Assembly (NCBI GenBank): GCA_028344155.1
Contig: JAOMAI010000003.1
Span: 1-64,000 of the forward strand
DNA: 64,000 bases
Direction of reading: 5' to 3'
DNA from: Candidatus Nitrosopelagicus sp.
GTDB taxonomy: Archaea; Thermoproteota; Nitrososphaeria; Nitrososphaerales; Nitrosopumilaceae
A program made the position numbers and the translations under genes. Below the pieces are notes generated by a model, which worked only from the letters and a program-made list of their open reading frames with translations, had not been told where the DNA came from and made no database searches. Shown here one piece after another: positions 1 through 64,000 of this stretch. How positions within the stretch are numbered: the first letter of the stretch is position 1; every line of letters starts with the position of its first letter.

Positions 1-93
1 TTTGTGAAGACATCTTATAAAAAAAATTTCTAAACTACTAAAGTTAAATCTATTTCAGCTATCTTGATTAACCGTTTGTAAATAATACTGACT

Positions 94-393
94 GTGATTA
101 CCGATACTTCGATTCTAAAATCATTAAATGACTATATTTCAAGGAGAATTCAAGAAATACCTCTAGAAATCAAAGAAACATTTCTAGAAACAAAAAAAGT
201 TTGGAAGTGTGAAAACGAACTTGATTTTCTTTATGGATACTATGTAGGAAAAATTGAGGAGGCTACATTGCATTATTTATTGAAAGCTACTAGAGCATCA
301 GCTGGTGGTTATGTAGATACATTCGAGATTCGGGGTATAATTGAAGAGCATCGAGATGCGTTACAAAATGCAATAAAGAAAGCGTTGAATTAA
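94..393 (+). CDS. hypothetical protein
   Basis: 99-aa ORF, GTG start; no recognised family. Confidence 0.6.
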   Translation: MITDTSILKSLNDYISRRIQEIPLEIKETFLETKKVWKCENELDFLYGYYVGKIEEATLHYLLKATRASAGGYVDTFEIRGIIEEHRDALQNAIKKALN

Positions 394-407
394 TTTAAAA
401 TAATAAT

Positions 408-569
408 TTAATCATATTTTCCACTGCCAAGTCTTTTCTTTACTTTTTGTGGTTTAGAATGTGCTTTAATCATATGCCTCATTGTTCTTTCAGGATTAGA
501 GAATTCCATCTTACATATTTTACATACTAAATCGGTCGTAGTTTTAGATTTTTTTTTGAATAAATCCAA
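408..569 (-). CDS. small C2H2 zinc-finger protein (53 aa, TTG start)
   Basis: Reverse-strand reading gives MDLFKKKSKTTTDLVCKICKMEFSNPERTMRHMIKAHSKPQKVKKRLGSGKYD; C-x2-C-x12-H-x4-H pattern; absent from ORF track. Confidence 0.7.
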   Translation of the reverse strand: MDLFKKKSKTTTDLVCKICKMEFSNPERTMRHMIKAHSKPQKVKKRLGSGKYD

Positions 570-673
570 TTAATGAAGATAGAATTGAAGTGTATATAAT
601 GTTTAGAAATTGATATCAGTTTTTTTTGAATCAAGCGATTATGCTAAATTATCATACATTTCTAGATTAATTA

Positions 674-1684
674 TTGTCTGAAATAGAAACCATTCAACTT
701 GCACCTGATCTTTCAATTTGTAGAATTCTAAATGGAATGTGGCAAGTAGCTGGTGGACATGGTCAAATCAATCATGATTCAGCTATATCACAAATGTTAG
801 AGTATAATGAAAATGGATTCAATACTTGGGATATGGCAGATATCTATGGACCTGCTGAATCATTTTATGGTGATTTTAGAAATGAATTAGAAAAAAAGAA
901 AGGAAAAAATGAACTAGAAAAAATTCAAGGCTTTACAAAATTTGTTCCTAATCCTGGACCAATGACTAGATCTATTGTAGAACATTACATAGATCAATCA
1001 ATGAAAAAGATGAATGTAGATGTAATTGATGTGATTCAATTTCATTGGTGGGACTATAATGATGCAAGTTACATTGATGCATTACACCAATTAACAAAAC
1101 TTCGTGATGATGGTAAAATATCCCATCTTGCATTGACTAATTTTGATACAGAACGAATGCAAATAATGAATGATAATGGAATAGAATTAATCTCAAATCA
1201 AGTTCAATATTCAATAATTGATCAACGTCCCGATGTAAAGATGGCATCATTTTGTAAAAATCATAATATGAAACTATTAGCATATGGAACTTTACTAGGT
1301 GGGTTACTCACTGAAAAATACCTTGGTACATCAGAACCAACACAATTAGATCTTGACACATTTAGCCTTCAAAAATATATGAATATGATTGATGCATGGG
1401 GTGGTTGGAAATTATTTCAAGAATTACTTGTTGTATTAGATGAAATTGCAAAAAAGTATAATGTAAAAATTGCAAATGTTGCAACACGTTTTGTTTTAGA
1501 TAGACCTGCAGTCGCTGGTGCCATAATTGGTTCAAGAATAGGCTTATCTGATCATATTGGACAAAATACCAAAACATTTTCACTACAATTACAAAATGAT
1601 GACTATGAAAAGATAAAATCTGTTACATCAAAGGCAAATGATCTTTTTACATCAATTGGTGATTGTGGTGGAGAATATAGGTAG
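674..1684 (+). CDS. aldo/keto reductase family protein
   Basis: AKR-like motifs (NTWDMADIYGPAE, IQFHWWDY, GAIIGSR). Confidence 0.85.
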   Translation: MSEIETIQLAPDLSICRILNGMWQVAGGHGQINHDSAISQMLEYNENGFNTWDMADIYGPAESFYGDFRNELEKKKGKNELEKIQGFTKFVPNPGPMTRSIVEHYIDQSMKKMNVDVIDVIQFHWWDYNDASYIDALHQLTKLRDDGKISHLALTNFDTERMQIMNDNGIELISNQVQYSIIDQRPDVKMASFCKNHNMKLLAYGTLLGGLLTEKYLGTSEPTQLDLDTFSLQKYMNMIDAWGGWKLFQELLVVLDEIAKKYNVKIANVATRFVLDRPAVAGAIIGSRIGLSDHIGQNTKTFSLQLQNDDYEKIKSVTSKANDLFTSIGDCGGEYR

Positions 1685-1687
1685 ATG

Positions 1688-1840
1688 TTATTCTTTATTG
1701 GCAATTCTATATCTTAGATATTTATCATCTGGAGAAAATTTTGCAGGATGAACACTTTTAGTAGCTTGATCACATTTTTTACAAATTTCTTTTAGTGTAT
1801 ATGCTCCACATTCAGCACATTTTCTTAATTGAAAACGCAT
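1688..1840 (-). CDS. nop10: H/ACA RNA-protein complex protein Nop10
   Basis: 50 aa MRFQLRKCAECGAYTLKEICKKCDQATKSVHPAKFSPDDKYLRYRIANKE; two CxxC motifs and HPAKFSPDDKY signature; overlaps aIF2-alpha stop by 1 nt; absent from ORF track. Confidence 0.93.
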   Translation of the reverse strand: MRFQLRKCAECGAYTLKEICKKCDQATKSVHPAKFSPDDKYLRYRIANKE

Positions 1841-2640
1841 TATCCTTCACCAATTTTTATTGATTCTTCTCGTGTAAAAACATAAACTCCATTTTGCTTT
1901 TTCACACTTTTCTCAATTTTTTCTAAAATTGGTTTCAATGATTTTTCAGCAGTTTTAAAATCTTGAGAAACCAAACTTAATCTGTATTTTGGTGCGCCCA
2001 AATATGTTATCTCTATTTTTGCATCTTCAACGTTTTCTGCATCTTTTAGTGTTTTTTTGATTAGTTCGACTCCGTTTGATTGATTATTTGAAATTTCTAA
2101 AATTCCTCTCAACTCTACTGATGGAAGTTTCATTTTTGAACAAATATCTTCAATAGTTGTCACTACTTTCTTCTGTAGTTTCAAATCTTCTATCTCGGCA
2201 CTACCTTTTATTGCAATATTCAACATTGCATCGTAAACTGAATCATATTTTGATAAAAATTTATCTTCTAAATCTTCAATTTGTTTTGTAGTTAATTCTG
2301 ATTTCTCTTGAATATTTTTTAAAATTCCTTGTTCTTTTTCAAACCTTTTAACATCAAGAAGTTTCTTTTTTCTTTGATCTTTTGAAATCTGTTTTAATGA
2401 TAGATCAATTTCTTTTCTACCGCTTTCGACTTTTTTTACTAGTAATACTTTCTTTTCTCCTTCTCTGACATACTTGTTTACTTTACGTACCCACCCTGGA
2501 GCAATTTCTGAAACATGTAAAAATCCTTGAATTTTATTATATTCATCTAATGTGACGTAAGCACCATGATCACTAATTTTTGTTACTGTTGCAATTACAA
2601 TCTCACCAGTTTCTGGTAATTCTTGTGTATCTGATACCAT
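1840..2640 (-). CDS. translation initiation factor aIF2 subunit alpha
   Basis: N-terminal S1 domain (GEIVIATVTKISDHGAYVTLDEY) and eIF2-alpha C-terminal domain. Confidence 0.93.
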   Translation of the reverse strand: MVSDTQELPETGEIVIATVTKISDHGAYVTLDEYNKIQGFLHVSEIAPGWVRKVNKYVREGEKKVLLVKKVESGRKEIDLSLKQISKDQRKKKLLDVKRFEKEQGILKNIQEKSELTTKQIEDLEDKFLSKYDSVYDAMLNIAIKGSAEIEDLKLQKKVVTTIEDICSKMKLPSVELRGILEISNNQSNGVELIKKTLKDAENVEDAKIEITYLGAPKYRLSLVSQDFKTAEKSLKPILEKIEKSVKKQNGVYVFTREESIKIGEG

Positions 2641-2666
2641 TTCTAATTTTTCTCTATCTGCTAAGG

Positions 2667-3200
2667 TTAAAAATCAATTCCTTTCTTTGCCTTTATTCCA
2701 GATTTGAATGGATGCTTGATCTCTTTCATTTCTGTAACTAAATCTGCTAATTCTACAATCTCTTCTTTTACATCTCTTCCTGTTAAAACAAGATCCAAAT
2801 TGGAAGGTTTTTCTTTAATTAATTTTATAATTTCCTGAACATCTATCAAACCTAAATTAATTGCATAGTTTACCTCGTCTAGTATAACTACATTATATCT
2901 TCCTGAATTAATTTTCTCTCTACAAATTCTTAATGCTTCTGCAGCATATTTTTCATGCTCCTCTCTAGGGTTATTATCATCTAGTATGCCAACAAATCCT
3001 TTTCCTATTGCAATTAATTCAAAATTTGGTTCTAATTTCTTTGAAGAATCCATTTCACCATAATGCCATGATCCTTTGATGAATTGTAACATGCACACCT
3101 TATGATCATAACCAATTGCTCTCATTGCCAGACCTAATGCCGCAGTGGTTTTCCCTTTTCCATTTCCTGTATAGACAATAACCAATCCATCTTTACTCAT
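2667..3200 (-). CDS. cobO: corrinoid adenosyltransferase (CobO/BtuR family)
   Basis: P-loop YTGNGKGKTTAALGLAMRA, VVILDEVNYAI; next to cobalamin genes. Confidence 0.9.
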   Translation of the reverse strand: MSKDGLVIVYTGNGKGKTTAALGLAMRAIGYDHKVCMLQFIKGSWHYGEMDSSKKLEPNFELIAIGKGFVGILDDNNPREEHEKYAAEALRICREKINSGRYNVVILDEVNYAINLGLIDVQEIIKLIKEKPSNLDLVLTGRDVKEEIVELADLVTEMKEIKHPFKSGIKAKKGIDF

Positions 3201-3285
3201 ATCTACACAAGAAAATCATCTAGTAAAAACATTGTAAATATCAAATTAAATCCATTTAAATAAAAAACAAGATTACCAAAAGAAA

Positions 3286-4629
3286 TTGAGAGTTCCAAGA
3301 TTAGTAATTGCAGGTTCTACCAGTGGTGTTGGGAAAACATCAATCACAAGCGCAATTATCTATGGTTTAAAAAAAAGAGGTTTTTCAGTACAACCATTCA
3401 AAGTTGGACCTGATTATATTGATCCAAGTTACCTAAGTTCTATTTCAAAAAATGAAACTAAAAATCTAGATGTCTGGTTAATGGGAACACAAGAATTAAT
3501 TGAAAGCTTTACGAGAAATTCAAAATCAGATATCTCAATTATTGAAGGTGTAATGGGTTACTATGATGGATTTGGAGGAAAATCAAATCTTGCAAGCACA
3601 CATCATGTTGCAACACTACTTGAATCACCTGTAATTCTAATTCTTGATGCAAGTAAAACTTCTCGTTCAATTGCTGCTACTGCATTAGGATTTACTAAAT
3701 TCCATAAAAACTCAAGAATCTTGGGAATTATTTTGAACAAAATTGGAAGTAAAAAACATGAAGATCTTTGTCGAGCTGCTTTACTAAATTTAAAAATTCC
3801 AATAATCGGTGTTATTCCTAAAAATCCATCAGCTAATCTAGAATCAAGACACTTAGGATTAATTCCTGTACATGAACAAAAAGAACTTCATAATAAAATT
3901 AGACAAATTTCAAAAGAGATTTCAGATTATCTCGATTTTAATCTAATTGAAAAAATTTGTAAAACAGCATCCTCTCTAAATAAAATAAAACCTGTAAAAA
4001 CCGCAAAATCAAAAATTTCAATTGCTATTGCTCTTGATAGTTCATTTAATTTCTATTATCATGATAATATTGAAGCATTAAGACGCGAAGGTGCAAAAAT
4101 AAAATTTTTCAGTCCAATTAATGATAAAAAAATCCCAAATTGTGATTTAATTTATCTTGGTGGTGGTTTTCCTGAAATTTTGGCTTCATCACTAGCTAAA
4201 AACTCGTCAATGAAGAAATCTATAAAAAATAATGCTGAAAACGGAATACCAATTTATGCTGAATGTGGTGGATTGATGTATCTTACAAATTCAATTACTT
4301 ATGGAAAGAAAAAATCAAAAATGGTTGGTCTATTTGATATAGATACTATAATGACAAAAAAAATGACATTAAATTATACTGAGGGGAAAATTAATTCAAA
4401 TTGTATTTTATCTAAACCACGTAATTTCCGTGCACATGAATTTCACTATTCAAAAATAATTAATGTACCAAAAGATTCAAAATTTCTTTATGATTTAAAA
4501 ATTGGTGAAGGAATTTCATCACATAAAGATGCAATAACTGAATATAATACGATAGCATCATACTGTCATCTTTATTTTGATAGTGCAAAATTTGCTTCAA
4601 ATTTAATTAAAAATACTTTAAAAATTTAG
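3286..4629 (+). CDS. cobB: cobyrinic acid a,c-diamide synthase
   Basis: RLVIAGSTSGVGKTS, KVGPDYIDP, EGVMGYYDG and C-terminal glutaminase (YAECGGLMYL). Confidence 0.92.
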   Translation: MRVPRLVIAGSTSGVGKTSITSAIIYGLKKRGFSVQPFKVGPDYIDPSYLSSISKNETKNLDVWLMGTQELIESFTRNSKSDISIIEGVMGYYDGFGGKSNLASTHHVATLLESPVILILDASKTSRSIAATALGFTKFHKNSRILGIILNKIGSKKHEDLCRAALLNLKIPIIGVIPKNPSANLESRHLGLIPVHEQKELHNKIRQISKEISDYLDFNLIEKICKTASSLNKIKPVKTAKSKISIAIALDSSFNFYYHDNIEALRREGAKIKFFSPINDKKIPNCDLIYLGGGFPEILASSLAKNSSMKKSIKNNAENGIPIYAECGGLMYLTNSITYGKKKSKMVGLFDIDTIMTKKMTLNYTEGKINSNCILSKPRNFRAHEFHYSKIINVPKDSKFLYDLKIGEGISSHKDAITEYNTIASYCHLYFDSAKFASNLIKNTLKI

Positions 4630-5261
4630 TTATTTCCTTGTCTTAATAATTTGTATAATGCATTAATTATTGCAGATGCACAAGGACTCCCTCCTTTACG
4701 ACCCATATTTGTTATAAATGGAATTTCTGTTTTTGATAACTCATCTTTTGATTCTACTGCAGAAACGAAACCTACTGGCATACCAACTACCAATGCAGGT
4801 TTTACCAATCCTTCTCTAAACATTTCCATTACTTCTAAAAGTGCAGTTGGTGCATTTCCTACAACAACAATTCCTCCATCAATTTCTTTTTCAGCCACTC
4901 TCATAGACATCTGTGCTCTAGTTTTTCCTGCTTTTTTTGCAGATTCCATTAAAGATGGATCTGAAATATTGCAAATCATATTATTTCCAAAATCTTTTGG
5001 ATTTTGTTTATTCATTAATCCAATAACACCATTTACATCTGCAACTATACTACATCCATTTTTTAATGCATTAATTCCATTTGAAATTGCATCTTTGTGA
5101 AAAAGAAGCTTATTTTCTCTAGCAAAATCAAAATCTGCAGTTGAATGAATTATTCTTCTAACAATTGGCCATTCCATTTCATTGTATGGATGAGAACCGA
5201 TCTCACTTTCAATTATCTGCATACTTTCATCTTCTATCTCTTGTCCCTTTCTAGTTTGCAT
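4626..5261 (-). CDS. cbiC: precorrin-8X/cobalt-precorrin-8 methylmutase
   Basis: VGNAPTALLEV, PALVVGMPVGFVSAVESK, RKGGSPCASAIINAL. Confidence 0.93.
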   Translation of the reverse strand: MQTRKGQEIEDESMQIIESEIGSHPYNEMEWPIVRRIIHSTADFDFARENKLLFHKDAISNGINALKNGCSIVADVNGVIGLMNKQNPKDFGNNMICNISDPSLMESAKKAGKTRAQMSMRVAEKEIDGGIVVVGNAPTALLEVMEMFREGLVKPALVVGMPVGFVSAVESKDELSKTEIPFITNMGRKGGSPCASAIINALYKLLRQGNN

Positions 5262-6003
5262 CTTCTACCTCTCTAGCTCTTTCTAAAATTAAATCAATCA
5301 TTTTTTCATCTGTACCCAAGTGTTTTGTAACAAATACTTTCTTTAAATTCGCATTATCTAATGCTGGTAACAAATCGTTATTGACATCTATCTTTACATG
5401 AGCCCCTTCATGTAAAAAATAAAAAACAATTATCAAAACTTCTGGATTATCATTTTGACATGCTTGTATTCCTTCTTCTATCGTCGGTCCCTCAATTTCT
5501 AAATAACATCGACTGACATTTCTATAGGAGGGCTTTAGCTCATCTACAACATAATCAATTGATATTCCTGAATTTGGATCCTTACTTCCATGTCCAATTA
5601 TCAAAACATCCACCTTTTCTTTTGGAATATCTACTGAATTTTCTTTTAATGTGGTAATTACTCTGTTATCTACCAATTCTACTAATTTTTTATGCATAGT
5701 CATTGGCTTTGAAACAAGAAATTTGATCTTTGTATCTTTCTGATACTTCATTGCATCAGCTACTGCAATCTTCACTTTTCTTCCTGGATATAGAAAATAT
5801 GGAACTATTGTCATTTGTTCTACATCTTTTTTTAAGCATACATCCATTCCATCTTCAATAAATGGTGGAACAACTTCTAAAAAACAAAACTCTGTAAAAT
5901 CATAATTTCCTTTTTCTTTAACTTTCTCACAAATCATTTCTAGCTCTTCACCGGCTTCTCTTTCTCTACTACCTCTGTCAATTATCATCAATCCTCTTTT
6001 CAT
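5251..6003 (-). CDS. cbiX: long-form sirohydrochlorin cobaltochelatase-like protein (two CbiX domains)
   Basis: Two repeated chelatase domains (IIDRGSRE...PYFLYPGRKVK and IIGHGSKD...FYFLHEGAHVK) in a cobalamin block. Confidence 0.88.
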   Translation of the reverse strand: MKRGLMIIDRGSREREAGEELEMICEKVKEKGNYDFTEFCFLEVVPPFIEDGMDVCLKKDVEQMTIVPYFLYPGRKVKIAVADAMKYQKDTKIKFLVSKPMTMHKKLVELVDNRVITTLKENSVDIPKEKVDVLIIGHGSKDPNSGISIDYVVDELKPSYRNVSRCYLEIEGPTIEEGIQACQNDNPEVLIIVFYFLHEGAHVKIDVNNDLLPALDNANLKKVFVTKHLGTDEKMIDLILERAREVEDAN

Positions 6004-7058
6004 TTTATGATCCTCGCTATAGCCACTGTTAGATTAGGAGGAAATTTCTGTTTTTCAACTATTAATTCACCTTCTGATGATTTTATTGCAGCAGCTTCTG
6101 AAACACTTGCAGTTCCTTCAAATGCCTGAACTGTTTTTGAAGGATTTGGTGCAGTGATTGTTGCTAATTCTTCTCTATCGATGTATTCTATTGGTATGTT
6201 CATTTCTTTACCCAGTTCAATCAATCCTACAACATCTTTGTCTTTTTTAATAGATACAAACCTAGCTATTTGATTTTGTTTTAATTCAAACTTCTCTAAT
6301 GTTTCATTCACTCCATTCAAAATAGTTTCTTTAGATGTATCCCAATGTAATCCTATTCCTATGACTAGATTTGGAACTCTGTATACTACAGAATCTTTCA
6401 AAATATCACTATCATTGATTTGATCATTTGTAATTATCAAATATCCCTTAGAATTGGAATCTTTCAAATCTTTTATGTTTGAAAAAAATGTAATATTTTC
6501 TGGAAGTTTTCCTTTCCACCATTCTTTTTTACCCATATTCTGAAAAACTCCAATTTTTTCTTTGTTTACCATGAATGCGCTAATTCTAGTTACATTACTG
6601 TCATCATCAATTTTCCAACCAAATTCTCTTCCAACAAGATCTACTGCTATAGTTTTGTTAACATCCGCTGCTGTAGTAATGACCGGAGTGGAGCCCATCT
6701 TTTCTGCAATCTCATTTGATAATTCATTTGCTCCTCCTAAATGTCCTGATAAAACACTAATCACAAAATTTGCATGATCATCAATCACAATTACTGCAGG
6801 ATCTGTTTTCTTATCTTTGATGTGTGGCGCAAGTAATCTAATTACTGCACCTAATGAAAATAAACAAATTACTCCATCGTTATTTTTGAACAATTCAACA
6901 ATCTTTTGAGTTGTGGAATCCTCATACCACTGAATTTTTTCATTTTCATTTGAAAATTTTATTGGTGCAAATATGTCAAAATCTATAAAATATTCTTTTA
7001 ATTTTAAACCTATTTCTATTCCATTTTTTGTGATTGCTAAAACAGCTATTTTCTTCAT
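6000..7058 (-). CDS. cbiG: cobalamin biosynthesis protein CbiG
   Basis: GVICLFSLGAVIRLLAPHIKDKKTDPAVIVID, VLSGHLGGANELS. Confidence 0.92.
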   Translation of the reverse strand: MKKIAVLAITKNGIEIGLKLKEYFIDFDIFAPIKFSNENEKIQWYEDSTTQKIVELFKNNDGVICLFSLGAVIRLLAPHIKDKKTDPAVIVIDDHANFVISVLSGHLGGANELSNEIAEKMGSTPVITTAADVNKTIAVDLVGREFGWKIDDDSNVTRISAFMVNKEKIGVFQNMGKKEWWKGKLPENITFFSNIKDLKDSNSKGYLIITNDQINDSDILKDSVVYRVPNLVIGIGLHWDTSKETILNGVNETLEKFELKQNQIARFVSIKKDKDVVGLIELGKEMNIPIEYIDREELATITAPNPSKTVQAFEGTASVSEAAAIKSSEGELIVEKQKFPPNLTVAIARIIK

Positions 7059-7094
7059 AATATTAAAAATTCTGAATTAATTAAATGCCTTACT

Positions 7095-8210
7095 CTATTT
7101 CTGAAGTGTCTTTGTATCCATTTTTGTTCTGGATAACACTTTACCATCAAAATCAAACAATATTACCTCAACTGGAATCTTTCCTTCTGAATGTTGAATC
7201 ATTTGTTTACATGTTTCATTTGTAATTTCATCAAAAAATCCTTCTACTTTGTCTTCCATGATGATCTCTTGAACATTTCTAGCAGTATTTGCACCTAGAA
7301 TTTTACTAATAGTTTCTGATTTTGCATCACATCTTTTTGCAAGTTCAGAAAGAAATTTCATGTCTACTTTTCCACCTTTCACATGAGTCTGTTTAACACC
7401 TGCTGCCATTTTTGCTAATTTACCAATGAATCCTGCAACATATGCTTTTTTCAATTCTTTTCTTGCACATTGTTTAATTGTATAACCTGAAAAATCTCCC
7501 ATTTGAATAAATGAATGATCTGGTAATTCTATAATTTCTCTTGCAAAGTCTTCACTTCTTCCTCCAGTTGTTAAAACAACATAGTCATCATTCATAGAAC
7601 TTACAACTGCAATTTGTTGTCGTATAGCTGCTGCAAATGATGCAGTAGAATACGGAATTACAATTCCACTTGTTCCTAAAATAGAAATCCCTCCCATTAT
7701 TCCAATTCTTGGATTATCTGTTTTTGTTGCTAACTCTTTTCCTTTTGGTACAGATACTATAATTTTAATTCCATTTTTTTTAAGTAATTCTTCACCAGCT
7801 TCTCTAACATTTTCCAAAATCATTTTTTTTGGTGTTGGATTAATTGCTGCACTTCCTATCTCTAATCCTAATCCTGGCTTAGTAACTCGGCCTACCCCTT
7901 CTCCACCATCAATCTCAATCTCATCAATCTCGTTTGTTAACTCAACATTAACAATAATTTCTGCACCATGTGTCACATCCGGATCATCTCCACCATCTTT
8001 TATTACAGAACACTTTGCTGAATTTTTAGTAAATTCACATGAATTAATTTTAATATTTAATCTCGAGCGTTTTGGTAATATGATGTCAGTTTGTACAATC
8101 TTCTTTTGATTAATAATTGATAAAATTCCTGCTTTTGATGATGCTGTGGCGCAACTTCCTGTTGTAAATCCTGTACGTAATTTCTTTTTACTTTCTGTAT
8201 TTGTGTCCAC
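7095..8210 (-). CDS. cbiD: cobalt-precorrin-5B C1-methyltransferase
   Basis: LRTGFTTGSCATASSKAG, GGEGVGRVTKPGLGLEIG, GGISILGTSGIV. Confidence 0.94.
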   Translation of the reverse strand: MDTNTESKKKLRTGFTTGSCATASSKAGILSIINQKKIVQTDIILPKRSRLNIKINSCEFTKNSAKCSVIKDGGDDPDVTHGAEIIVNVELTNEIDEIEIDGGEGVGRVTKPGLGLEIGSAAINPTPKKMILENVREAGEELLKKNGIKIIVSVPKGKELATKTDNPRIGIMGGISILGTSGIVIPYSTASFAAAIRQQIAVVSSMNDDYVVLTTGGRSEDFAREIIELPDHSFIQMGDFSGYTIKQCARKELKKAYVAGFIGKLAKMAAGVKQTHVKGGKVDMKFLSELAKRCDAKSETISKILGANTARNVQEIIMEDKVEGFFDEITNETCKQMIQHSEGKIPVEVILFDFDGKVLSRTKMDTKTLQK

Positions 8211-8244
8211 GTGAAATTTTTAATTTTTTATGTAATAACTTTTG

Positions 8245-8718
8245 TTACAATCGAAGAATTTCATTGAGAATAATCCATAATGTAACAACACTTAGTCCTC
8301 CATAAAGCAACAAATGTGTTGTTTTTTGTGATATTGGTTTTTCCCTATTGTGTGTCTCTTGATTATAATCTCCTCCAAATTTTTGATTTTCTCTTCTTAT
8401 TTCCTCAAAATTAAATCTCATTTCATCTCCCATCTTCTCTCCTTGTGCTTTCCAAAAATTTTGATAATCTTCTCCTGATACCTGTTCATCTCTATTTGAT
8501 TGACTTTTTCGATGAGATTTTAGATATTGATATGCTTCCGTAATTTCTTTGAATTTTTTACTAGCATTGCTTTCAGTATTTTTATCTGGGTGATATTTCA
8601 AAGATAATTTTCTATAGGCTTGTTTGATCTCTTTATGAGTGGAATCTTTAGTCACTCCCAAAATCTCTCTACATTCTTGTGCATTCTTACCAAATTTCAC
8701 ATGAATTTTTGTTGTCAT
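8245..8718 (-). CDS. J-domain protein with C-terminal transmembrane segment
   Basis: HPD-containing J domain ([13 protein letters not shown]), hydrophobic C-terminus. Confidence 0.85.
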
Positions 8719-8765
8719 GTACCTTCTCTGGATATGTTTAAAATAAAATATTTTATCATTTTATC

Positions 8766-9581
8766 ATGCGTACAGAAATTATTGATCGTATAGCTATATC
8801 TGGAGCAAAAGGCTTTGTTGGAAAAAACCTAAGAAAATTTCTTTCTGTAAATGGAATCTCATCAATTCCAATATCTCGTCAAAATTTTAAAAACAATAAA
8901 TTTCCTTCATTAAAAAATGCATCACATTTTGTTCATCTCGCGGGAGTTGGTTCAGAATCGGTTCATCAGGATTCATTTGTACAAGTTAACATTGAACTAA
9001 CAAAAACTGTGATTAATCTTTGTAAAAAAAATAATATTAAAAGTATAATTTATTTTAGTGGTTTAGGAGTTTCAAAAAATTCACGTTCTTCCTATTTTAT
9101 TTCTAAATTTAATGCTGAACAATTAATAAAAAAATCTGGTCTTGAATATACGATATTTCGACCTTCATACATTCTAGGTAATGATGATTATCTGACAAAA
9201 AATATCTCAAAACAAATTCTAAAAAAACAGATCCTTGTACCTGGTTCTGGAAAATTTCTTCTACAACCAATATCTATTCATGATGTTTGCATGTGCATAA
9301 ATGCTGCATTACACTCGTCAAAATTTTCAAATAAAATAATTGATCTAGTAGGACCGAAAGAAATAACATTTCAAAATCTTATCAAAAAATCTATCTCTTC
9401 TAACATAAAAATTAAAAAAATAAATCTTGAATTGGCATATAAAAAAGCATTAAATGATATTAATTTTGAATATGGTGTTGAAGATTTGAATATACTAGTT
9501 GGTAATTATGTTGGAAATCATAAAAAATTACAAAATTTATGTGATTTTAAATTTCAAAAAATTGAATCATTAAATGCATGA
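8766..9581 (+). CDS. NAD(P)-dependent epimerase/dehydratase-like protein
   Basis: Rossmann start [26 protein letters not shown]. Confidence 0.8.
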
Positions 9582-10727
9582 TTCTGTTTTCAATTTTTCA
9601 GCTTTGTCTGTTTTTTCCCAGTTGAATTCTGGTTCATTTCTACCAAAATGACCATATGCTGCGGTCTTCTTGTAAATTGGTCTCTTCAAATCTAATTGCG
9701 ATACAATTCCTGCTGGTCTCATATCAAAATTATTTTTTACTAATTCTTCAATTTTATCCTCTGAAATTTTATTTGTACCAAATGTATTTACCATTAAAGA
9801 AACTGGTTCTGCAACTCCAATTGCATAAGCAACTTGTACTTCACATCTATCTGCTAAACCTGCAGCAACAATATTCTTTGCGACATATCTGCACATGTAA
9901 CATGCTGATCTGTCTACTTTTGATGGATCCTTTCCTGAAAATGCTCCACCACCATGTCGACCCATTCCACCATAACTATCTACAATTATTTTTCTTCCAG
10001 TTAAGCCAGCATCTCCATGCGGTCCTCCAATTTCAAACTTACCTGTTGGGTTTACATGAATTTTGATATCTTCATTCCACAGACTTCCACAGACCGGTTT
10101 GATTACATGTTCAATTAATTGTGATGTTATCTCTTCATTTGTTATCTCTGGAGAATGTTGTGTAGAAAGTACTATTGCTTCAATTGCTTTTGGTTTATCA
10201 TCTTCATATCTGATTGATACTTGGGATTTTCCATCAGGCCTTGCCCATGTTAGTTCATTACTTTTTCTAACATCTGTTAATTTTTTTGTTAATTTATGAG
10301 CCAAAAGTATTGGTAATGGCATTAGCTCTTCAGTTTCATTACTAGCATATCCAAACATTAAACCTTGATCCCCTGCGCCTTGTTCTTTTTCATCATTTGC
10401 AGTAACACCTTGAGAGATATGTGGGCTTTGTGGATCTAATTTTATCATTACTTCACAAGAGTGTGAATCAAATTTCAAATCTGGATTGTCATAACCAATC
10501 TCTGTAATTGTTTTTCGTATAACACTTTCAATATCAAAACTTGCTTTTGATGTAACTTCGCCTGCTACTCCCACAAAATTAGTTGTTGTCATTGTTTCTA
10601 CTGCAACTCTTGAATTTGGGTCACCTCTAAGATATTCATCTAGAATTGAATCTGATATCATATCACAAACTTTGTCCGGGTGACCTTCGGTAACAGATTC
10701 AGATGTAAATAGATAATTTTTGGTCAT
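9570..10727 (-). CDS. metK: S-adenosylmethionine synthetase, bacterial-type
   Basis: [69 protein letters not shown]. Confidence 0.96.
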
Positions 10728-10737
10728 GATTATAAAA

Positions 10738-10983
10738 TTAGATTTCGTCTTCTAATTTTATGAATAGTACGTTGTTACCTCTTAAAATTGCTCTAGCAAA
10801 TTTACCAACTGTTTTACCATCGATTAATTCTTCAGCCTCAGTCATAATCAAATTCATGTAAGAATCAACATTTTTCATTTTACCCTTATACTCAACTTCA
10901 TTCTTTAATCTTACAATTACAGTTTTTTTTACATTCTTTTGTAAAATTGTAAGTGGTCTTTTAGCAGCTGTAGTTTGTGACAT
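10738..10983 (-). CDS. Sm/Lsm-like protein
   Basis: [26 protein letters not shown] ... [10 protein letters not shown] Sm1/Sm2 motifs. Confidence 0.92.
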
Positions 10984-11078
10984 AAATTTTCTCTTGTGAT
11001 GAATCGACTTTCTAGAGAATATAAAGTCTTGCTTAGATTAGAAAGAACTTTTTATTTTTATTATTTATTATTCATTAT

Positions 11079-11738
11079 ATGATTTCCTCACAGATCGATT
11101 CATTAGATAAAATTTTCTCAGGTGGACTACAAAATGGAATAATTACTGAGATCTCAGGTTTACGTGGAACTGGAAAAACACAACTTGCTTTACAATTTGC
11201 AATTGAATCATTAAGTGAAAATAAAAAAATATTATTTATTGACACCACTGTTGAATTTAGACCTGAAAGATTTCTTCAAATGATACAATCCCGAAATTTA
11301 CCTCCATCCATACTTGAAAATTTGCATGTTTCACATGTGACTGATACTCAGAAACAAATTGAAGTTTTGAAAAATATTAAAAATGATAATTTTTCTTTAC
11401 TTATAATTGATAACATAACTGATTTATTCTCATTTGAATATTCCAAAAAAGAACATTTGATTGAAAAAAATAGTAATTTTGGTAATTATATGATCAAACT
11501 TTCTAAATTAACTCAGTTAAAGAATATTCCAATTATAATCACTAATCAAATCTTTTCTCATGATGATATAAAATACCAAAGAATGCATATGTATCTTGAA
11601 AATTATATTCATCAAAAAATTCAACTTGAAAAAATCAAAAATAAGTATATTTGTAAAGTTTCATCTCCATTTATTAACGAAATAACATTTCATTATACGA
11701 TAACAAATTCTGGAATAGAGGAAACTGAATCTATTTAA
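11079..11738 (+). CDS. RecA-superfamily ATPase (RadA/RadB/KaiC-like)
   Basis: Walker A GLRGTGKTQLALQFA, Walker B LLIIDNITD. Confidence 0.85.
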   Translation: MISSQIDSLDKIFSGGLQNGIITEISGLRGTGKTQLALQFAIESLSENKKILFIDTTVEFRPERFLQMIQSRNLPPSILENLHVSHVTDTQKQIEVLKNIKNDNFSLLIIDNITDLFSFEYSKKEHLIEKNSNFGNYMIKLSKLTQLKNIPIIITNQIFSHDDIKYQRMHMYLENYIHQKIQLEKIKNKYICKVSSPFINEITFHYTITNSGIEETESI

Positions 11739-11760
11739 CGTCGTGTAAGTAAATTATGGT

Positions 11761-11880
11761 ATGGCTGATATCTCTGATCCTATTCCTACCATTACTGTAA
11801 TTTTATTAGCATTAGGTGTTGCAGGTGTGATGATTTATGAACGAACTAGACTTAGACAAGAAAAAAAACAAGACACTTGA
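11761..11880 (+). CDS. 39-aa predicted single-span membrane protein
   Basis: MADISDPIPTITVILLALGVAGVMIYERTRLRQEKKQDT; one hydrophobic segment plus basic tail; overlaps helicase start by 44 nt; absent from ORF track. Confidence 0.55.
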   Translation: MADISDPIPTITVILLALGVAGVMIYERTRLRQEKKQDT

Positions 11881-14605
11881 TCCTACAATTTCAAAAAAAT
11901 TCAAATCAATAGGATTTGAAACTTTAACTGAAATTCAAAAACAAGCAATACCGGAAATTCTAAAAGAAAAAAATTGTTTAATTATTGCACCAACTGGTTC
12001 TGGTAAAACTGAATGTGCAACTATTCCAATATTCTTTAAATTAAAAACTAGAAAAATTCCAAATAAAATTAAAGTTCTTTACATAACTCCATTACGAGCT
12101 TTAAACCGAGATGTTTTCAAAAGAATTATCAATTATGCAGAAAATGAAGATTTAAAAATTGAAATTAGACATGGTGATACATCACAGGCAAATAGAAAAA
12201 GAATTACCGATAATCCTCCGGATATTTTAATTACAACACCTGAAACACTTGTAAATTTATTATCACAAAAAAAACATCTTGAAGCATTATCTGAATTAGA
12301 ATGGGTAGTTATTGATGAAGTTCATGAACTACTTGCAAGTGAAAGAGGTTCACAATTATCTCTTAGTCTTGAACGGTTGCAAATAAAATCAAAAAATCAA
12401 ATCCATCGTATTGGATTATCTGCCACTGTTGGTAATCCTGAGGAAGCTGGACGTTTTTTAGTTGGTTCAGAAAGAAAATTTGAACTAATACACGATACAT
12501 CTCTTAGAAATTATGATGTGGATGTTGTATTTGTTGATGGCATAATGGATGATGTTGCTGTTGAAATTATTAAATATGTGAAAAAAGAACAAATTACTTC
12601 TCCAGTTTTATTATTTACAAACTCAAGAGGAGAATCTGAGCGTTTATCATCTATTTTAAAACAGAAAACATCAATTAATGTTGAATTACATCATGGTTCA
12701 CTCTCCAGACAAGTTAGAGAGGAAACTGAAGATATTCTTAGAGAAGGAAAATCTGGCATAGTTGTTTGTACTTCATCACTTGAATTAGGTCTTGATATAG
12801 GTTCTGTAGAATTAGTTATTCAGTATGGATCCCCAAGACAAGTCTCAAAATTTATGCAGAGAATTGGAAGAAGTAAACATAATCGAGGTGATTCTGCTAG
12901 AGGATTAATTATTACTGAAAGTGCAGATGATGAATTTGAGATTCAAGCAATAATTGAAAGAATCAAAGAGGGTTCAATTGAAGAACAAAGAATTCACAAT
13001 GGATCATTGGATGTTCTTGCACATCATTTAGTTGGACTATCTATGCAAGTAGGTAACGTTCCTATTGAGGCTGCACTTAAATTGACAAAACAAGCGTATC
13101 CATTTCGAGATATTACGTTAGAAGAATTTTTTGATGTTTTAGATATTCTTGCATTACGAAAATTAATAATCTTCAACAAAGAAAAAACTGAATATAAAAA
13201 AAATAATGCTTTCTTTGCAACAAAATATCACTTTCAAAATTTATCAACAATTCCAGATATTTTAAAATTCAAGGTAATTGATACAATAGAGAATAAATTC
13301 ATTGGTACATTAGATCAAAGATTTGTAGGTGATCTTGATAAGGATCAAATTTTTGTTTTACGTGGGTCTCAATGGAGAGTTTTGAATATAGATGAAAAAG
13401 CATTCAAAGTGAATGTTTTACCTATTAGATCATCAAAAGAAATACCGGTTCCTAAATGGGAAGGTGTAAACATACCTGTTGATTATAAAACCGCTAACAA
13501 AGTTGGAAGCTTTAGAACTAGAGTTCGTAATGGTTCAGTAAAAATGATGAATAATGTTATTTCAAATTTAGATTTTATTAAAATGCCAGATGAAAAAACA
13601 ATTGTTATAGAATCACATCGACTTCCACAACAAAGTGTATTAATTTTGCATTCATGTTTTGGAACAAAAATTAATTCAACATTAAAAATTATTTTGGAGA
13701 CGATGTTAGATGCTTCTTTAGCTTCTAAAGTTAAATCTAGTTCTGATGCATATAGAATTCTTTTGTCTGTTGAGTCTAAATTTACAAAAAAACACATTAC
13801 TGATATATTTTCTTCTAATTTTGATATTAATGAAATAATGTCAGTAGCGCTAAAAGGCAAAAATGATGTTACTTGGAAAACATTCTGTGTGGGAAAGAAA
13901 TTTGGTTTTTATGACCGAGGAGATGTTTATGTAAAAAATGAAGTTAGATATGATTTTGAACGAAATATCGACACTCCTCTTGTAAAAGAGGCATTTAGAG
14001 AATTATTTCATGAAAAATTTGATCTTGAAGGTGCTCAAAAAATTATTGAGTTAATTAAACAAAATGAAATTGAGATTGAATGGATTGATGTTGATAAATT
14101 TTCTAAATTGGCAGAACCAGTATTAGATCAAACTGTGATGTCGTATACAAATCCTGCAAGTATAGACAAAGAAATGTTACTAAAAGTTAGAAAACGTCTC
14201 ATGGAGACTAAACAACGATTGATTTGTGCACGATGTGGACTCTGGCAACGTGTTATGACTCCTAGTGAAACACACCCACTCAAATGTAAATATTGTAAGG
14301 GCCAACAGATCACCTGTACTTATGAATATGATCATGAACTTGTAAAAACAATTCAAAAAAAGCATCAAGGAAAAAAATTAACTCCTGATGAAAAAAAGAA
14401 TTTTGACAAAGCCTGGAAAGTATCATCATTATTGTCTAGTTTTGGAAAAACAGCATTGATCGTTATGGCTGCTTATGGAGTTGGTCCTGATACCGGAGCT
14501 AGAATTTTAAAAAATAGAGTAGAAGATGATGATGATTATTTGATAAAACAAATCATTATCGCAGAAAAGACCTATACTTTGACAAGAGGATTTTGGAAAG
14601 ATTAG
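11837..14605 (+). CDS. Lhr-type DEAD/DEAH-box helicase
   Basis: APTGSGKTECA, DEVHELL, SATVGNPEE, QRIGRSKHNRGD; C-terminal CxxC zinc motifs. Confidence 0.93.
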   Translation: MNELDLDKKKNKTLDPTISKKFKSIGFETLTEIQKQAIPEILKEKNCLIIAPTGSGKTECATIPIFFKLKTRKIPNKIKVLYITPLRALNRDVFKRIINYAENEDLKIEIRHGDTSQANRKRITDNPPDILITTPETLVNLLSQKKHLEALSELEWVVIDEVHELLASERGSQLSLSLERLQIKSKNQIHRIGLSATVGNPEEAGRFLVGSERKFELIHDTSLRNYDVDVVFVDGIMDDVAVEIIKYVKKEQITSPVLLFTNSRGESERLSSILKQKTSINVELHHGSLSRQVREETEDILREGKSGIVVCTSSLELGLDIGSVELVIQYGSPRQVSKFMQRIGRSKHNRGDSARGLIITESADDEFEIQAIIERIKEGSIEEQRIHNGSLDVLAHHLVGLSMQVGNVPIEAALKLTKQAYPFRDITLEEFFDVLDILALRKLIIFNKEKTEYKKNNAFFATKYHFQNLSTIPDILKFKVIDTIENKFIGTLDQRFVGDLDKDQIFVLRGSQWRVLNIDEKAFKVNVLPIRSSKEIPVPKWEGVNIPVDYKTANKVGSFRTRVRNGSVKMMNNVISNLDFIKMPDEKTIVIESHRLPQQSVLILHSCFGTKINSTLKIILETMLDASLASKVKSSSDAYRILLSVESKFTKKHITDIFSSNFDINEIMSVALKGKNDVTWKTFCVGKKFGFYDRGDVYVKNEVRYDFERNIDTPLVKEAFRELFHEKFDLEGAQKIIELIKQNEIEIEWIDVDKFSKLAEPVLDQTVMSYTNPASIDKEMLLKVRKRLMETKQRLICARCGLWQRVMTPSETHPLKCKYCKGQQITCTYEYDHELVKTIQKKHQGKKLTPDEKKNFDKAWKVSSLLSSFGKTALIVMAAYGVGPDTGARILKNRVEDDDDYLIKQIIIAEKTYTLTRGFWKD

Positions 14606-15996
14606 TTTTTCTTAATTATTTTTGAATAAGGTGTCAATACCAAATCTAGTTTTCCTTCTAGTCCAGGTCTTGCATTAACTCCTAAAATTGTAATTATGTC
14701 TCCTAGTGTAAAACTATCCATCAGGTCTGCTTGCTGTCTCCATCCTTTAATCCAAACTTGTCCACTATCATCTTCGACAAACATTTCAGATAGTTGTATG
14801 TTATCACCATTTTTTGTCTGAATATCTTTTCTTTCTGGTGCTTTTAGAACAATTGCCTCTACAGAATAATCATTACCTTCACTAACTTCTGTAATTTTTG
14901 TTCTAATTTCTGCTATAGTTGGAACTGTCTTGTCATCAATTTTTCTTACAAATGAGTCTTGATCAATTTGCATTGTATTTCCAAAAATCTTTGATGGCAT
15001 GCATTCTAAAATATCATCTTTAACAAAACTACCAATTGTATTTGCAACATCTGTAATTCTAACCAATTTTTTTGATTTATCTATGGCTAAGCCTGTTGTA
15101 TTACCTGCTTGATCCTTTTCAACTGCTAGAAGTCTTACTACTGTAGGTTGAATTTCTGCATCTCCTTCAACATCAATTATTGTTGCATCATTTCCATGAA
15201 TTTCTAGTCCTTGCATTCCAGTTTTTGTCCTAACTCCGAATAATTTGACTTTGGCATCTTGGGTAATTACTTTTGGAAGAATTGATTCATCTTTTCCCCA
15301 AAGCACTACATTGACTAAATTTTTGTTTTCACCTCTTAATCTAAATTTCAAAGCCTTTGAAGGTTGACCTTTTGAATTTGTAAATTCAAGTAGACTCATT
15401 GCACTACCTAATGTTCCTGCAACAATCAAATCTCTTTGATCATCTTTAATTTCACTAACATCATTAATTTTTGAATCAATTGAGACAATGTCACTTTCTG
15501 ATTTTGATGTTTCTATTGTTGCACCAGAACCAATGTTTATTGTAGGTGCACCTGTTAAATCTGATTTTACATATGCTTTGATAATCTTAATCAAGTCTCC
15601 CGGTTTTAGTTCTTCAAGTCCTGGAAGATTTGCTTTCTCATCCCACAACTTTACACTTGCTGTAGAATTATTATCGTAAACTGTTATCGTCCTCAAAGAG
15701 AATGAAGAGCCATCTTTTTTTGTAAACTGTTTTGTAGGTGAAATATTCAAAACTCGACTTTCTAACGTTACTTCTTTTGCCCCAATGTAAAGATCTTTTA
15801 TTGCTACTTCTGAATTTTGTGTTTGTTCTAGTGATACGCCTAAATCTGCTGCAACTAAGAAAATGGCTCCTTGGTCTGTCAAGTATCCTGCACCAACTTT
15901 TTCTTTTTTCTCGTTTATTCTCTCTTCAATTACCGATCTCGATAATTCGGGAACTTTTTCCAATAATTTCGATATTAATTCTTCAAATTCAGACAA
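14602..15996 (-). CDS. replication factor A-like ssDNA-binding protein (multiple OB folds)
   Basis: Repeated OB-fold segments (LESRVLNISPTKQFTKKDGS...ASVKLWDEKANL; MFVEDDSGQVWIKGW). Confidence 0.87.
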   Translation of the reverse strand: MSEFEELISKLLEKVPELSRSVIEERINEKKEKVGAGYLTDQGAIFLVAADLGVSLEQTQNSEVAIKDLYIGAKEVTLESRVLNISPTKQFTKKDGSSFSLRTITVYDNNSTASVKLWDEKANLPGLEELKPGDLIKIIKAYVKSDLTGAPTINIGSGATIETSKSESDIVSIDSKINDVSEIKDDQRDLIVAGTLGSAMSLLEFTNSKGQPSKALKFRLRGENKNLVNVVLWGKDESILPKVITQDAKVKLFGVRTKTGMQGLEIHGNDATIIDVEGDAEIQPTVVRLLAVEKDQAGNTTGLAIDKSKKLVRITDVANTIGSFVKDDILECMPSKIFGNTMQIDQDSFVRKIDDKTVPTIAEIRTKITEVSEGNDYSVEAIVLKAPERKDIQTKNGDNIQLSEMFVEDDSGQVWIKGWRQQADLMDSFTLGDIITILGVNARPGLEGKLDLVLTPYSKIIKKN

Positions 15997-16068
15997 TTAT
16001 TATTACAAGAAAGAGATTGTTAATAAAATTATCATTAAACACATTAGTGGTTTACATAAATCTCAATT

Positions 16069-17001
16069 ATGCTATGTATTGAAACAAAAGACTTGAGAAA
16101 GAAATACGCTTCAACGGTTGCTGTTGATGGTGTTGATCTTCAAATAGAATCTGGTCAGGTTTTTGGTTTTTTAGGACCAAACGGTGCAGGAAAATCTACC
16201 GTTATCAAACTCTTAACAACTCTAATTTCTCCTTCTAATGGCAAAATTTCTGTACTAGGTATAGATTCATCTAAACATCCTCTTGAAATTAGAAAAAAAA
16301 TTGGAGTAGTTTTACAACAACCTAGCTATGAACCAACTCTTTCAGCAGAAAAATCTCTTGAAAAATATGGTATGATGTGGAATATTGATAAAAAAATACG
16401 AAAGAAACGAACCGAAGAACTACTTTCTGCTTTTGGTTTAGAAGAAATTAGAAAAAAGAAGATGGATGATCTATCAATTGGTCAACGTAGAAGAGTACAG
16501 GTAGCAAGAGAATTCATGCACGATATGGAGTTATTATTTTTAGATGAACCTACCGTTGGTTTAGATCCTGCTGCAAGAAGGAAATTACTGGATTTTCTCA
16601 GAGAACAAGTAAAAAACTCTGGACTTACAATTTTCTATACAACTCATGTCCTATCTGAAGCTGAATATCTTTGTGATAATATTGCAATCATAAATAATGG
16701 AAAGATAATGGCAGTTGATTCTCCATCTGAATTAAAAAATAGATTTGGTCATGAAAAAACAATTAAAATTCATATTTCCAAAGTCTCTGAAGAATTAAAA
16801 TCTAAATTATCTATAATTCCAGAATGTCAAATCAAACTAGAACCTGAACCAACTGTCATAATTAATTCTACAAAATCTGAAATTGTATTAATGAATATTT
16901 TAAAAATTTTAAATGACACTAACACAAAAATAAATGATTTATCTGCAATTCCAACAAATCTGGAAGAAATATTTCTCAAAGTAGTGGGTGATTCTAATTA
17001 A
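16069..17001 (+). CDS. ABC transporter ATP-binding protein (ABC-2 exporter type)
   Basis: GPNGAGKSTVIKLL, LSIGQRRRVQVAREF, LLFLDEPTVGLDP. Confidence 0.95.
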   Translation: MLCIETKDLRKKYASTVAVDGVDLQIESGQVFGFLGPNGAGKSTVIKLLTTLISPSNGKISVLGIDSSKHPLEIRKKIGVVLQQPSYEPTLSAEKSLEKYGMMWNIDKKIRKKRTEELLSAFGLEEIRKKKMDDLSIGQRRRVQVAREFMHDMELLFLDEPTVGLDPAARRKLLDFLREQVKNSGLTIFYTTHVLSEAEYLCDNIAIINNGKIMAVDSPSELKNRFGHEKTIKIHISKVSEELKSKLSIIPECQIKLEPEPTVIINSTKSEIVLMNILKILNDTNTKINDLSAIPTNLEEIFLKVVGDSN

Positions 17002-17758
17002 TCCCATAATTAGACTAGTAAATAGAAATCTAACAATTTCTATTAATCCTGGATTTATTATTTGGCAAATACTTTTTCCATTAATCTATATTTTTGTCGC
17101 AGGTTTTGCTTACACTGCACTAATTGATAGTGTTCCATTTGGAGGAAAAAATCTAGATTATCCTGCATTTCTTGCATCTGGAATGATTGGTTTTAACATT
17201 ATGAATAGTACACTAATTTCTGGAATAATTATCTGGAACGATAGACGTCATGGTATGTTTGAACAAATCATGTCCGGCCCATTCACTAGAACTCATTACA
17301 TCCTAAGTAACATTGTAACAATTGGAATTATTGGATTATTTAGTGCTGCATTAATCACAGCAGTAGGTTATCCTGTATTTTTTGATTCTGTTGAATTTAA
17401 TATTGTGACTATTCCGCTAATAATTTTTGGTTCAGTAGTTGGTGCAATATTATTTGGTTCAATTGCATCAATAATTTCTGTAAAACTTCGTTCTAGTGAA
17501 GGATTTAATGTAATAATTAACACAGTATTTCTTTTCTGTGCATTTGCAAGTACGGCATTTTATCCTGTTCAGGGTGCACCGCAACCATTAGCAACTATAT
17601 TTTATCTAAACCCATTATCATATTTGGTAGATATTATACGAGCTGGAATTTTTGGTCAAGTAACGGATTTTGTAATTATTGAAATGTTACTTTTAGTTGC
17701 ATTAGCTTCAATTCTATTTGTTATCGCCACAAAATTATTAACAAAATTAGATTTCTAA
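16988..17758 (+). CDS. ABC-2 type transporter permease
   Basis: Multi-span hydrophobic protein overlapping the ATPase gene. Confidence 0.9.
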   Translation: MILINPIIRLVNRNLTISINPGFIIWQILFPLIYIFVAGFAYTALIDSVPFGGKNLDYPAFLASGMIGFNIMNSTLISGIIIWNDRRHGMFEQIMSGPFTRTHYILSNIVTIGIIGLFSAALITAVGYPVFFDSVEFNIVTIPLIIFGSVVGAILFGSIASIISVKLRSSEGFNVIINTVFLFCAFASTAFYPVQGAPQPLATIFYLNPLSYLVDIIRAGIFGQVTDFVIIEMLLLVALASILFVIATKLLTKLDF

Positions 17759-17768
17759 AAAATAGTAT

Positions 17769-17839
17769 AGCCCAGCCCGGACTCGAACCGAGGTCAAAGG
17801 CTCCAAGGGCCCCTATGCTTGCCGCTACACTACTGGGCT
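17769..17839 (-). tRNA. tRNA-Gln(TTG)
   Basis: 71-nt cloverleaf: acceptor AGCCCAG/CTGGGCT, D arm GTGT/GCAT, anticodon arm GGGGC-CCTTGGA-GCCTT, T arm CTCGG-TTCGAGT-CCGGG; position 33 reads C. Confidence 0.93.
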
Positions 17840-17876
17840 TCTAAATAAAAAATCAATTTACCCCTATAATATTATT

Positions 17877-18905
17877 TTATAATGATTTCATTGTTTTTAA
17901 AAGAATTTGATATGGATCTTCGAATGATGCAACTATTTTTTTTGCATTTTCTTTCTTTTTCTTTATAATTTGTTGATCATTCAATGACTGATAAATCTCT
18001 CTAGAAATCCTACCTGGATTCTCACTTCTAACAATTATTCTCTTTTTAACTAAATAATCTTCAATTCTATTTGGTACTGCATTTAATGAAATAGTTGGAA
18101 TTCCCAGTAATCCTGATTCTGCAGTCATCGTTCCTCCTGAACCAATAAAACAATCTACATTGTTTAACAATTCTTTTCCATTAACCGGCTTTGATAAAAG
18201 AAAAATATTATCTCCAAAAATTTTCTTTAGACTCTTAGATTGATCTTTATATCTGGCTAATACAACTTTCTGCTCATTAGGAAATTCTTTAACAATTTTT
18301 TTAATAATCTGAATAGTTTTATTCTTTTTTGTAATATATGCGGCCTCAGATTCTTCAGGTCGAATTAAAATTATTTTCTCCCCATTTGATTTCTTTTGTT
18401 TATTTTTTTTATAATTTTTAATAATTACTCCTGCATCAATCGCTCTATATCTTATGATATTTTTATAATCTATACCGAATCCATCAAAATCTTTTTTTGG
18501 AATAATCCATGGTGTTAACAATTTTGTGGTATAAGGTAATGATAATCTCATTACTGCTTTTGCATGAGGTGAATCTGAAAATGCTATATGTGGAATACCT
18601 AATCCATATGCAACTCTAGATGCTTCAGGAGAGCAAAAACTGATTAGTAAATTTGGACTCCATTTTTCAATTTTCTTTGTTAATAACCTACTTCTATCCA
18701 AACTTGCTAATAATTTATTTACATTATTCTTTCCACCATGTTTTCCAACTATTACTGAATTAATTGAACCAAATTTCTCAATACCATTTACTTGTTCATA
18801 TTTTCTAGATGTGCAAACAATCTTGTATTGTTTTCTAAGTTTTTGTATAAAATATTCAAAAAACAAGTATTGTTTTGGTGTTAGAATATCAAACCAGATC
18901 TTCAA
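17877..18905 (-). CDS. DUF354-like protein (glycosyltransferase/epimerase-fold)
   Basis: MKIWFDILTPKQYLFFEYFIQKL start and FIGSGGTMTAESGLLGIPTIS motif. Confidence 0.8.
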   Translation of the reverse strand: MKIWFDILTPKQYLFFEYFIQKLRKQYKIVCTSRKYEQVNGIEKFGSINSVIVGKHGGKNNVNKLLASLDRSRLLTKKIEKWSPNLLISFCSPEASRVAYGLGIPHIAFSDSPHAKAVMRLSLPYTTKLLTPWIIPKKDFDGFGIDYKNIIRYRAIDAGVIIKNYKKNKQKKSNGEKIILIRPEESEAAYITKKNKTIQIIKKIVKEFPNEQKVVLARYKDQSKSLKKIFGDNIFLLSKPVNGKELLNNVDCFIGSGGTMTAESGLLGIPTISLNAVPNRIEDYLVKKRIIVRSENPGRISREIYQSLNDQQIIKKKKENAKKIVASFEDPYQILLKTMKSL

Positions 18906-18966
18906 GTATTAGCACTTCATAGATAACTGCAATAAGTATTTCTTAGTCTTGATATTATAGTCCTTA

Positions 18967-20103
18967 ATGGCTACAAAAGTTGTAATTTACGGATTAAGTA
19001 CTGAAGGTTACTCTCTTGCATGCCAAATTGCTCTTAACGGTGATGAAGTTCAAATAATTGATGAATCTACTCCTTCAGCTATATCCATCAAACAAGATAT
19101 CGCAAAGTCCTATCCATCTGTACAGGCATTAAAAGATGATGAACCACTACTTGCAATGACATCAATTGATGCAGCAATTTCTAAAGCACAAGTACTAATC
19201 TTTGCACCGAGAATTAGAAAAATTGGGCAAGATACCAAAATTGAGATAAATTCAAAATTCAAAGATGCAGTCTCAAATATCAAAAAAGGTTGCAATGTTG
19301 TTTATGGATTAGGTACTGGTTTTGGTGGGAATTCTGAAAATATTTCATTACTTGAACATGTCACAGGATTAAAAGTGGGAAAAAATATCTCATATTTTTA
19401 TTATCCTTTATCAAAAGATTTCACAATAAAACCATACATTGGTTCATCAAATGGCGGAGAAAATGATATTATAAAAAAATTATTTGGGGATGATAAAAAA
19501 TTCAATTTTTTAACATTAAGCTCTTCAGAATATTTTCATGCTATAGATATTTTAAAACAATTTTCTAGTCAAACAAGTATACTTGAAGTTTGTAAATTTG
19601 CTAAAGATTCAGTAACTAAATCTGATTTAAATTCAGATAAATTAGGAGAACTCTTTCTTGATGATTTAATTGACGGTCTATTTGATCTAAGATCTTTAAG
19701 TAGTTCATTTGAGGGCGCAAGTAGTTTGATGTATCTCATTAATGGAAGCATGAAAGGATTGGATGGATACATTAAGCGATTAATTGATGAAACTAGATTA
19801 ATTTTAAAGAAAAATGAGTTAAAGGCAAGTAGAACAAAAATTTTACTCTTATGGACTTTAGATCAACATGAAATGAAAGGAGAAAAAATTGAAAAACTTC
19901 AAGAATTAGAAACCAAACTTAAAGATTACATTGGCGATGTTGAATCAATTAGTCAGCCTGTAGATATATTTCAAAATGATAAAACCACAATTGTAGTTGT
20001 TTGCTCAAAACATGACTTTGATTATATGATAAAAAATAATAAAGATGATGAATTAATCATACTCAAAGCTAATCCCTTGTGTCAATTAATAGCACAAAAA
20101 TAA
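18967..20103 (+). CDS. nucleotide-sugar-dehydrogenase-like NAD-binding protein of unknown function
   Basis: N-terminal VVIYGLSTEGYSLACQIALNGDEVQIID Rossmann-like; divergent remainder. Confidence 0.5.
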   Translation: MATKVVIYGLSTEGYSLACQIALNGDEVQIIDESTPSAISIKQDIAKSYPSVQALKDDEPLLAMTSIDAAISKAQVLIFAPRIRKIGQDTKIEINSKFKDAVSNIKKGCNVVYGLGTGFGGNSENISLLEHVTGLKVGKNISYFYYPLSKDFTIKPYIGSSNGGENDIIKKLFGDDKKFNFLTLSSSEYFHAIDILKQFSSQTSILEVCKFAKDSVTKSDLNSDKLGELFLDDLIDGLFDLRSLSSSFEGASSLMYLINGSMKGLDGYIKRLIDETRLILKKNELKASRTKILLLWTLDQHEMKGEKIEKLQELETKLKDYIGDVESISQPVDIFQNDKTTIVVVCSKHDFDYMIKNNKDDELIILKANPLCQLIAQK

Positions 20104-20128
20104 TATTGTCATAACTTAATGAAAAATT

Positions 20129-20668
20129 ATGTCTGAAGATAAAGAACAAATCCCTGAAGAAAAAATGACAATTGAAGAAATGAAAGAATCTCTAGATTAT
20201 TCCATTAAAGAGGTTAAAAAAGCAAATCAAACCATGACAAAATTAATTCAGGAAAGAGATGAATTAAAAGATAAATGGCAACGTGCATTAGCTGACTATC
20301 AAAATCTAGAAAGACGAACACAAGTTGAAGTATCTCAAAGAGTTTCTAGTAAAACCAACGATCTACTTCTAAATTTTATTAATATCTATGAAGATTTTGT
20401 TCGTGCTGAAAATTCTTTATCTAAAGAAAAAATTGATACATCTGGAATCATTGCTGTTATAAAAAATATGGAAAGTCTTCTATCAGAAAATAATATTAAA
20501 CCTATAGATGCAATTGGGGAAATTTTTGACCCACAAATTCATGAGGCTGTTTCTATGATTGTAGATGAGAATCTTGATGAAGGAACAATTACTCAAGAGG
20601 TATCTAAAGGCTATATTTCTGGCAAAGCTATTTTAAAACCATCTAAGGTTATTGTATCAAAGAAATAA
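20129..20668 (+). CDS. grpE: nucleotide exchange factor GrpE
   Basis: WQRALADYQNLERRTQ and C-terminal beta domain; upstream of dnaK. Confidence 0.93.
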   Translation: MSEDKEQIPEEKMTIEEMKESLDYSIKEVKKANQTMTKLIQERDELKDKWQRALADYQNLERRTQVEVSQRVSSKTNDLLLNFINIYEDFVRAENSLSKEKIDTSGIIAVIKNMESLLSENNIKPIDAIGEIFDPQIHEAVSMIVDENLDEGTITQEVSKGYISGKAILKPSKVIVSKK

Positions 20669-20688
20669 AATTAAAGAATGTGTAAAAT

Positions 20689-22569
20689 ATGGCTGAAAAA
20701 ATTATTGGTATTGATCTAGGAACAAGTAACTCTGCTGCATCTGTTATGCAGGGTGGAAAACCTACGTTGATACCTGCAGCAGAAGGTACAACTGTAGCCG
20801 GTAAAGCATTTCCATCAGTCGTAGCATTTTCAAAAGATGGTGAACTTTTAGTTGGTGAACCTGCAAGAAGACAAGCAGTAACAAATCCTGATAATACTAT
20901 TCGTGAGGCAAAACGAAAGATGGGAGAGGATTTCTTGTATAAAATACAAGGAAAAGAGTACAAACCCCAACAAATCTCTGCATTTATTCTTCAGAAAATT
21001 AAACGTGATGCTGAAGCATTTACTGGTGATACAATAAACAAGGCTGTAATCACAGTTCCTGCATATTTCAATGATAATCAAAGACAAGCAACAAAAGATG
21101 CTGGAACAATTGCAGGACTAGAAGTTGTAAGAATTATCAATGAACCAACTGCCGCATCACTCGCATTTGGATTAGACAAAAGTAAAGAAGATATGAAAAT
21201 TTTGGTCTTTGATTTTGGTGGTGGTACACTTGATGTAACAATCATGGAAATGGGAGGAGGTGTATTTGAGGTAATGAGTACTTCTGGTGATACAAAACTA
21301 GGTGGAGCTGATATGGATCAAGCAATAATTAATTATGTAATTGATGAATTTAGGAAAAAAGAAGGAATAGATCTTTCTAACGATAATACAGCTGTGACTA
21401 GAATTAAAGAAGCTGGAGAAAAAGCAAAAATTGAATTATCTACTGTAATGGAAACTGATGTAAATCTTCCATTTATTGCTCAAGATTCATCCGGTGCAAA
21501 AAACCTTGAAGTTAAAATTACAAGAGCAAAGCTTGAAGACTTAGTTGGTCCAATTGTTCAAAGATGTAAGTCATCTATTGATAAAGCACTAGAAGATGCA
21601 AAACTTACCACGTCTGATATTACAAAAATTGTTTTGATAGGTGGTCCAACACGTATGCCAATTGTCAAAAAATTTGTAAGTGATTCTGTTGGAAAAGAAG
21701 GTGAATCAGGTGTTGATCCTATGGAAGCTGTGGCATTTGGTGCAGCAGTTCAAGCAGGAATCATTGCAGGTGATGTAACTAGTGATATTGTATTACTTGA
21801 TGTTACGCCATTAACTCTTGGAATTGAAACATTAGGTGGTGTAAGAGAACCAATTATAGAAAGAAATACAACAATCCCAACATCTAAAGATAAAACATTC
21901 ACAACTGCTGCAGATAGTCAAACTGCAGTTACCATTAATGTTGTACAAGGTGAACGACCAATGGTAGCGGATAATGTGTCATTAGGCACCTTTAATCTAA
22001 CTGATATTCCACCTGCACCAAGAGGTGTACCTCAAATCAACGTAAAATTTGATATTGATGCAAATGGTATCTTGAATGTAACTGCAAAAGATCTGGGTAC
22101 GGGAAAAGATGCTAAAATTACAATTCAATCTACAACAAAAATGTCAGATGATGAAATCAAAAAGATGCAAGAAGATGCTGAAGGTCATGCTGAAGAAGAT
22201 AAAAAGAAGAAAGAAGCAGTTGATATTAAAAATGAGGCTGAAAGTTTCATTTACACTACTGAAAAATTAGTAAATCAAGATCTTAAAGATAAAATCCCTC
22301 AAGAAAAAGGCATTCAAATCACAGATGCAGTTAAGGAGCTAAAAGATTCATTATCACAAGACTCGGAACAAATTAAACAAAAACTTGAAGCAGTCAAAAC
22401 AATTGTTAACGAAGTAACAACTGAATTGTACAAAAATGTATCCCCGCCACCTGGAGAACAACAATCTGGAGAACAACAATCTGGAGAACAACAATCTGGA
22501 GAACAACAATCTGGAGAACAACAATCTGATGCTAATTCCGAACAAAAATCAGAAAAATCATCGAGTTAG
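20689..22569 (+). CDS. dnaK: molecular chaperone DnaK (Hsp70)
   Basis: [40 protein letters not shown]. Confidence 0.98.
22453..22527 (+). repeat. 5 x 15-bp perfect tandem repeat (ggagaacaacaatct) encoding GEQQS in the DnaK tail
   Basis: Direct reading of five identical units. Confidence 0.97.
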
Positions 22570-22599
22570 TTAATTAATAATTGATTAAGCAGATTATCC

Positions 22600-23694
22600 A
22601 TGAGTGCTAAGCGTGATTATTATGAAGTGTTAGGAGTCACAAAATCTTCTAATCCTGATGAAATCAAATCTCAATATAGAAAATTAGCCTTAAAATTTCA
22701 TCCTGACAGAAATAAATCTCCTGATGCACAAGAACATTTTAAAGAAATTTCTGAAGCATATGCTGTTCTTTCAGATTCATCAAAACGTGATCTATATGAT
22801 CAACATGGACACGAAGGTGTAGATGGAAGATACTCTACTGAAGACATCTTTAGAGGTGCAGGCGGTAACTTCAATGATATTTTTAATGATCTATTTAGTG
22901 GTCAAGGAAGGCGTGGAGGCGGCGGATTCGGATCTGTTTTTGAAAATCTATTTGGTGGAGGAGGTGGATTTGGTCGTTCACGCGGAAATGATCTTTTACA
23001 TGAATGTTACATTACTCTGGAAGATGTACTACATGGAAAACAAATTGAACTTGATCTACAAAAATATGTAGATTGTCCTGATTGTAATGGTACAGGATGT
23101 AAACCTGGAACATCAAAAGCAACTTGCAAAGATTGTAATGGTCGTGGACAAGTTCGAGTCAGAAAAAATATGGGTGGATTCCTACTCGAAACTGCTCAAG
23201 CATGTGGAACATGTCGAGGACGAGGAGAAATTATTAATGATCCATGTAAAAAATGTCAACGTGGAAAAATTAAAGGAACAAAACATCTTTCATTTAATCT
23301 TCCATCAGGAATTGACAATGGTGATTATGTTATTCAAGGTGAAGGTGAATCAATTCCAGATGGTGATAATGGTGATCTAATTGTACGTGTGCGTGTTGAA
23401 CCACATTCTCACTTTAGACGTGACGGTATAGATCTTTACTGTGATGCAAGACTTTCTATGATAGACGCTAGTTTAGGTACTGAAATTAATGTCAAAACAC
23501 TTGAAAAAACAGAAACATTGAAAATTGAATCTGGAACTCAACCAAATTCAATCTTAAAAATAAAATCTCAGGGATTACCTAGTCAAAATTCTAACCGACG
23601 TGGTGATCTTTTTGTACATATTGTAGTAGAAATTCCAAAAAAATTAACAAAACAACAAAAATCTCTATTAGATGATTTCAGAAAATCTGATTAA
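22600..23694 (+). CDS. dnaJ: chaperone DnaJ
   Basis: J domain, G/F-rich region, four CxxCxGxG zinc repeats. Confidence 0.97.
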   Translation: MSAKRDYYEVLGVTKSSNPDEIKSQYRKLALKFHPDRNKSPDAQEHFKEISEAYAVLSDSSKRDLYDQHGHEGVDGRYSTEDIFRGAGGNFNDIFNDLFSGQGRRGGGGFGSVFENLFGGGGGFGRSRGNDLLHECYITLEDVLHGKQIELDLQKYVDCPDCNGTGCKPGTSKATCKDCNGRGQVRVRKNMGGFLLETAQACGTCRGRGEIINDPCKKCQRGKIKGTKHLSFNLPSGIDNGDYVIQGEGESIPDGDNGDLIVRVRVEPHSHFRRDGIDLYCDARLSMIDASLGTEINVKTLEKTETLKIESGTQPNSILKIKSQGLPSQNSNRRGDLFVHIVVEIPKKLTKQQKSLLDDFRKSD

Positions 23695-23855
23695 TCTTTC
23701 TTTGATAATCTGATTGTTAGATTATGGCCTTGTTTAATTTGTTGCTCATACAGTTTTTTAATAATTTCTCCAATTTTTTGTTCAGTAAAATATTCCTGAT
23801 TATATCTTCCTAGAATTTCTTTATCATCATCCAAAATGATTTCCCAAAATGACAT
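23691..23855 (-). CDS. small hypothetical protein (54 aa)
   Basis: MSFWEIILDDDKEILGRYNQEYFTEQKIGEIIKKLYEQQIKQGHNLTIRLSKKD; overlaps dnaJ stop by 4 nt; absent from ORF track. Confidence 0.6.
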   Translation of the reverse strand: MSFWEIILDDDKEILGRYNQEYFTEQKIGEIIKKLYEQQIKQGHNLTIRLSKKD

Positions 23856-23929
23856 AAACCTACAGAATTTCTCTTACATTTCAATATTTTGTGAATAAGG
23901 AACTTATTCCTGAAAATACAAAATTTTCA

Positions 23930-24013
23930 TTGGAAAGCTCCAGCCTGATCACTGGTGCAAGGTTCTGATCGTTATCTCTTAGGAGTTTGTGGGTTCAAAT
24001 CCCATTTTCTGCA
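23930..24013 (+). pseudogene. degenerate class II (Leu-like) tRNA sequence
   Basis: T arm GTGGG-TTCAAAT-CCCAT, D region CCAGCCTGATCACTGG, variable arm CTCTTAGGAG and 3' TTTCTGCA are tRNA-like, but the anticodon stem CAAGG/CGTTA has two mismatches and the first acceptor pair is mismatched. Confidence 0.55.
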
Positions 24014-24073
24014 TAAATTATTTCATTATCATTATGAACAACTTTAAAACACTGTAGTTTGCCTATTTTCCAT

Positions 24074-24332
24074 GGCAAAAGTAACCCGTGTTGGTGGTAG
24101 AGGCACAACTCGTAGAAAGACTGACACTAGTAAGAAATCAACCTTTTCTGGAGATTCTTACAAAGAATATCAGGAGACCAAAAAGAAAGCTGCAGGAAAT
24201 CGTAGCGTTTCAACTGGTCGCGGTACGGGAAAAAGAAAATTATCATCAACTCCAACGACAAAAAAAGTATCTACCAAAGGCAGAACACGTACAACTGGTA
24301 GAGGTACTGGTAGTAGAAAGACAAAAAGTTAA
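24074..24332 (+). CDS. small highly basic K/R/T/S/G-rich protein
   Basis: 86 aa low-complexity protein with repeated GRGTGKRK / GRGTGSRK; tails similar to chromatin-type proteins. Confidence 0.75.
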
Positions 24333-24374
24333 TCCCCTTAACTTATTCTCTTTTATTCATCTACTGATATTTTA

Positions 24375-26273
24375 TTAATTTAGGAAATTCTGAATTTTTT
24401 CCTTTAATTTCTGATTAATAATCTTGCCAGATGCTTTTCCTCTAACCTCTTTCATCACTATTCCCATTATACCACTTAATGCACGCATTTGTTCTTGTTT
24501 TATTTTATCGGTATTATCTTGAATTATTTTATCTAAGATACCATCTAATTCATTTTCAGTCAATTGAGTTATAGATGCATTTTCTAATGCTTGTAACACA
24601 TCACTTACTTTCTTAGACATTATTTGTTCAAAAATTATTTGAATTGATTCTTTGTTTATTTTTTCTTGTCCTAATAATTCAAATGTCATCATTATCTGTT
24701 CATCATTCAATAAACTAGAATCTAATCCACTTCTCTCTAAATTAGTTATAGTTGAACACAGAACGGATACGACAAAATTTGGTGAATTTTGCTTTTTAGA
24801 ACATATTTTTTCAAAAATCTCAAAATATTCTGAATCAAAAATTTGTTCTGCAAGCTGATAGTTGATTTGATATTTTTCCTCTAATTCTTTGATTGATTCT
24901 TCCCATGATTTTGGTATATTGGATCTTACTTGTACAAGTTCTTCATTTGTTACTTTTACTGTAGGTATGTCAGTTTCTGGATACATTCTAGATGCACCTG
25001 GTCTAGGTCTTAGGAATACGGTGTCTCCATTTTGGGTGGCGGCTCGAGTTTCAGCAGGTGGTCCATTCTTTGCAAGCTCAATTCTATTAATTATAGAATC
25101 AATTGCAAATCTAACTGACATTTTTTCTCCAGCAATAATTAAAAATGCATCATCATTTTGAATATCTAATTTTTCAGTAACCCGTTTGATATCTATGTCT
25201 TCAATTCCATAATTTGGTAATTCATCTGAATGAAAAACCCCACCAATACCAAAAAATCTCACTAATTGTCCAATTTCTTTTCCTAATCGCACGTCTGAAT
25301 ATGGCTCGAAACCAAATATTCCTTTTAATTTTTTAATTTTTATTCCAAAAATTTTCTCTTGTTTTTCTATTGATTTTTTTATAATCTTTGAATTACACTC
25401 TTGCATTACCTCTGTAACATCAAAGACATCTTCTTTTCTATCAATTTCTGTAAATTTGGTCTGATTAATTTTCTCTGAAATTATTTTTAATCCATGTTGC
25501 CTTTTTGCTTCAAATTCAATAATTTTTTCTAACTGATCTAATTGCTGAACCCCTTTTACTTCAATAACGCCTCCTCCTTCGACAGAGATATTCACATCTT
25601 GTCTAATTGTTCCAATCCCGCGCATCACTTTTTTTGTAACTCGTAATAATCTACCTAACGTTAATGCAATATCTTTTACAAATTTTGGATTTCCTTCAAC
25701 AGGATCTAATGCAATTTCAACTAAAGGAACTCCAAGTCTATCTAAACTAAAAAATCTGTGATTTCCTTCATCTTTGATTAATTTTCCCGCATCTTCTTCA
25801 AGACAGATTGATTGAACTCCTACTTTTTTACCATCTACCTCGATATATCCTCCTTGCGCAACAAGCATTGTTCTTTGAAATCCAGTTGTGTTTGAACCAT
25901 CAATTACTGTTTTTCTCATTACGTGAATTTCTGAAAAAATTTTTGATCCTAATGCGGAACTTATCAAGAGTGCAATATTCTTTGCATCAGTATCTAGTGC
26001 ATGTGGTGGTTCTTCATCTTCTTCTACTAAACAACTACTTTTTGGGTTTGCATAGTAAACTATTGTTTTTGATTTAGTACTCTCAAAAAGTGCAGCAGGA
26101 TCTATTTTTCCTAATTCACTTTTTGCTGCTCTTAGTTTTCTTGAAAATTTTATTGAAAACTCTTCCTCTTCTATCGGAGTACAGTCACAAAATAGTTTCT
26201 TTTTCGTATCTAATTGTTGATGAATCTCCAAGCCAACTTTTAATCCAATATTTTTAATATCTAATTCTGACAT
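24375..26273 (-). CDS. gatE: Glu-tRNA(Gln) amidotransferase subunit E
   Basis: VGLEIHQQLDTKKKLFCDC; GatB/E core plus insert domain; adjacent to gatD. Confidence 0.96.
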   Translation of the reverse strand: MSELDIKNIGLKVGLEIHQQLDTKKKLFCDCTPIEEEEFSIKFSRKLRAAKSELGKIDPAALFESTKSKTIVYYANPKSSCLVEEDEEPPHALDTDAKNIALLISSALGSKIFSEIHVMRKTVIDGSNTTGFQRTMLVAQGGYIEVDGKKVGVQSICLEEDAGKLIKDEGNHRFFSLDRLGVPLVEIALDPVEGNPKFVKDIALTLGRLLRVTKKVMRGIGTIRQDVNISVEGGGVIEVKGVQQLDQLEKIIEFEAKRQHGLKIISEKINQTKFTEIDRKEDVFDVTEVMQECNSKIIKKSIEKQEKIFGIKIKKLKGIFGFEPYSDVRLGKEIGQLVRFFGIGGVFHSDELPNYGIEDIDIKRVTEKLDIQNDDAFLIIAGEKMSVRFAIDSIINRIELAKNGPPAETRAATQNGDTVFLRPRPGASRMYPETDIPTVKVTNEELVQVRSNIPKSWEESIKELEEKYQINYQLAEQIFDSEYFEIFEKICSKKQNSPNFVVSVLCSTITNLERSGLDSSLLNDEQIMMTFELLGQEKINKESIQIIFEQIMSKKVSDVLQALENASITQLTENELDGILDKIIQDNTDKIKQEQMRALSGIMGIVMKEVRGKASGKIINQKLKEKIQNFLN

Positions 26274-26279
26274 ATACGC

Positions 26280-27563
26280 TCAAAACTCTGATGAATAATT
26301 CTCCAACATCATATTTTTTATCTCGTCATCTGAATTAGAATTTCCTAAAACCCACATTGCTTTGACTAAAGCCACTTCTGGAATCATATTTTCTAATGGA
26401 ATAATTCCCATATCGAGTAAATCTCTTCCACTTTCATACACTGTCATGCTTACACGTCCATCAATACATTGTGATGTCATTCCAAGAAATATTCCATTTT
26501 CTTTTGCTTTTTTAATTGAGTCATACATTGTTCTTCCTACATGTCCTAATCCTGTACCTTCAAAAATTATTCCTCTGTATTCTAATTTTATCAATGATTC
26601 GATTATTTCTGGATTAAATCCTGGGTGATATTTGATAAGTGCAACTTTTGTATCTAAATTGATTCGTGGATTATACTTATTTTCACTAAAGAATGAATTT
26701 TTCATATTTTCTAAAATTTTATCTTCATACACTACAAATGCTGGTTCAGAACCGACTGTTTGAAATGCACTTCTTTTACTTGTATGATTTTTTCTAACAC
26801 GTGTTCCTAAATGACATGCTACTGCATCATCACTTTCATTTTGATGCATTACGACAAAAATGCCCTTAGATTTTGTATTAACTAAAAATTTTGTTGCTGA
26901 AATTAAATTTAATGCTGCATCTGATGATGGTCTGTCTGATGATCTCTGTGAACCTACTAACGTAATTGGTTTTTTAAAACCAGATAGTGCAAATGATAAA
27001 AATGCAGAACTATAATGCATTGTATCAGTACCGTGTGCGATAATTACTCCTACATAATCTGAATCTACAATACTATCTAATTTTTGTGCAATCTCTAACC
27101 AATGTTCTGGTTGTAAATTTTCTGAATATTCTGAAAATAATACTTCTGCATCAACATTTGCGATTTTTGCAATTTCGGGAACAGCTTCGTATAATTCTTC
27201 TGCAGATAATGCAGGAGTAACTGCACCTGTTCTATAATCTACTTTACTTGCAATAGTTCCCCCTGTTGATAGAAGTAAGATTTTTGGCAATTCTTCATTT
27301 TTTTCAATGGTTTGTGAGTTTTCATTATTTAATTGTCTTTCACCAGTTTTTTCTAATTTCTCAATTTTTTCAAACTCGATTCCAATATTATACCCGCTTT
27401 TTAATTTTAGTACAATATGAGATTCATCACCACTTTCGTACCTAGGCATTAAAATTCCAGAATATGTCAATTCAGATGTAATTTTCACTAAATCTCCTAC
27501 ATCGACTTTATTCGCGATTAAGAAATCACGGATTTTACCTTTGTATCCTTTTAGTTCTGACAT
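26280..27563 (-). CDS. gatD: Glu-tRNA(Gln) amidotransferase subunit D
   Basis: Asparaginase motifs LLSTGGTIASKVDY, IIAHGTDTMHYSS. Confidence 0.96.
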   Translation of the reverse strand: MSELKGYKGKIRDFLIANKVDVGDLVKITSELTYSGILMPRYESGDESHIVLKLKSGYNIGIEFEKIEKLEKTGERQLNNENSQTIEKNEELPKILLLSTGGTIASKVDYRTGAVTPALSAEELYEAVPEIAKIANVDAEVLFSEYSENLQPEHWLEIAQKLDSIVDSDYVGVIIAHGTDTMHYSSAFLSFALSGFKKPITLVGSQRSSDRPSSDAALNLISATKFLVNTKSKGIFVVMHQNESDDAVACHLGTRVRKNHTSKRSAFQTVGSEPAFVVYEDKILENMKNSFFSENKYNPRINLDTKVALIKYHPGFNPEIIESLIKLEYRGIIFEGTGLGHVGRTMYDSIKKAKENGIFLGMTSQCIDGRVSMTVYESGRDLLDMGIIPLENMIPEVALVKAMWVLGNSNSDDEIKNMMLENYSSEF

Positions 27564-27597
27564 TTATGAAAATTAGATGGTATGTATTTTATTAAAA

Positions 27598-29832
27598 CTA
27601 CCTGTAGTATGATGCAACTAGTTTATCGTTCATCTTGAGATCTTTCTGTTCTCTTACTTTTCTAACTGCTTCTTCAAAGTGCTTCATTGTGACTTTGGCG
27701 TCTGCTGCTTTCTTTTCAATGGCATCCACAACTTTCTTTGTTTCTTCATCACTTAGATTCTTGTCTGGAGCTGCATTGTCTAGATGTTCATGAACTACTA
27801 GTGAAACTGCTGTGTTTGCTATTGATGCAACATCTGCACTACTCAATCCATCTGTTAATTCAGCAAGTTTCTCAAAGTCAATTTTATCTGGACCATTTTG
27901 ATCTGCAAGTGGTATGTCTTTTGAATGAATTTCTATTACCATTTTTCTACTATCTTTATCTGGTAATGGAATCTGAATAATTTTATCAAATCTTCCAGGT
28001 CTGAGTAATGCTGGATCAATCATGTCTGCTCTGTTAGTTGCAGCAAGTACAACAACTCCGTGCATGTTTTCCATTCCATCCAATTCTGTTAATAATTGAC
28101 TTACAACTCTTTCAGTTACTGCAGTTTCTCCACCAGCTCCTCTAATTGGTGCAATTGAATCAATTTCATCAAAGAAAATAACACATGGAGCTGATTGTCT
28201 TGCTCTTTTGAAAATTTCTCTGATTCCTCTTTCAGATTCTCCTACCCATTTTGACAGTAATTCTGGTCCTCTGACTGAAACAAAGTTTGCTTCACTTTCA
28301 GTTGCTACTGCTTTTGCCATCAGTGTTTTACCTGTTCCGCTAGGTCCGTGTAGCAAAATTCCTCTTGGCATTTTATGTCCTAATTTATCATATAATCCTG
28401 GATATTTCATCGGCCATTCGACAGCTTCCATTAATTCTTTTTTAACTTCAACAAGACCACCTATTTCTTCCCATGATACATCGGGATTTTCAATGAATAC
28501 TTCTCTCATTCCTGATGGTGTTACTTCAACTAGAGCCTTTTTGAAATCTTCAGAATTTACAATTAATTTGTCTAATGTCTCTGGTGGAATTTTTTCTTCT
28601 TCCAAATTTAATTCTGGAAGTAATCTTCTAAGACATTTCATTGCTGCTTCTTTACATAGATATTCTAAATCTGCACCAACATAGCCGTGACTTACTGCAG
28701 CAATTTTTTCAATTTTTACTGGTAATTCTTGTTCTTCAGAAGCTAAAGGCATATTTCGTGAATGAATTAATAAAATTTCTTGTCTGCCTTTTTTATCTGG
28801 AACTTTAATTTCTATTTCTCTATCAAATCTTCCTGGTCTTCTCAGTGCAGGATCAATTGCGTTTGGTCTATTTGTTGCAGAAATTACAATAACTTTTCCT
28901 CTAGCTTCCAATCCGTCCATTAATGATAACATCTGAGATACAACTCTTCTTTCTACTTCACCAGTTACTTCTTCTCTCTTTGGTGCAATTGAATCAATTT
29001 CATCTACAAAGATAATTGATGGCGCTTTTTCTCTTGCCTCTTTAAAAATTTCTCTTAGACGAGCTTCACTTTCTCCATAAAATTTACTCATGATCTCTGG
29101 TCCAGAAATACTGATGAAGTGTGCATTACTTTCATTTGCAACTGCTTTTGCCAAAAGTGTCTTACCTGTTCCTGGTGGACCATAAAGTAAAACACCTTTT
29201 GGTGCTTCAATTCCTAATTTTTCAAATATCTCAGGATGTCTTAACGGTAACTCAATCATTTCGCGAACTTTCTTTATTTCATCTCTAATTCCACCGATGT
29301 CTTCGTATGTAACTTGTGGAACTCCTCTTAGTGTTTCACCTTTCTCTGCAATGTGGAAAGTTGTTTTTTGTGTAACTAGAACTGCATCTGCTGCTGGTGT
29401 AACTCCAATTACTTGGAATGTTAGTCTTCCTCCAAAGTATGGGACCATTACGTTATCTCCTTTAATCAAAGGTACGCTTTCTAATGCATCTGCCAAATAT
29501 CTTTCATCAATTGGCGGTATTGCTTCTAATGGTGCAACTACCACTTTTTCTGCTGGAACAGCTTTAATTTTTTTAACAGTAATTGCATCTCCAATTGCAA
29601 TTCCAGAATTGTTTCTTCCTAACCCATCAATTCTGATAATTCCTTTACCTTCATCTGAAGGATACAAAGGTAAACATTTTGCAACGGTACGTCTTTTTCC
29701 TTTTAATTCGATAACATCTCCTGTTGATGCGTTTAGGGTATCCATAGAATCATAATCGATTCTTGCTACTCCTCTTCCAACATCTCTGGTATATGCTTCT
29801 AGAACTTTTAGGGAAAGACCATTTTCGCTCAT
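27598..29832 (-). CDS. CDC48/VCP-type AAA+ ATPase
   Basis: Two AAA domains ([34 protein letters not shown]) plus Cdc48 N domain. Confidence 0.96.
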
Positions 29833-29940
29833 ATCTATACACTCATCATTCTTTTTTTATATATTTAGCGTATTATTCTATTGATCGACTCAAAACTGAT
29901 CACAAGCTTAAAATCATGATTCTAGTCACAATCGTTTACT

Positions 29941-30684
29941 ATGGGTAAAAGACCAGGTGTTCGTAGACGTGGACGTGGAGGTATGCAGTTCAGAGCAGCC
30001 GCTACTCAAAAGCTAAAACCTGCCAAATATCCTAGTTTTTCACTAGATGAGGAACGTCGAGGAGAAATTATTGATCTAGTTCATGAATCTGGTCGTGATG
30101 TACCTCTATCAAAGGTAAGATTTGAGGATGGCGCGATCTCATTTATTCCTGCACCTTTAGGAACTAAAGTTGGTCAAAGAATCAATTTTGGTCTAAATTC
30201 TGAAATTATTGACGGTAATGTAATTAGTATTCAAAACATCCCTGATGGAACAATTGTTTGTAATGTAGAACAGCAATTTGGAGATGGTGGTGCTTTAATG
30301 AAATCAGCAGGTGCTGATGCAACCGTATTTTCTCATGCAGACGATGGAGTAATTTTGAAATTAGCATCTGGAAAATTCAAAAAATTAAACCCAAAAAATA
30401 GAGCAATGATTGGAACTCTAGCAGGTGGTGGAGTTGAAGATAGACCATTAATGCGTGCTGGAGTTAAAATGATGCGCTTTAAATCAAAAGGCAAGAAATA
30501 TCCAATTGTTAGAGGTGTTGCTCAAGCAGCATATGTACATCCTCATGGCGGTGGACGTCACCAACACGTTGGGCAATCATCTACAGTATCCCGTAATGCA
30601 CCTCCAGGTGCTAAAGTTGGAAGTATTGCTGCAAAGAAAACTGGTAGAGCAAGAATTAAGGAAAGAAAACAATCTATCAAATAG
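29941..30684 (+). CDS. rpl2: 50S ribosomal protein L2
   Basis: MGKRPGVRRRGRGGMQFRA ... RGVAQAAYVHPHGGGRHQHVG. Confidence 0.97.
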   Translation: MGKRPGVRRRGRGGMQFRAAATQKLKPAKYPSFSLDEERRGEIIDLVHESGRDVPLSKVRFEDGAISFIPAPLGTKVGQRINFGLNSEIIDGNVISIQNIPDGTIVCNVEQQFGDGGALMKSAGADATVFSHADDGVILKLASGKFKKLNPKNRAMIGTLAGGGVEDRPLMRAGVKMMRFKSKGKKYPIVRGVAQAAYVHPHGGGRHQHVGQSSTVSRNAPPGAKVGSIAAKKTGRARIKERKQSIK

Positions 30685-30707
30685 TAGATTAACAACTATC
30701 TTTTAAA

Positions 30708-30986
30708 ATGATTCAAAAAAGAATTCATATTTTTGTTACTGGAAGAGTACAAGGTGTATTTTTTAGACAATCTACCAAAGTGATGGCAATTAAAAATAAT
30801 GTCCACGGTTGGGTTCGTAATCTTGATGATGGACGAGTTGAAATTATTGTAGAAGGTGAAAAACAAAATATTGACAATCTTACAACTTGGTGTAAAACTG
30901 GGCCTGCAAATTCTCGCGTTGATGAGTTTGAATTGTCTGAAGAAAATTATACTGATGAGTTTGAAAACTTTGAAGTTAGATATTAG
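30708..30986 (+). CDS. acyP: acylphosphatase
   Basis: VTGRVQGVFFRQSTKVMA...GWVRNLDDGRVEI. Confidence 0.96.
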   Translation: MIQKRIHIFVTGRVQGVFFRQSTKVMAIKNNVHGWVRNLDDGRVEIIVEGEKQNIDNLTTWCKTGPANSRVDEFELSEENYTDEFENFEVRY

Positions 30987-31315
30987 CGAATTGTTGTAAA
31001 TGCATTTTTTAATGTAGCTTCTATTTTTGTCAGTTCTTGTTCTGGTGTAATCTCTAAAATTGTAGCTTCTGCTTTTCGTTCTTTTTGAATTTTAATTATG
31101 ATTGAAGATTGAGTTGGTTCCATATCTGCAAACCATCTAAAACTCATGGTTTTACAAAAAACTACTCTATGCATTCTAACATCTTCTATCACTTTTTCAT
31201 CAAGTGACATGCAATATGTTCGTAATTTATCAAATAATGGCTTTACAGGTTCAGGAATTTGTCTCTGAAAATCTGCGTAAGTTCTTCCAGTTCCAACTCC
31301 GATAAAATTTTCCAT
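30983..31315 (-). CDS. conserved-looking hypothetical protein
   Basis: 110-aa ORF, coding-like composition, no recognised family. Confidence 0.6.
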   Translation of the reverse strand: MENFIGVGTGRTYADFQRQIPEPVKPLFDKLRTYCMSLDEKVIEDVRMHRVVFCKTMSFRWFADMEPTQSSIIIKIQKERKAEATILEITPEQELTKIEATLKNAFTTIR

Positions 31316-31344
31316 ATTTCATCTCCTTTGATTCACAATTTAAT

Positions 31345-31658
31345 GTAGTAGTTCTGCTGGCTCCAGTCTAGGCTGATAGTCCCATTTCGAGGCATACAAG
31401 ATCCCCCACGTAGACGAGGAAGCGTGGATGCTCCACCTTAGGATTGCTCCCTCCCGGACCTCATCCCTTTCGATGGTTCGGTCTTAGGAAAAATCCCTTC
31501 GGATTATCCTTGTCCTGCAACCACCCGCCTCGGCGTGAATTCATTTCCGCACACCAAGCGGGAGTTACCTGCCTAGAGATTTACCCAGCAGTTGCTGATC
31601 TCTGCATATAGCCGGTTTCAGAATAGGGCACGGCTGGCACCCTGATCCTCCCTACTAC
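31345..31658 (-). ncRNA. signal recognition particle 7S RNA
   Basis: Reverse strand carries GAGGTCCGGGAGGGAGCAATCC (helix 8 SRP54 site) and Alu-domain-like CCCTATTCTGAAACCGGCTATATGC; termini GTAGTAG/CTACTAC pair; non-coding GC-rich island. Confidence 0.93.
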
Positions 31659-31689
31659 GTTTTAGATAGAATAGAATGTTATATTTGAA

Positions 31690-32604
31690 TTAGGATCGTT
31701 GTTTCTTCAAGTCTGTAACCATATTACACACGGCACAAATCTTTCCTGTACACTGATTTCCACAATTTGTACAAACTCGTTTTTCTTTGAAACTTGAATC
31801 TTTCATAACTTCTGAAATTTTGATTATTGAACGATACATGTTATTTTTAATTCCACTGTGTTGGTCTTCAAGAGAATTTAGAAATTCACGAATCTCTGTC
31901 CTAATACCTTCATTCATGTGAGGACACGGTTCTGTTTGAAATGGTAGTTTATTGGTAAATGCATAAAATACAATTTCAGATTCATAAATCTCTGCAAGTG
32001 GCTTTATCTTTCTAATTTGTTTTGAATCACTTCCTGGACTCATCCAACCGATTTTATTTGAATCTCCAGATAGTGTGTTTATCAAAAATGTTTGTAATGA
32101 ATCATCTAAGTTGTGACCTGTAGCAATTACATTTGCTCCTAATTCTTTTGCAGCATGATCTAACGCTCTTCTTCTAAAAATGCCACAGATTGAACAAGAT
32201 GTGGTTTTCTCTTCATCTCTTAGTTCTAATGATTCTGATAATGTGACATCATACAGTTCTTTGTATGAATAAGTTCTAAACTCTACATCTAATTTTGAGC
32301 AGAAATCTTTGACTATTTCCAAAGCCTCATCTCTATAACCTGGAATTCCTTCATCAATTGTTACCGCAATTATTCGAAAATTATGAGTTTCTGACATTTT
32401 TTTTAATATGCTAAGTAATACTAGAGAATCTTTTCCGCCTGAAACTCCAACAACAACTAATTCATCATTTTTTATCATCTTGTACTTGGAGATGGTTTTT
32501 GCAGCTTTTCTCAAAATAGAGTTTGAAAAGCATTCGGAACATAGGCTTTCTCCACTATACTTTCTATTGTATACGGCAGTGTTTTTACACTTTTGACATT
32601 GCAT
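31690..32604 (-). CDS. tRNA 2-thiolation protein, TtuA/Ncs6 family
   Basis: PP-loop VVGVSGGKDSLVLL, multiple CxxC zinc motifs at both ends. Confidence 0.9.
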   Translation of the reverse strand: MQCQKCKNTAVYNRKYSGESLCSECFSNSILRKAAKTISKYKMIKNDELVVVGVSGGKDSLVLLSILKKMSETHNFRIIAVTIDEGIPGYRDEALEIVKDFCSKLDVEFRTYSYKELYDVTLSESLELRDEEKTTSCSICGIFRRRALDHAAKELGANVIATGHNLDDSLQTFLINTLSGDSNKIGWMSPGSDSKQIRKIKPLAEIYESEIVFYAFTNKLPFQTEPCPHMNEGIRTEIREFLNSLEDQHSGIKNNMYRSIIKISEVMKDSSFKEKRVCTNCGNQCTGKICAVCNMVTDLKKQRS

Positions 32605-32698
32605 TGTTTGAGAATAATCCTTCAGTTTAATATTCTATTCTCTATTTTTCAAAATTTATCAATACTAATTTATTTAAATTAGCAAATGACAAAAATGT

Positions 32699-33295
32699 AT
32701 GGCTCGTAAAATTAAGAATAAATATGATTTATCTCGTGAACTTTTCGAACTTTACTCATCACTTCGAAGTGAAAAGAAAAAAGAATGGAATCGTGTTTTA
32801 CCATTTAATGAACTATTAATTGATAGATGGGAAAAAGCAAAATTTTTGAAAGCGAAAAAGGGAAGCAGTATTTATGATAATAGTTATGTATTTGGTGATG
32901 TAAAAATTGGAGAAAAAACTTGGATAGGTCCTTTGACAATTCTTGATGGAAGTGGTGCAAAAATCAGTATTGGTAATTATTGTAGTATTAGTGCAGGAGT
33001 TCAAATTTATACACATAATTCTGTTAATTGGGCTCTCTCTGGTGGAAAATCAAAATATAAAACCAATTCTGTAAAAATAGGTTCGAAGTGTTACCTCGGC
33101 CCGAATTCAATTATTTCTATGGGTAGTGTAATTGGTTCTGGTTCAATTATTGGCACACAAACTTTGGTTAATGGAAAAGTTCCTCCAAATTCGGTAATTT
33201 TTGGAACTCCAGGAAAAATTGTTGGTAAGGTAAAATTAGTTAAAAAAGAATTAACTATAAATTATTTTGATGAACCAAAAAATCTTAAGAAATAA
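32699..33295 (+). CDS. hexapeptide-repeat acyltransferase
   Basis: Left-handed beta-helix hexapeptides (YVFGDVKIGEKTWIGPLTIL...CSISAGVQIYTHNSV). Confidence 0.9.
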   Translation: MARKIKNKYDLSRELFELYSSLRSEKKKEWNRVLPFNELLIDRWEKAKFLKAKKGSSIYDNSYVFGDVKIGEKTWIGPLTILDGSGAKISIGNYCSISAGVQIYTHNSVNWALSGGKSKYKTNSVKIGSKCYLGPNSIISMGSVIGSGSIIGTQTLVNGKVPPNSVIFGTPGKIVGKVKLVKKELTINYFDEPKNLKK

Positions 33296-33297
33296 TA

Positions 33298-34389
33298 TTA
33301 CTCATTGATAGTTTCTTTAATTATATTACAAATTCTTTGTTGATCATCATATGTTAAGTTCTTATGAAGAGGCAGAGTTAATGCGTTGTAAAATAGTTTT
33401 TCTGAGTTCTCAAGATTTCCAACTTTTTTCATATTTCTATACGCTGGTTCCAAATGTAAAGAGTATGTACCAATCTGACTTTGTATATTTTCATCACTTA
33501 ATTTTTTCCTAATTTTATCTCTCATTCCTTCCTTCTCTACATAACATGTATAAGATTGAAAAGTCTGTCTGAATTCTTTTTTAGAATATGCTGGTTTAAT
33601 ACCATCAATTCCATTTAACATTTCTTGGTAAATTTTTGCTTTTTCATTTCTTGTTTTTATAATATCTTCAATTTTTTTCATTTGTTCTATTCCTATTGCT
33701 CCTAAAACATTTGATAACTTGTAATTTGTTCCAATCATTTCAAATGCACTTCCAACTGCTCCAAAATGTTTGTAGGATCTACATTTAGATGCAATCTCTT
33801 CATTATTCGTCGTAATCATTCCTCCTTCTCCAGTAGTGATTACTTTTCTTGGATGAAAACTAAAACATGAAAAATCTGCAATATTTCCGACAAACTCTGA
33901 ATTTATTTGTGCACCAATACTACATGCTGCATCTTCAACTACTATCAGTCCCAATTCTTTTGCTTTTTTATACACGTTTGATTCTAACGGAACTCCTGCC
34001 CATGAAATAGGCTCAAACACTGTCATTCCTTCACTGTATGATTCTTCTAAAATATCTGCAGTAATATTCATACTTTCTAAGTCCACATCTGCTAATACTG
34101 GAATACCTCCGGCTAAAATTATGGCTTCTGCAGATGCAGGATAAGTATAATCTGAAACAATTACTTCTTTTCCCTTGATATCTAGACATTCAAAGACTGT
34201 ATGTAATGCAGTTGTACATGATGTACAAGCAATTGCATTTTTGACTCCTAAGTAATTTGCTACCTCAGTTTCAAAATCTGCTGTAAATTTCCCTTCAGTT
34301 AAAAAATTTGTATCAAAAACTTGCTTAATGAGTTCTATTTCATTTTCTCCAATATCTGGAACTGCTAGAGGAATTAATTTTTTAGTCAC
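33298..34389 (-). CDS. DegT/DnrJ/EryC1/StrS family PLP aminotransferase
   Basis: VVEDAACSIGAQ, FSFHPRKVITTGEGGMITT. Confidence 0.94.
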   Translation of the reverse strand: MTKKLIPLAVPDIGENEIELIKQVFDTNFLTEGKFTADFETEVANYLGVKNAIACTSCTTALHTVFECLDIKGKEVIVSDYTYPASAEAIILAGGIPVLADVDLESMNITADILEESYSEGMTVFEPISWAGVPLESNVYKKAKELGLIVVEDAACSIGAQINSEFVGNIADFSCFSFHPRKVITTGEGGMITTNNEEIASKCRSYKHFGAVGSAFEMIGTNYKLSNVLGAIGIEQMKKIEDIIKTRNEKAKIYQEMLNGIDGIKPAYSKKEFRQTFQSYTCYVEKEGMRDKIRKKLSDENIQSQIGTYSLHLEPAYRNMKKVGNLENSEKLFYNALTLPLHKNLTYDDQQRICNIIKETINE

Positions 34390-34448
34390 TTGATCTGCTG
34401 TTTTGGTTTACGTATATTAAAGATTAGATTGAATACTTTGTTTAATTT

Positions 34449-35678
34449 TTACAAACTTTTTCTTGGATTGAGATCCTTTTTGATAAAAATTCTATACCAT
34501 ATCTCCAAAGCCAAAACTGATGTTATTCTATTTAGATATCTAACATCTCCATCGTTTTCGATTAATTCTAAAGCATGAATAACCCAATCACGATTAATTA
34601 TTTTCTTCGTGTAAATATTAGCATTTTTTTCAAATGCATATTCCATGAAAACATCTTTACCAACTTTTTGCCAATCAAAAATCAGGCTTGGAGAAAAACC
34701 ATATTTATTTTTCATAGTTTTTATTTTGAGTCTTTTATTGATTTTACGTAGAGCAATTTTTCCTTCATTAGTTTTTTTATTATATTTTGATTCTGTAGAA
34801 AGTCTCAGGCCAAATGATTGTACTTCATTATTTAAAAATGGTGAAAATCTGTTTAGATTATAGTAAGATGATATTGCGTCTCCTGTAGGAATAAAATCAT
34901 GTAAATATTTTCCATTGAAATCAGCTAGCATAACTTGTCTAAGTGGATCTAACTCATTTTTAAAATAAGGTTTAAAATAATCATAAATTTCATTCCAATT
35001 AAATTTTATATTTTTTCCAAAAACTAATTTTTGATCAGGAACCCAATCTCTATTATGACATTCTAAGTATTTGATAACTTTTGATTTCCAATTATCTTGT
35101 GGTTTCAATAATTCTAAAAATTTCTTATAACGAAATGTGTACCCGCCAAATAATTCATCACCACCGTCACCTGTAACTATAATCTTAGAAAATTTTTGAG
35201 CCTTTTTTGCAATTAAATGATTATACGTGTTCCATCTTGGTTTTTTTGCAATAGAAACAATCTCTGGCATTCTAGTAAAAATAGATTTCATATGTACTTG
35301 ATAAAATTCTGTATCAAATTTTTCTGCAATATCTTTTGCATGTGATGATTCATCAAATGCACCTTCAAAAGTACCCGAAATAGCTACAATCTTTGCTTTT
35401 GGAAAATTTTTTCTTAATAATGCTAAGCACAGTGTTGAGTCAATTCCTCCACTTAGAGAAATTGCAAATTTTTCATAGTTTTCAATATCTTTGTATGAAT
35501 TAGCTAGTAATCTTTCTGTTTTACGGCCATCGTTATCGATAACTTTTTTTCTAAAATCTTCAACTTTAGCAGGTTTTATAACATATTTTTCAGTAATATC
35601 ATATCTAATTGTAAGAATATTTCTTATAGAAATTGGATTGAATTGTATTTTTTTCTTTTGTTCCAATGATAATACCAA
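34449..35678 (-). CDS. asparagine synthetase-like amidotransferase lacking the N-terminal glutaminase domain
   Basis: SLSGGIDSTLCLALL PP-loop, VTGDGGDELFGGYTFRYKK; no class II GATase domain. Confidence 0.87.
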   Translation of the reverse strand: MVLSLEQKKKIQFNPISIRNILTIRYDITEKYVIKPAKVEDFRKKVIDNDGRKTERLLANSYKDIENYEKFAISLSGGIDSTLCLALLRKNFPKAKIVAISGTFEGAFDESSHAKDIAEKFDTEFYQVHMKSIFTRMPEIVSIAKKPRWNTYNHLIAKKAQKFSKIIVTGDGGDELFGGYTFRYKKFLELLKPQDNWKSKVIKYLECHNRDWVPDQKLVFGKNIKFNWNEIYDYFKPYFKNELDPLRQVMLADFNGKYLHDFIPTGDAISSYYNLNRFSPFLNNEVQSFGLRLSTESKYNKKTNEGKIALRKINKRLKIKTMKNKYGFSPSLIFDWQKVGKDVFMEYAFEKNANIYTKKIINRDWVIHALELIENDGDVRYLNRITSVLALEIWYRIFIKKDLNPRKSL

Positions 35679-35792
35679 AAAATAATTGTTTGACTTTTAA
35701 CTATTTTGTATCTTTCAACAGGTTATGGTTGCATAAAAGAAAAATTTGCATAGTAAGTCTTATTATTCAAAATTCTTTCACATTTTAATAAT

Positions 35793-36566
35793 ATGAATAC
35801 CCAAAAATCTAATTCCAAATTAAGTAAAGCAAAAAAATACCATTTTGCAGATTTTACCGAATCACATTATAATGTATTATTAAAAATAGCCAAAAAAAAT
35901 TATATTTTTGAAAAATTTGGAACTAAATCCAAAGTTCCTCATATCATACTTAGACATGATGTAGATTTTTCAGTACATCGGGCTTTAGCTCTTGCAAAAC
36001 TTGAAAAAAAACATAATATTTCTTCAACATATTTTTTTAGACTTAGAAGCGAATTTTATAATATTTTTGAAAAGTCTATTTTAATTAAAATTAATGAAAT
36101 TATGAATCTTGGTCATGAAGTAGGATTGCATTTTGATTTAACATTTTATAATAAAAAAACACAAAAAAATATAATTAAAAATTTGAATTTAGAAAAAAAA
36201 ATATTATCTAATTTACTAAATACCAAAATTTCAGTATTTTCATTTCATAATCCTGATATTAAAAATGCCTTATCAATTTCTGATTATAGACTTTCTAATA
36301 TGATAAATGTTTATAGTAAAAAAATTCAAAATTCTTATTATTATATTTCTGATTCTAATGGGTATTGGAGATATTCAAGATTATTTGACTTATTAAAAAA
36401 CAACACTGAAAATCAAATCCAAATTTTAATACATCCTGTATGGTGGCAAAAATCTATTATGTCCCCTAGAATGCGTGTACGTAGATGTGTTGAACAAAGA
36501 GCAAAACGTACACTTGAAACATATGACTCAATTTTAAAATCGTCTAAACGAAATAATATAAAATAA
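35793..36566 (+). CDS. polysaccharide deacetylase-like protein (HDVD motif)
   Basis: ILRHDVDFSVHRALA, GHEVGLHFDLTFYN, FSFHNP. Confidence 0.75.
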   Translation: MNTQKSNSKLSKAKKYHFADFTESHYNVLLKIAKKNYIFEKFGTKSKVPHIILRHDVDFSVHRALALAKLEKKHNISSTYFFRLRSEFYNIFEKSILIKINEIMNLGHEVGLHFDLTFYNKKTQKNIIKNLNLEKKILSNLLNTKISVFSFHNPDIKNALSISDYRLSNMINVYSKKIQNSYYYISDSNGYWRYSRLFDLLKNNTENQIQILIHPVWWQKSIMSPRMRVRRCVEQRAKRTLETYDSILKSSKRNNIK

Positions 36567-36683
36567 TGATTTTTAGAAATATATTAGCTAAATTATCTTT
36601 TGAAAGAAGTATTTTTTAGGTGGATAATCATTTCGTATGAATTTGTCCATCATTTTTTATAACCCATTTTCTCTCGTTAATAC

Positions 36684-37565
36684 ATGCGAATTCTTTTACT
36701 AGGTTCTGAAGGATTTGTCGGAAAAAATCTTGTAGATGGACTAAAAAACAAACATGAATTATTTACTGCTGATGTATTGGATGCTGGAACACATAAAAAT
36801 TATAAAAAATTTGATATTACAAACCAATCTGATACTCAAAATCTAATTAAAGATGTGGATGTTGTAATTAATCTAGTTACTCACACCCTAACACAATCAT
36901 TAGATGATATTATCTCGAATGCACAAACCAACATAATTGGACTTCTAAATGTCTTAGAAGCCTGTAAGAAAAATAATATCAAAAAAACAATTTTTACATC
37001 TGCGTCTTCTATAATTGGTGTTCCAGAGGAATTTCATGTTAGTGAAAAACAACCTGTAATACCAAAAACAGCTTATGCAATAACAAAAATGTCATCAGAA
37101 CATTATCTTAGATTGTATAAAGAAATGTATGATATCAATTTTGTAACATTTAGATTTTTTAATATATATGGTCCATACCAACGAAACGGTTTGATACCAT
37201 CAATTTATAAAAAAATTAGAGATGGTGAAACAATTACTGTATTTGGAGAAGGAAAACAAATACGTGACTTTGTTTATGTTCCTGATGTAATTCCATTTTT
37301 TGAAAATGCTGCTATTTCATCTAATTTTGATAATGAAATTTATAATCTTGGTACTGGTAAGGGAACTTCCATTATAGAAATTGTTCAAAAAATCTCATCA
37401 ATTTTATCAGTTGAACCAAAAATAAAATTTGAACCAGAAAGACCTGGAGAAATTGGGAATTTCGTAGCTAATACTGATTTACTACTATCTAAATTTGAGA
37501 ATAAACCTGAAACTAGTATAGAAGATGGATTAAAACAAACAATTTTGTGGTCAGAAAAAAATTAA
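36684..37565 (+). CDS. NAD-dependent nucleotide-sugar epimerase/dehydratase
   Basis: LLLGSEGFVGKNLVDGL, Y-x3-K (YAITKMSS), FGEGKQIRDFVYVPDV. Confidence 0.93.
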   Translation: MRILLLGSEGFVGKNLVDGLKNKHELFTADVLDAGTHKNYKKFDITNQSDTQNLIKDVDVVINLVTHTLTQSLDDIISNAQTNIIGLLNVLEACKKNNIKKTIFTSASSIIGVPEEFHVSEKQPVIPKTAYAITKMSSEHYLRLYKEMYDINFVTFRFFNIYGPYQRNGLIPSIYKKIRDGETITVFGEGKQIRDFVYVPDVIPFFENAAISSNFDNEIYNLGTGKGTSIIEIVQKISSILSVEPKIKFEPERPGEIGNFVANTDLLLSKFENKPETSIEDGLKQTILWSEKN

Positions 37566-37572
37566 GATAAAT

Positions 37573-38928
37573 ATGAAATCAAAAAAATCTTTTTCACTTA
37601 ACAAAGCAATATCTGACCACAAGATTATTCTTAGTATTTATGGTCTTGGAAATGTAGGTGGCCCAATTACTGCTGCATGGTTAAGAAAAGGTGCAAAAAT
37701 CATTGGAGTTGATATCTCAAAAAAATTATTACAGGAAATAAAACAAAATAATTCTCATAAACATGAACCATTTATTTCAGAAATTTTTTCCAAATCGTTG
37801 TCAAACGGTTCTCTTGTTTTAACAAAAGATGGAATTGATGCATCAAAAAAATCTCAAATTAAATTTGTTGCAGTTCCAGTTGCATTAAAAAATAAAAAAA
37901 TTGATCTTACTACTATCAAAAATGTCATAGAAAATATATCTAAAGGATTAAAAAAAGGAGATTCAGTTGTAGTCTGTCCATCATTACCACCTGGTACTTG
38001 TGAAAAAATTCTATTACCAATTCTAGAAAAAAATTCAAAACTAAAATGTGAACGTGATTTCCATCTAATCTATAATCCTGAGAGAATATTTGAAGGACGT
38101 GCTCTTCAAGATATAGAAGAAAATTATCCTGCTATAGTGTCTGGTCTTGGGAAAAATAGTCTAAATTTTGCAAAAAAATTATTAAAAATTATTTCTAAAA
38201 AAGGTGTTTTACCAATGAGTGATATTGCTTCTGCTGAATCAGAAAAATTATTTGAAGGTGTTTATAGAGATGTAAATATTGCATTGGCAAATGAATTATC
38301 TACTTTTTGTAATTCTACAGGAACAAATTATTGGGAAATAATCAAAGCTGCGAACTCTCAACCATTTTGTCATCTTCATTATCCTGGAACTGGCGTTGGT
38401 GGGTTATGTATACCCGTATATCCTCAATTTATCATTAATTCAGCAAAAAAATTAAACATTAATACAAAATTGATTGAATTTGCACGAGAATTTAATGATA
38501 AAATGCCAATAACATGTGCAAAAGAAGCTTTGAAATTAATTAAAAACCAAAAAATTAAGAAAAAGAAAATAGCAGTTTTAGGTCTTGGATTTAGAGGTGA
38601 TGTTTATGATTCTAGATTATCTCCAACTTATTCCGTTGTAAACACATTTCTCAAAAATGGTTTTGAAGTATCAGTTCATGATCCATTTATCACACATGAT
38701 GACACACTTCCACAAAATGTAAATTTGTCCAAAAATTTATCAAAAACTGTTAAGAATGCATGTCTAATTTTCATCTCTACAGATCATAAGCAGTATGGAA
38801 AATTAACAAAAAAACAACTAGTCAGTACAGATAATCCAATTCCAATTTACGATGGTAGAAATATCTTGAATAAGAAAAATTTTAGTGGTATTAAATTAGT
38901 TACAATTGGCAATCAAAATATGAAATAA
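37573..38928 (+). CDS. UDP-glucose/GDP-mannose dehydrogenase family protein
   Basis: YGLGNVGGPITAAWLRKG, catalytic GVGGLCIPVYP, VLGLGFRGDVYDSRLSPTY. Confidence 0.93.
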   Translation: MKSKKSFSLNKAISDHKIILSIYGLGNVGGPITAAWLRKGAKIIGVDISKKLLQEIKQNNSHKHEPFISEIFSKSLSNGSLVLTKDGIDASKKSQIKFVAVPVALKNKKIDLTTIKNVIENISKGLKKGDSVVVCPSLPPGTCEKILLPILEKNSKLKCERDFHLIYNPERIFEGRALQDIEENYPAIVSGLGKNSLNFAKKLLKIISKKGVLPMSDIASAESEKLFEGVYRDVNIALANELSTFCNSTGTNYWEIIKAANSQPFCHLHYPGTGVGGLCIPVYPQFIINSAKKLNINTKLIEFAREFNDKMPITCAKEALKLIKNQKIKKKKIAVLGLGFRGDVYDSRLSPTYSVVNTFLKNGFEVSVHDPFITHDDTLPQNVNLSKNLSKTVKNACLIFISTDHKQYGKLTKKQLVSTDNPIPIYDGRNILNKKNFSGIKLVTIGNQNMK

Positions 38929-38940
38929 TATTCTATATTT

Positions 38941-40158
38941 TTAGATTGTAAACCAACCTGATTTGGCATAAGACAATCCAATATTGAGACCAAATGTAAT
39001 GAATGTGAATGCATAAATTGCTATCATTGTTCCATTAACGGCTTTTTCTGAAATTTTTCCCTCAATTATAGTATGAATGAATTTTCCTCCATCCAAGATT
39101 GGTAGTGGTAACATGTTGATTATTCCAATGAAAAATGAAATCATCCACAACCATAGTAAGAACATAGAGAATTGAAATCCCATAGGAGTATCCAAACCCC
39201 AATCAATAATGTTGTAAATTGGTTGAGGAGGTTGATCATTTCTCATTATTCCTATTAATCCTCTCTCAGGATCATCAGGTGATGCCATTATTGTAACTGG
39301 AATTACAATTTCACTTCCATCTCTTACTATTGTAACATTGACTGTATCCCCGGGCTGTACTGGGTTTTTCTGTAAATCCACTGCCGACGCAATGTTAACA
39401 TCGTTAATTCCTATGATGACGTCATTTTCTTGAATACCTGCTTGTTGTGCACCTCCACCATCAATTAATGAAAGTACTAAAACCCCATCTTCTGCTTCTT
39501 CATAAAATGAACTCAAAAATGGTTCTGGTACGACCATTGCAAACATTGGATTTGTAAATAATATTGCTCCTAGTGCAAAAGCAAAAATTACATTTGATGT
39601 TGGACCTGCACCAATCAAACGTAGTCTTGAAATCTTTTTTGCTTTACTAAATTGTTCTTCATCTGGTTCTACAAAACCTGCAAACATTGCAATGAATATG
39701 GCAAATCCACCTGTTTTAATACCAATTTTTTCCATAACTCCAACAATTCCATGTGCTCCTTCATGAATTACTAGAACAATTGGAATTGAAAGTAAAAAGT
39801 ACATGATAGCCGAACCAGAAGTTAATGTGACTCCTGGAATTAGTACTGTTAATTCTGCAAATTCTGTTGGTTGAACAAAGTAGTTTGTAATATTCGAAAA
39901 CAAAAACCAAAATGCAAATCCCATCATCAAAAATCCTGCAATTACACTGACATCTGCAAAAACCCGAATTCCTCTCCTCGTTCTTCCTAATACACGAATT
40001 AATGCATCTTGAACTTTGTAATTTTTGTAAGTTAGACTATATGGTTTAATCGTAAATCCATATTTTTCTAATTTTAGACCTTTAGCTACAGCAAAAATTA
40101 CAACCCATGCTATGAGTACGTAAATGATTGCATTGTCTGTTAAAATATCAAGTTCCAA
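38941..40158 (-). CDS. M50 site-2-type membrane metalloprotease with PDZ domain
   Basis: HEGAHG zinc motif, PDZ (GGAQQAGIQENDVIIGINDV), NMLPLPILDGG. Confidence 0.93.
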   Translation of the reverse strand: MELDILTDNAIIYVLIAWVVIFAVAKGLKLEKYGFTIKPYSLTYKNYKVQDALIRVLGRTRRGIRVFADVSVIAGFLMMGFAFWFLFSNITNYFVQPTEFAELTVLIPGVTLTSGSAIMYFLLSIPIVLVIHEGAHGIVGVMEKIGIKTGGFAIFIAMFAGFVEPDEEQFSKAKKISRLRLIGAGPTSNVIFAFALGAILFTNPMFAMVVPEPFLSSFYEEAEDGVLVLSLIDGGGAQQAGIQENDVIIGINDVNIASAVDLQKNPVQPGDTVNVTIVRDGSEIVIPVTIMASPDDPERGLIGIMRNDQPPQPIYNIIDWGLDTPMGFQFSMFLLWLWMISFFIGIINMLPLPILDGGKFIHTIIEGKISEKAVNGTMIAIYAFTFITFGLNIGLSYAKSGWFTI

Positions 40159-40197
40159 TTAAGAAAATTTTTTAGTCTCGGCAATTTATCGTTTCCT

Positions 40198-40509
40198 ATG
40201 AAACCTGTCATAATTGTCTCTACATTCCCTAACAAGGCTATCACAAAAAAGGTTGCAAATCAATTGGTAAAAAAGAAACTTGCTGCATGTGTAAACATTA
40301 CTAAAATTGATTCTGTTTATTCATGGAAAGGAAAGATACTAAATGATTCAGAATATTTGGCATTTTTCAAAACTACAAAGAAAAACGAAAAAAATCTAAA
40401 AAATGAAATAAAAAAACTTCATCCATATGATGTACCAGAAATTGCTGAGATTAATGTAAATTCTATGAATAAACCATATCTTGATTGGTTGATAGATTCT
40501 ACTCTCTAG
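40198..40509 (+). CDS. cutA: CutA1 divalent ion tolerance protein
   Basis: VKKKLAACVNITKIDSVYSWKGKI ... HPYDVPEI. Confidence 0.96.
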   Translation: MKPVIIVSTFPNKAITKKVANQLVKKKLAACVNITKIDSVYSWKGKILNDSEYLAFFKTTKKNEKNLKNEIKKLHPYDVPEIAEINVNSMNKPYLDWLIDSTL

Positions 40510-41558
40510 TATTCTAGTGGAAATCTCAACAATGAGATAATTCCACCTAAACCTGAAACTCTCAATCCTGCATCAATAGTACTGTCTACGCTAAAAATTT
40601 CTCCACCTTTAGATTCTACATCATTTAGGAAGTCTACAATTTCTTGTTCATCAGAATCTTGAATAGCTTTTTCTGAAAATACTAGAGATTCTATTGCACC
40701 TGCATCGTTTGCTTTTTTTGTCTCATCAATTCCCATAGAGAATTTTTTACTTTGCTTATTTGCAAGAAACATCACCTCATCAATTATTTGTGATACCTTA
40801 GCAAGTTTGGTATCTGCCATCACTTCTTTCATTGCATCTGATTTTGTAAATATGTGAATTCCATCTTCTCCACCCGAATCAATTCCTTCTATTACTTTGA
40901 ATTGACATTTGTCTGCAAGAGATTTTTTTGATACATAATTGTAAAACTTCTTTTTTGTTTCTCCTGGACCAAAAATGATTACTAGATTATCTTTTTCAAC
41001 AACTGAACTAATTGCACTGATAACGCCATCAAAAAATGTCTCAATTTTAAAATTAGATTTGTATCTTTTTCCACTAGAACCGGAATAAAGATTTGGTAAA
41101 AGGTGCAAGTGTGTTCCTTTTAATCTTCCAATTCCACAATCACCTGTATCTATTGCAATTAGAATAAATTTTGTCTTCTTTCCTTTTGCTTTGGCAAGTT
41201 TTTTCTCGACACTGCTCCATTTTTTCTTTACCAAATTGAATCCTTCATCTATTTTTATTGTAAAAGAATGATGTGTGCCATGTGGAACTGATTCATTATT
41301 TGATTCTAAAATTGTACCTCCAACTCTAATTCTATCTAACACATTATCAAGTGAAATTTTTTCTACCTTTATTGCAAGTCGTACATGAACTCTTTCTCCT
41401 TTATCTGGTCTTGCATATTCTTTATCTTGTTTTATTACTCTAGTTGTTTCACCCACAATTTTATCATCAGTTTTTAATATTCTTCTAATTGTTAGTAAAT
41501 CGTCAGAATCTTCAGGCATTAATGAAATTGTATTCTCATCAAGAGTCTTTGTAATCAT
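40506..41558 (-). CDS. pelA: Pelota/Dom34 ribosome rescue factor
   Basis: N-terminal Sm-like Pelota domain, eRF1 domains 2/3 (VIEGIDSGGEDGIHIF). Confidence 0.95.
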   Translation of the reverse strand: MITKTLDENTISLMPEDSDDLLTIRRILKTDDKIVGETTRVIKQDKEYARPDKGERVHVRLAIKVEKISLDNVLDRIRVGGTILESNNESVPHGTHHSFTIKIDEGFNLVKKKWSSVEKKLAKAKGKKTKFILIAIDTGDCGIGRLKGTHLHLLPNLYSGSSGKRYKSNFKIETFFDGVISAISSVVEKDNLVIIFGPGETKKKFYNYVSKKSLADKCQFKVIEGIDSGGEDGIHIFTKSDAMKEVMADTKLAKVSQIIDEVMFLANKQSKKFSMGIDETKKANDAGAIESLVFSEKAIQDSDEQEIVDFLNDVESKGGEIFSVDSTIDAGLRVSGLGGIISLLRFPLEY

Positions 41559-41586
41559 ATTTTTTTATAAAATCTCTGAAAGATAA

Positions 41587-41985
41587 CTAGTTTGATTCTT
41601 CTTGTTTCTTTTTAACATACTTTTCAACCCATTCAAGAGTTATGACTCCACCTTCTGCCAAATTGACTAATGAGTTTGATGATGCTTCACCTGTTACCTT
41701 ACCTGTATTTTTTCTAGTTTGTCTCCATTTTAGACTGGTGTTTCCACTCTTTGATGAATAAATTACTCCTAAGACATCTTTAGCATTAACAAATGTTATC
41801 TCTCTGATTTTTTTCAATGTTACTTTGTCTGCTGCTTCTACATAGATGGAACCTAAACTATCATCTCTTTCAGCAAAAACTTCTGGATCCTCAAGATAAC
41901 TTCTTGGTGCAAATGAACTACATGTACTAGCTATGATGAATCTTCGAAAACTTTCTAATGATGAAGGTGCATCTATCTCGACCAT
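41587..41985 (-). CDS. hypothetical protein
   Basis: 132-aa ORF, no recognised family. Confidence 0.65.
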   Translation of the reverse strand: MVEIDAPSSLESFRRFIIASTCSSFAPRSYLEDPEVFAERDDSLGSIYVEAADKVTLKKIREITFVNAKDVLGVIYSSKSGNTSLKWRQTRKNTGKVTGEASSNSLVNLAEGGVITLEWVEKYVKKKQEESN

Positions 41986-42057
41986 TTTTTTTCAATAAAT
42001 GTATCTCACTTATCAAGCTTATTGAAAGATTCAAGTATGATTATCTGAAATTTCTAC

Positions 42058-42121
42058 TGCAGACTGTGATGTACGCTATCCTATGACTTTGATGATTAGG
42101 ATCTTGAGTTCTGAGTCTGCA
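42058..42121 (+). ncRNA. candidate C/D box guide sRNA
   Basis: Terminal stem TGCAGAC/GTCTGCA (7 bp) enclosing C box GTGATGT (6/7), C' box TTGATGA (6/7), D' candidate ATGA (3/4), D box CTGA (4/4) next to the closing stem; 64 nt, intergenic. Confidence 0.5.
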
Positions 42122-42158
42122 ACTTAGAATTTTTATGCCATAATTTTCTATATACATT

Positions 42159-42578
42159 GTGAAGTCATTAACTGAATATCTTACATTCAAGACAAAAACA
42201 AGACGAGCATTTGTTAACATTACTCCAGATATAGAAAAGTTAGTTACCAAAAGTGGTGTCAAAGAAGGACTTTGTTTAGTTAATGCGATGCATATCACCG
42301 CTAGTGTTTTCATTAACGACAATGAAAGTGGCTTACATTATGATTATGAAAAATGGTTAGAGGAATTAGCACCTCATGAACCTATTGATCATTATCATCA
42401 TAATGACACTGGTGAAGATAATGCTGATGCACATCTAAAAAGACAAGTAATGGGGAGAGAGGTAGTAGTTGCTATCACTAATGGCCAATTAGATTTTGGA
42501 CCATGGGAAACTATCTTTTATGGTGAATTTGATGGTAAACGAAACAAACGAGTCTTAGTAAAAATTATTGGTGAATAA
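42159..42578 (+). CDS. YjbQ/UPF0047 family protein
   Basis: [54 protein letters not shown]. Confidence 0.94.
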
Positions 42579-42579
42579 A

Positions 42580-42744
42580 TTATCCAAAGTCAGTATCTCG
42601 TTTTTGTGATCCTTCTGTATTTGCTCTTGCAGATTCACGCCATTCATTATCGTGATTTTGTCTACCATGATTGCAATTTACACAGCCCATAATCTTCCCA
42701 TTAGAGTTTTTCACATATTCTTCGCATCCACAAAAACAAGCCAT
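42580..42744 (-). CDS. small Cys-rich putative zinc protein (54 aa)
   Basis: MACFCGCEEYVKNSNGKIMGCVNCNHGRQNHDNEWRESARANTEGSQKRDTDFG; CxC and CxxC motifs; absent from ORF track. Confidence 0.65.
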   Translation of the reverse strand: MACFCGCEEYVKNSNGKIMGCVNCNHGRQNHDNEWRESARANTEGSQKRDTDFG

Positions 42745-42776
42745 AATCTTATCAAATTTCTATAGTATATCTTCTT

Positions 42777-43241
42777 TTACTCTTCTTTTCCTCTAGTAGT
42801 TTTACAACATTCTCCCATTGGAATTTCACGACCTCGAGGGCTTTTACTAGGACATTTTAACATAATACACAATGCATCTGTAAATTGTTTATTCATGTGG
42901 TGTTCTATTCCACACACCATCTCTTCATCAATTTCAATTTTTAAGGCGCTGTCCATTAATACTTCCAGTAAACGACTATTACGAATCATCGATGATGCAA
43001 CTTTCTCGCCACTTTCTTTCAATGAAACTCCTGCTTTGTTGTATGTGACCAAATCTCTTTCTGCTAATTTTTTTAACATCTGTACAACACTTGGTTGGCG
43101 AACATTCAGTCTTTTTGCAATGGTACTAATTTTGACATCATCACCTTTTTCTCTAATATGCCAAACTGCTTTTAGATACATTTCTGTATGTTCCGCTTCT
43201 GCAGTTCCTACAAACAAAACTTCTTCATCCATTGCATCCAT
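42777..43241 (-). CDS. DtxR/MntR-family metal-dependent transcriptional regulator
   Basis: wHTH ISTIAKRLNVRQPSVVQMLKKLAERDLV; metal-site-like CGIEHHM. Confidence 0.92.
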   Translation of the reverse strand: MDAMDEEVLFVGTAEAEHTEMYLKAVWHIREKGDDVKISTIAKRLNVRQPSVVQMLKKLAERDLVTYNKAGVSLKESGEKVASSMIRNSRLLEVLMDSALKIEIDEEMVCGIEHHMNKQFTDALCIMLKCPSKSPRGREIPMGECCKTTRGKEE

Positions 43242-43295
43242 GAATTATCTATTTTCTTTAATCTAATAAATTTTCAACAATCTAAACAATTGAAA

Positions 43296-44078
43296 CTATG
43301 GTTTTTTGGCATCTTTTAACAAGAAATCAAAATATTCTCTTGCAAATCCTGCTAATCCTGCATGATCTGCCCAAATTGCTACTATTTCGGATGAAGTAGA
43401 GCTACTAATCTCAGGACCTAGCAAAATAACGACATACCTCTTATCTGAAATAATACCTCCTCCAAATAATCCTCCTTTTACTTTAACATCTGCCACACGA
43501 GAAATTGCTTTGATAGATTCTTTATCAAATTCATCTGAAATAAGAATTGTAATTTTTATTCCCTTATCGTGTAATTGCCTAAGTTTTGGAAGTGCTTGTT
43601 TAACAATCATTTCTCCTGCTTGTGGTACTGCAATCATTACTTCTTCTCTACAATGCTCAACCATTTCCATAATTTTTGAAACAATGTTCATGGCACCAGA
43701 AATAAACCAAATATCTGGTTTTTCACTTGTTCCAGTTTTTTCATAAAGAGGAATTAATTCTGATAAAATGACATTTTTGTTCTCTGAAAATATGGCGTCT
43801 GCATTTTGCTTTGAAGTTTCTAGTGCATTTGATGGAGCCTTTGCAAAGTATTTTGTTGGTCTTGAGTCATCTGACCCAATCCATCCTTTTTCTTCCAATG
43901 CACCTAGAATTTCATAAATTTTTGAATAAGGAACTCCTGAGTTTTGGCTGATCTCTGACGCATTACTTTCTCCATCTTTGATTAGGGTTGTATAAGCTCG
44001 AATTTCGTAGCTAGTTAACCCAACCTTCTCTAGTGACTTCTTTGTCTTGTCAGAAATGCTCACGAACAGAATTATCAA
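43296..44078 (-). CDS. TrmB-family transcriptional regulator
   Basis: GLTSYEIRAYTTLIKDGESNASEISQNSGVPYSKIYEILGALEEKGWI. Confidence 0.9.
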   Translation of the reverse strand: MIILFVSISDKTKKSLEKVGLTSYEIRAYTTLIKDGESNASEISQNSGVPYSKIYEILGALEEKGWIGSDDSRPTKYFAKAPSNALETSKQNADAIFSENKNVILSELIPLYEKTGTSEKPDIWFISGAMNIVSKIMEMVEHCREEVMIAVPQAGEMIVKQALPKLRQLHDKGIKITILISDEFDKESIKAISRVADVKVKGGLFGGGIISDKRYVVILLGPEISSSTSSEIVAIWADHAGLAGFAREYFDFLLKDAKKP

Positions 44079-44140
44079 ATTCGCTATTTAAATTGACTAT
44101 GATCGTTCCCTCATTCATCCGGTGGTTAGTAGGAGTTGCA

Positions 44141-44150
44141 TTATATACTC
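44141..44150 (+). promoter_or_regulatory. putative archaeal TATA box of the radical SAM gene
   Basis: TTATATACTC about 21-30 nt upstream of the ATG, compatible with a leaderless transcript. Confidence 0.4.
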
Positions 44151-44170
44151 ATTTTCAAGAGAATTAGTTA

Positions 44171-45844
44171 ATGGCATTAATTCAGATATCCAATCAGTCA
44201 TCTAAAACTCAGGGTAAGAAATCAACTATTAGATTTACCCAAAGTATTTGCCCTGATTGTAACATGATTTTAGATGCTGAAGTTTTTGAAAGAGAAGGCA
44301 AAGTCTTCATGTCCAAAGTTTGTCCAACACATGGTGAAACTGAGGAACTCTATTTCGGTTCTTATGATATGTATAAAAAATTCAGTACATACTGGGTTGA
44401 TGGAAAAGGTGCACATGCTCCAAATGTAATTATGGAAGACAAGTGTTCTTGTCCAAACAATTGTGGATTATGTTCAAATCACTTGTCACACAGTGGATTG
44501 GCAAACATGATTGTTACAAACAGATGTGATCTTACTTGTTGGTATTGTTTCTTTTATGTTAAGAAAGGACTAGAAGGTGCCTACATGTATGAACCAAATC
44601 ATGATCAAGTAAGAGGAATGATGAAAACTTTAAGATCAGAAAGACCAATCCCAGGAAACTCTATGCAGATTACTGGTGGTGAACCAATGCTCAGAGAAGA
44701 TATATCAGATTTAATCAAAATTATGAAAGAAGAAGGTGTCGAACATATTCAAATGAATACAAATGGAATTAGACACGCAATGGATCCAGAAGCAGGACGT
44801 GAAGTAAGAATGGCCGGATGTAACAATCTATACCTTAGCTTTGACGGTGTCACTGCAAGAACAAACCCAAAGAATCACTGGGAAATTCCATATGCACTAG
44901 ATACTTGTAGAAAAACCGGAACAACTGTTGTGTTTGTTCCAACCGTTATCAAATCAATTAATGATCATGAACTAGGAGGTATTATCAGATATGCACAAAA
45001 GAACTTAGATGTTGTTCATGCAGTAAACTTCCAACCAGTATCACTAACTGGAAGAATGGGAAAATCAGAACGTGAAAAATACAGAATCACAGTACCTGAT
45101 TGTATCCAAAGAATTGAAGAACAAACAGAAGGTCAAGTAACTGTCGATGATTGGTACCCTGTACCAAGTTGTATGCCATTGACAAATGTCATTGAAGCAT
45201 TCTCAAGTAAACCAAAATATGAATTATCTATTCACTTTGCATGTGGAGCAGGAGCTTATGTATTCCAAGATGCAGACACAAAGAAACTTGTCCCAATGAC
45301 AAGATTCTGTGATATTCAAGGTATGTTAGAATTATTTGAAGACAAAGCAGAACAAATCCGCTCTGGTGCAAACAAATACTTTACAATGCTTGAAGTTGTA
45401 AGAAAACTAAAAGGATTCATAAATAAAGAAAACCAACCAGCTGGATTAGATTTGGCTAAAATGTTTGGAAATATCTTAATGAAGAGATCATTTGAAGCAG
45501 TAGGTTCATGGCACGTAAAGGGTCTATTCTTAGGAATGATGCACTTTCAAGACAAATACAATGAAGATTTAGAAAGATTACAAAGATGTGATATTCACTA
45601 TGTTACTCCAGACCTTAGAATTATTCCGTTCTGTGCATTCAATGTAATCCCAGAATGGTACAGAGACAGAATCCAAAAGAAATACTCTATCACTGTTGAG
45701 GAATGGGAACAACGTGAAGGTGTAAAACTCGAAGACGGTCTTTACAGAGGTCTTATGAGAAGAGGTGCAGGTGACGAACTTGCAGCAGGTTGTGCAAAGA
45801 GTGAGATGTTCCACCAAGCAGAACAAGCAATGGGCGCTCAATAA
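44171..45844 (+). CDS. radical SAM protein, tetraether lipid synthase (Tes)-like
   Basis: CDLTCWYC (CxxxCxxC); N-terminal CPDC...CPTHGETEELYFGS and CPNNCGLCSNH typical of the MJ0619-type family. Confidence 0.85.
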   Translation: MALIQISNQSSKTQGKKSTIRFTQSICPDCNMILDAEVFEREGKVFMSKVCPTHGETEELYFGSYDMYKKFSTYWVDGKGAHAPNVIMEDKCSCPNNCGLCSNHLSHSGLANMIVTNRCDLTCWYCFFYVKKGLEGAYMYEPNHDQVRGMMKTLRSERPIPGNSMQITGGEPMLREDISDLIKIMKEEGVEHIQMNTNGIRHAMDPEAGREVRMAGCNNLYLSFDGVTARTNPKNHWEIPYALDTCRKTGTTVVFVPTVIKSINDHELGGIIRYAQKNLDVVHAVNFQPVSLTGRMGKSEREKYRITVPDCIQRIEEQTEGQVTVDDWYPVPSCMPLTNVIEAFSSKPKYELSIHFACGAGAYVFQDADTKKLVPMTRFCDIQGMLELFEDKAEQIRSGANKYFTMLEVVRKLKGFINKENQPAGLDLAKMFGNILMKRSFEAVGSWHVKGLFLGMMHFQDKYNEDLERLQRCDIHYVTPDLRIIPFCAFNVIPEWYRDRIQKKYSITVEEWEQREGVKLEDGLYRGLMRRGAGDELAAGCAKSEMFHQAEQAMGAQ

Positions 45845-45857
45845 TTAATTTTTAAAA

Positions 45858-46625
45858 TTATTTTAAAATTTTAACCAAATCTTTACCTGGTAAAATTTTT
45901 ACATCATCTTCTGAATCTAAAAATTCTAAAATTTTTTCATACATTCTACCACCTTTCATCTTTAGAACATTGTCGTGCCAAATTACACTAATGACATTCT
46001 TATCTGAAACATTTCTACCGATTTCTAATGTTTTTCTAAATTCAGGAATAATTCCATCTTCTTTAATTCCCATATGTGTAAACAAATATGCATCCATCAA
46101 TGTAACAGGAAATTCAATTAATCCATCAATTTTTGAATAACCCATTTCTTTTTCGTCAATTTTGTCTTTTGAATGCCTAAGGGATGCATCATACGAAAAA
46201 CCTAATTGTTTTAATTTTATTGGTAATTCTGAATTATAATTAAGAAAATGAACTCTATTGCCAATAATCGGTTTTCGTGTTAAAAATTCTAATTTTTCTT
46301 TCTCTAGTTTAATTTTTTCAATATTATCTACTGATTTAGGATCTGTGTGTAAACCAATTTCCCAATTTCCTTTGAGTAGAGATTGAATATCATCTTCATA
46401 ATCATTCATATCTCCATTTTCATAAATTGTTCTAAAGAAAAATGTTGAACGAATTCCAAATTTTTCTTCCAGTGTCATGTATTCAGGAATATTGCGATAC
46501 AATTCCTTAGGTTCAGTTTTGTTAAAAATTTCTGAATCAAATCTATCTTTTCTTGCTTGTATATGTTCTACATTAGGACCTTGTCTTCTCCAATCTACAT
46601 CATGACTCAAAAATATGTATTGCAT
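45858..46625 (-). CDS. polysaccharide deacetylase-like protein (HDVD motif)
   Basis: YIFLSHDVDWRRQGP, WEIGLHTDPKSV, GIRSTFFFRT. Confidence 0.78.
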   Translation of the reverse strand: MQYIFLSHDVDWRRQGPNVEHIQARKDRFDSEIFNKTEPKELYRNIPEYMTLEEKFGIRSTFFFRTIYENGDMNDYEDDIQSLLKGNWEIGLHTDPKSVDNIEKIKLEKEKLEFLTRKPIIGNRVHFLNYNSELPIKLKQLGFSYDASLRHSKDKIDEKEMGYSKIDGLIEFPVTLMDAYLFTHMGIKEDGIIPEFRKTLEIGRNVSDKNVISVIWHDNVLKMKGGRMYEKILEFLDSEDDVKILPGKDLVKILK

Positions 46626-46632
46626 CTAATTT

Positions 46633-47295
46633 CTAAATCATATCGCCAATTTCAGAACTTGATTGAGGAAGTTTTCTTGATGAATTTTCAGCATAAACTT
46701 CTTTATCATTAACATCTTTTGTGATTAAAGTTCCTGCGCCGATAATACATTCTTTTCCAATTTTTACTCTCTGATTAATTGTTGCACTAAGACCAATAAA
46801 TGAATTAGCCCCAATTGTAATATGACCGCCTAACGTAATGTTAGACGTTAGAAAACAATTATTCTCAATTACAGTGTTGTGACTAATGAGATTATTACTT
46901 CCTATCAATACGTTATCGCCAATTTTTACAAATGGTTGAATAATATTTTCTGCAAGAATAAAACAATTTTCTCCTATCTCAAACTCATCCCAAATCTTGG
47001 TTGATGGATGAATAAAACTATACAATTCATAACCTTTACTTTTTGCTTCATCAAAAAATTTTCTACGTTTTTTATTCATTTCAGAATACGCCAACGCAAT
47101 GAACATCAAAAATTCTCCCGGAGGATATTTCTGCGTGATATCCTCGAATGCTACTACAGGTAATCCCAGTAATTCGTTAGAACGTATATTTGATTTATTT
47201 GCACAAAATGCTACAATCTCATCCTCACTATCTTTAAGATAATAAAATATTCTTTGTGCAAGATCTCCTGTACCAAATATCACGATTTTTTGCAT
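46633..47295 (-). CDS. sugar O/N-acyltransferase, PglD/NeuD-like
   Basis: IVIFGTGDLAQRIFYYL N-domain plus hexapeptide repeats. Confidence 0.9.
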   Translation of the reverse strand: MQKIVIFGTGDLAQRIFYYLKDSEDEIVAFCANKSNIRSNELLGLPVVAFEDITQKYPPGEFLMFIALAYSEMNKKRRKFFDEAKSKGYELYSFIHPSTKIWDEFEIGENCFILAENIIQPFVKIGDNVLIGSNNLISHNTVIENNCFLTSNITLGGHITIGANSFIGLSATINQRVKIGKECIIGAGTLITKDVNDKEVYAENSSRKLPQSSSEIGDMI

Positions 47296-47404
47296 TTGAG
47301 ATAATTCTCTAATTATGTTATTTAAGCCGTATTCATGAATACATCTAAAAAAGATTGTAAATTAATCCAAGACCTTAAAAACTCATTTACTAAGAAATTT
47401 CAAA

Positions 47405-48355
47405 ATGAAATTCTTATTCATATCTCCTAGATTTTCTGGTGGTATAGGTGGGCATGCAGCAATGCTTGCTGAAAAATTGTCTCAAAGTGGTCATTACGTA
47501 AAGAAAATGGAAACAACACACATTCCAATAAAGAATTTCAAAAATCCTAGTTTTGCTGTATTAAGTAGCATAAAGAGTATAGTTGATAGGGATTCATATG
47601 ATATTGTACATGCATTCAACATTCCTTCTGCATATGCAATGAAATACGCAAAAGGAAAAAAGAAAGTTCTTTCAGTTCACGGTATATTTGGTGATCAAAT
47701 AAATTCACTTCATTCAAAATCAATTTCATCTATTGCTAAATCTGCAGAATCTCAAGTATTGCAATGGCCTGATAAATTAACTACTGATTCAAAAGCTACA
47801 CAAAAACTATACAAAGAAAAATCTGATATTGATTTTGAATATCTTCCTTCACCTTTGGATACAAGTATGTTTGAAAAAATAGGTTCTGTTGAAAAAATTA
47901 AAAACCAAATAGCATATGTTGGACGTGATAGTCATGAAAAAGGAATTGATATTCTAAAAGCTGCAGAATCTGAAATTAATGGAAATGTTGTTTATTGTAC
48001 AGATCGTTCTTGGGAAGATGCTATGCGTATAATGAAATCATCTAGTATAGTTGTAGTTCCATCCAGAATAGAAAGTTTACCAACCTCCGTTAAAGAAGCA
48101 TTTTTTCTAAATATTCCTGTTATAGGAACTAATGTCGGTGGTATTCCAGAATTAATTATTAATAATCAAACCGGAATTTTAATTCCACCTGAAAATCCAC
48201 ATAAATTAGCCCAAGCAGTTAATGAATTATTATCTGACAAAGAAAAAGCAGAAAAACTTGCTATACATGGGAATACTTTTGTTAAAAATAATATGACCTG
48301 GAATGTCATACTTCCAAAATATATACAATTTTATGAAAATTTGCTAAAGACTTAA
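47405..48355 (+). CDS. glycosyltransferase family 4
   Basis: VVVPSRIESLPTSVKEAFFLNIPVIGTNVGGIPELI. Confidence 0.93.
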   Translation: MKFLFISPRFSGGIGGHAAMLAEKLSQSGHYVKKMETTHIPIKNFKNPSFAVLSSIKSIVDRDSYDIVHAFNIPSAYAMKYAKGKKKVLSVHGIFGDQINSLHSKSISSIAKSAESQVLQWPDKLTTDSKATQKLYKEKSDIDFEYLPSPLDTSMFEKIGSVEKIKNQIAYVGRDSHEKGIDILKAAESEINGNVVYCTDRSWEDAMRIMKSSSIVVVPSRIESLPTSVKEAFFLNIPVIGTNVGGIPELIINNQTGILIPPENPHKLAQAVNELLSDKEKAEKLAIHGNTFVKNNMTWNVILPKYIQFYENLLKT

Positions 48356-49410
48356 CTAATAATTTTATTTACATGTTCACAAATCTCTAATGCTTGATCA
48401 TTTGTGAGTTGTGGATAAGACGGAAGTGATAAAATTAATTTTGAAAATTTTTCACTGTTAGGTAATTCCAATTTATAAAGTTCATAAATTGGTTGTTTAT
48501 GTATTGGTGTTTCATAATAAATGGCGGAACCTATTTCATTGTCTGCTAATTCTTTGCGTATCTCATCTCTTTTTTGATGTTTAACTACAATCTGATGATA
48601 AACTGATTTTCCATCTTTATTTTCAGGTAAAATACAATCTTGCACTAAATTCTTTCTGTAGATTGATACAATTTCTCTTCTTCGTGCAGTTTTCTCATCA
48701 AGATGTCTTAGTTGAACTCTTCCAATTGCAGCATTTACAGTATTCAGTCTCATTGTAAATCCTAATTTATCAAACTGATTTTTTGTCTTTCTGCCATTAT
48801 CTCGGATTGATTTAATTTTTGATACAATTTCTTCATTATCTGTTGTAGTCATTCCTCCATCTCCGCCAACTGTCATATTTTTTGTTGGATAAAATGAAAA
48901 ACATCCTATATCTCCGAGGCTACCAACCTTTTTTCCTTTGTATTCTGCACCATGTGCTTGACACGCATCTTCTATAATTGGAATTTTTTTATTTTCTGCA
49001 AAAGATTTGACTGAATCAAAATTACACGGATTACCGTAAATATGAACTGGAATAATTGCATTGACATTATTTTTATTATTTGATAGATCAATGCCACCAT
49101 CATTCATATCAATGTCTGTTAGAATTGGTTTTGCATTTGTCATTCTAATACAATTTGCTGAAGCAATGAATGAATTTGTTGGAGTTATAACTTCGTGTGA
49201 TTCTCCTATTCCTAAAGCCATCAGTGAAATTTGTAATGCACCATTTCCAGAACTAACTGATGCTGCATATTTTGTACCTGTATATTTTGCGAACTCCTCT
49301 TCAAATTTTAAAACACTTTCTCCACCTACAAATGATTCATTTCGTAATGCATGAATTGCAGCATCCTCCATCTCCTGAGTAAATTCTTGAACAAAAAATG
49401 GAGTTTTCAT
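48352..49410 (-). CDS. DegT/DnrJ/EryC1/StrS family PLP aminotransferase
   Basis: IIEDACQAHGAEYKGKKVGSLGDIGCFSFYPTKNMTVGGDGG. Confidence 0.95.
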   Translation of the reverse strand: MKTPFFVQEFTQEMEDAAIHALRNESFVGGESVLKFEEEFAKYTGTKYAASVSSGNGALQISLMALGIGESHEVITPTNSFIASANCIRMTNAKPILTDIDMNDGGIDLSNNKNNVNAIIPVHIYGNPCNFDSVKSFAENKKIPIIEDACQAHGAEYKGKKVGSLGDIGCFSFYPTKNMTVGGDGGMTTTDNEEIVSKIKSIRDNGRKTKNQFDKLGFTMRLNTVNAAIGRVQLRHLDEKTARRREIVSIYRKNLVQDCILPENKDGKSVYHQIVVKHQKRDEIRKELADNEIGSAIYYETPIHKQPIYELYKLELPNSEKFSKLILSLPSYPQLTNDQALEICEHVNKIIS

Positions 49411-49511
49411 GATATCTTCAGTTTAATCTATTTTTACCTTACATAATTTCTTATGTATATTGGATACAAAAATGTAGTTTAATTAATTTACTACTTAAAT
49501 CCAGATAAAAA

Positions 49512-50564
49512 ATGAGACTTCTAATATCTGGTGCACCCTCTAAAATTTTTCATTTAAAGGAATTTGGTGAAGAGTTAAAAAAACAAGGACATGATTACCA
49601 TCTAGTTGTTGATACTGATATTTATGCAGGATTTCCAAGTCGTAACATCAAAGATTGGTTTGATAATAAAAATAAATTCAAAAAGCTAGTCTCCAATTTT
49701 TCCCCAGATGCTATTTTTGTTGATAGGCAAGTAAATTTTGGAAAAATTGCTATTGAAGAAAAAATTCCGTTATTTGTTCATTTAAGAGGTGATTATTGGT
49801 CTGAATCCGAAATGGCAAAACAGACACTTTACAAATATCCTCCTAAACGAACAGTAATTTGGTTTAAAGAACAAACTGCTGACAAATGTTTTCGAGGTGC
49901 AAAAAAAATATTTCCAATTTGTAAATATCTCGGAAAAATTGTTGAGAAAAATTATCCTATGATACCTAATGATGTATTATATCAAGGAATTAATCCCGCC
50001 AATTGGGTAAATAATGAAAAAATGGAATTAAAACATCCATGTGTTGGTTTAGTACAGAATGCAACTATTTGGGAAAAAACAAAACAACTTTTACTTCTTA
50101 AACATATTATGAAAAAAATGCCTGATGTAACATTTTATTGGGCTGGTGATGGTGTGTATGCAGAAAAAGTTTTACCTGAATTACAAAAATTTGATAATTT
50201 CAAATGGCTTGGAAAGTTACAGTATCCTGATAATGTAAGAAAATTTCTTAATTCTATTGATGTTTATGCATTGATTAGTGGAATAGATATGTCTCCGTTA
50301 ACTCTCCAAGAAGCACAATTGATGCAAAAACCAGTAATTGCTACTGATGTGGGTGGAATTCCTGAGTTGATGATGAATAATAAAACAGGTTTTCTAATTA
50401 GAAAAGATGATCCATTAGATCTATTTGAAAAATTAAAAAAATTAATTGATGATAAAGAAGTTCAAGAAACTTTTGGGAAAAATGGTCGAAACTTTATTGA
50501 AGAAAATTTTCATTGGAATACTATAACTAAGAATTTTATTAAAAATATTACAGAATTAAATTAA
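49512..50564 (+). CDS. glycosyltransferase family 4
   Basis: SPLTLQEAQLMQKPVIATDVGGIPELM. Confidence 0.92.
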   Translation: MRLLISGAPSKIFHLKEFGEELKKQGHDYHLVVDTDIYAGFPSRNIKDWFDNKNKFKKLVSNFSPDAIFVDRQVNFGKIAIEEKIPLFVHLRGDYWSESEMAKQTLYKYPPKRTVIWFKEQTADKCFRGAKKIFPICKYLGKIVEKNYPMIPNDVLYQGINPANWVNNEKMELKHPCVGLVQNATIWEKTKQLLLLKHIMKKMPDVTFYWAGDGVYAEKVLPELQKFDNFKWLGKLQYPDNVRKFLNSIDVYALISGIDMSPLTLQEAQLMQKPVIATDVGGIPELMMNNKTGFLIRKDDPLDLFEKLKKLIDDKEVQETFGKNGRNFIEENFHWNTITKNFIKNITELN

Positions 50565-51769
50565 AATTTTAATTTTTCATATTCATTAATTTCTTTTGTG
50601 ATAAACAATCTATGCCATATTTCTAATGCAAGTAATCCTAAAAATTTATTGACATATCTAACATCCAAATCATTTCTCGATTTGTATTTATTTATCCACT
50701 CTTTACTTATCCAGCCATCTTCAACTATTCGTGCATCAGATAAATAATAATCACATATATCTTGACCGTAATTCTTCCATAAATTTTTTGTATCGACTGA
50801 AAACCCTTTTTTCTCTTTTATAATCAAATCATCCATACCATATTTTTTACATAATTGAATTAATGGAATTTTACCTTGATTTGTATTTGGGTTATATTTT
50901 ATTTTATTATCTAAATGAGTTGAGAACTTTATCAATTGATTATTTAGCATTGGTGCGAGATAAGATATATCAAAAAACTCGTGAATTTTTTGATACAATG
51001 GTATCATATTATATCGTAATTTTCCATTTAGATCAGCTAAGAATACTTGATCAAGTATCTCTAAATCATTTTTAAAAAATTTTTCTAAAACAGAAAATAT
51101 TTGTGTCCACTGAAAATCTGATTTTTTTCCAAAGATTTGTTCTTGTTCAGGTATCCAATCTCTTTCATGACATGACAAGTATGCTCTAATTTTTTCATCT
51201 GGAGATGAATTAGATGAAACTAACGATAAATATTTTTTATATCTAAATGTATAACCGCCGAATAATTCATCACCTCCATCACCTGAAAAAAAATTATTGG
51301 AATAGGTTTTTGCTTCTTTAGCAATGTAATACCAATGTAAATCCCAAAATGGTTTTTTGACAATACTAATTGCTTGTGGTAATTCTTCAAGAAAATTTTC
51401 AATTTTAATTATATGATGATCTAATTCTAATCTATCTGCAATTTTTTTTGCAGATGGAGACTCATCAAAACTATCTGCAAATTTAACAGAAATTGAATCA
51501 ATTTTCATATCTGGAAAATTCTTTTTAATAATTGATGCAATCAATGTTGAATCAATTCCAGAACTAAGAGAAATTGTTGAATTTGTTAAATCTTTTGTGT
51601 GAGTAGACACAGCATCTATTATTGAATTTTCTATGAAAGATGAAATATTTTCTGCTTTTTCCTTTTGTTTGTAATCTTCCCATTTCAATTCTTGTAATGT
51701 TGATTTTAATGTTGTATCATATCGTAATGTGAGAATTTCTTTGAAACTGATTGGATCCATTTCATACAT
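50561..51769 (-). CDS. asparagine synthetase-like amidotransferase lacking the N-terminal glutaminase domain
   Basis: SLSSGIDSTLIASII, SGDGGDELFGGYTFRYKKY; paralogue of 34449..35678. Confidence 0.88.
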   Translation of the reverse strand: MYEMDPISFKEILTLRYDTTLKSTLQELKWEDYKQKEKAENISSFIENSIIDAVSTHTKDLTNSTISLSSGIDSTLIASIIKKNFPDMKIDSISVKFADSFDESPSAKKIADRLELDHHIIKIENFLEELPQAISIVKKPFWDLHWYYIAKEAKTYSNNFFSGDGGDELFGGYTFRYKKYLSLVSSNSSPDEKIRAYLSCHERDWIPEQEQIFGKKSDFQWTQIFSVLEKFFKNDLEILDQVFLADLNGKLRYNMIPLYQKIHEFFDISYLAPMLNNQLIKFSTHLDNKIKYNPNTNQGKIPLIQLCKKYGMDDLIIKEKKGFSVDTKNLWKNYGQDICDYYLSDARIVEDGWISKEWINKYKSRNDLDVRYVNKFLGLLALEIWHRLFITKEINEYEKLKF

Positions 51770-51876
51770 AATTCATCAGATTGTGTATGTTTTATTTAAT
51801 TTTCTAATTTATTATTCATGATTTGAATTGGGTATTACTACTTAAGACTTAAAATATTGTTATATTCAGTTGCCAT

Positions 51877-52785
51877 ATGCGTTTTATTGTTACTGGTGGA
51901 GCTGGATTTATTGGAAGTAACATAGTAAAATTACTTGTTCAAAATAAACATGAAGTTATTGTCATTGATAATCTCCACACTGGGAAAAAAGAAAATTTAG
52001 AATCTGTATATGAGAAAATTCAATTTTATAATATCGATATAAGACATAAAGAAAAATTAAACAAAATAGTAAAAAATTGTGACGGAATATTTCATCAAGC
52101 TGCATTAACTGTTGTTTCTGAATCATTTAAGATTCCTAATGAATATTATGATGTTAATGTAATTGGTACAAAAAATATATTTGAAATTGCAGAAAAAGAA
52201 AAAATAAAAGTTGTTTTTGCAAGTAGTTCTAGTATTTATGGCAATGTAAACAAGATCCCTATATTAGAAAATTCTGAAAAAAATCCAATTAATCCTTATG
52301 GAAAAACAAAATTAGATGATGAAATACTTGCTGAACAATTTACAAATAAAAATAATAAAATTGTTGGTTTAAGATACTTCAATGTATTTGGTTTTGGTCA
52401 AACAGGATCATATGCTGGTGTAATAACCAAATTTATGAATGCATTATCGAATGTTAGATCACCAATAATTTTTGGTAATGGTGAACAGATACGGGATTTT
52501 GTATATGTTCTTGATATAGCTAAAGCAAATCTTGCAGTTATGGAAAGTAATTTAGATTCTGGTTTTCTAAATGTTGGAACTGGAAAAGTTATCTCAATAA
52601 AGAATCTTGCAGAATTAATGACAACAATTTATGATTTAAAACTTATACCAAAATATGAACCATCTTTACCTGGTGATGTAAAGCAAAGTCAAGCAGACAC
52701 TAGTAAAATGAATGATCTCATTGGCTGGAAATATGAAACAGAATTAGAAGATGGATTAAAACAAATTATAAAAAATGAAATTTGA
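51877..52785 (+). CDS. NAD-dependent epimerase (UDP-glucose 4-epimerase-like)
   Basis: FIVTGGAGFIGSNIVKLL, YGKTK, FGNGEQIRDFVYVLDI. Confidence 0.94.
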   Translation: MRFIVTGGAGFIGSNIVKLLVQNKHEVIVIDNLHTGKKENLESVYEKIQFYNIDIRHKEKLNKIVKNCDGIFHQAALTVVSESFKIPNEYYDVNVIGTKNIFEIAEKEKIKVVFASSSSIYGNVNKIPILENSEKNPINPYGKTKLDDEILAEQFTNKNNKIVGLRYFNVFGFGQTGSYAGVITKFMNALSNVRSPIIFGNGEQIRDFVYVLDIAKANLAVMESNLDSGFLNVGTGKVISIKNLAELMTTIYDLKLIPKYEPSLPGDVKQSQADTSKMNDLIGWKYETELEDGLKQIIKNEI

Positions 52786-53728
52786 TAATAGATTATATTT
52801 AATTATAATTGCAACGATCATTCTTTACATAACTTTTTTGATTATATCTGATCTTAACACAATTTATAATGAAATTCTGAAAATAAACCTGTCATATCTT
52901 CCTGTCATCTTGATATTAGGGCCAATTAGTTGGTTTATACTCTTTTTAAGATGGCATCTTCTTTTACAAAATTCTAATATCAATATACCTGTAAAAGATA
53001 ACTTCAAAATTTTTCTAGTTGGTTATGCTATGTCTGCTACCCCTGGTAAAATAGGCGAATTAATCAAAGTACAATTACTTAATTCTAAATATAATATACC
53101 AAAAAAAAATTCTGCACCTATAGTAATTGCTGAACAATTCTATAATTTACTTGGAATCTTATTTATTGCAATTATGGGCATATTTTATTTTGAATTTAGT
53201 ATATATGCTGTCATAAGTATTGGGATTGGTTCTTCATTAATCTTTGGTTTAATCAACTCAAAAAAATTTTTTGAAAAAACAATTAATTTATTATCTACAA
53301 AAAAAATATTTAAAAAATATACTGAATCTCTTATTGAATCTCATGTTGTTCTAAAAAATTCAATTAAAGGAAAAATATTTCTTACATCGTCTGTACTATC
53401 AATCTCTTTCTGGTTAATTGAATCATTAATTGCTTATCTTATTTTACAATCATTTGGAGTGTTTGATATTGAATTTCTTACGCTATCTGCAACTTATACA
53501 ACATCTATCATTATTGGTGTCATCTCATTTCTTCCAATGGGTGTTGGTGTAGTTGAGGGAAGTTTAGCAGGATTTCTATCGTTTCATGGAATAGAAATCT
53601 CACTTGCATTAACACTTGTTATTTTCATCAGAATATTTACTAGATGGTATGGTGTTACAGTTGGATTAATCACTATGAAATTTATCGGTGCATTTTCATT
53701 AAATAACTCTGTTAAAAAATCCAGTTAG
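52775..53728 (+). CDS. UPF0104/AglD-like integral membrane protein (flippase-like)
   Basis: Multi-span; GYAMSATPGKIGELIKVQLL, FLPMGVGVVEGSLAGFL. Confidence 0.9.
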   Translation: MKFDNRLYLIIIATIILYITFLIISDLNTIYNEILKINLSYLPVILILGPISWFILFLRWHLLLQNSNINIPVKDNFKIFLVGYAMSATPGKIGELIKVQLLNSKYNIPKKNSAPIVIAEQFYNLLGILFIAIMGIFYFEFSIYAVISIGIGSSLIFGLINSKKFFEKTINLLSTKKIFKKYTESLIESHVVLKNSIKGKIFLTSSVLSISFWLIESLIAYLILQSFGVFDIEFLTLSATYTTSIIIGVISFLPMGVGVVEGSLAGFLSFHGIEISLALTLVIFIRIFTRWYGVTVGLITMKFIGAFSLNNSVKKSS

Positions 53729-53774
53729 AATTTTCTGTAGTATTCTTCATATACCATTATAATTTCAATAAGTT

Positions 53775-54275
53775 ATGTCTCAACAAAATATTGGATTTAA
53801 AGGATGGTTTTATTTTAGACAAGGCTGGAGTGTTTATTTTGCATTTATTATGGCTGCAATTAATACATTAACTGTTACTTACTTCTTAGCTATTGAAAAT
53901 TATCCTATACTCAAAGAAATATTTCCATCATTTCTTCATTACATATTGATGATTGGTTTAATTGGAATTCCGTTACTTATTACAATTGGATATATTCACT
54001 ACAAAAGAACTTCAGCATTTGGTGCAGAAGCCGAAGTCATTGCAACTTCTCAACCTTTCAATTATAAACTTCCACCAAAAGGATGGAATCAACAAGTTAT
54101 CTTTCCATTATTTCTAATGTTAACCAAGTATATGATAAAAATAAATAATAATGAAAAACTAACTGATGATGAAATTAACGAGATAGAAGAGTTACAAAAA
54201 AAGATTAATGTTCTTTTAGATGGTGATTATATTTACAATCCTAGACTTAGAAAATTTGATCTTGATAAAGATTAG
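53775..54275 (+). CDS. hypothetical membrane protein
   Basis: Two hydrophobic spans followed by a soluble tail. Confidence 0.7.
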   Translation: MSQQNIGFKGWFYFRQGWSVYFAFIMAAINTLTVTYFLAIENYPILKEIFPSFLHYILMIGLIGIPLLITIGYIHYKRTSAFGAEAEVIATSQPFNYKLPPKGWNQQVIFPLFLMLTKYMIKINNNEKLTDDEINEIEELQKKINVLLDGDYIYNPRLRKFDLDKD

Positions 54276-55474
54276 CCTCTGATTTTTTTCTTAATTTTAT
54301 TAAAATAAAGTTTATTTATAAAAAAGAAATTTGTCTGTCTTAATTTTATTTCATATGATGAAATTTTATTCTGGTTATTTTTATCACTTAAATAAAAAGT
54401 GAATAATTTGTCCCATTCTCCAGCTATTTTTACTGGATCAGCGATTTCTTTTACAAAATTATATTCATCTAAAACTAATTCATCGCGGAATTCTTTTGAT
54501 AATACTATTTTATCAATTAATTTGGCCAAAACTAATGGATCATTGGATTGTGGAAGAAATGGAGAATTAATTTCACTACTATCTACAAGAAATTTTATTT
54601 CTGGATTGGCATATTGTAACACTGGTTTTTTACAAAACGCTCCTTCTCTTTCAACTGCTCCACCAAGACCACTTCTCATTTGCCCAATAATTGCATCTGC
54701 AAAACAAAATGCTTTTGGAATATCTTCTCTTTTAAAAACTGGAATATATTTTACTTTTTCAGGACTATTATTCACTAAATTTTCATTAATTTCTTTTTCT
54801 TCATCAGTTCGCTGACCAAGAAACCATTTCACCTGTAACACCTCAAAATCAGTTTTTGTTAATTTTATTGCATCCCAAATTATATCTATTCCTTTTGCAA
54901 GTCCTATTCTTTGTGGACTTAAAAAAGTAAATTTTGTTTTCTTTTTTTCTAATGGTTTAATTTGATCATTAAACATTTCAGTATCAACTGGAATGTCAAT
55001 TTGATGTATACTCTTATTTTTATATTCTTTTAATATTTTAAATAAATCACTACCAGCTGCAACACAAGAAAGTGCATTATCAAAAACTTTTCTATAAAAT
55101 TTTCTTTCAGAACCGTTTAGTGTTGGAAGCGGTTTCTTAAGATAATCTAATCGTGGATTTTTAATAAATGGTGGAACTCTTAATGCACTACCAACAAAAT
55201 AAATAATATAATTCATGCCTGTTAAATAGGCAAGTCTTGCTCCTGCCCATGTATTTACTATTGCCAAATCAAAATCATCTTTAATTGAATTAATTTTTTC
55301 AATCTGTTCTTTAATTTTTAATGAATCAAAAAATTCTACATCTCGTGACTCAGTTAATTTACTAGCTGTATCCCATGGAAAATTTATGATATGTATATCT
55401 GATTCTTTAACATATTTTCTTAAAATTACAAAATTATTTGCTAAATCACCTATTGCAAGAACTCTAATTGACAT
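54272..55474 (-). CDS. glycosyltransferase (GT4-like)
   Basis: FTFLSPQRIGLAKGIDIIWDAI, IGQMRSGLGGAVEREGAFCKKPVLQY. Confidence 0.8.
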   Translation of the reverse strand: MSIRVLAIGDLANNFVILRKYVKESDIHIINFPWDTASKLTESRDVEFFDSLKIKEQIEKINSIKDDFDLAIVNTWAGARLAYLTGMNYIIYFVGSALRVPPFIKNPRLDYLKKPLPTLNGSERKFYRKVFDNALSCVAAGSDLFKILKEYKNKSIHQIDIPVDTEMFNDQIKPLEKKKTKFTFLSPQRIGLAKGIDIIWDAIKLTKTDFEVLQVKWFLGQRTDEEKEINENLVNNSPEKVKYIPVFKREDIPKAFCFADAIIGQMRSGLGGAVEREGAFCKKPVLQYANPEIKFLVDSSEINSPFLPQSNDPLVLAKLIDKIVLSKEFRDELVLDEYNFVKEIADPVKIAGEWDKLFTFYLSDKNNQNKISSYEIKLRQTNFFFINKLYFNKIKKKIRG

Positions 55475-55585
55475 ACATACAGAAAATTAGAATAAATCTA
55501 TTAACTCTTTGTAAACTACTTTGATTTGGTACATATGAAATATACTTAATGTATAAATACTGACCATCGAGGTATACAGATTAAA

Positions 55586-56521
55586 TTGATATCACACATC
55601 ATAAAAATTTCAAATGTTTTAGAATTTGTAAATAATACTACAAAAGTAATTAATGAAAAAAATGATCAAACAATTTCAGGATTTGCATCTATACATAAGG
55701 CTAAAACTGGAGAAATTTCATTTTGGTCTTCCACTGATAATGAATCTGTTCAATCAATTAATCAATCTAATGCTTCATTAATTTTTTGTCCATCAATACT
55801 ACATACCAATCAGTTCAAAACAAATTCAACATTAATTTTTGTAGAAAATCCTAGATTATGGTTTATTAGATGTATAAAAAATTTCAATTCACAAAAAATT
55901 TCTCAAGGAATACATGAAACAGCGATCATTGAAACCAATCAAATTGGTAAAAACACATCCATTGGTCAATACTCCTATATTGAAAATGATGTCAGCATTG
56001 GTGATAATTGTATCATATATGGTGGAGTTCAGATTTTTAGTGGAACTAAAATTGGTGATAATGTAAAAATTCTTCCATCAGTAATTATTGGTGACGAACA
56101 TTTTGGAACACAAAGAAATGAATCATCTCTATTAGAGTCCTGCCAACATCTTGGTGGAGTTAATATTGGAAATAATGTTGAACTTGGTTCTCATACGTCC
56201 ATATTGCCTGGTTTTTTAGAAGACACTGAAATCGGTGATGGAACAAAAATCAGTAGTCAAGTATATGTTGGTTCTGGAATGAAAATTGGTAAAAATTGTA
56301 TAATTGCTGGTAAAACCTATTTTGGTGGAAGTTCTATAATCGAAGATAATGTGTATGTTGCACCTGGAGCGAATATTAGAAATGGAATAAGATTGTCAAA
56401 AAATTCTTTTATTGGAATGGGCGCAGTTGTTGTGAAAAATGTTTCAGAAAATACAACTGTTATAGGTAATCCTGCTAAACCAACTCTTCATAATTCTGAA
56501 AAACACCAAAGGACTAAATAA
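55586..56521 (+). CDS. LpxD-like hexapeptide acyltransferase
   Basis: LpxD-like N-domain (GFASIHKAKTGEISFWSS) and extended hexapeptide helix. Confidence 0.85.
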   Translation: MISHIIKISNVLEFVNNTTKVINEKNDQTISGFASIHKAKTGEISFWSSTDNESVQSINQSNASLIFCPSILHTNQFKTNSTLIFVENPRLWFIRCIKNFNSQKISQGIHETAIIETNQIGKNTSIGQYSYIENDVSIGDNCIIYGGVQIFSGTKIGDNVKILPSVIIGDEHFGTQRNESSLLESCQHLGGVNIGNNVELGSHTSILPGFLEDTEIGDGTKISSQVYVGSGMKIGKNCIIAGKTYFGGSSIIEDNVYVAPGANIRNGIRLSKNSFIGMGAVVVKNVSENTTVIGNPAKPTLHNSEKHQRTK

Positions 56522-56551
56522 AATAATTATTAATAATTTCTAAAAAACAAC

Positions 56552-58180
56552 ATGAATTCAAAAATCATCTTTTTACTCTTAATAGCAATAGGACTAGTTT
56601 CTTTTTCTATAAAATTATATCATATTGATTTCTCCTTACCTCCAACATCTGATGACTCTTATGGCTACATTTTACGCTCATTTTCAATTTTAAATAATGA
56701 CTTCACAGAACCAATAAGAAAAACACTTGGTTGGCCAATAATACTTTCAGGACTCTATAATCTCATTGATTCAAATAATTTTCTTGATTATGTAAATGCT
56801 GGAAGATTATTAAGCATGATAATTTCAACATTAACAATTTTTCCTATGTATTTATTTGCTAGAAAATTCTTTAATGAAAAATTTTCAATACTTGCATCAT
56901 TAATGTTTGCCTTTGAACCACATCTCTTATACAATTCAGCATCTGCACTTTCTGAGCCAATTTTTATTCTATTAACAATATCTTCGTGTTATTTTATTTT
57001 AGAAAAAAAATTTAACTATTCATATATTCTTGCTTTTTTAATATGTGGACTTGCTGTTTGGATGAGATTTAATGGATTAATTACATTAATTATTTTATCA
57101 ATAATCTTCTTTGTTACGTACAAACCAAATCCAAAAAATCTTCTTAAATATTCTGGATGTTTACTAATTTTTTTCATAATACTCACTCCCATGTTAGTAC
57201 AAAAAAATGAACAATATGGAAATCCTTTTTATTTTTCACAAACCAATCAACTATTCTCCGGAAATTATGCTGATATATTATCTGATAACTCTAGGGATTT
57301 AGTTTATTCTTATTCTAACTTTATTGAAGACTATGGATTTAATGAATTTGTACAAAGATTTCTGTTTACTGGAACTTTTAATCTATTAGAATCGATAGTA
57401 AAACTTGCATTTCCATATCTGATTGTTTTTCTACCGTTTGGTATAATTCTTTCATTTCGTCACAGTGGTATACCAAAATCAAAAATTGGAAGTTTATGGA
57501 TAATGCTTTTAGGCTCAATCAGTATTTTTGTAATTTACTTTTCAATAATTCCAGATAAACGATTAATTTATCATATTTTACCATTTCTCATTATATTTTC
57601 TACAATAATTATTCAAAAAATTGTACAGAATGGAACAAGTACATTTTCATTTTCACAAAAACAAAAAAATCTAACAATATTATGTTTCATCATATTTATC
57701 GTGGTAACATCATGTTTGTTCACGATTAGATATGATTCATCATCTGATTTAATGTATAAAGAGAAATTTTTATTCACAGAACATATTGTAACTGAATTTG
57801 ATGGAAAAATTTTAGATGGTGGAAATACACTTGAATTTTTAAAATTTGTAACTTTTAATTCACCTACTAAAGATTTTAAATCGTATCAAACTCAATATCA
57901 AGATGAAATTTTTAAAAATCCTGAAAGATTAAATGAAATAGCTCTTTCAGCAACTTCACTAAAAGATCTAATTAGAATTGGAGAAAGTTACCAACTTGAA
58001 TATATTGCAGTTAGTAAAGATAATGTTGATCAACTTTATCCATTCCTCTTAGATGTGTATACCGATGAGAAAAGTAATCCATTTTTAGAAAAAGTTTTTG
58101 ATACAACTGCAATAAATAATCAAAAATTTCACGCTAAAGTCTTTAAGATAAATTATGAAAAATTCTTTGATACTCCTTAA
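56552..58180 (+). CDS. membrane glycosyltransferase (GT39/PMT-like)
   Basis: Multi-span; MFAFEPHLLYNSASALSEPIFILL. Confidence 0.85.
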   Translation: MNSKIIFLLLIAIGLVSFSIKLYHIDFSLPPTSDDSYGYILRSFSILNNDFTEPIRKTLGWPIILSGLYNLIDSNNFLDYVNAGRLLSMIISTLTIFPMYLFARKFFNEKFSILASLMFAFEPHLLYNSASALSEPIFILLTISSCYFILEKKFNYSYILAFLICGLAVWMRFNGLITLIILSIIFFVTYKPNPKNLLKYSGCLLIFFIILTPMLVQKNEQYGNPFYFSQTNQLFSGNYADILSDNSRDLVYSYSNFIEDYGFNEFVQRFLFTGTFNLLESIVKLAFPYLIVFLPFGIILSFRHSGIPKSKIGSLWIMLLGSISIFVIYFSIIPDKRLIYHILPFLIIFSTIIIQKIVQNGTSTFSFSQKQKNLTILCFIIFIVVTSCLFTIRYDSSSDLMYKEKFLFTEHIVTEFDGKILDGGNTLEFLKFVTFNSPTKDFKSYQTQYQDEIFKNPERLNEIALSATSLKDLIRIGESYQLEYIAVSKDNVDQLYPFLLDVYTDEKSNPFLEKVFDTTAINNQKFHAKVFKINYEKFFDTP

Positions 58181-59118
58181 GAATTATCAAAATTATAAAA
58201 TTTTTTCATGAACGTATGTTTTTCTAAATATTGGTAAAAACTTGAATAACTCAAAATTTTACTTTTATTATTCTCGTCAAAAAAATAACTATATTTCTCA
58301 TCAACGATCATTGGAACTTGAAATACTCTGTTATACCACTTTCTTCGTGTCTCTTCATCTAAAAATCGCGCTTCTATCAAGAAACTATAATTATAATTAT
58401 TCTCTTTATCTACAAAATTCGAAATATCAATATCATTCTTTTTTGCAATAAAATTAATTTCATAATTATTTTCTTTAACTTTTTTTGTAAACTCTAGTAA
58501 TGATAGTGGATTTCCATTATGGGTAAAATATGCATCATTATCAATATCATATAGCACCCATTTTTTTAGTTTTTCTTGAAATACTTCTATCAAAATATGA
58601 CCGTTATCATAACTATTCCAATCCTCAAGAGTTAGTACTGCAACAATCCTTGCTTTTATTCCATTATTTTTTAAAAATTGAATTGACCAATTTGAAATAG
58701 TTCCACATGTTGCAAAAATTTTTTCATTTTTAGCTTTTGTTAAAATTTCTGAATATTCTTTTTCATCGTCCTTATTTCCATGTGAATATATCCATGCTAT
58801 TGAAGATAACAATGCATCATGATTTGTCTCAAAAACAATTCTTTGTTTATTGTTCTTACCTGGATTTACAAATCTGTAAACTCCTTCTTTATCCAAATTG
58901 TACGTTTTGCCAGAAAAAATATACTTGCCTTTTGGAATCACTAAATTATCTGGAAGTTCAATTCCCTTCTCATTAGACATTTCTGATATGATCTGAATTT
59001 TTTCTAAAAAAGCATGAAAAACAATTGGAGTATTAGTTTCAATTCCTGGCGGTTTAATGAAATCCTCTTTCAACTTAATTTTCCTAAGAACACTCGATGC
59101 AGTCTTTTTTATTTTCAA
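58177..59118 (-). CDS. transglutaminase-like domain protein
   Basis: Cys-His-Asp arrangement FATCGTISNWSIQFLKNNGIKARIV ... DNGHILIEVF ... YDIDNDAYF. Confidence 0.75.
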   Translation of the reverse strand: MKIKKTASSVLRKIKLKEDFIKPPGIETNTPIVFHAFLEKIQIISEMSNEKGIELPDNLVIPKGKYIFSGKTYNLDKEGVYRFVNPGKNNKQRIVFETNHDALLSSIAWIYSHGNKDDEKEYSEILTKAKNEKIFATCGTISNWSIQFLKNNGIKARIVAVLTLEDWNSYDNGHILIEVFQEKLKKWVLYDIDNDAYFTHNGNPLSLLEFTKKVKENNYEINFIAKKNDIDISNFVDKENNYNYSFLIEARFLDEETRRKWYNRVFQVPMIVDEKYSYFFDENNKSKILSYSSFYQYLEKHTFMKKFYNFDNS

Positions 59119-59176
59119 TGATTTATCTTTCCTTATTCACATTAAAAAATAACTATTAAATTATTTTAGCATAAAT

Positions 59177-59842
59177 CTAATTCTTAACCCATTCAATTAA
59201 AATTCGTTTTATTAGCCTACAACCTGTTTGAAATGGCTTCATTTTTCGCTTACCTCCAATTCTCCTGCCTTCATTTCCTACAATTTCAATAATTTTCTGT
59301 TTTCTTTTCATTCCTCTAATACTCATTTGAAATGTTGAATCTAATTGCATTGCATCAAATTTTAATTCCTTGAATGCTTTTCGGGTTATACTTCTACTTT
59401 CATTTAATGTATCTGTCATATTTCCATTAAAAATTACATTTGCAATGAATGTAAACATCTTATTTCCAAATCCATCAATCAATCCTGCATCTAAATTTTC
59501 AGAACCTTTTCCAAATCTGGATATGACGACTTGATCATATCCTTCATCCATTTTTTTACTTAATTGAAGAATTTCATTTGGTTCATGATTTCCATCTGGT
59601 CCAAAAATTATGATTACATCTGATTTTGTGCATTCCACTCCTGTCAAAATTCCTCCTCCATGACCTCTATTTTTTTGATCAATTACCTGAAATCCCATTT
59701 TTTTACATTCTTCAATAGTGCCATCAGTTGAGCCACCATCTATTACCACTATTTCATCTGCCCATTCTTTTTTAATTTTTGGTAAAATTGCTCTTACTCC
59801 ATCAATTTCATTTAAAGTTAGAATAATTATTGCTATTGACAT
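59177..59842 (-). CDS. glycosyltransferase family 2
   Basis: IIILTLNEIDGVRAILP, EIVVIDGGSTDGTIEECKKMG. Confidence 0.95.
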   Translation of the reverse strand: MSIAIIILTLNEIDGVRAILPKIKKEWADEIVVIDGGSTDGTIEECKKMGFQVIDQKNRGHGGGILTGVECTKSDVIIIFGPDGNHEPNEILQLSKKMDEGYDQVVISRFGKGSENLDAGLIDGFGNKMFTFIANVIFNGNMTDTLNESRSITRKAFKELKFDAMQLDSTFQMSIRGMKRKQKIIEIVGNEGRRIGGKRKMKPFQTGCRLIKRILIEWVKN

Positions 59843-59876
59843 GTCTGAACAATTTTTGTAGTCCGAATAAATCTTG

Positions 59877-60809
59877 CTAAGAACTTTGTTGTTTTGTAAA
59901 CCATGTTATTGTTTCTTCTAATCCTTCTCTAATTTTAGTTTCTGGTTTAAACTCCAATAACTCTTTTGCACGAGCATTACTTACACATCTCCTTGGTTGC
60001 CCATTAGGTTTTGAATCATCCCATTCAATCTGTCCTGAAAAATCCATTAAATCTGCAATTATTTCTGCTAACTCTTTTATTGATATTTCTAATTCACTTC
60101 CTAAATTTATTGGATCAGATTCATTATATTTTTCAGCTGCTAAAATAATTCCTTTCGCTGTATCTCTTACATATAGAAAATCTCTAGTTGGAGAACCATC
60201 TCCCCATAATGTAATTTTTTCATTTTGTAATTTTTTTGCCTGGAAGATTTTTTTAATAATTGCAGGTATTACATGACTACTGTCTTCTGAAAAATTATCT
60301 GTTGGTCCATACATGTTAGTTGGTATTACTGATATTGAATTGAATTTGTATTGCTTTCTATAAGCATCTGATTGAACTAGCTGCATTTTTTTAGCAAGAC
60401 CGTATGATGCATTTGTTTCTTCAGGATACCCTTCCCAAATCTGTTTCTCATTAAATGGTATATTGGCAAATTTTGGATAACTACAAACTGTACCTACCAA
60501 AATTAATTTTTCTATGCCTACATTTTTCGCTTCTTCTATTAGATGTGTTCCCATCATCAGATTATCATAAAATACTCCTGCTGGATTATTATTCATATAT
60601 TGAATTCCTCCAACTGTTCCAGCTACATGAAAAATAATATCTACATCTGAGACTACTTTCTTACAATTTTCTTGTATACGTAAATCATATTGTTGTGAAC
60701 TTGGTAAAAATAATTCTTTTACTTTTCTTTTTTCTAATTCTTCAACTACATATCTACCAAGGAATCCACTACTACCAGTAACTAAAACTTTTTTCTCAGA
60801 CCAATTCAT
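59877..60809 (-). CDS. GDP-L-fucose synthase-like NAD-dependent epimerase/reductase
   Basis: VLVTGSSGFLGRYVVEEL, SYGLAKKMQLVQSDAYRKQYKFNSISVIPTNMYGPTDNF. Confidence 0.9.
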   Translation of the reverse strand: MNWSEKKVLVTGSSGFLGRYVVEELEKRKVKELFLPSSQQYDLRIQENCKKVVSDVDIIFHVAGTVGGIQYMNNNPAGVFYDNLMMGTHLIEEAKNVGIEKLILVGTVCSYPKFANIPFNEKQIWEGYPEETNASYGLAKKMQLVQSDAYRKQYKFNSISVIPTNMYGPTDNFSEDSSHVIPAIIKKIFQAKKLQNEKITLWGDGSPTRDFLYVRDTAKGIILAAEKYNESDPINLGSELEISIKELAEIIADLMDFSGQIEWDDSKPNGQPRRCVSNARAKELLEFKPETKIREGLEETITWFTKQQSS

Positions 60810-60812
60810 TTT

Positions 60813-61826
60813 CTAAAACTTTTTTCTATATGATGACGTCCATCCCTTAAACGGTTTGTTAAATGATATTCCGTTTTGTTTGACCCATTCAATAGTTTTT
60901 TCAAGTCCTTCATTAATTGACACTTGTGGTTTCCAACCAAGAAGCTTATTTGCTTTATTATAATCACAAACCAGTGTATCAACATCATCTGGTCTAAATC
61001 TTGTTGAATCTACATTAATGGAAACTTCTTTTTTCATAATTCCTGATATTTCTTGAACTAGTTCCTTAATTGATAATGCTCTTTGACTTCCAATGTTTAT
61101 TGTTTCTCCAATAATTCCTTCTACTACTAATGCTAAAAGAATTCCTCGTGCAGTATCTGAAACAAAAGTTAAATCTCTTTTGCTATGAATATTTCCTAAT
61201 GTAATTTCATCCTGATCTTTTAACATCTGTGAAATTATTTCTGGAATAATATATGGTTGAGTTATGTTTGGCCCAAATGAGTTAAATGGTCTAATAATTA
61301 CTGCTGGAAAATTATGTTCTTTATGCATGGTAAATACTACTCTCTCTCCTGCAAGTTTACTTACTGCATATGTTGATTGAGGTGTTGTAGGATGATTCTC
61401 ATCCATTGGTACGTGTCTGGCACTTCCATAAATCTCACTAGATGAAATATGAACAAAACGTTTAATTTTTTTTTCTTTACTTACTGCTAGTGATAAATTA
61501 ATAGTTGCATTGACATTTGTCTCAAAAAATTCATTTGGATAAAAATATGAATCTGGAATAAATGGAAGTGCCGCTAAATTAATTACATAATCTTTATTTT
61601 TTACTGCATCTTGAATTTTTTCTTTATCATTAAGATCTGCATTAATTAATGAAACATTTGGAATTTCTTTAACATATTCTTCTTTTCCTGATGATAAATT
61701 ATCAATTATGGTTATTTTTGCATCTAAATCTGAAAGTTGTTTTGTAACCTGTGATCCTATAAAACCACATCCACCTGTCACCAGAACTTCTTTATTTGTT
61801 AATTCTTCTAAAATTTTCATTTTCAT
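60813..61826 (-). CDS. NAD-dependent nucleotide-sugar epimerase/dehydratase
   Basis: VLVTGGCGFIGSQVTKQL, STYAVSKLAGERVVF. Confidence 0.94.
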   Translation of the reverse strand: MKMKILEELTNKEVLVTGGCGFIGSQVTKQLSDLDAKITIIDNLSSGKEEYVKEIPNVSLINADLNDKEKIQDAVKNKDYVINLAALPFIPDSYFYPNEFFETNVNATINLSLAVSKEKKIKRFVHISSSEIYGSARHVPMDENHPTTPQSTYAVSKLAGERVVFTMHKEHNFPAVIIRPFNSFGPNITQPYIIPEIISQMLKDQDEITLGNIHSKRDLTFVSDTARGILLALVVEGIIGETINIGSQRALSIKELVQEISGIMKKEVSINVDSTRFRPDDVDTLVCDYNKANKLLGWKPQVSINEGLEKTIEWVKQNGISFNKPFKGWTSSYRKKF

Positions 61827-63116
61827 TTACCTTGAAGTTCTTGATTTAATAAATTTAGTAATTTGTTCTAAAACATATTTTCGTGAATTAGAGTCAATAT
61901 CTTGATGATTTCCAATTAAAAATGAATTTTGCATAACATCTGTTGAGTTAACCAATTTTCCAGAAACTTTGAATTTAATCATTTTTGTAACTGGTTGCAT
62001 TACAAAATTACCTGTCATAACTGGTCTGGTTTCAATTCCATTTTTCTCTAAATATTTTACTAAATCATTTCTTCTAAAATATTCATTTTTCTTTACTTTT
62101 ATTGCAAATAACATGTTTGCATGAAAATGATTTGGCTCAACGTATGTTAGATCAATAAATTCTGAGAATTTAGATAAATTTTTCCTCCAAAAATCTGCAT
62201 TAGATTTTCGTATAGTCAAAAATTTATCTAATTTTTTAATTTGATGTATGCCAAATCCCCCTTGAATTTCAGTTGGTCTTAAATTGAATCCTAGATTTGA
62301 AAAAAGAAAATTCGAATTAATATTTGGATACTTTTTCTCAATTTGTTTTTTATTTTTTAACTCTCTAGCCCATCCATGTGCACGAAGAGATTTTCCTAAT
62401 TCATAAAAGGACTCATTATTTGTTACTAACATACCTCCTTCCATTGTTGTAATATGATGTGAGATAAAAAAACTAAAAGTACCTAGTTCTCCAAATGAAC
62501 CTACTTTTTTATTTTTTATTTTTGCACCTAACGCTTCACAACAATCTTCAATTACATACAAATTATTTTCTTTTGCAATTTTTCTAATTTCATTCATTTT
62601 ACAAGGATTTCCTAATAGATGAACTGGTAGTATAGCTTTAGTTTTTTTTGTTATTGCTTTTTCTATTTTCTTAGTATCTATATTGTAACTTCTTGGGTCT
62701 ACATCAACAAATACCGGTTTTGCATGAATGTTAATAATTGGAAAAACAGTGGTAGACCATGTTATTGCAGGCGTAATAATCTCATCATTTTCTTTTATTT
62801 TTCTATTTTTTAAAATTGGATTTGATAGAATTGATAATGCTAGTAAATTTGCTGATGATCCTGAATTAACCATTAATGCATATTTGACACCAATGTATTT
62901 TGCAAATAACCTCTCAAATTCCTTTACCTTCTTACCCATTGTAGTCTTCATTTCTAGCATTGATTCTAACGCTTCATACACCTCTTCCCAACCATATGAT
63001 GGATAACCAAGTGATACTTTTTTTGGATCTTTTTTAGTATAATCTGATGAGAAATTTTCTAAAATAAACTTTTTAGCAATTTTTTTATTCAATGTATATT
63101 TTGAAAAATTATCCAT
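61827..63116 (-). CDS. DegT/DnrJ/EryC1/StrS aminotransferase (dehydratase/perosamine-synthase-like)
   Basis: YALMVNSGSSANLLALS, VIEDCCEALGAKIKNKKVGSFGELGTFSFFISHHITTMEGGM. Confidence 0.94.
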   Translation of the reverse strand: MDNFSKYTLNKKIAKKFILENFSSDYTKKDPKKVSLGYPSYGWEEVYEALESMLEMKTTMGKKVKEFERLFAKYIGVKYALMVNSGSSANLLALSILSNPILKNRKIKENDEIITPAITWSTTVFPIINIHAKPVFVDVDPRSYNIDTKKIEKAITKKTKAILPVHLLGNPCKMNEIRKIAKENNLYVIEDCCEALGAKIKNKKVGSFGELGTFSFFISHHITTMEGGMLVTNNESFYELGKSLRAHGWARELKNKKQIEKKYPNINSNFLFSNLGFNLRPTEIQGGFGIHQIKKLDKFLTIRKSNADFWRKNLSKFSEFIDLTYVEPNHFHANMLFAIKVKKNEYFRRNDLVKYLEKNGIETRPVMTGNFVMQPVTKMIKFKVSGKLVNSTDVMQNSFLIGNHQDIDSNSRKYVLEQITKFIKSRTSR

Positions 63117-63157
63117 TTTAAGCGTGTTTATTCATTGTTATCATCTAAAACTCATTC

Positions 63158-64000
63158 TCATGGCTGATTAAATTTTTTATCATATTTTTCATATTCAATA
63201 AAGAATAATTTCACATTATATTGATAATCAAGTTCATTTGAATCAAATACTTTCGTTAGATAAGGAAATTCTTTTTCTTTAAAATACAAATCTTGTATGA
63301 ACTGTGGTCTGTGTTTTTGGTCATCAGCAACAATGTATTCTAAACCCTCATCTCTATTTTTTTCAATTAATTCATTAATTGATGAAAAATCATTTGGTCC
63401 TGATGAATTATTTATTAATTTAATTGGTTTTGGTAATAGACTCTTTTCTTTAGGAAAATGGTCTGAAAATTCAGCTATCACTGGTCTGAGATACTTATCT
63501 TCTGGATGATATCCATTAATGATATCTGTTTTTTCATAAACAATTTTTGCAAATTCATATGCATCTTTTTCATATTTTTCATCACTTGCTGTAAATTCAA
63601 GATATCCCCAGGATGAAACTACAAAAATTCCACATATTATTACTGCAAAAATTTTTTCTTTCTTAATTTTTGTTAAAAATTTCTGTATGGTAAAAAGTGA
63701 TATTACAGAAACGATAGGTGTTAAAATAAGAAGATAACGTGTATCTTGAATATCTCTAGAAAATGCATACACTGCTACAAGTATCATAGTAAAACCGACA
63801 CTCAATAGAGTGTAATTTTCAAAATTCCTATCTTTGATTATTTTTATTAATCCATATGGAATCAAAAAAATGAGATATGGTAAAGAAAAAATTCCAGAAA
63901 ATTTTATCAAATTAAATAATCCTAACCCAATAAAATTTAGTCCTGTTTTACCCTCAATTGATGAATCAATTATTGTTTCTGGATTATTAGTGACTGTTGC
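63158..64000 (-). CDS. membrane glycosyltransferase (GT39/PMT-like), truncated by the window edge
   Basis: No stop codon in frame from 63910 to 64000; the listed start at 63910 is TTG inside an open frame; similar layout to 56552..58180. Confidence 0.8.
   Translation of the reverse strand, partial: ATVTNNPETIIDSSIEGKTGLNFIGLGLFNLIKFSGIFSLPYLIFLIPYGLIKIIKDRNFENYTLLSVGFTMILVAVYAFSRDIQDTRYLLILTPIVSVISLFTIQKFLTKIKKEKIFAVIICGIFVVSSWGYLEFTASDEKYEKDAYEFAKIVYEKTDIINGYHPEDKYLRPVIAEFSDHFPKEKSLLPKPIKLINNSSGPNDFSSINELIEKNRDEGLEYIVADDQKHRPQFIQDLYFKEKEFPYLTKVFDSNELDYQYNVKLFFIEYEKYDKKFNQP

Follow-up and report, generated by a model that had tools for sequence, protein, structure and literature searches.

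The locus and the parts of the element

The window, that is, the whole analysed stretch of 64,000 nucleotides, corresponds to contig C23 of an archaeal assembly that totals 863 kb and is 65% complete. Genes near the locus include those for an archaeal SRP RNA, a tRNA-Gln and a protein with an eRF1 domain. The gene content suggests a member of the Thermoproteota of Nitrosopumilaceae type. Here a 64-nt element with box C/D architecture sits 37 nt upstream of the yjbQ start, next to a divergent ORF of 132 aa (41587-41985, reverse strand) that has no Pfam match and stays the neighbour of the element in relatives, including those that no longer have yjbQ. In one relative, the yjbQ homologue at this place (G035:C9:224898-225279) is broken by stops and the sRNA is intact. 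The element comprises the following parts:

42058-42121, forward strand: whole box C/D sRNA gene, 64 nt (sequence, conservation in relatives, order-wide model matches)
42058-42064, forward strand: 5' arm of the terminal stem, TGCAGAC (covaries with 42115-42121)
42066-42072, forward strand: C box GTGATGT, in relatives TGATGA (sequence, alignment)
42073-42082, forward strand: D' guide region ACGCTATCCT (rRNA scans gave no consistent target)
42083-42086, forward strand: D' box ATGA, in relatives TTGA or CTGA (alignment, order-level loci)
42089-42095, forward strand: C' box TTGATGA in the register of the sequence-only reading (sequence, alignment)
42093-42098, forward strand: alternative C' register TGATTA, in many relatives TGATGA, with a 12-nt spacer to D (suggested by spacing)
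42099-42110, forward strand: D guide GGATCTTGAGTT, antisense to tRNA-Leu(CAA) ACTCAAG/ATCC (target search, guide-tRNA pairing)
42106, forward strand: guide G, fifth nucleotide upstream of the D box, opposite wobble C34, the predicted 2'-O-methyl site (pairing and N+5 rule)
42111-42114, forward strand: D box CTGA (sequence, alignment)
42115-42121, forward strand: 3' arm of the terminal stem, GTCTGCA (covariation)

Read directly from the sequence, the stem and the C, C' and D boxes are present in the order that the sequence-only reading had claimed, with a D' box, read as ATGA, between C and C'. The length also fits the class (about 50-70 nt): relatives measure 62-65 nt, except in G034, where an AT repeat expansion between C and D' extends the sRNA (L029) to 93 nt. 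The deviations from consensus reported for three boxes were found in the window, where C, C' and D' are all affected, but proved to be local, with relatives carrying canonical TGATGA and CTGA. The window's C box departs from RUGAUGA at one position (its last base is T) and the D box is exact. Because three boxes deviate, the window's boxes taken as a single sequence are weak evidence, and the weight comes from the relatives. Apart from the window's closest group, most relatives have TGATGATGA before the guide, which forms a canonical C' box with a 12-nt spacer to D; in the closest group the same register reads TGATTA. This register suggests that the functional C' box of the window may sit 3 nt further downstream, possibly at 42093-42098 rather than 42089-42095. 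An internal helix between the two guides (ATCCTA/TAGGAT) gave an MFE z-score of -2.2, yet neither G031 nor G034 retains its pairing, and it was therefore not counted as part of the structure.

Conservation in the family and across the order

Nucleotide search and alignment revealed that the element is kept as a block in 30 family relatives, and the search detected it in most family genomes. Conservation is bounded by the stem at both ends and exceeds that of the flanks, save for one upstream stretch. Directly upstream of the sRNA, TTATCAAGCTTNTTGAAAGATTCANTTAG (42010-42038 in the window, with equivalents in L001-L030) shows conservation across genera and may be a promoter for the sRNA or for the divergent gene.

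Among 24 distinct sequences, the seven-pair stem was paired in 97.6% of cells, versus 14-48% when the partner was slid, and one of its pairs changes from GC to AU in nine of them without a break. The D' box TGA is invariant across the 24 aligned sequences, and the D box CTGA is exact in 23 (CCGA in L030); in some genomes at the level of the order it is degenerate, such as AAGA in G043. C' reads TGATGA or close to it in nearly all 24, and the C box is TGATGA in most other genera. Most conserved of all is the D guide GGATCTTGAGTT, which is almost invariant. Examined for conservation, the earlier assignment held: boxes and stem are kept across relatives, and the stem covaries.

A covariance model yielded matches in 188 of the 250 genomes of the order, covering 54 of 60 genera. 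Since weak matches could represent other C/D sRNAs, we read 20 loci individually and found GATCTTGAGT kept in 18; the other two are L214, cut by the contig end, and L216, a different C/D-like RNA. The latter (G271:C15:35548-35613) is a second model match and, with the guide GGATTATGAGTA, appears to be a C/D sRNA of another kind. At the level of the phylum, the pattern TGATGA-1..8-GATCTTGAGT, which joins C' box and guide, occurred in 76 of 398 genomes (backward control: 0). Nearly all pattern loci read outside the order resemble C/D sRNAs, the exception being L236 (G446), and several phylum genomes with the pattern carry an intronless GACTCAAGATCC tRNA gene. Judged from their sequences, the loci outside the order could be either orthologs or convergent guides.

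The guides and their candidate targets

For the D guide, GGATCTTGAGTT, the predicted target is AACTCAAGATCC. A search with ACTCAAGATC returned, besides the sRNA itself, genes for tRNA-Leu(CAA) in five of eight genomes of the family, and the guide is antisense to the anticodon loop of this tRNA (5'-ACTCAAGATCC-3'). The intron-bearing tRNA-Leu genes were missed by ARAGORN and were read by hand from sequence. In the cloverleaf, the loop reads C32 U33 C34 A35 A36 G37 up to the intron, which is inserted after 37; beyond it, the sequence continues with A38 and the TCCTT of the 3' anticodon stem. As the window's own assembly is only 65% complete and no tRNA-Leu(CAA) was found in it, the target was taken from sister genomes. 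One of these, G017, has an sRNA identical to the window's and does carry the tRNA, with which, once spliced, the guide forms 12 Watson-Crick pairs.

In box C/D RNAs, the methylated target nucleotide lies opposite the fifth guide nucleotide upstream of the D box (N+5 rule). The guide base at this fifth position is paired to C34 in 27 of 27 genomes scored, and the duplex between guide and spliced tRNA-Leu(CAA) spans 10-14 bp. By a simple count, 7.5 kb of rRNA and tRNA would be expected to contain about 0.002 perfect 11-nt matches. Both rRNAs of G000, G025, G033, G036 and G031 lacked a site for the D guide of comparable length and conservation. The D guide, previously left without a target, thus matches tRNA-Leu(CAA) with C34 at N+5. 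A fibrillarin gene is present in the same genome as the element (G000; PF01269, E 2.9e-85). In G036, the fibrillarin match (G036:C1:935816-936470) comes in two pieces with a TAG, which suggests a frameshift or an assembly error.

Most of these tRNA-Leu(CAA) genes contain the 37/38 intron. Assuming splicing at this canonical site, contiguous pairing was better with the spliced tRNA in 22 of the 27 genomes, equal in four and better with the precursor in one, a count that does not amount to 27 independent events because the genomes are related. The C/D RNA might instead act on the tRNA precursor that still contains the intron, either as a chaperone of its splicing or folding or through methylation before splicing. 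Many introns begin with ATC, so that 10 pairs form with the precursor too; G033 is the genome in which the precursor fits better; and tRNA-Trp in Haloferax is modified as a precursor (PMC7994747). However, the intron of G034 begins with CTC and leaves a broken duplex of 7 pairs with the precursor versus 10 with the spliced tRNA, the guide also fits the spliced form better in G036 and in six genomes whose introns start with ATTTT, and in some genomes this gene lacks an intron altogether, as in G050, where the match is contiguous. We consider action on the precursor rather unlikely. Yang et al. 2016 (cited in PMC6313347) state in their title that C/D guide RNAs read no more than 10 nt of the substrate, so many precursors would still bind well enough; for this reason, judging by the pairing, we treat a preference of the guide for spliced tRNA-Leu(CAA) as no more than likely.

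On the D' side, the core AGCCCT precedes the D' box in most order-level genomes read (L197-L213), and the window's family has ATCCCT or ATCCT. LSU and SSU scans gave no consistent rRNA site for the D' guide, with tRNAs scanned in part, and scanning both rRNAs across the whole alignment showed none that rose together in all genomes. Two candidate targets were rejected. Pairing with LSU near 967-974 reaches 8 bp in G000 and G025 and is not maintained in G033 and G031, and complementarity to the variable arm of tRNA-Leu(CAA) partly tracks clades by eye and fails in G033, G036 and order-level genomes. Among the tRNA-targeting sRNAs of Pyrobaculum, one guide serves a tRNA and the other is without a target (PMC7994747), so that an orphan D' guide is ordinary. 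A fuller scheme, in which the D guide would read the exon-exon junction, wobble methylation would follow intron removal and D' (AGCCCT) would serve a conserved target other than ordinary rRNA, strikes us as quite unlikely.

A predicted Cm34 guide among known systems

The sequence-only reading had placed the element upstream of yjbQ. The position is correct in the window, but the association is incidental, because the sRNA is also present in genomes in which no yjbQ was found, such as G026 (94% complete) and G034 (95%). It is very improbable, then, that the element is a k-turn in the leader of yjbQ or in its upstream region, serving as a cis-regulatory structure of the L7Ae type instead of a trans-acting guide: its 37-nt distance from yjbQ and its k-turn-like C/D motifs would suit such a role, but the sRNA outlasts yjbQ while the divergent neighbour is kept, and its best-conserved part is a guide that matches a tRNA. 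That degenerate boxes and a short inverted repeat fell together by chance, as the off-consensus C, C' and D' boxes of the window might suggest, has a negligible probability and is already refuted by the conservation of the element as a covarying block across genera with a matching tRNA target.

We conclude, with a probability of about 0.93, that the element is an archaeal box C/D sRNA whose D guide is predicted to place Cm34 on tRNA-Leu(CAA). It has the features of the class, namely C and D boxes by a terminal stem, internal C' and D' boxes, the length, a guide and a genomic fibrillarin, and the identity first proposed from the window is borne out by a conserved unit, a covarying stem and a tRNA-matching guide. 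The C/D and C'/D' motifs would serve as binding sites for L7Ae, Nop5 and fibrillarin; pairing of the D guide with the anticodon loop would position fibrillarin on C34, where it would make Cm34; and this modification would restrict or strengthen UUG decoding. We infer transcription, RNP assembly, the methylation itself and the preference for spliced tRNA.

No Rfam 15 family reached its gathering score over the element. RF00095 (snoPyro_CD, 11.8 bits versus a gathering score of 45) and RF00134 (snoZ196, 25.4 versus 55) share the C/D architecture, and with such weak matches the element is a member of neither. In the open literature searched, a coverage that excludes most subscription papers, we found no description of C/D sRNAs in this lineage. 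The prediction provides the lineage with an exact, testable site, Cm34 of tRNA-Leu(CAA), and adds an order-wide guide RNA that stands outside every Rfam 15 family at gathering score. With a variable tRNA intron and a nearly fixed guide, one can also ask whether the wobble base receives its guided methylation after splicing.

With good support, the element adds to a well-known RNA class, and a C34 guide for tRNA-Leu(CAA) was predicted before. Such guides had been proposed in Pyrococcus, in 2001 work as summarised in PMC7994747, and Cm34 of P. furiosus tRNA-Leu(CAA) is among the predicted sites in PMC7668247, most of which were undetected in the tRNAs analysed there. RNA class, tRNA and target nucleotide (C34) are common to the Pyrococcus guide and the present sRNA. 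The former, likened here by its description in the review with no implication of orthology, belongs to another archaeal lineage, whereas most target tRNA genes of the present sRNA have a 37/38 intron. The C/D RNA in the tRNA-Trp intron (sR50; Haloferax, Pyrococcus) likewise guides Cm34 in an anticodon loop; it forms, however, the intron of the very tRNA that it targets and guides Um39 as well, whereas the present sRNA is a separate intergenic gene. In bacteria, TrmL acts on tRNA-Leu. It makes Cm34 (and cmnm5Um34; PMC6313347), the product predicted here, but does so as a stand-alone protein enzyme without a guide RNA.
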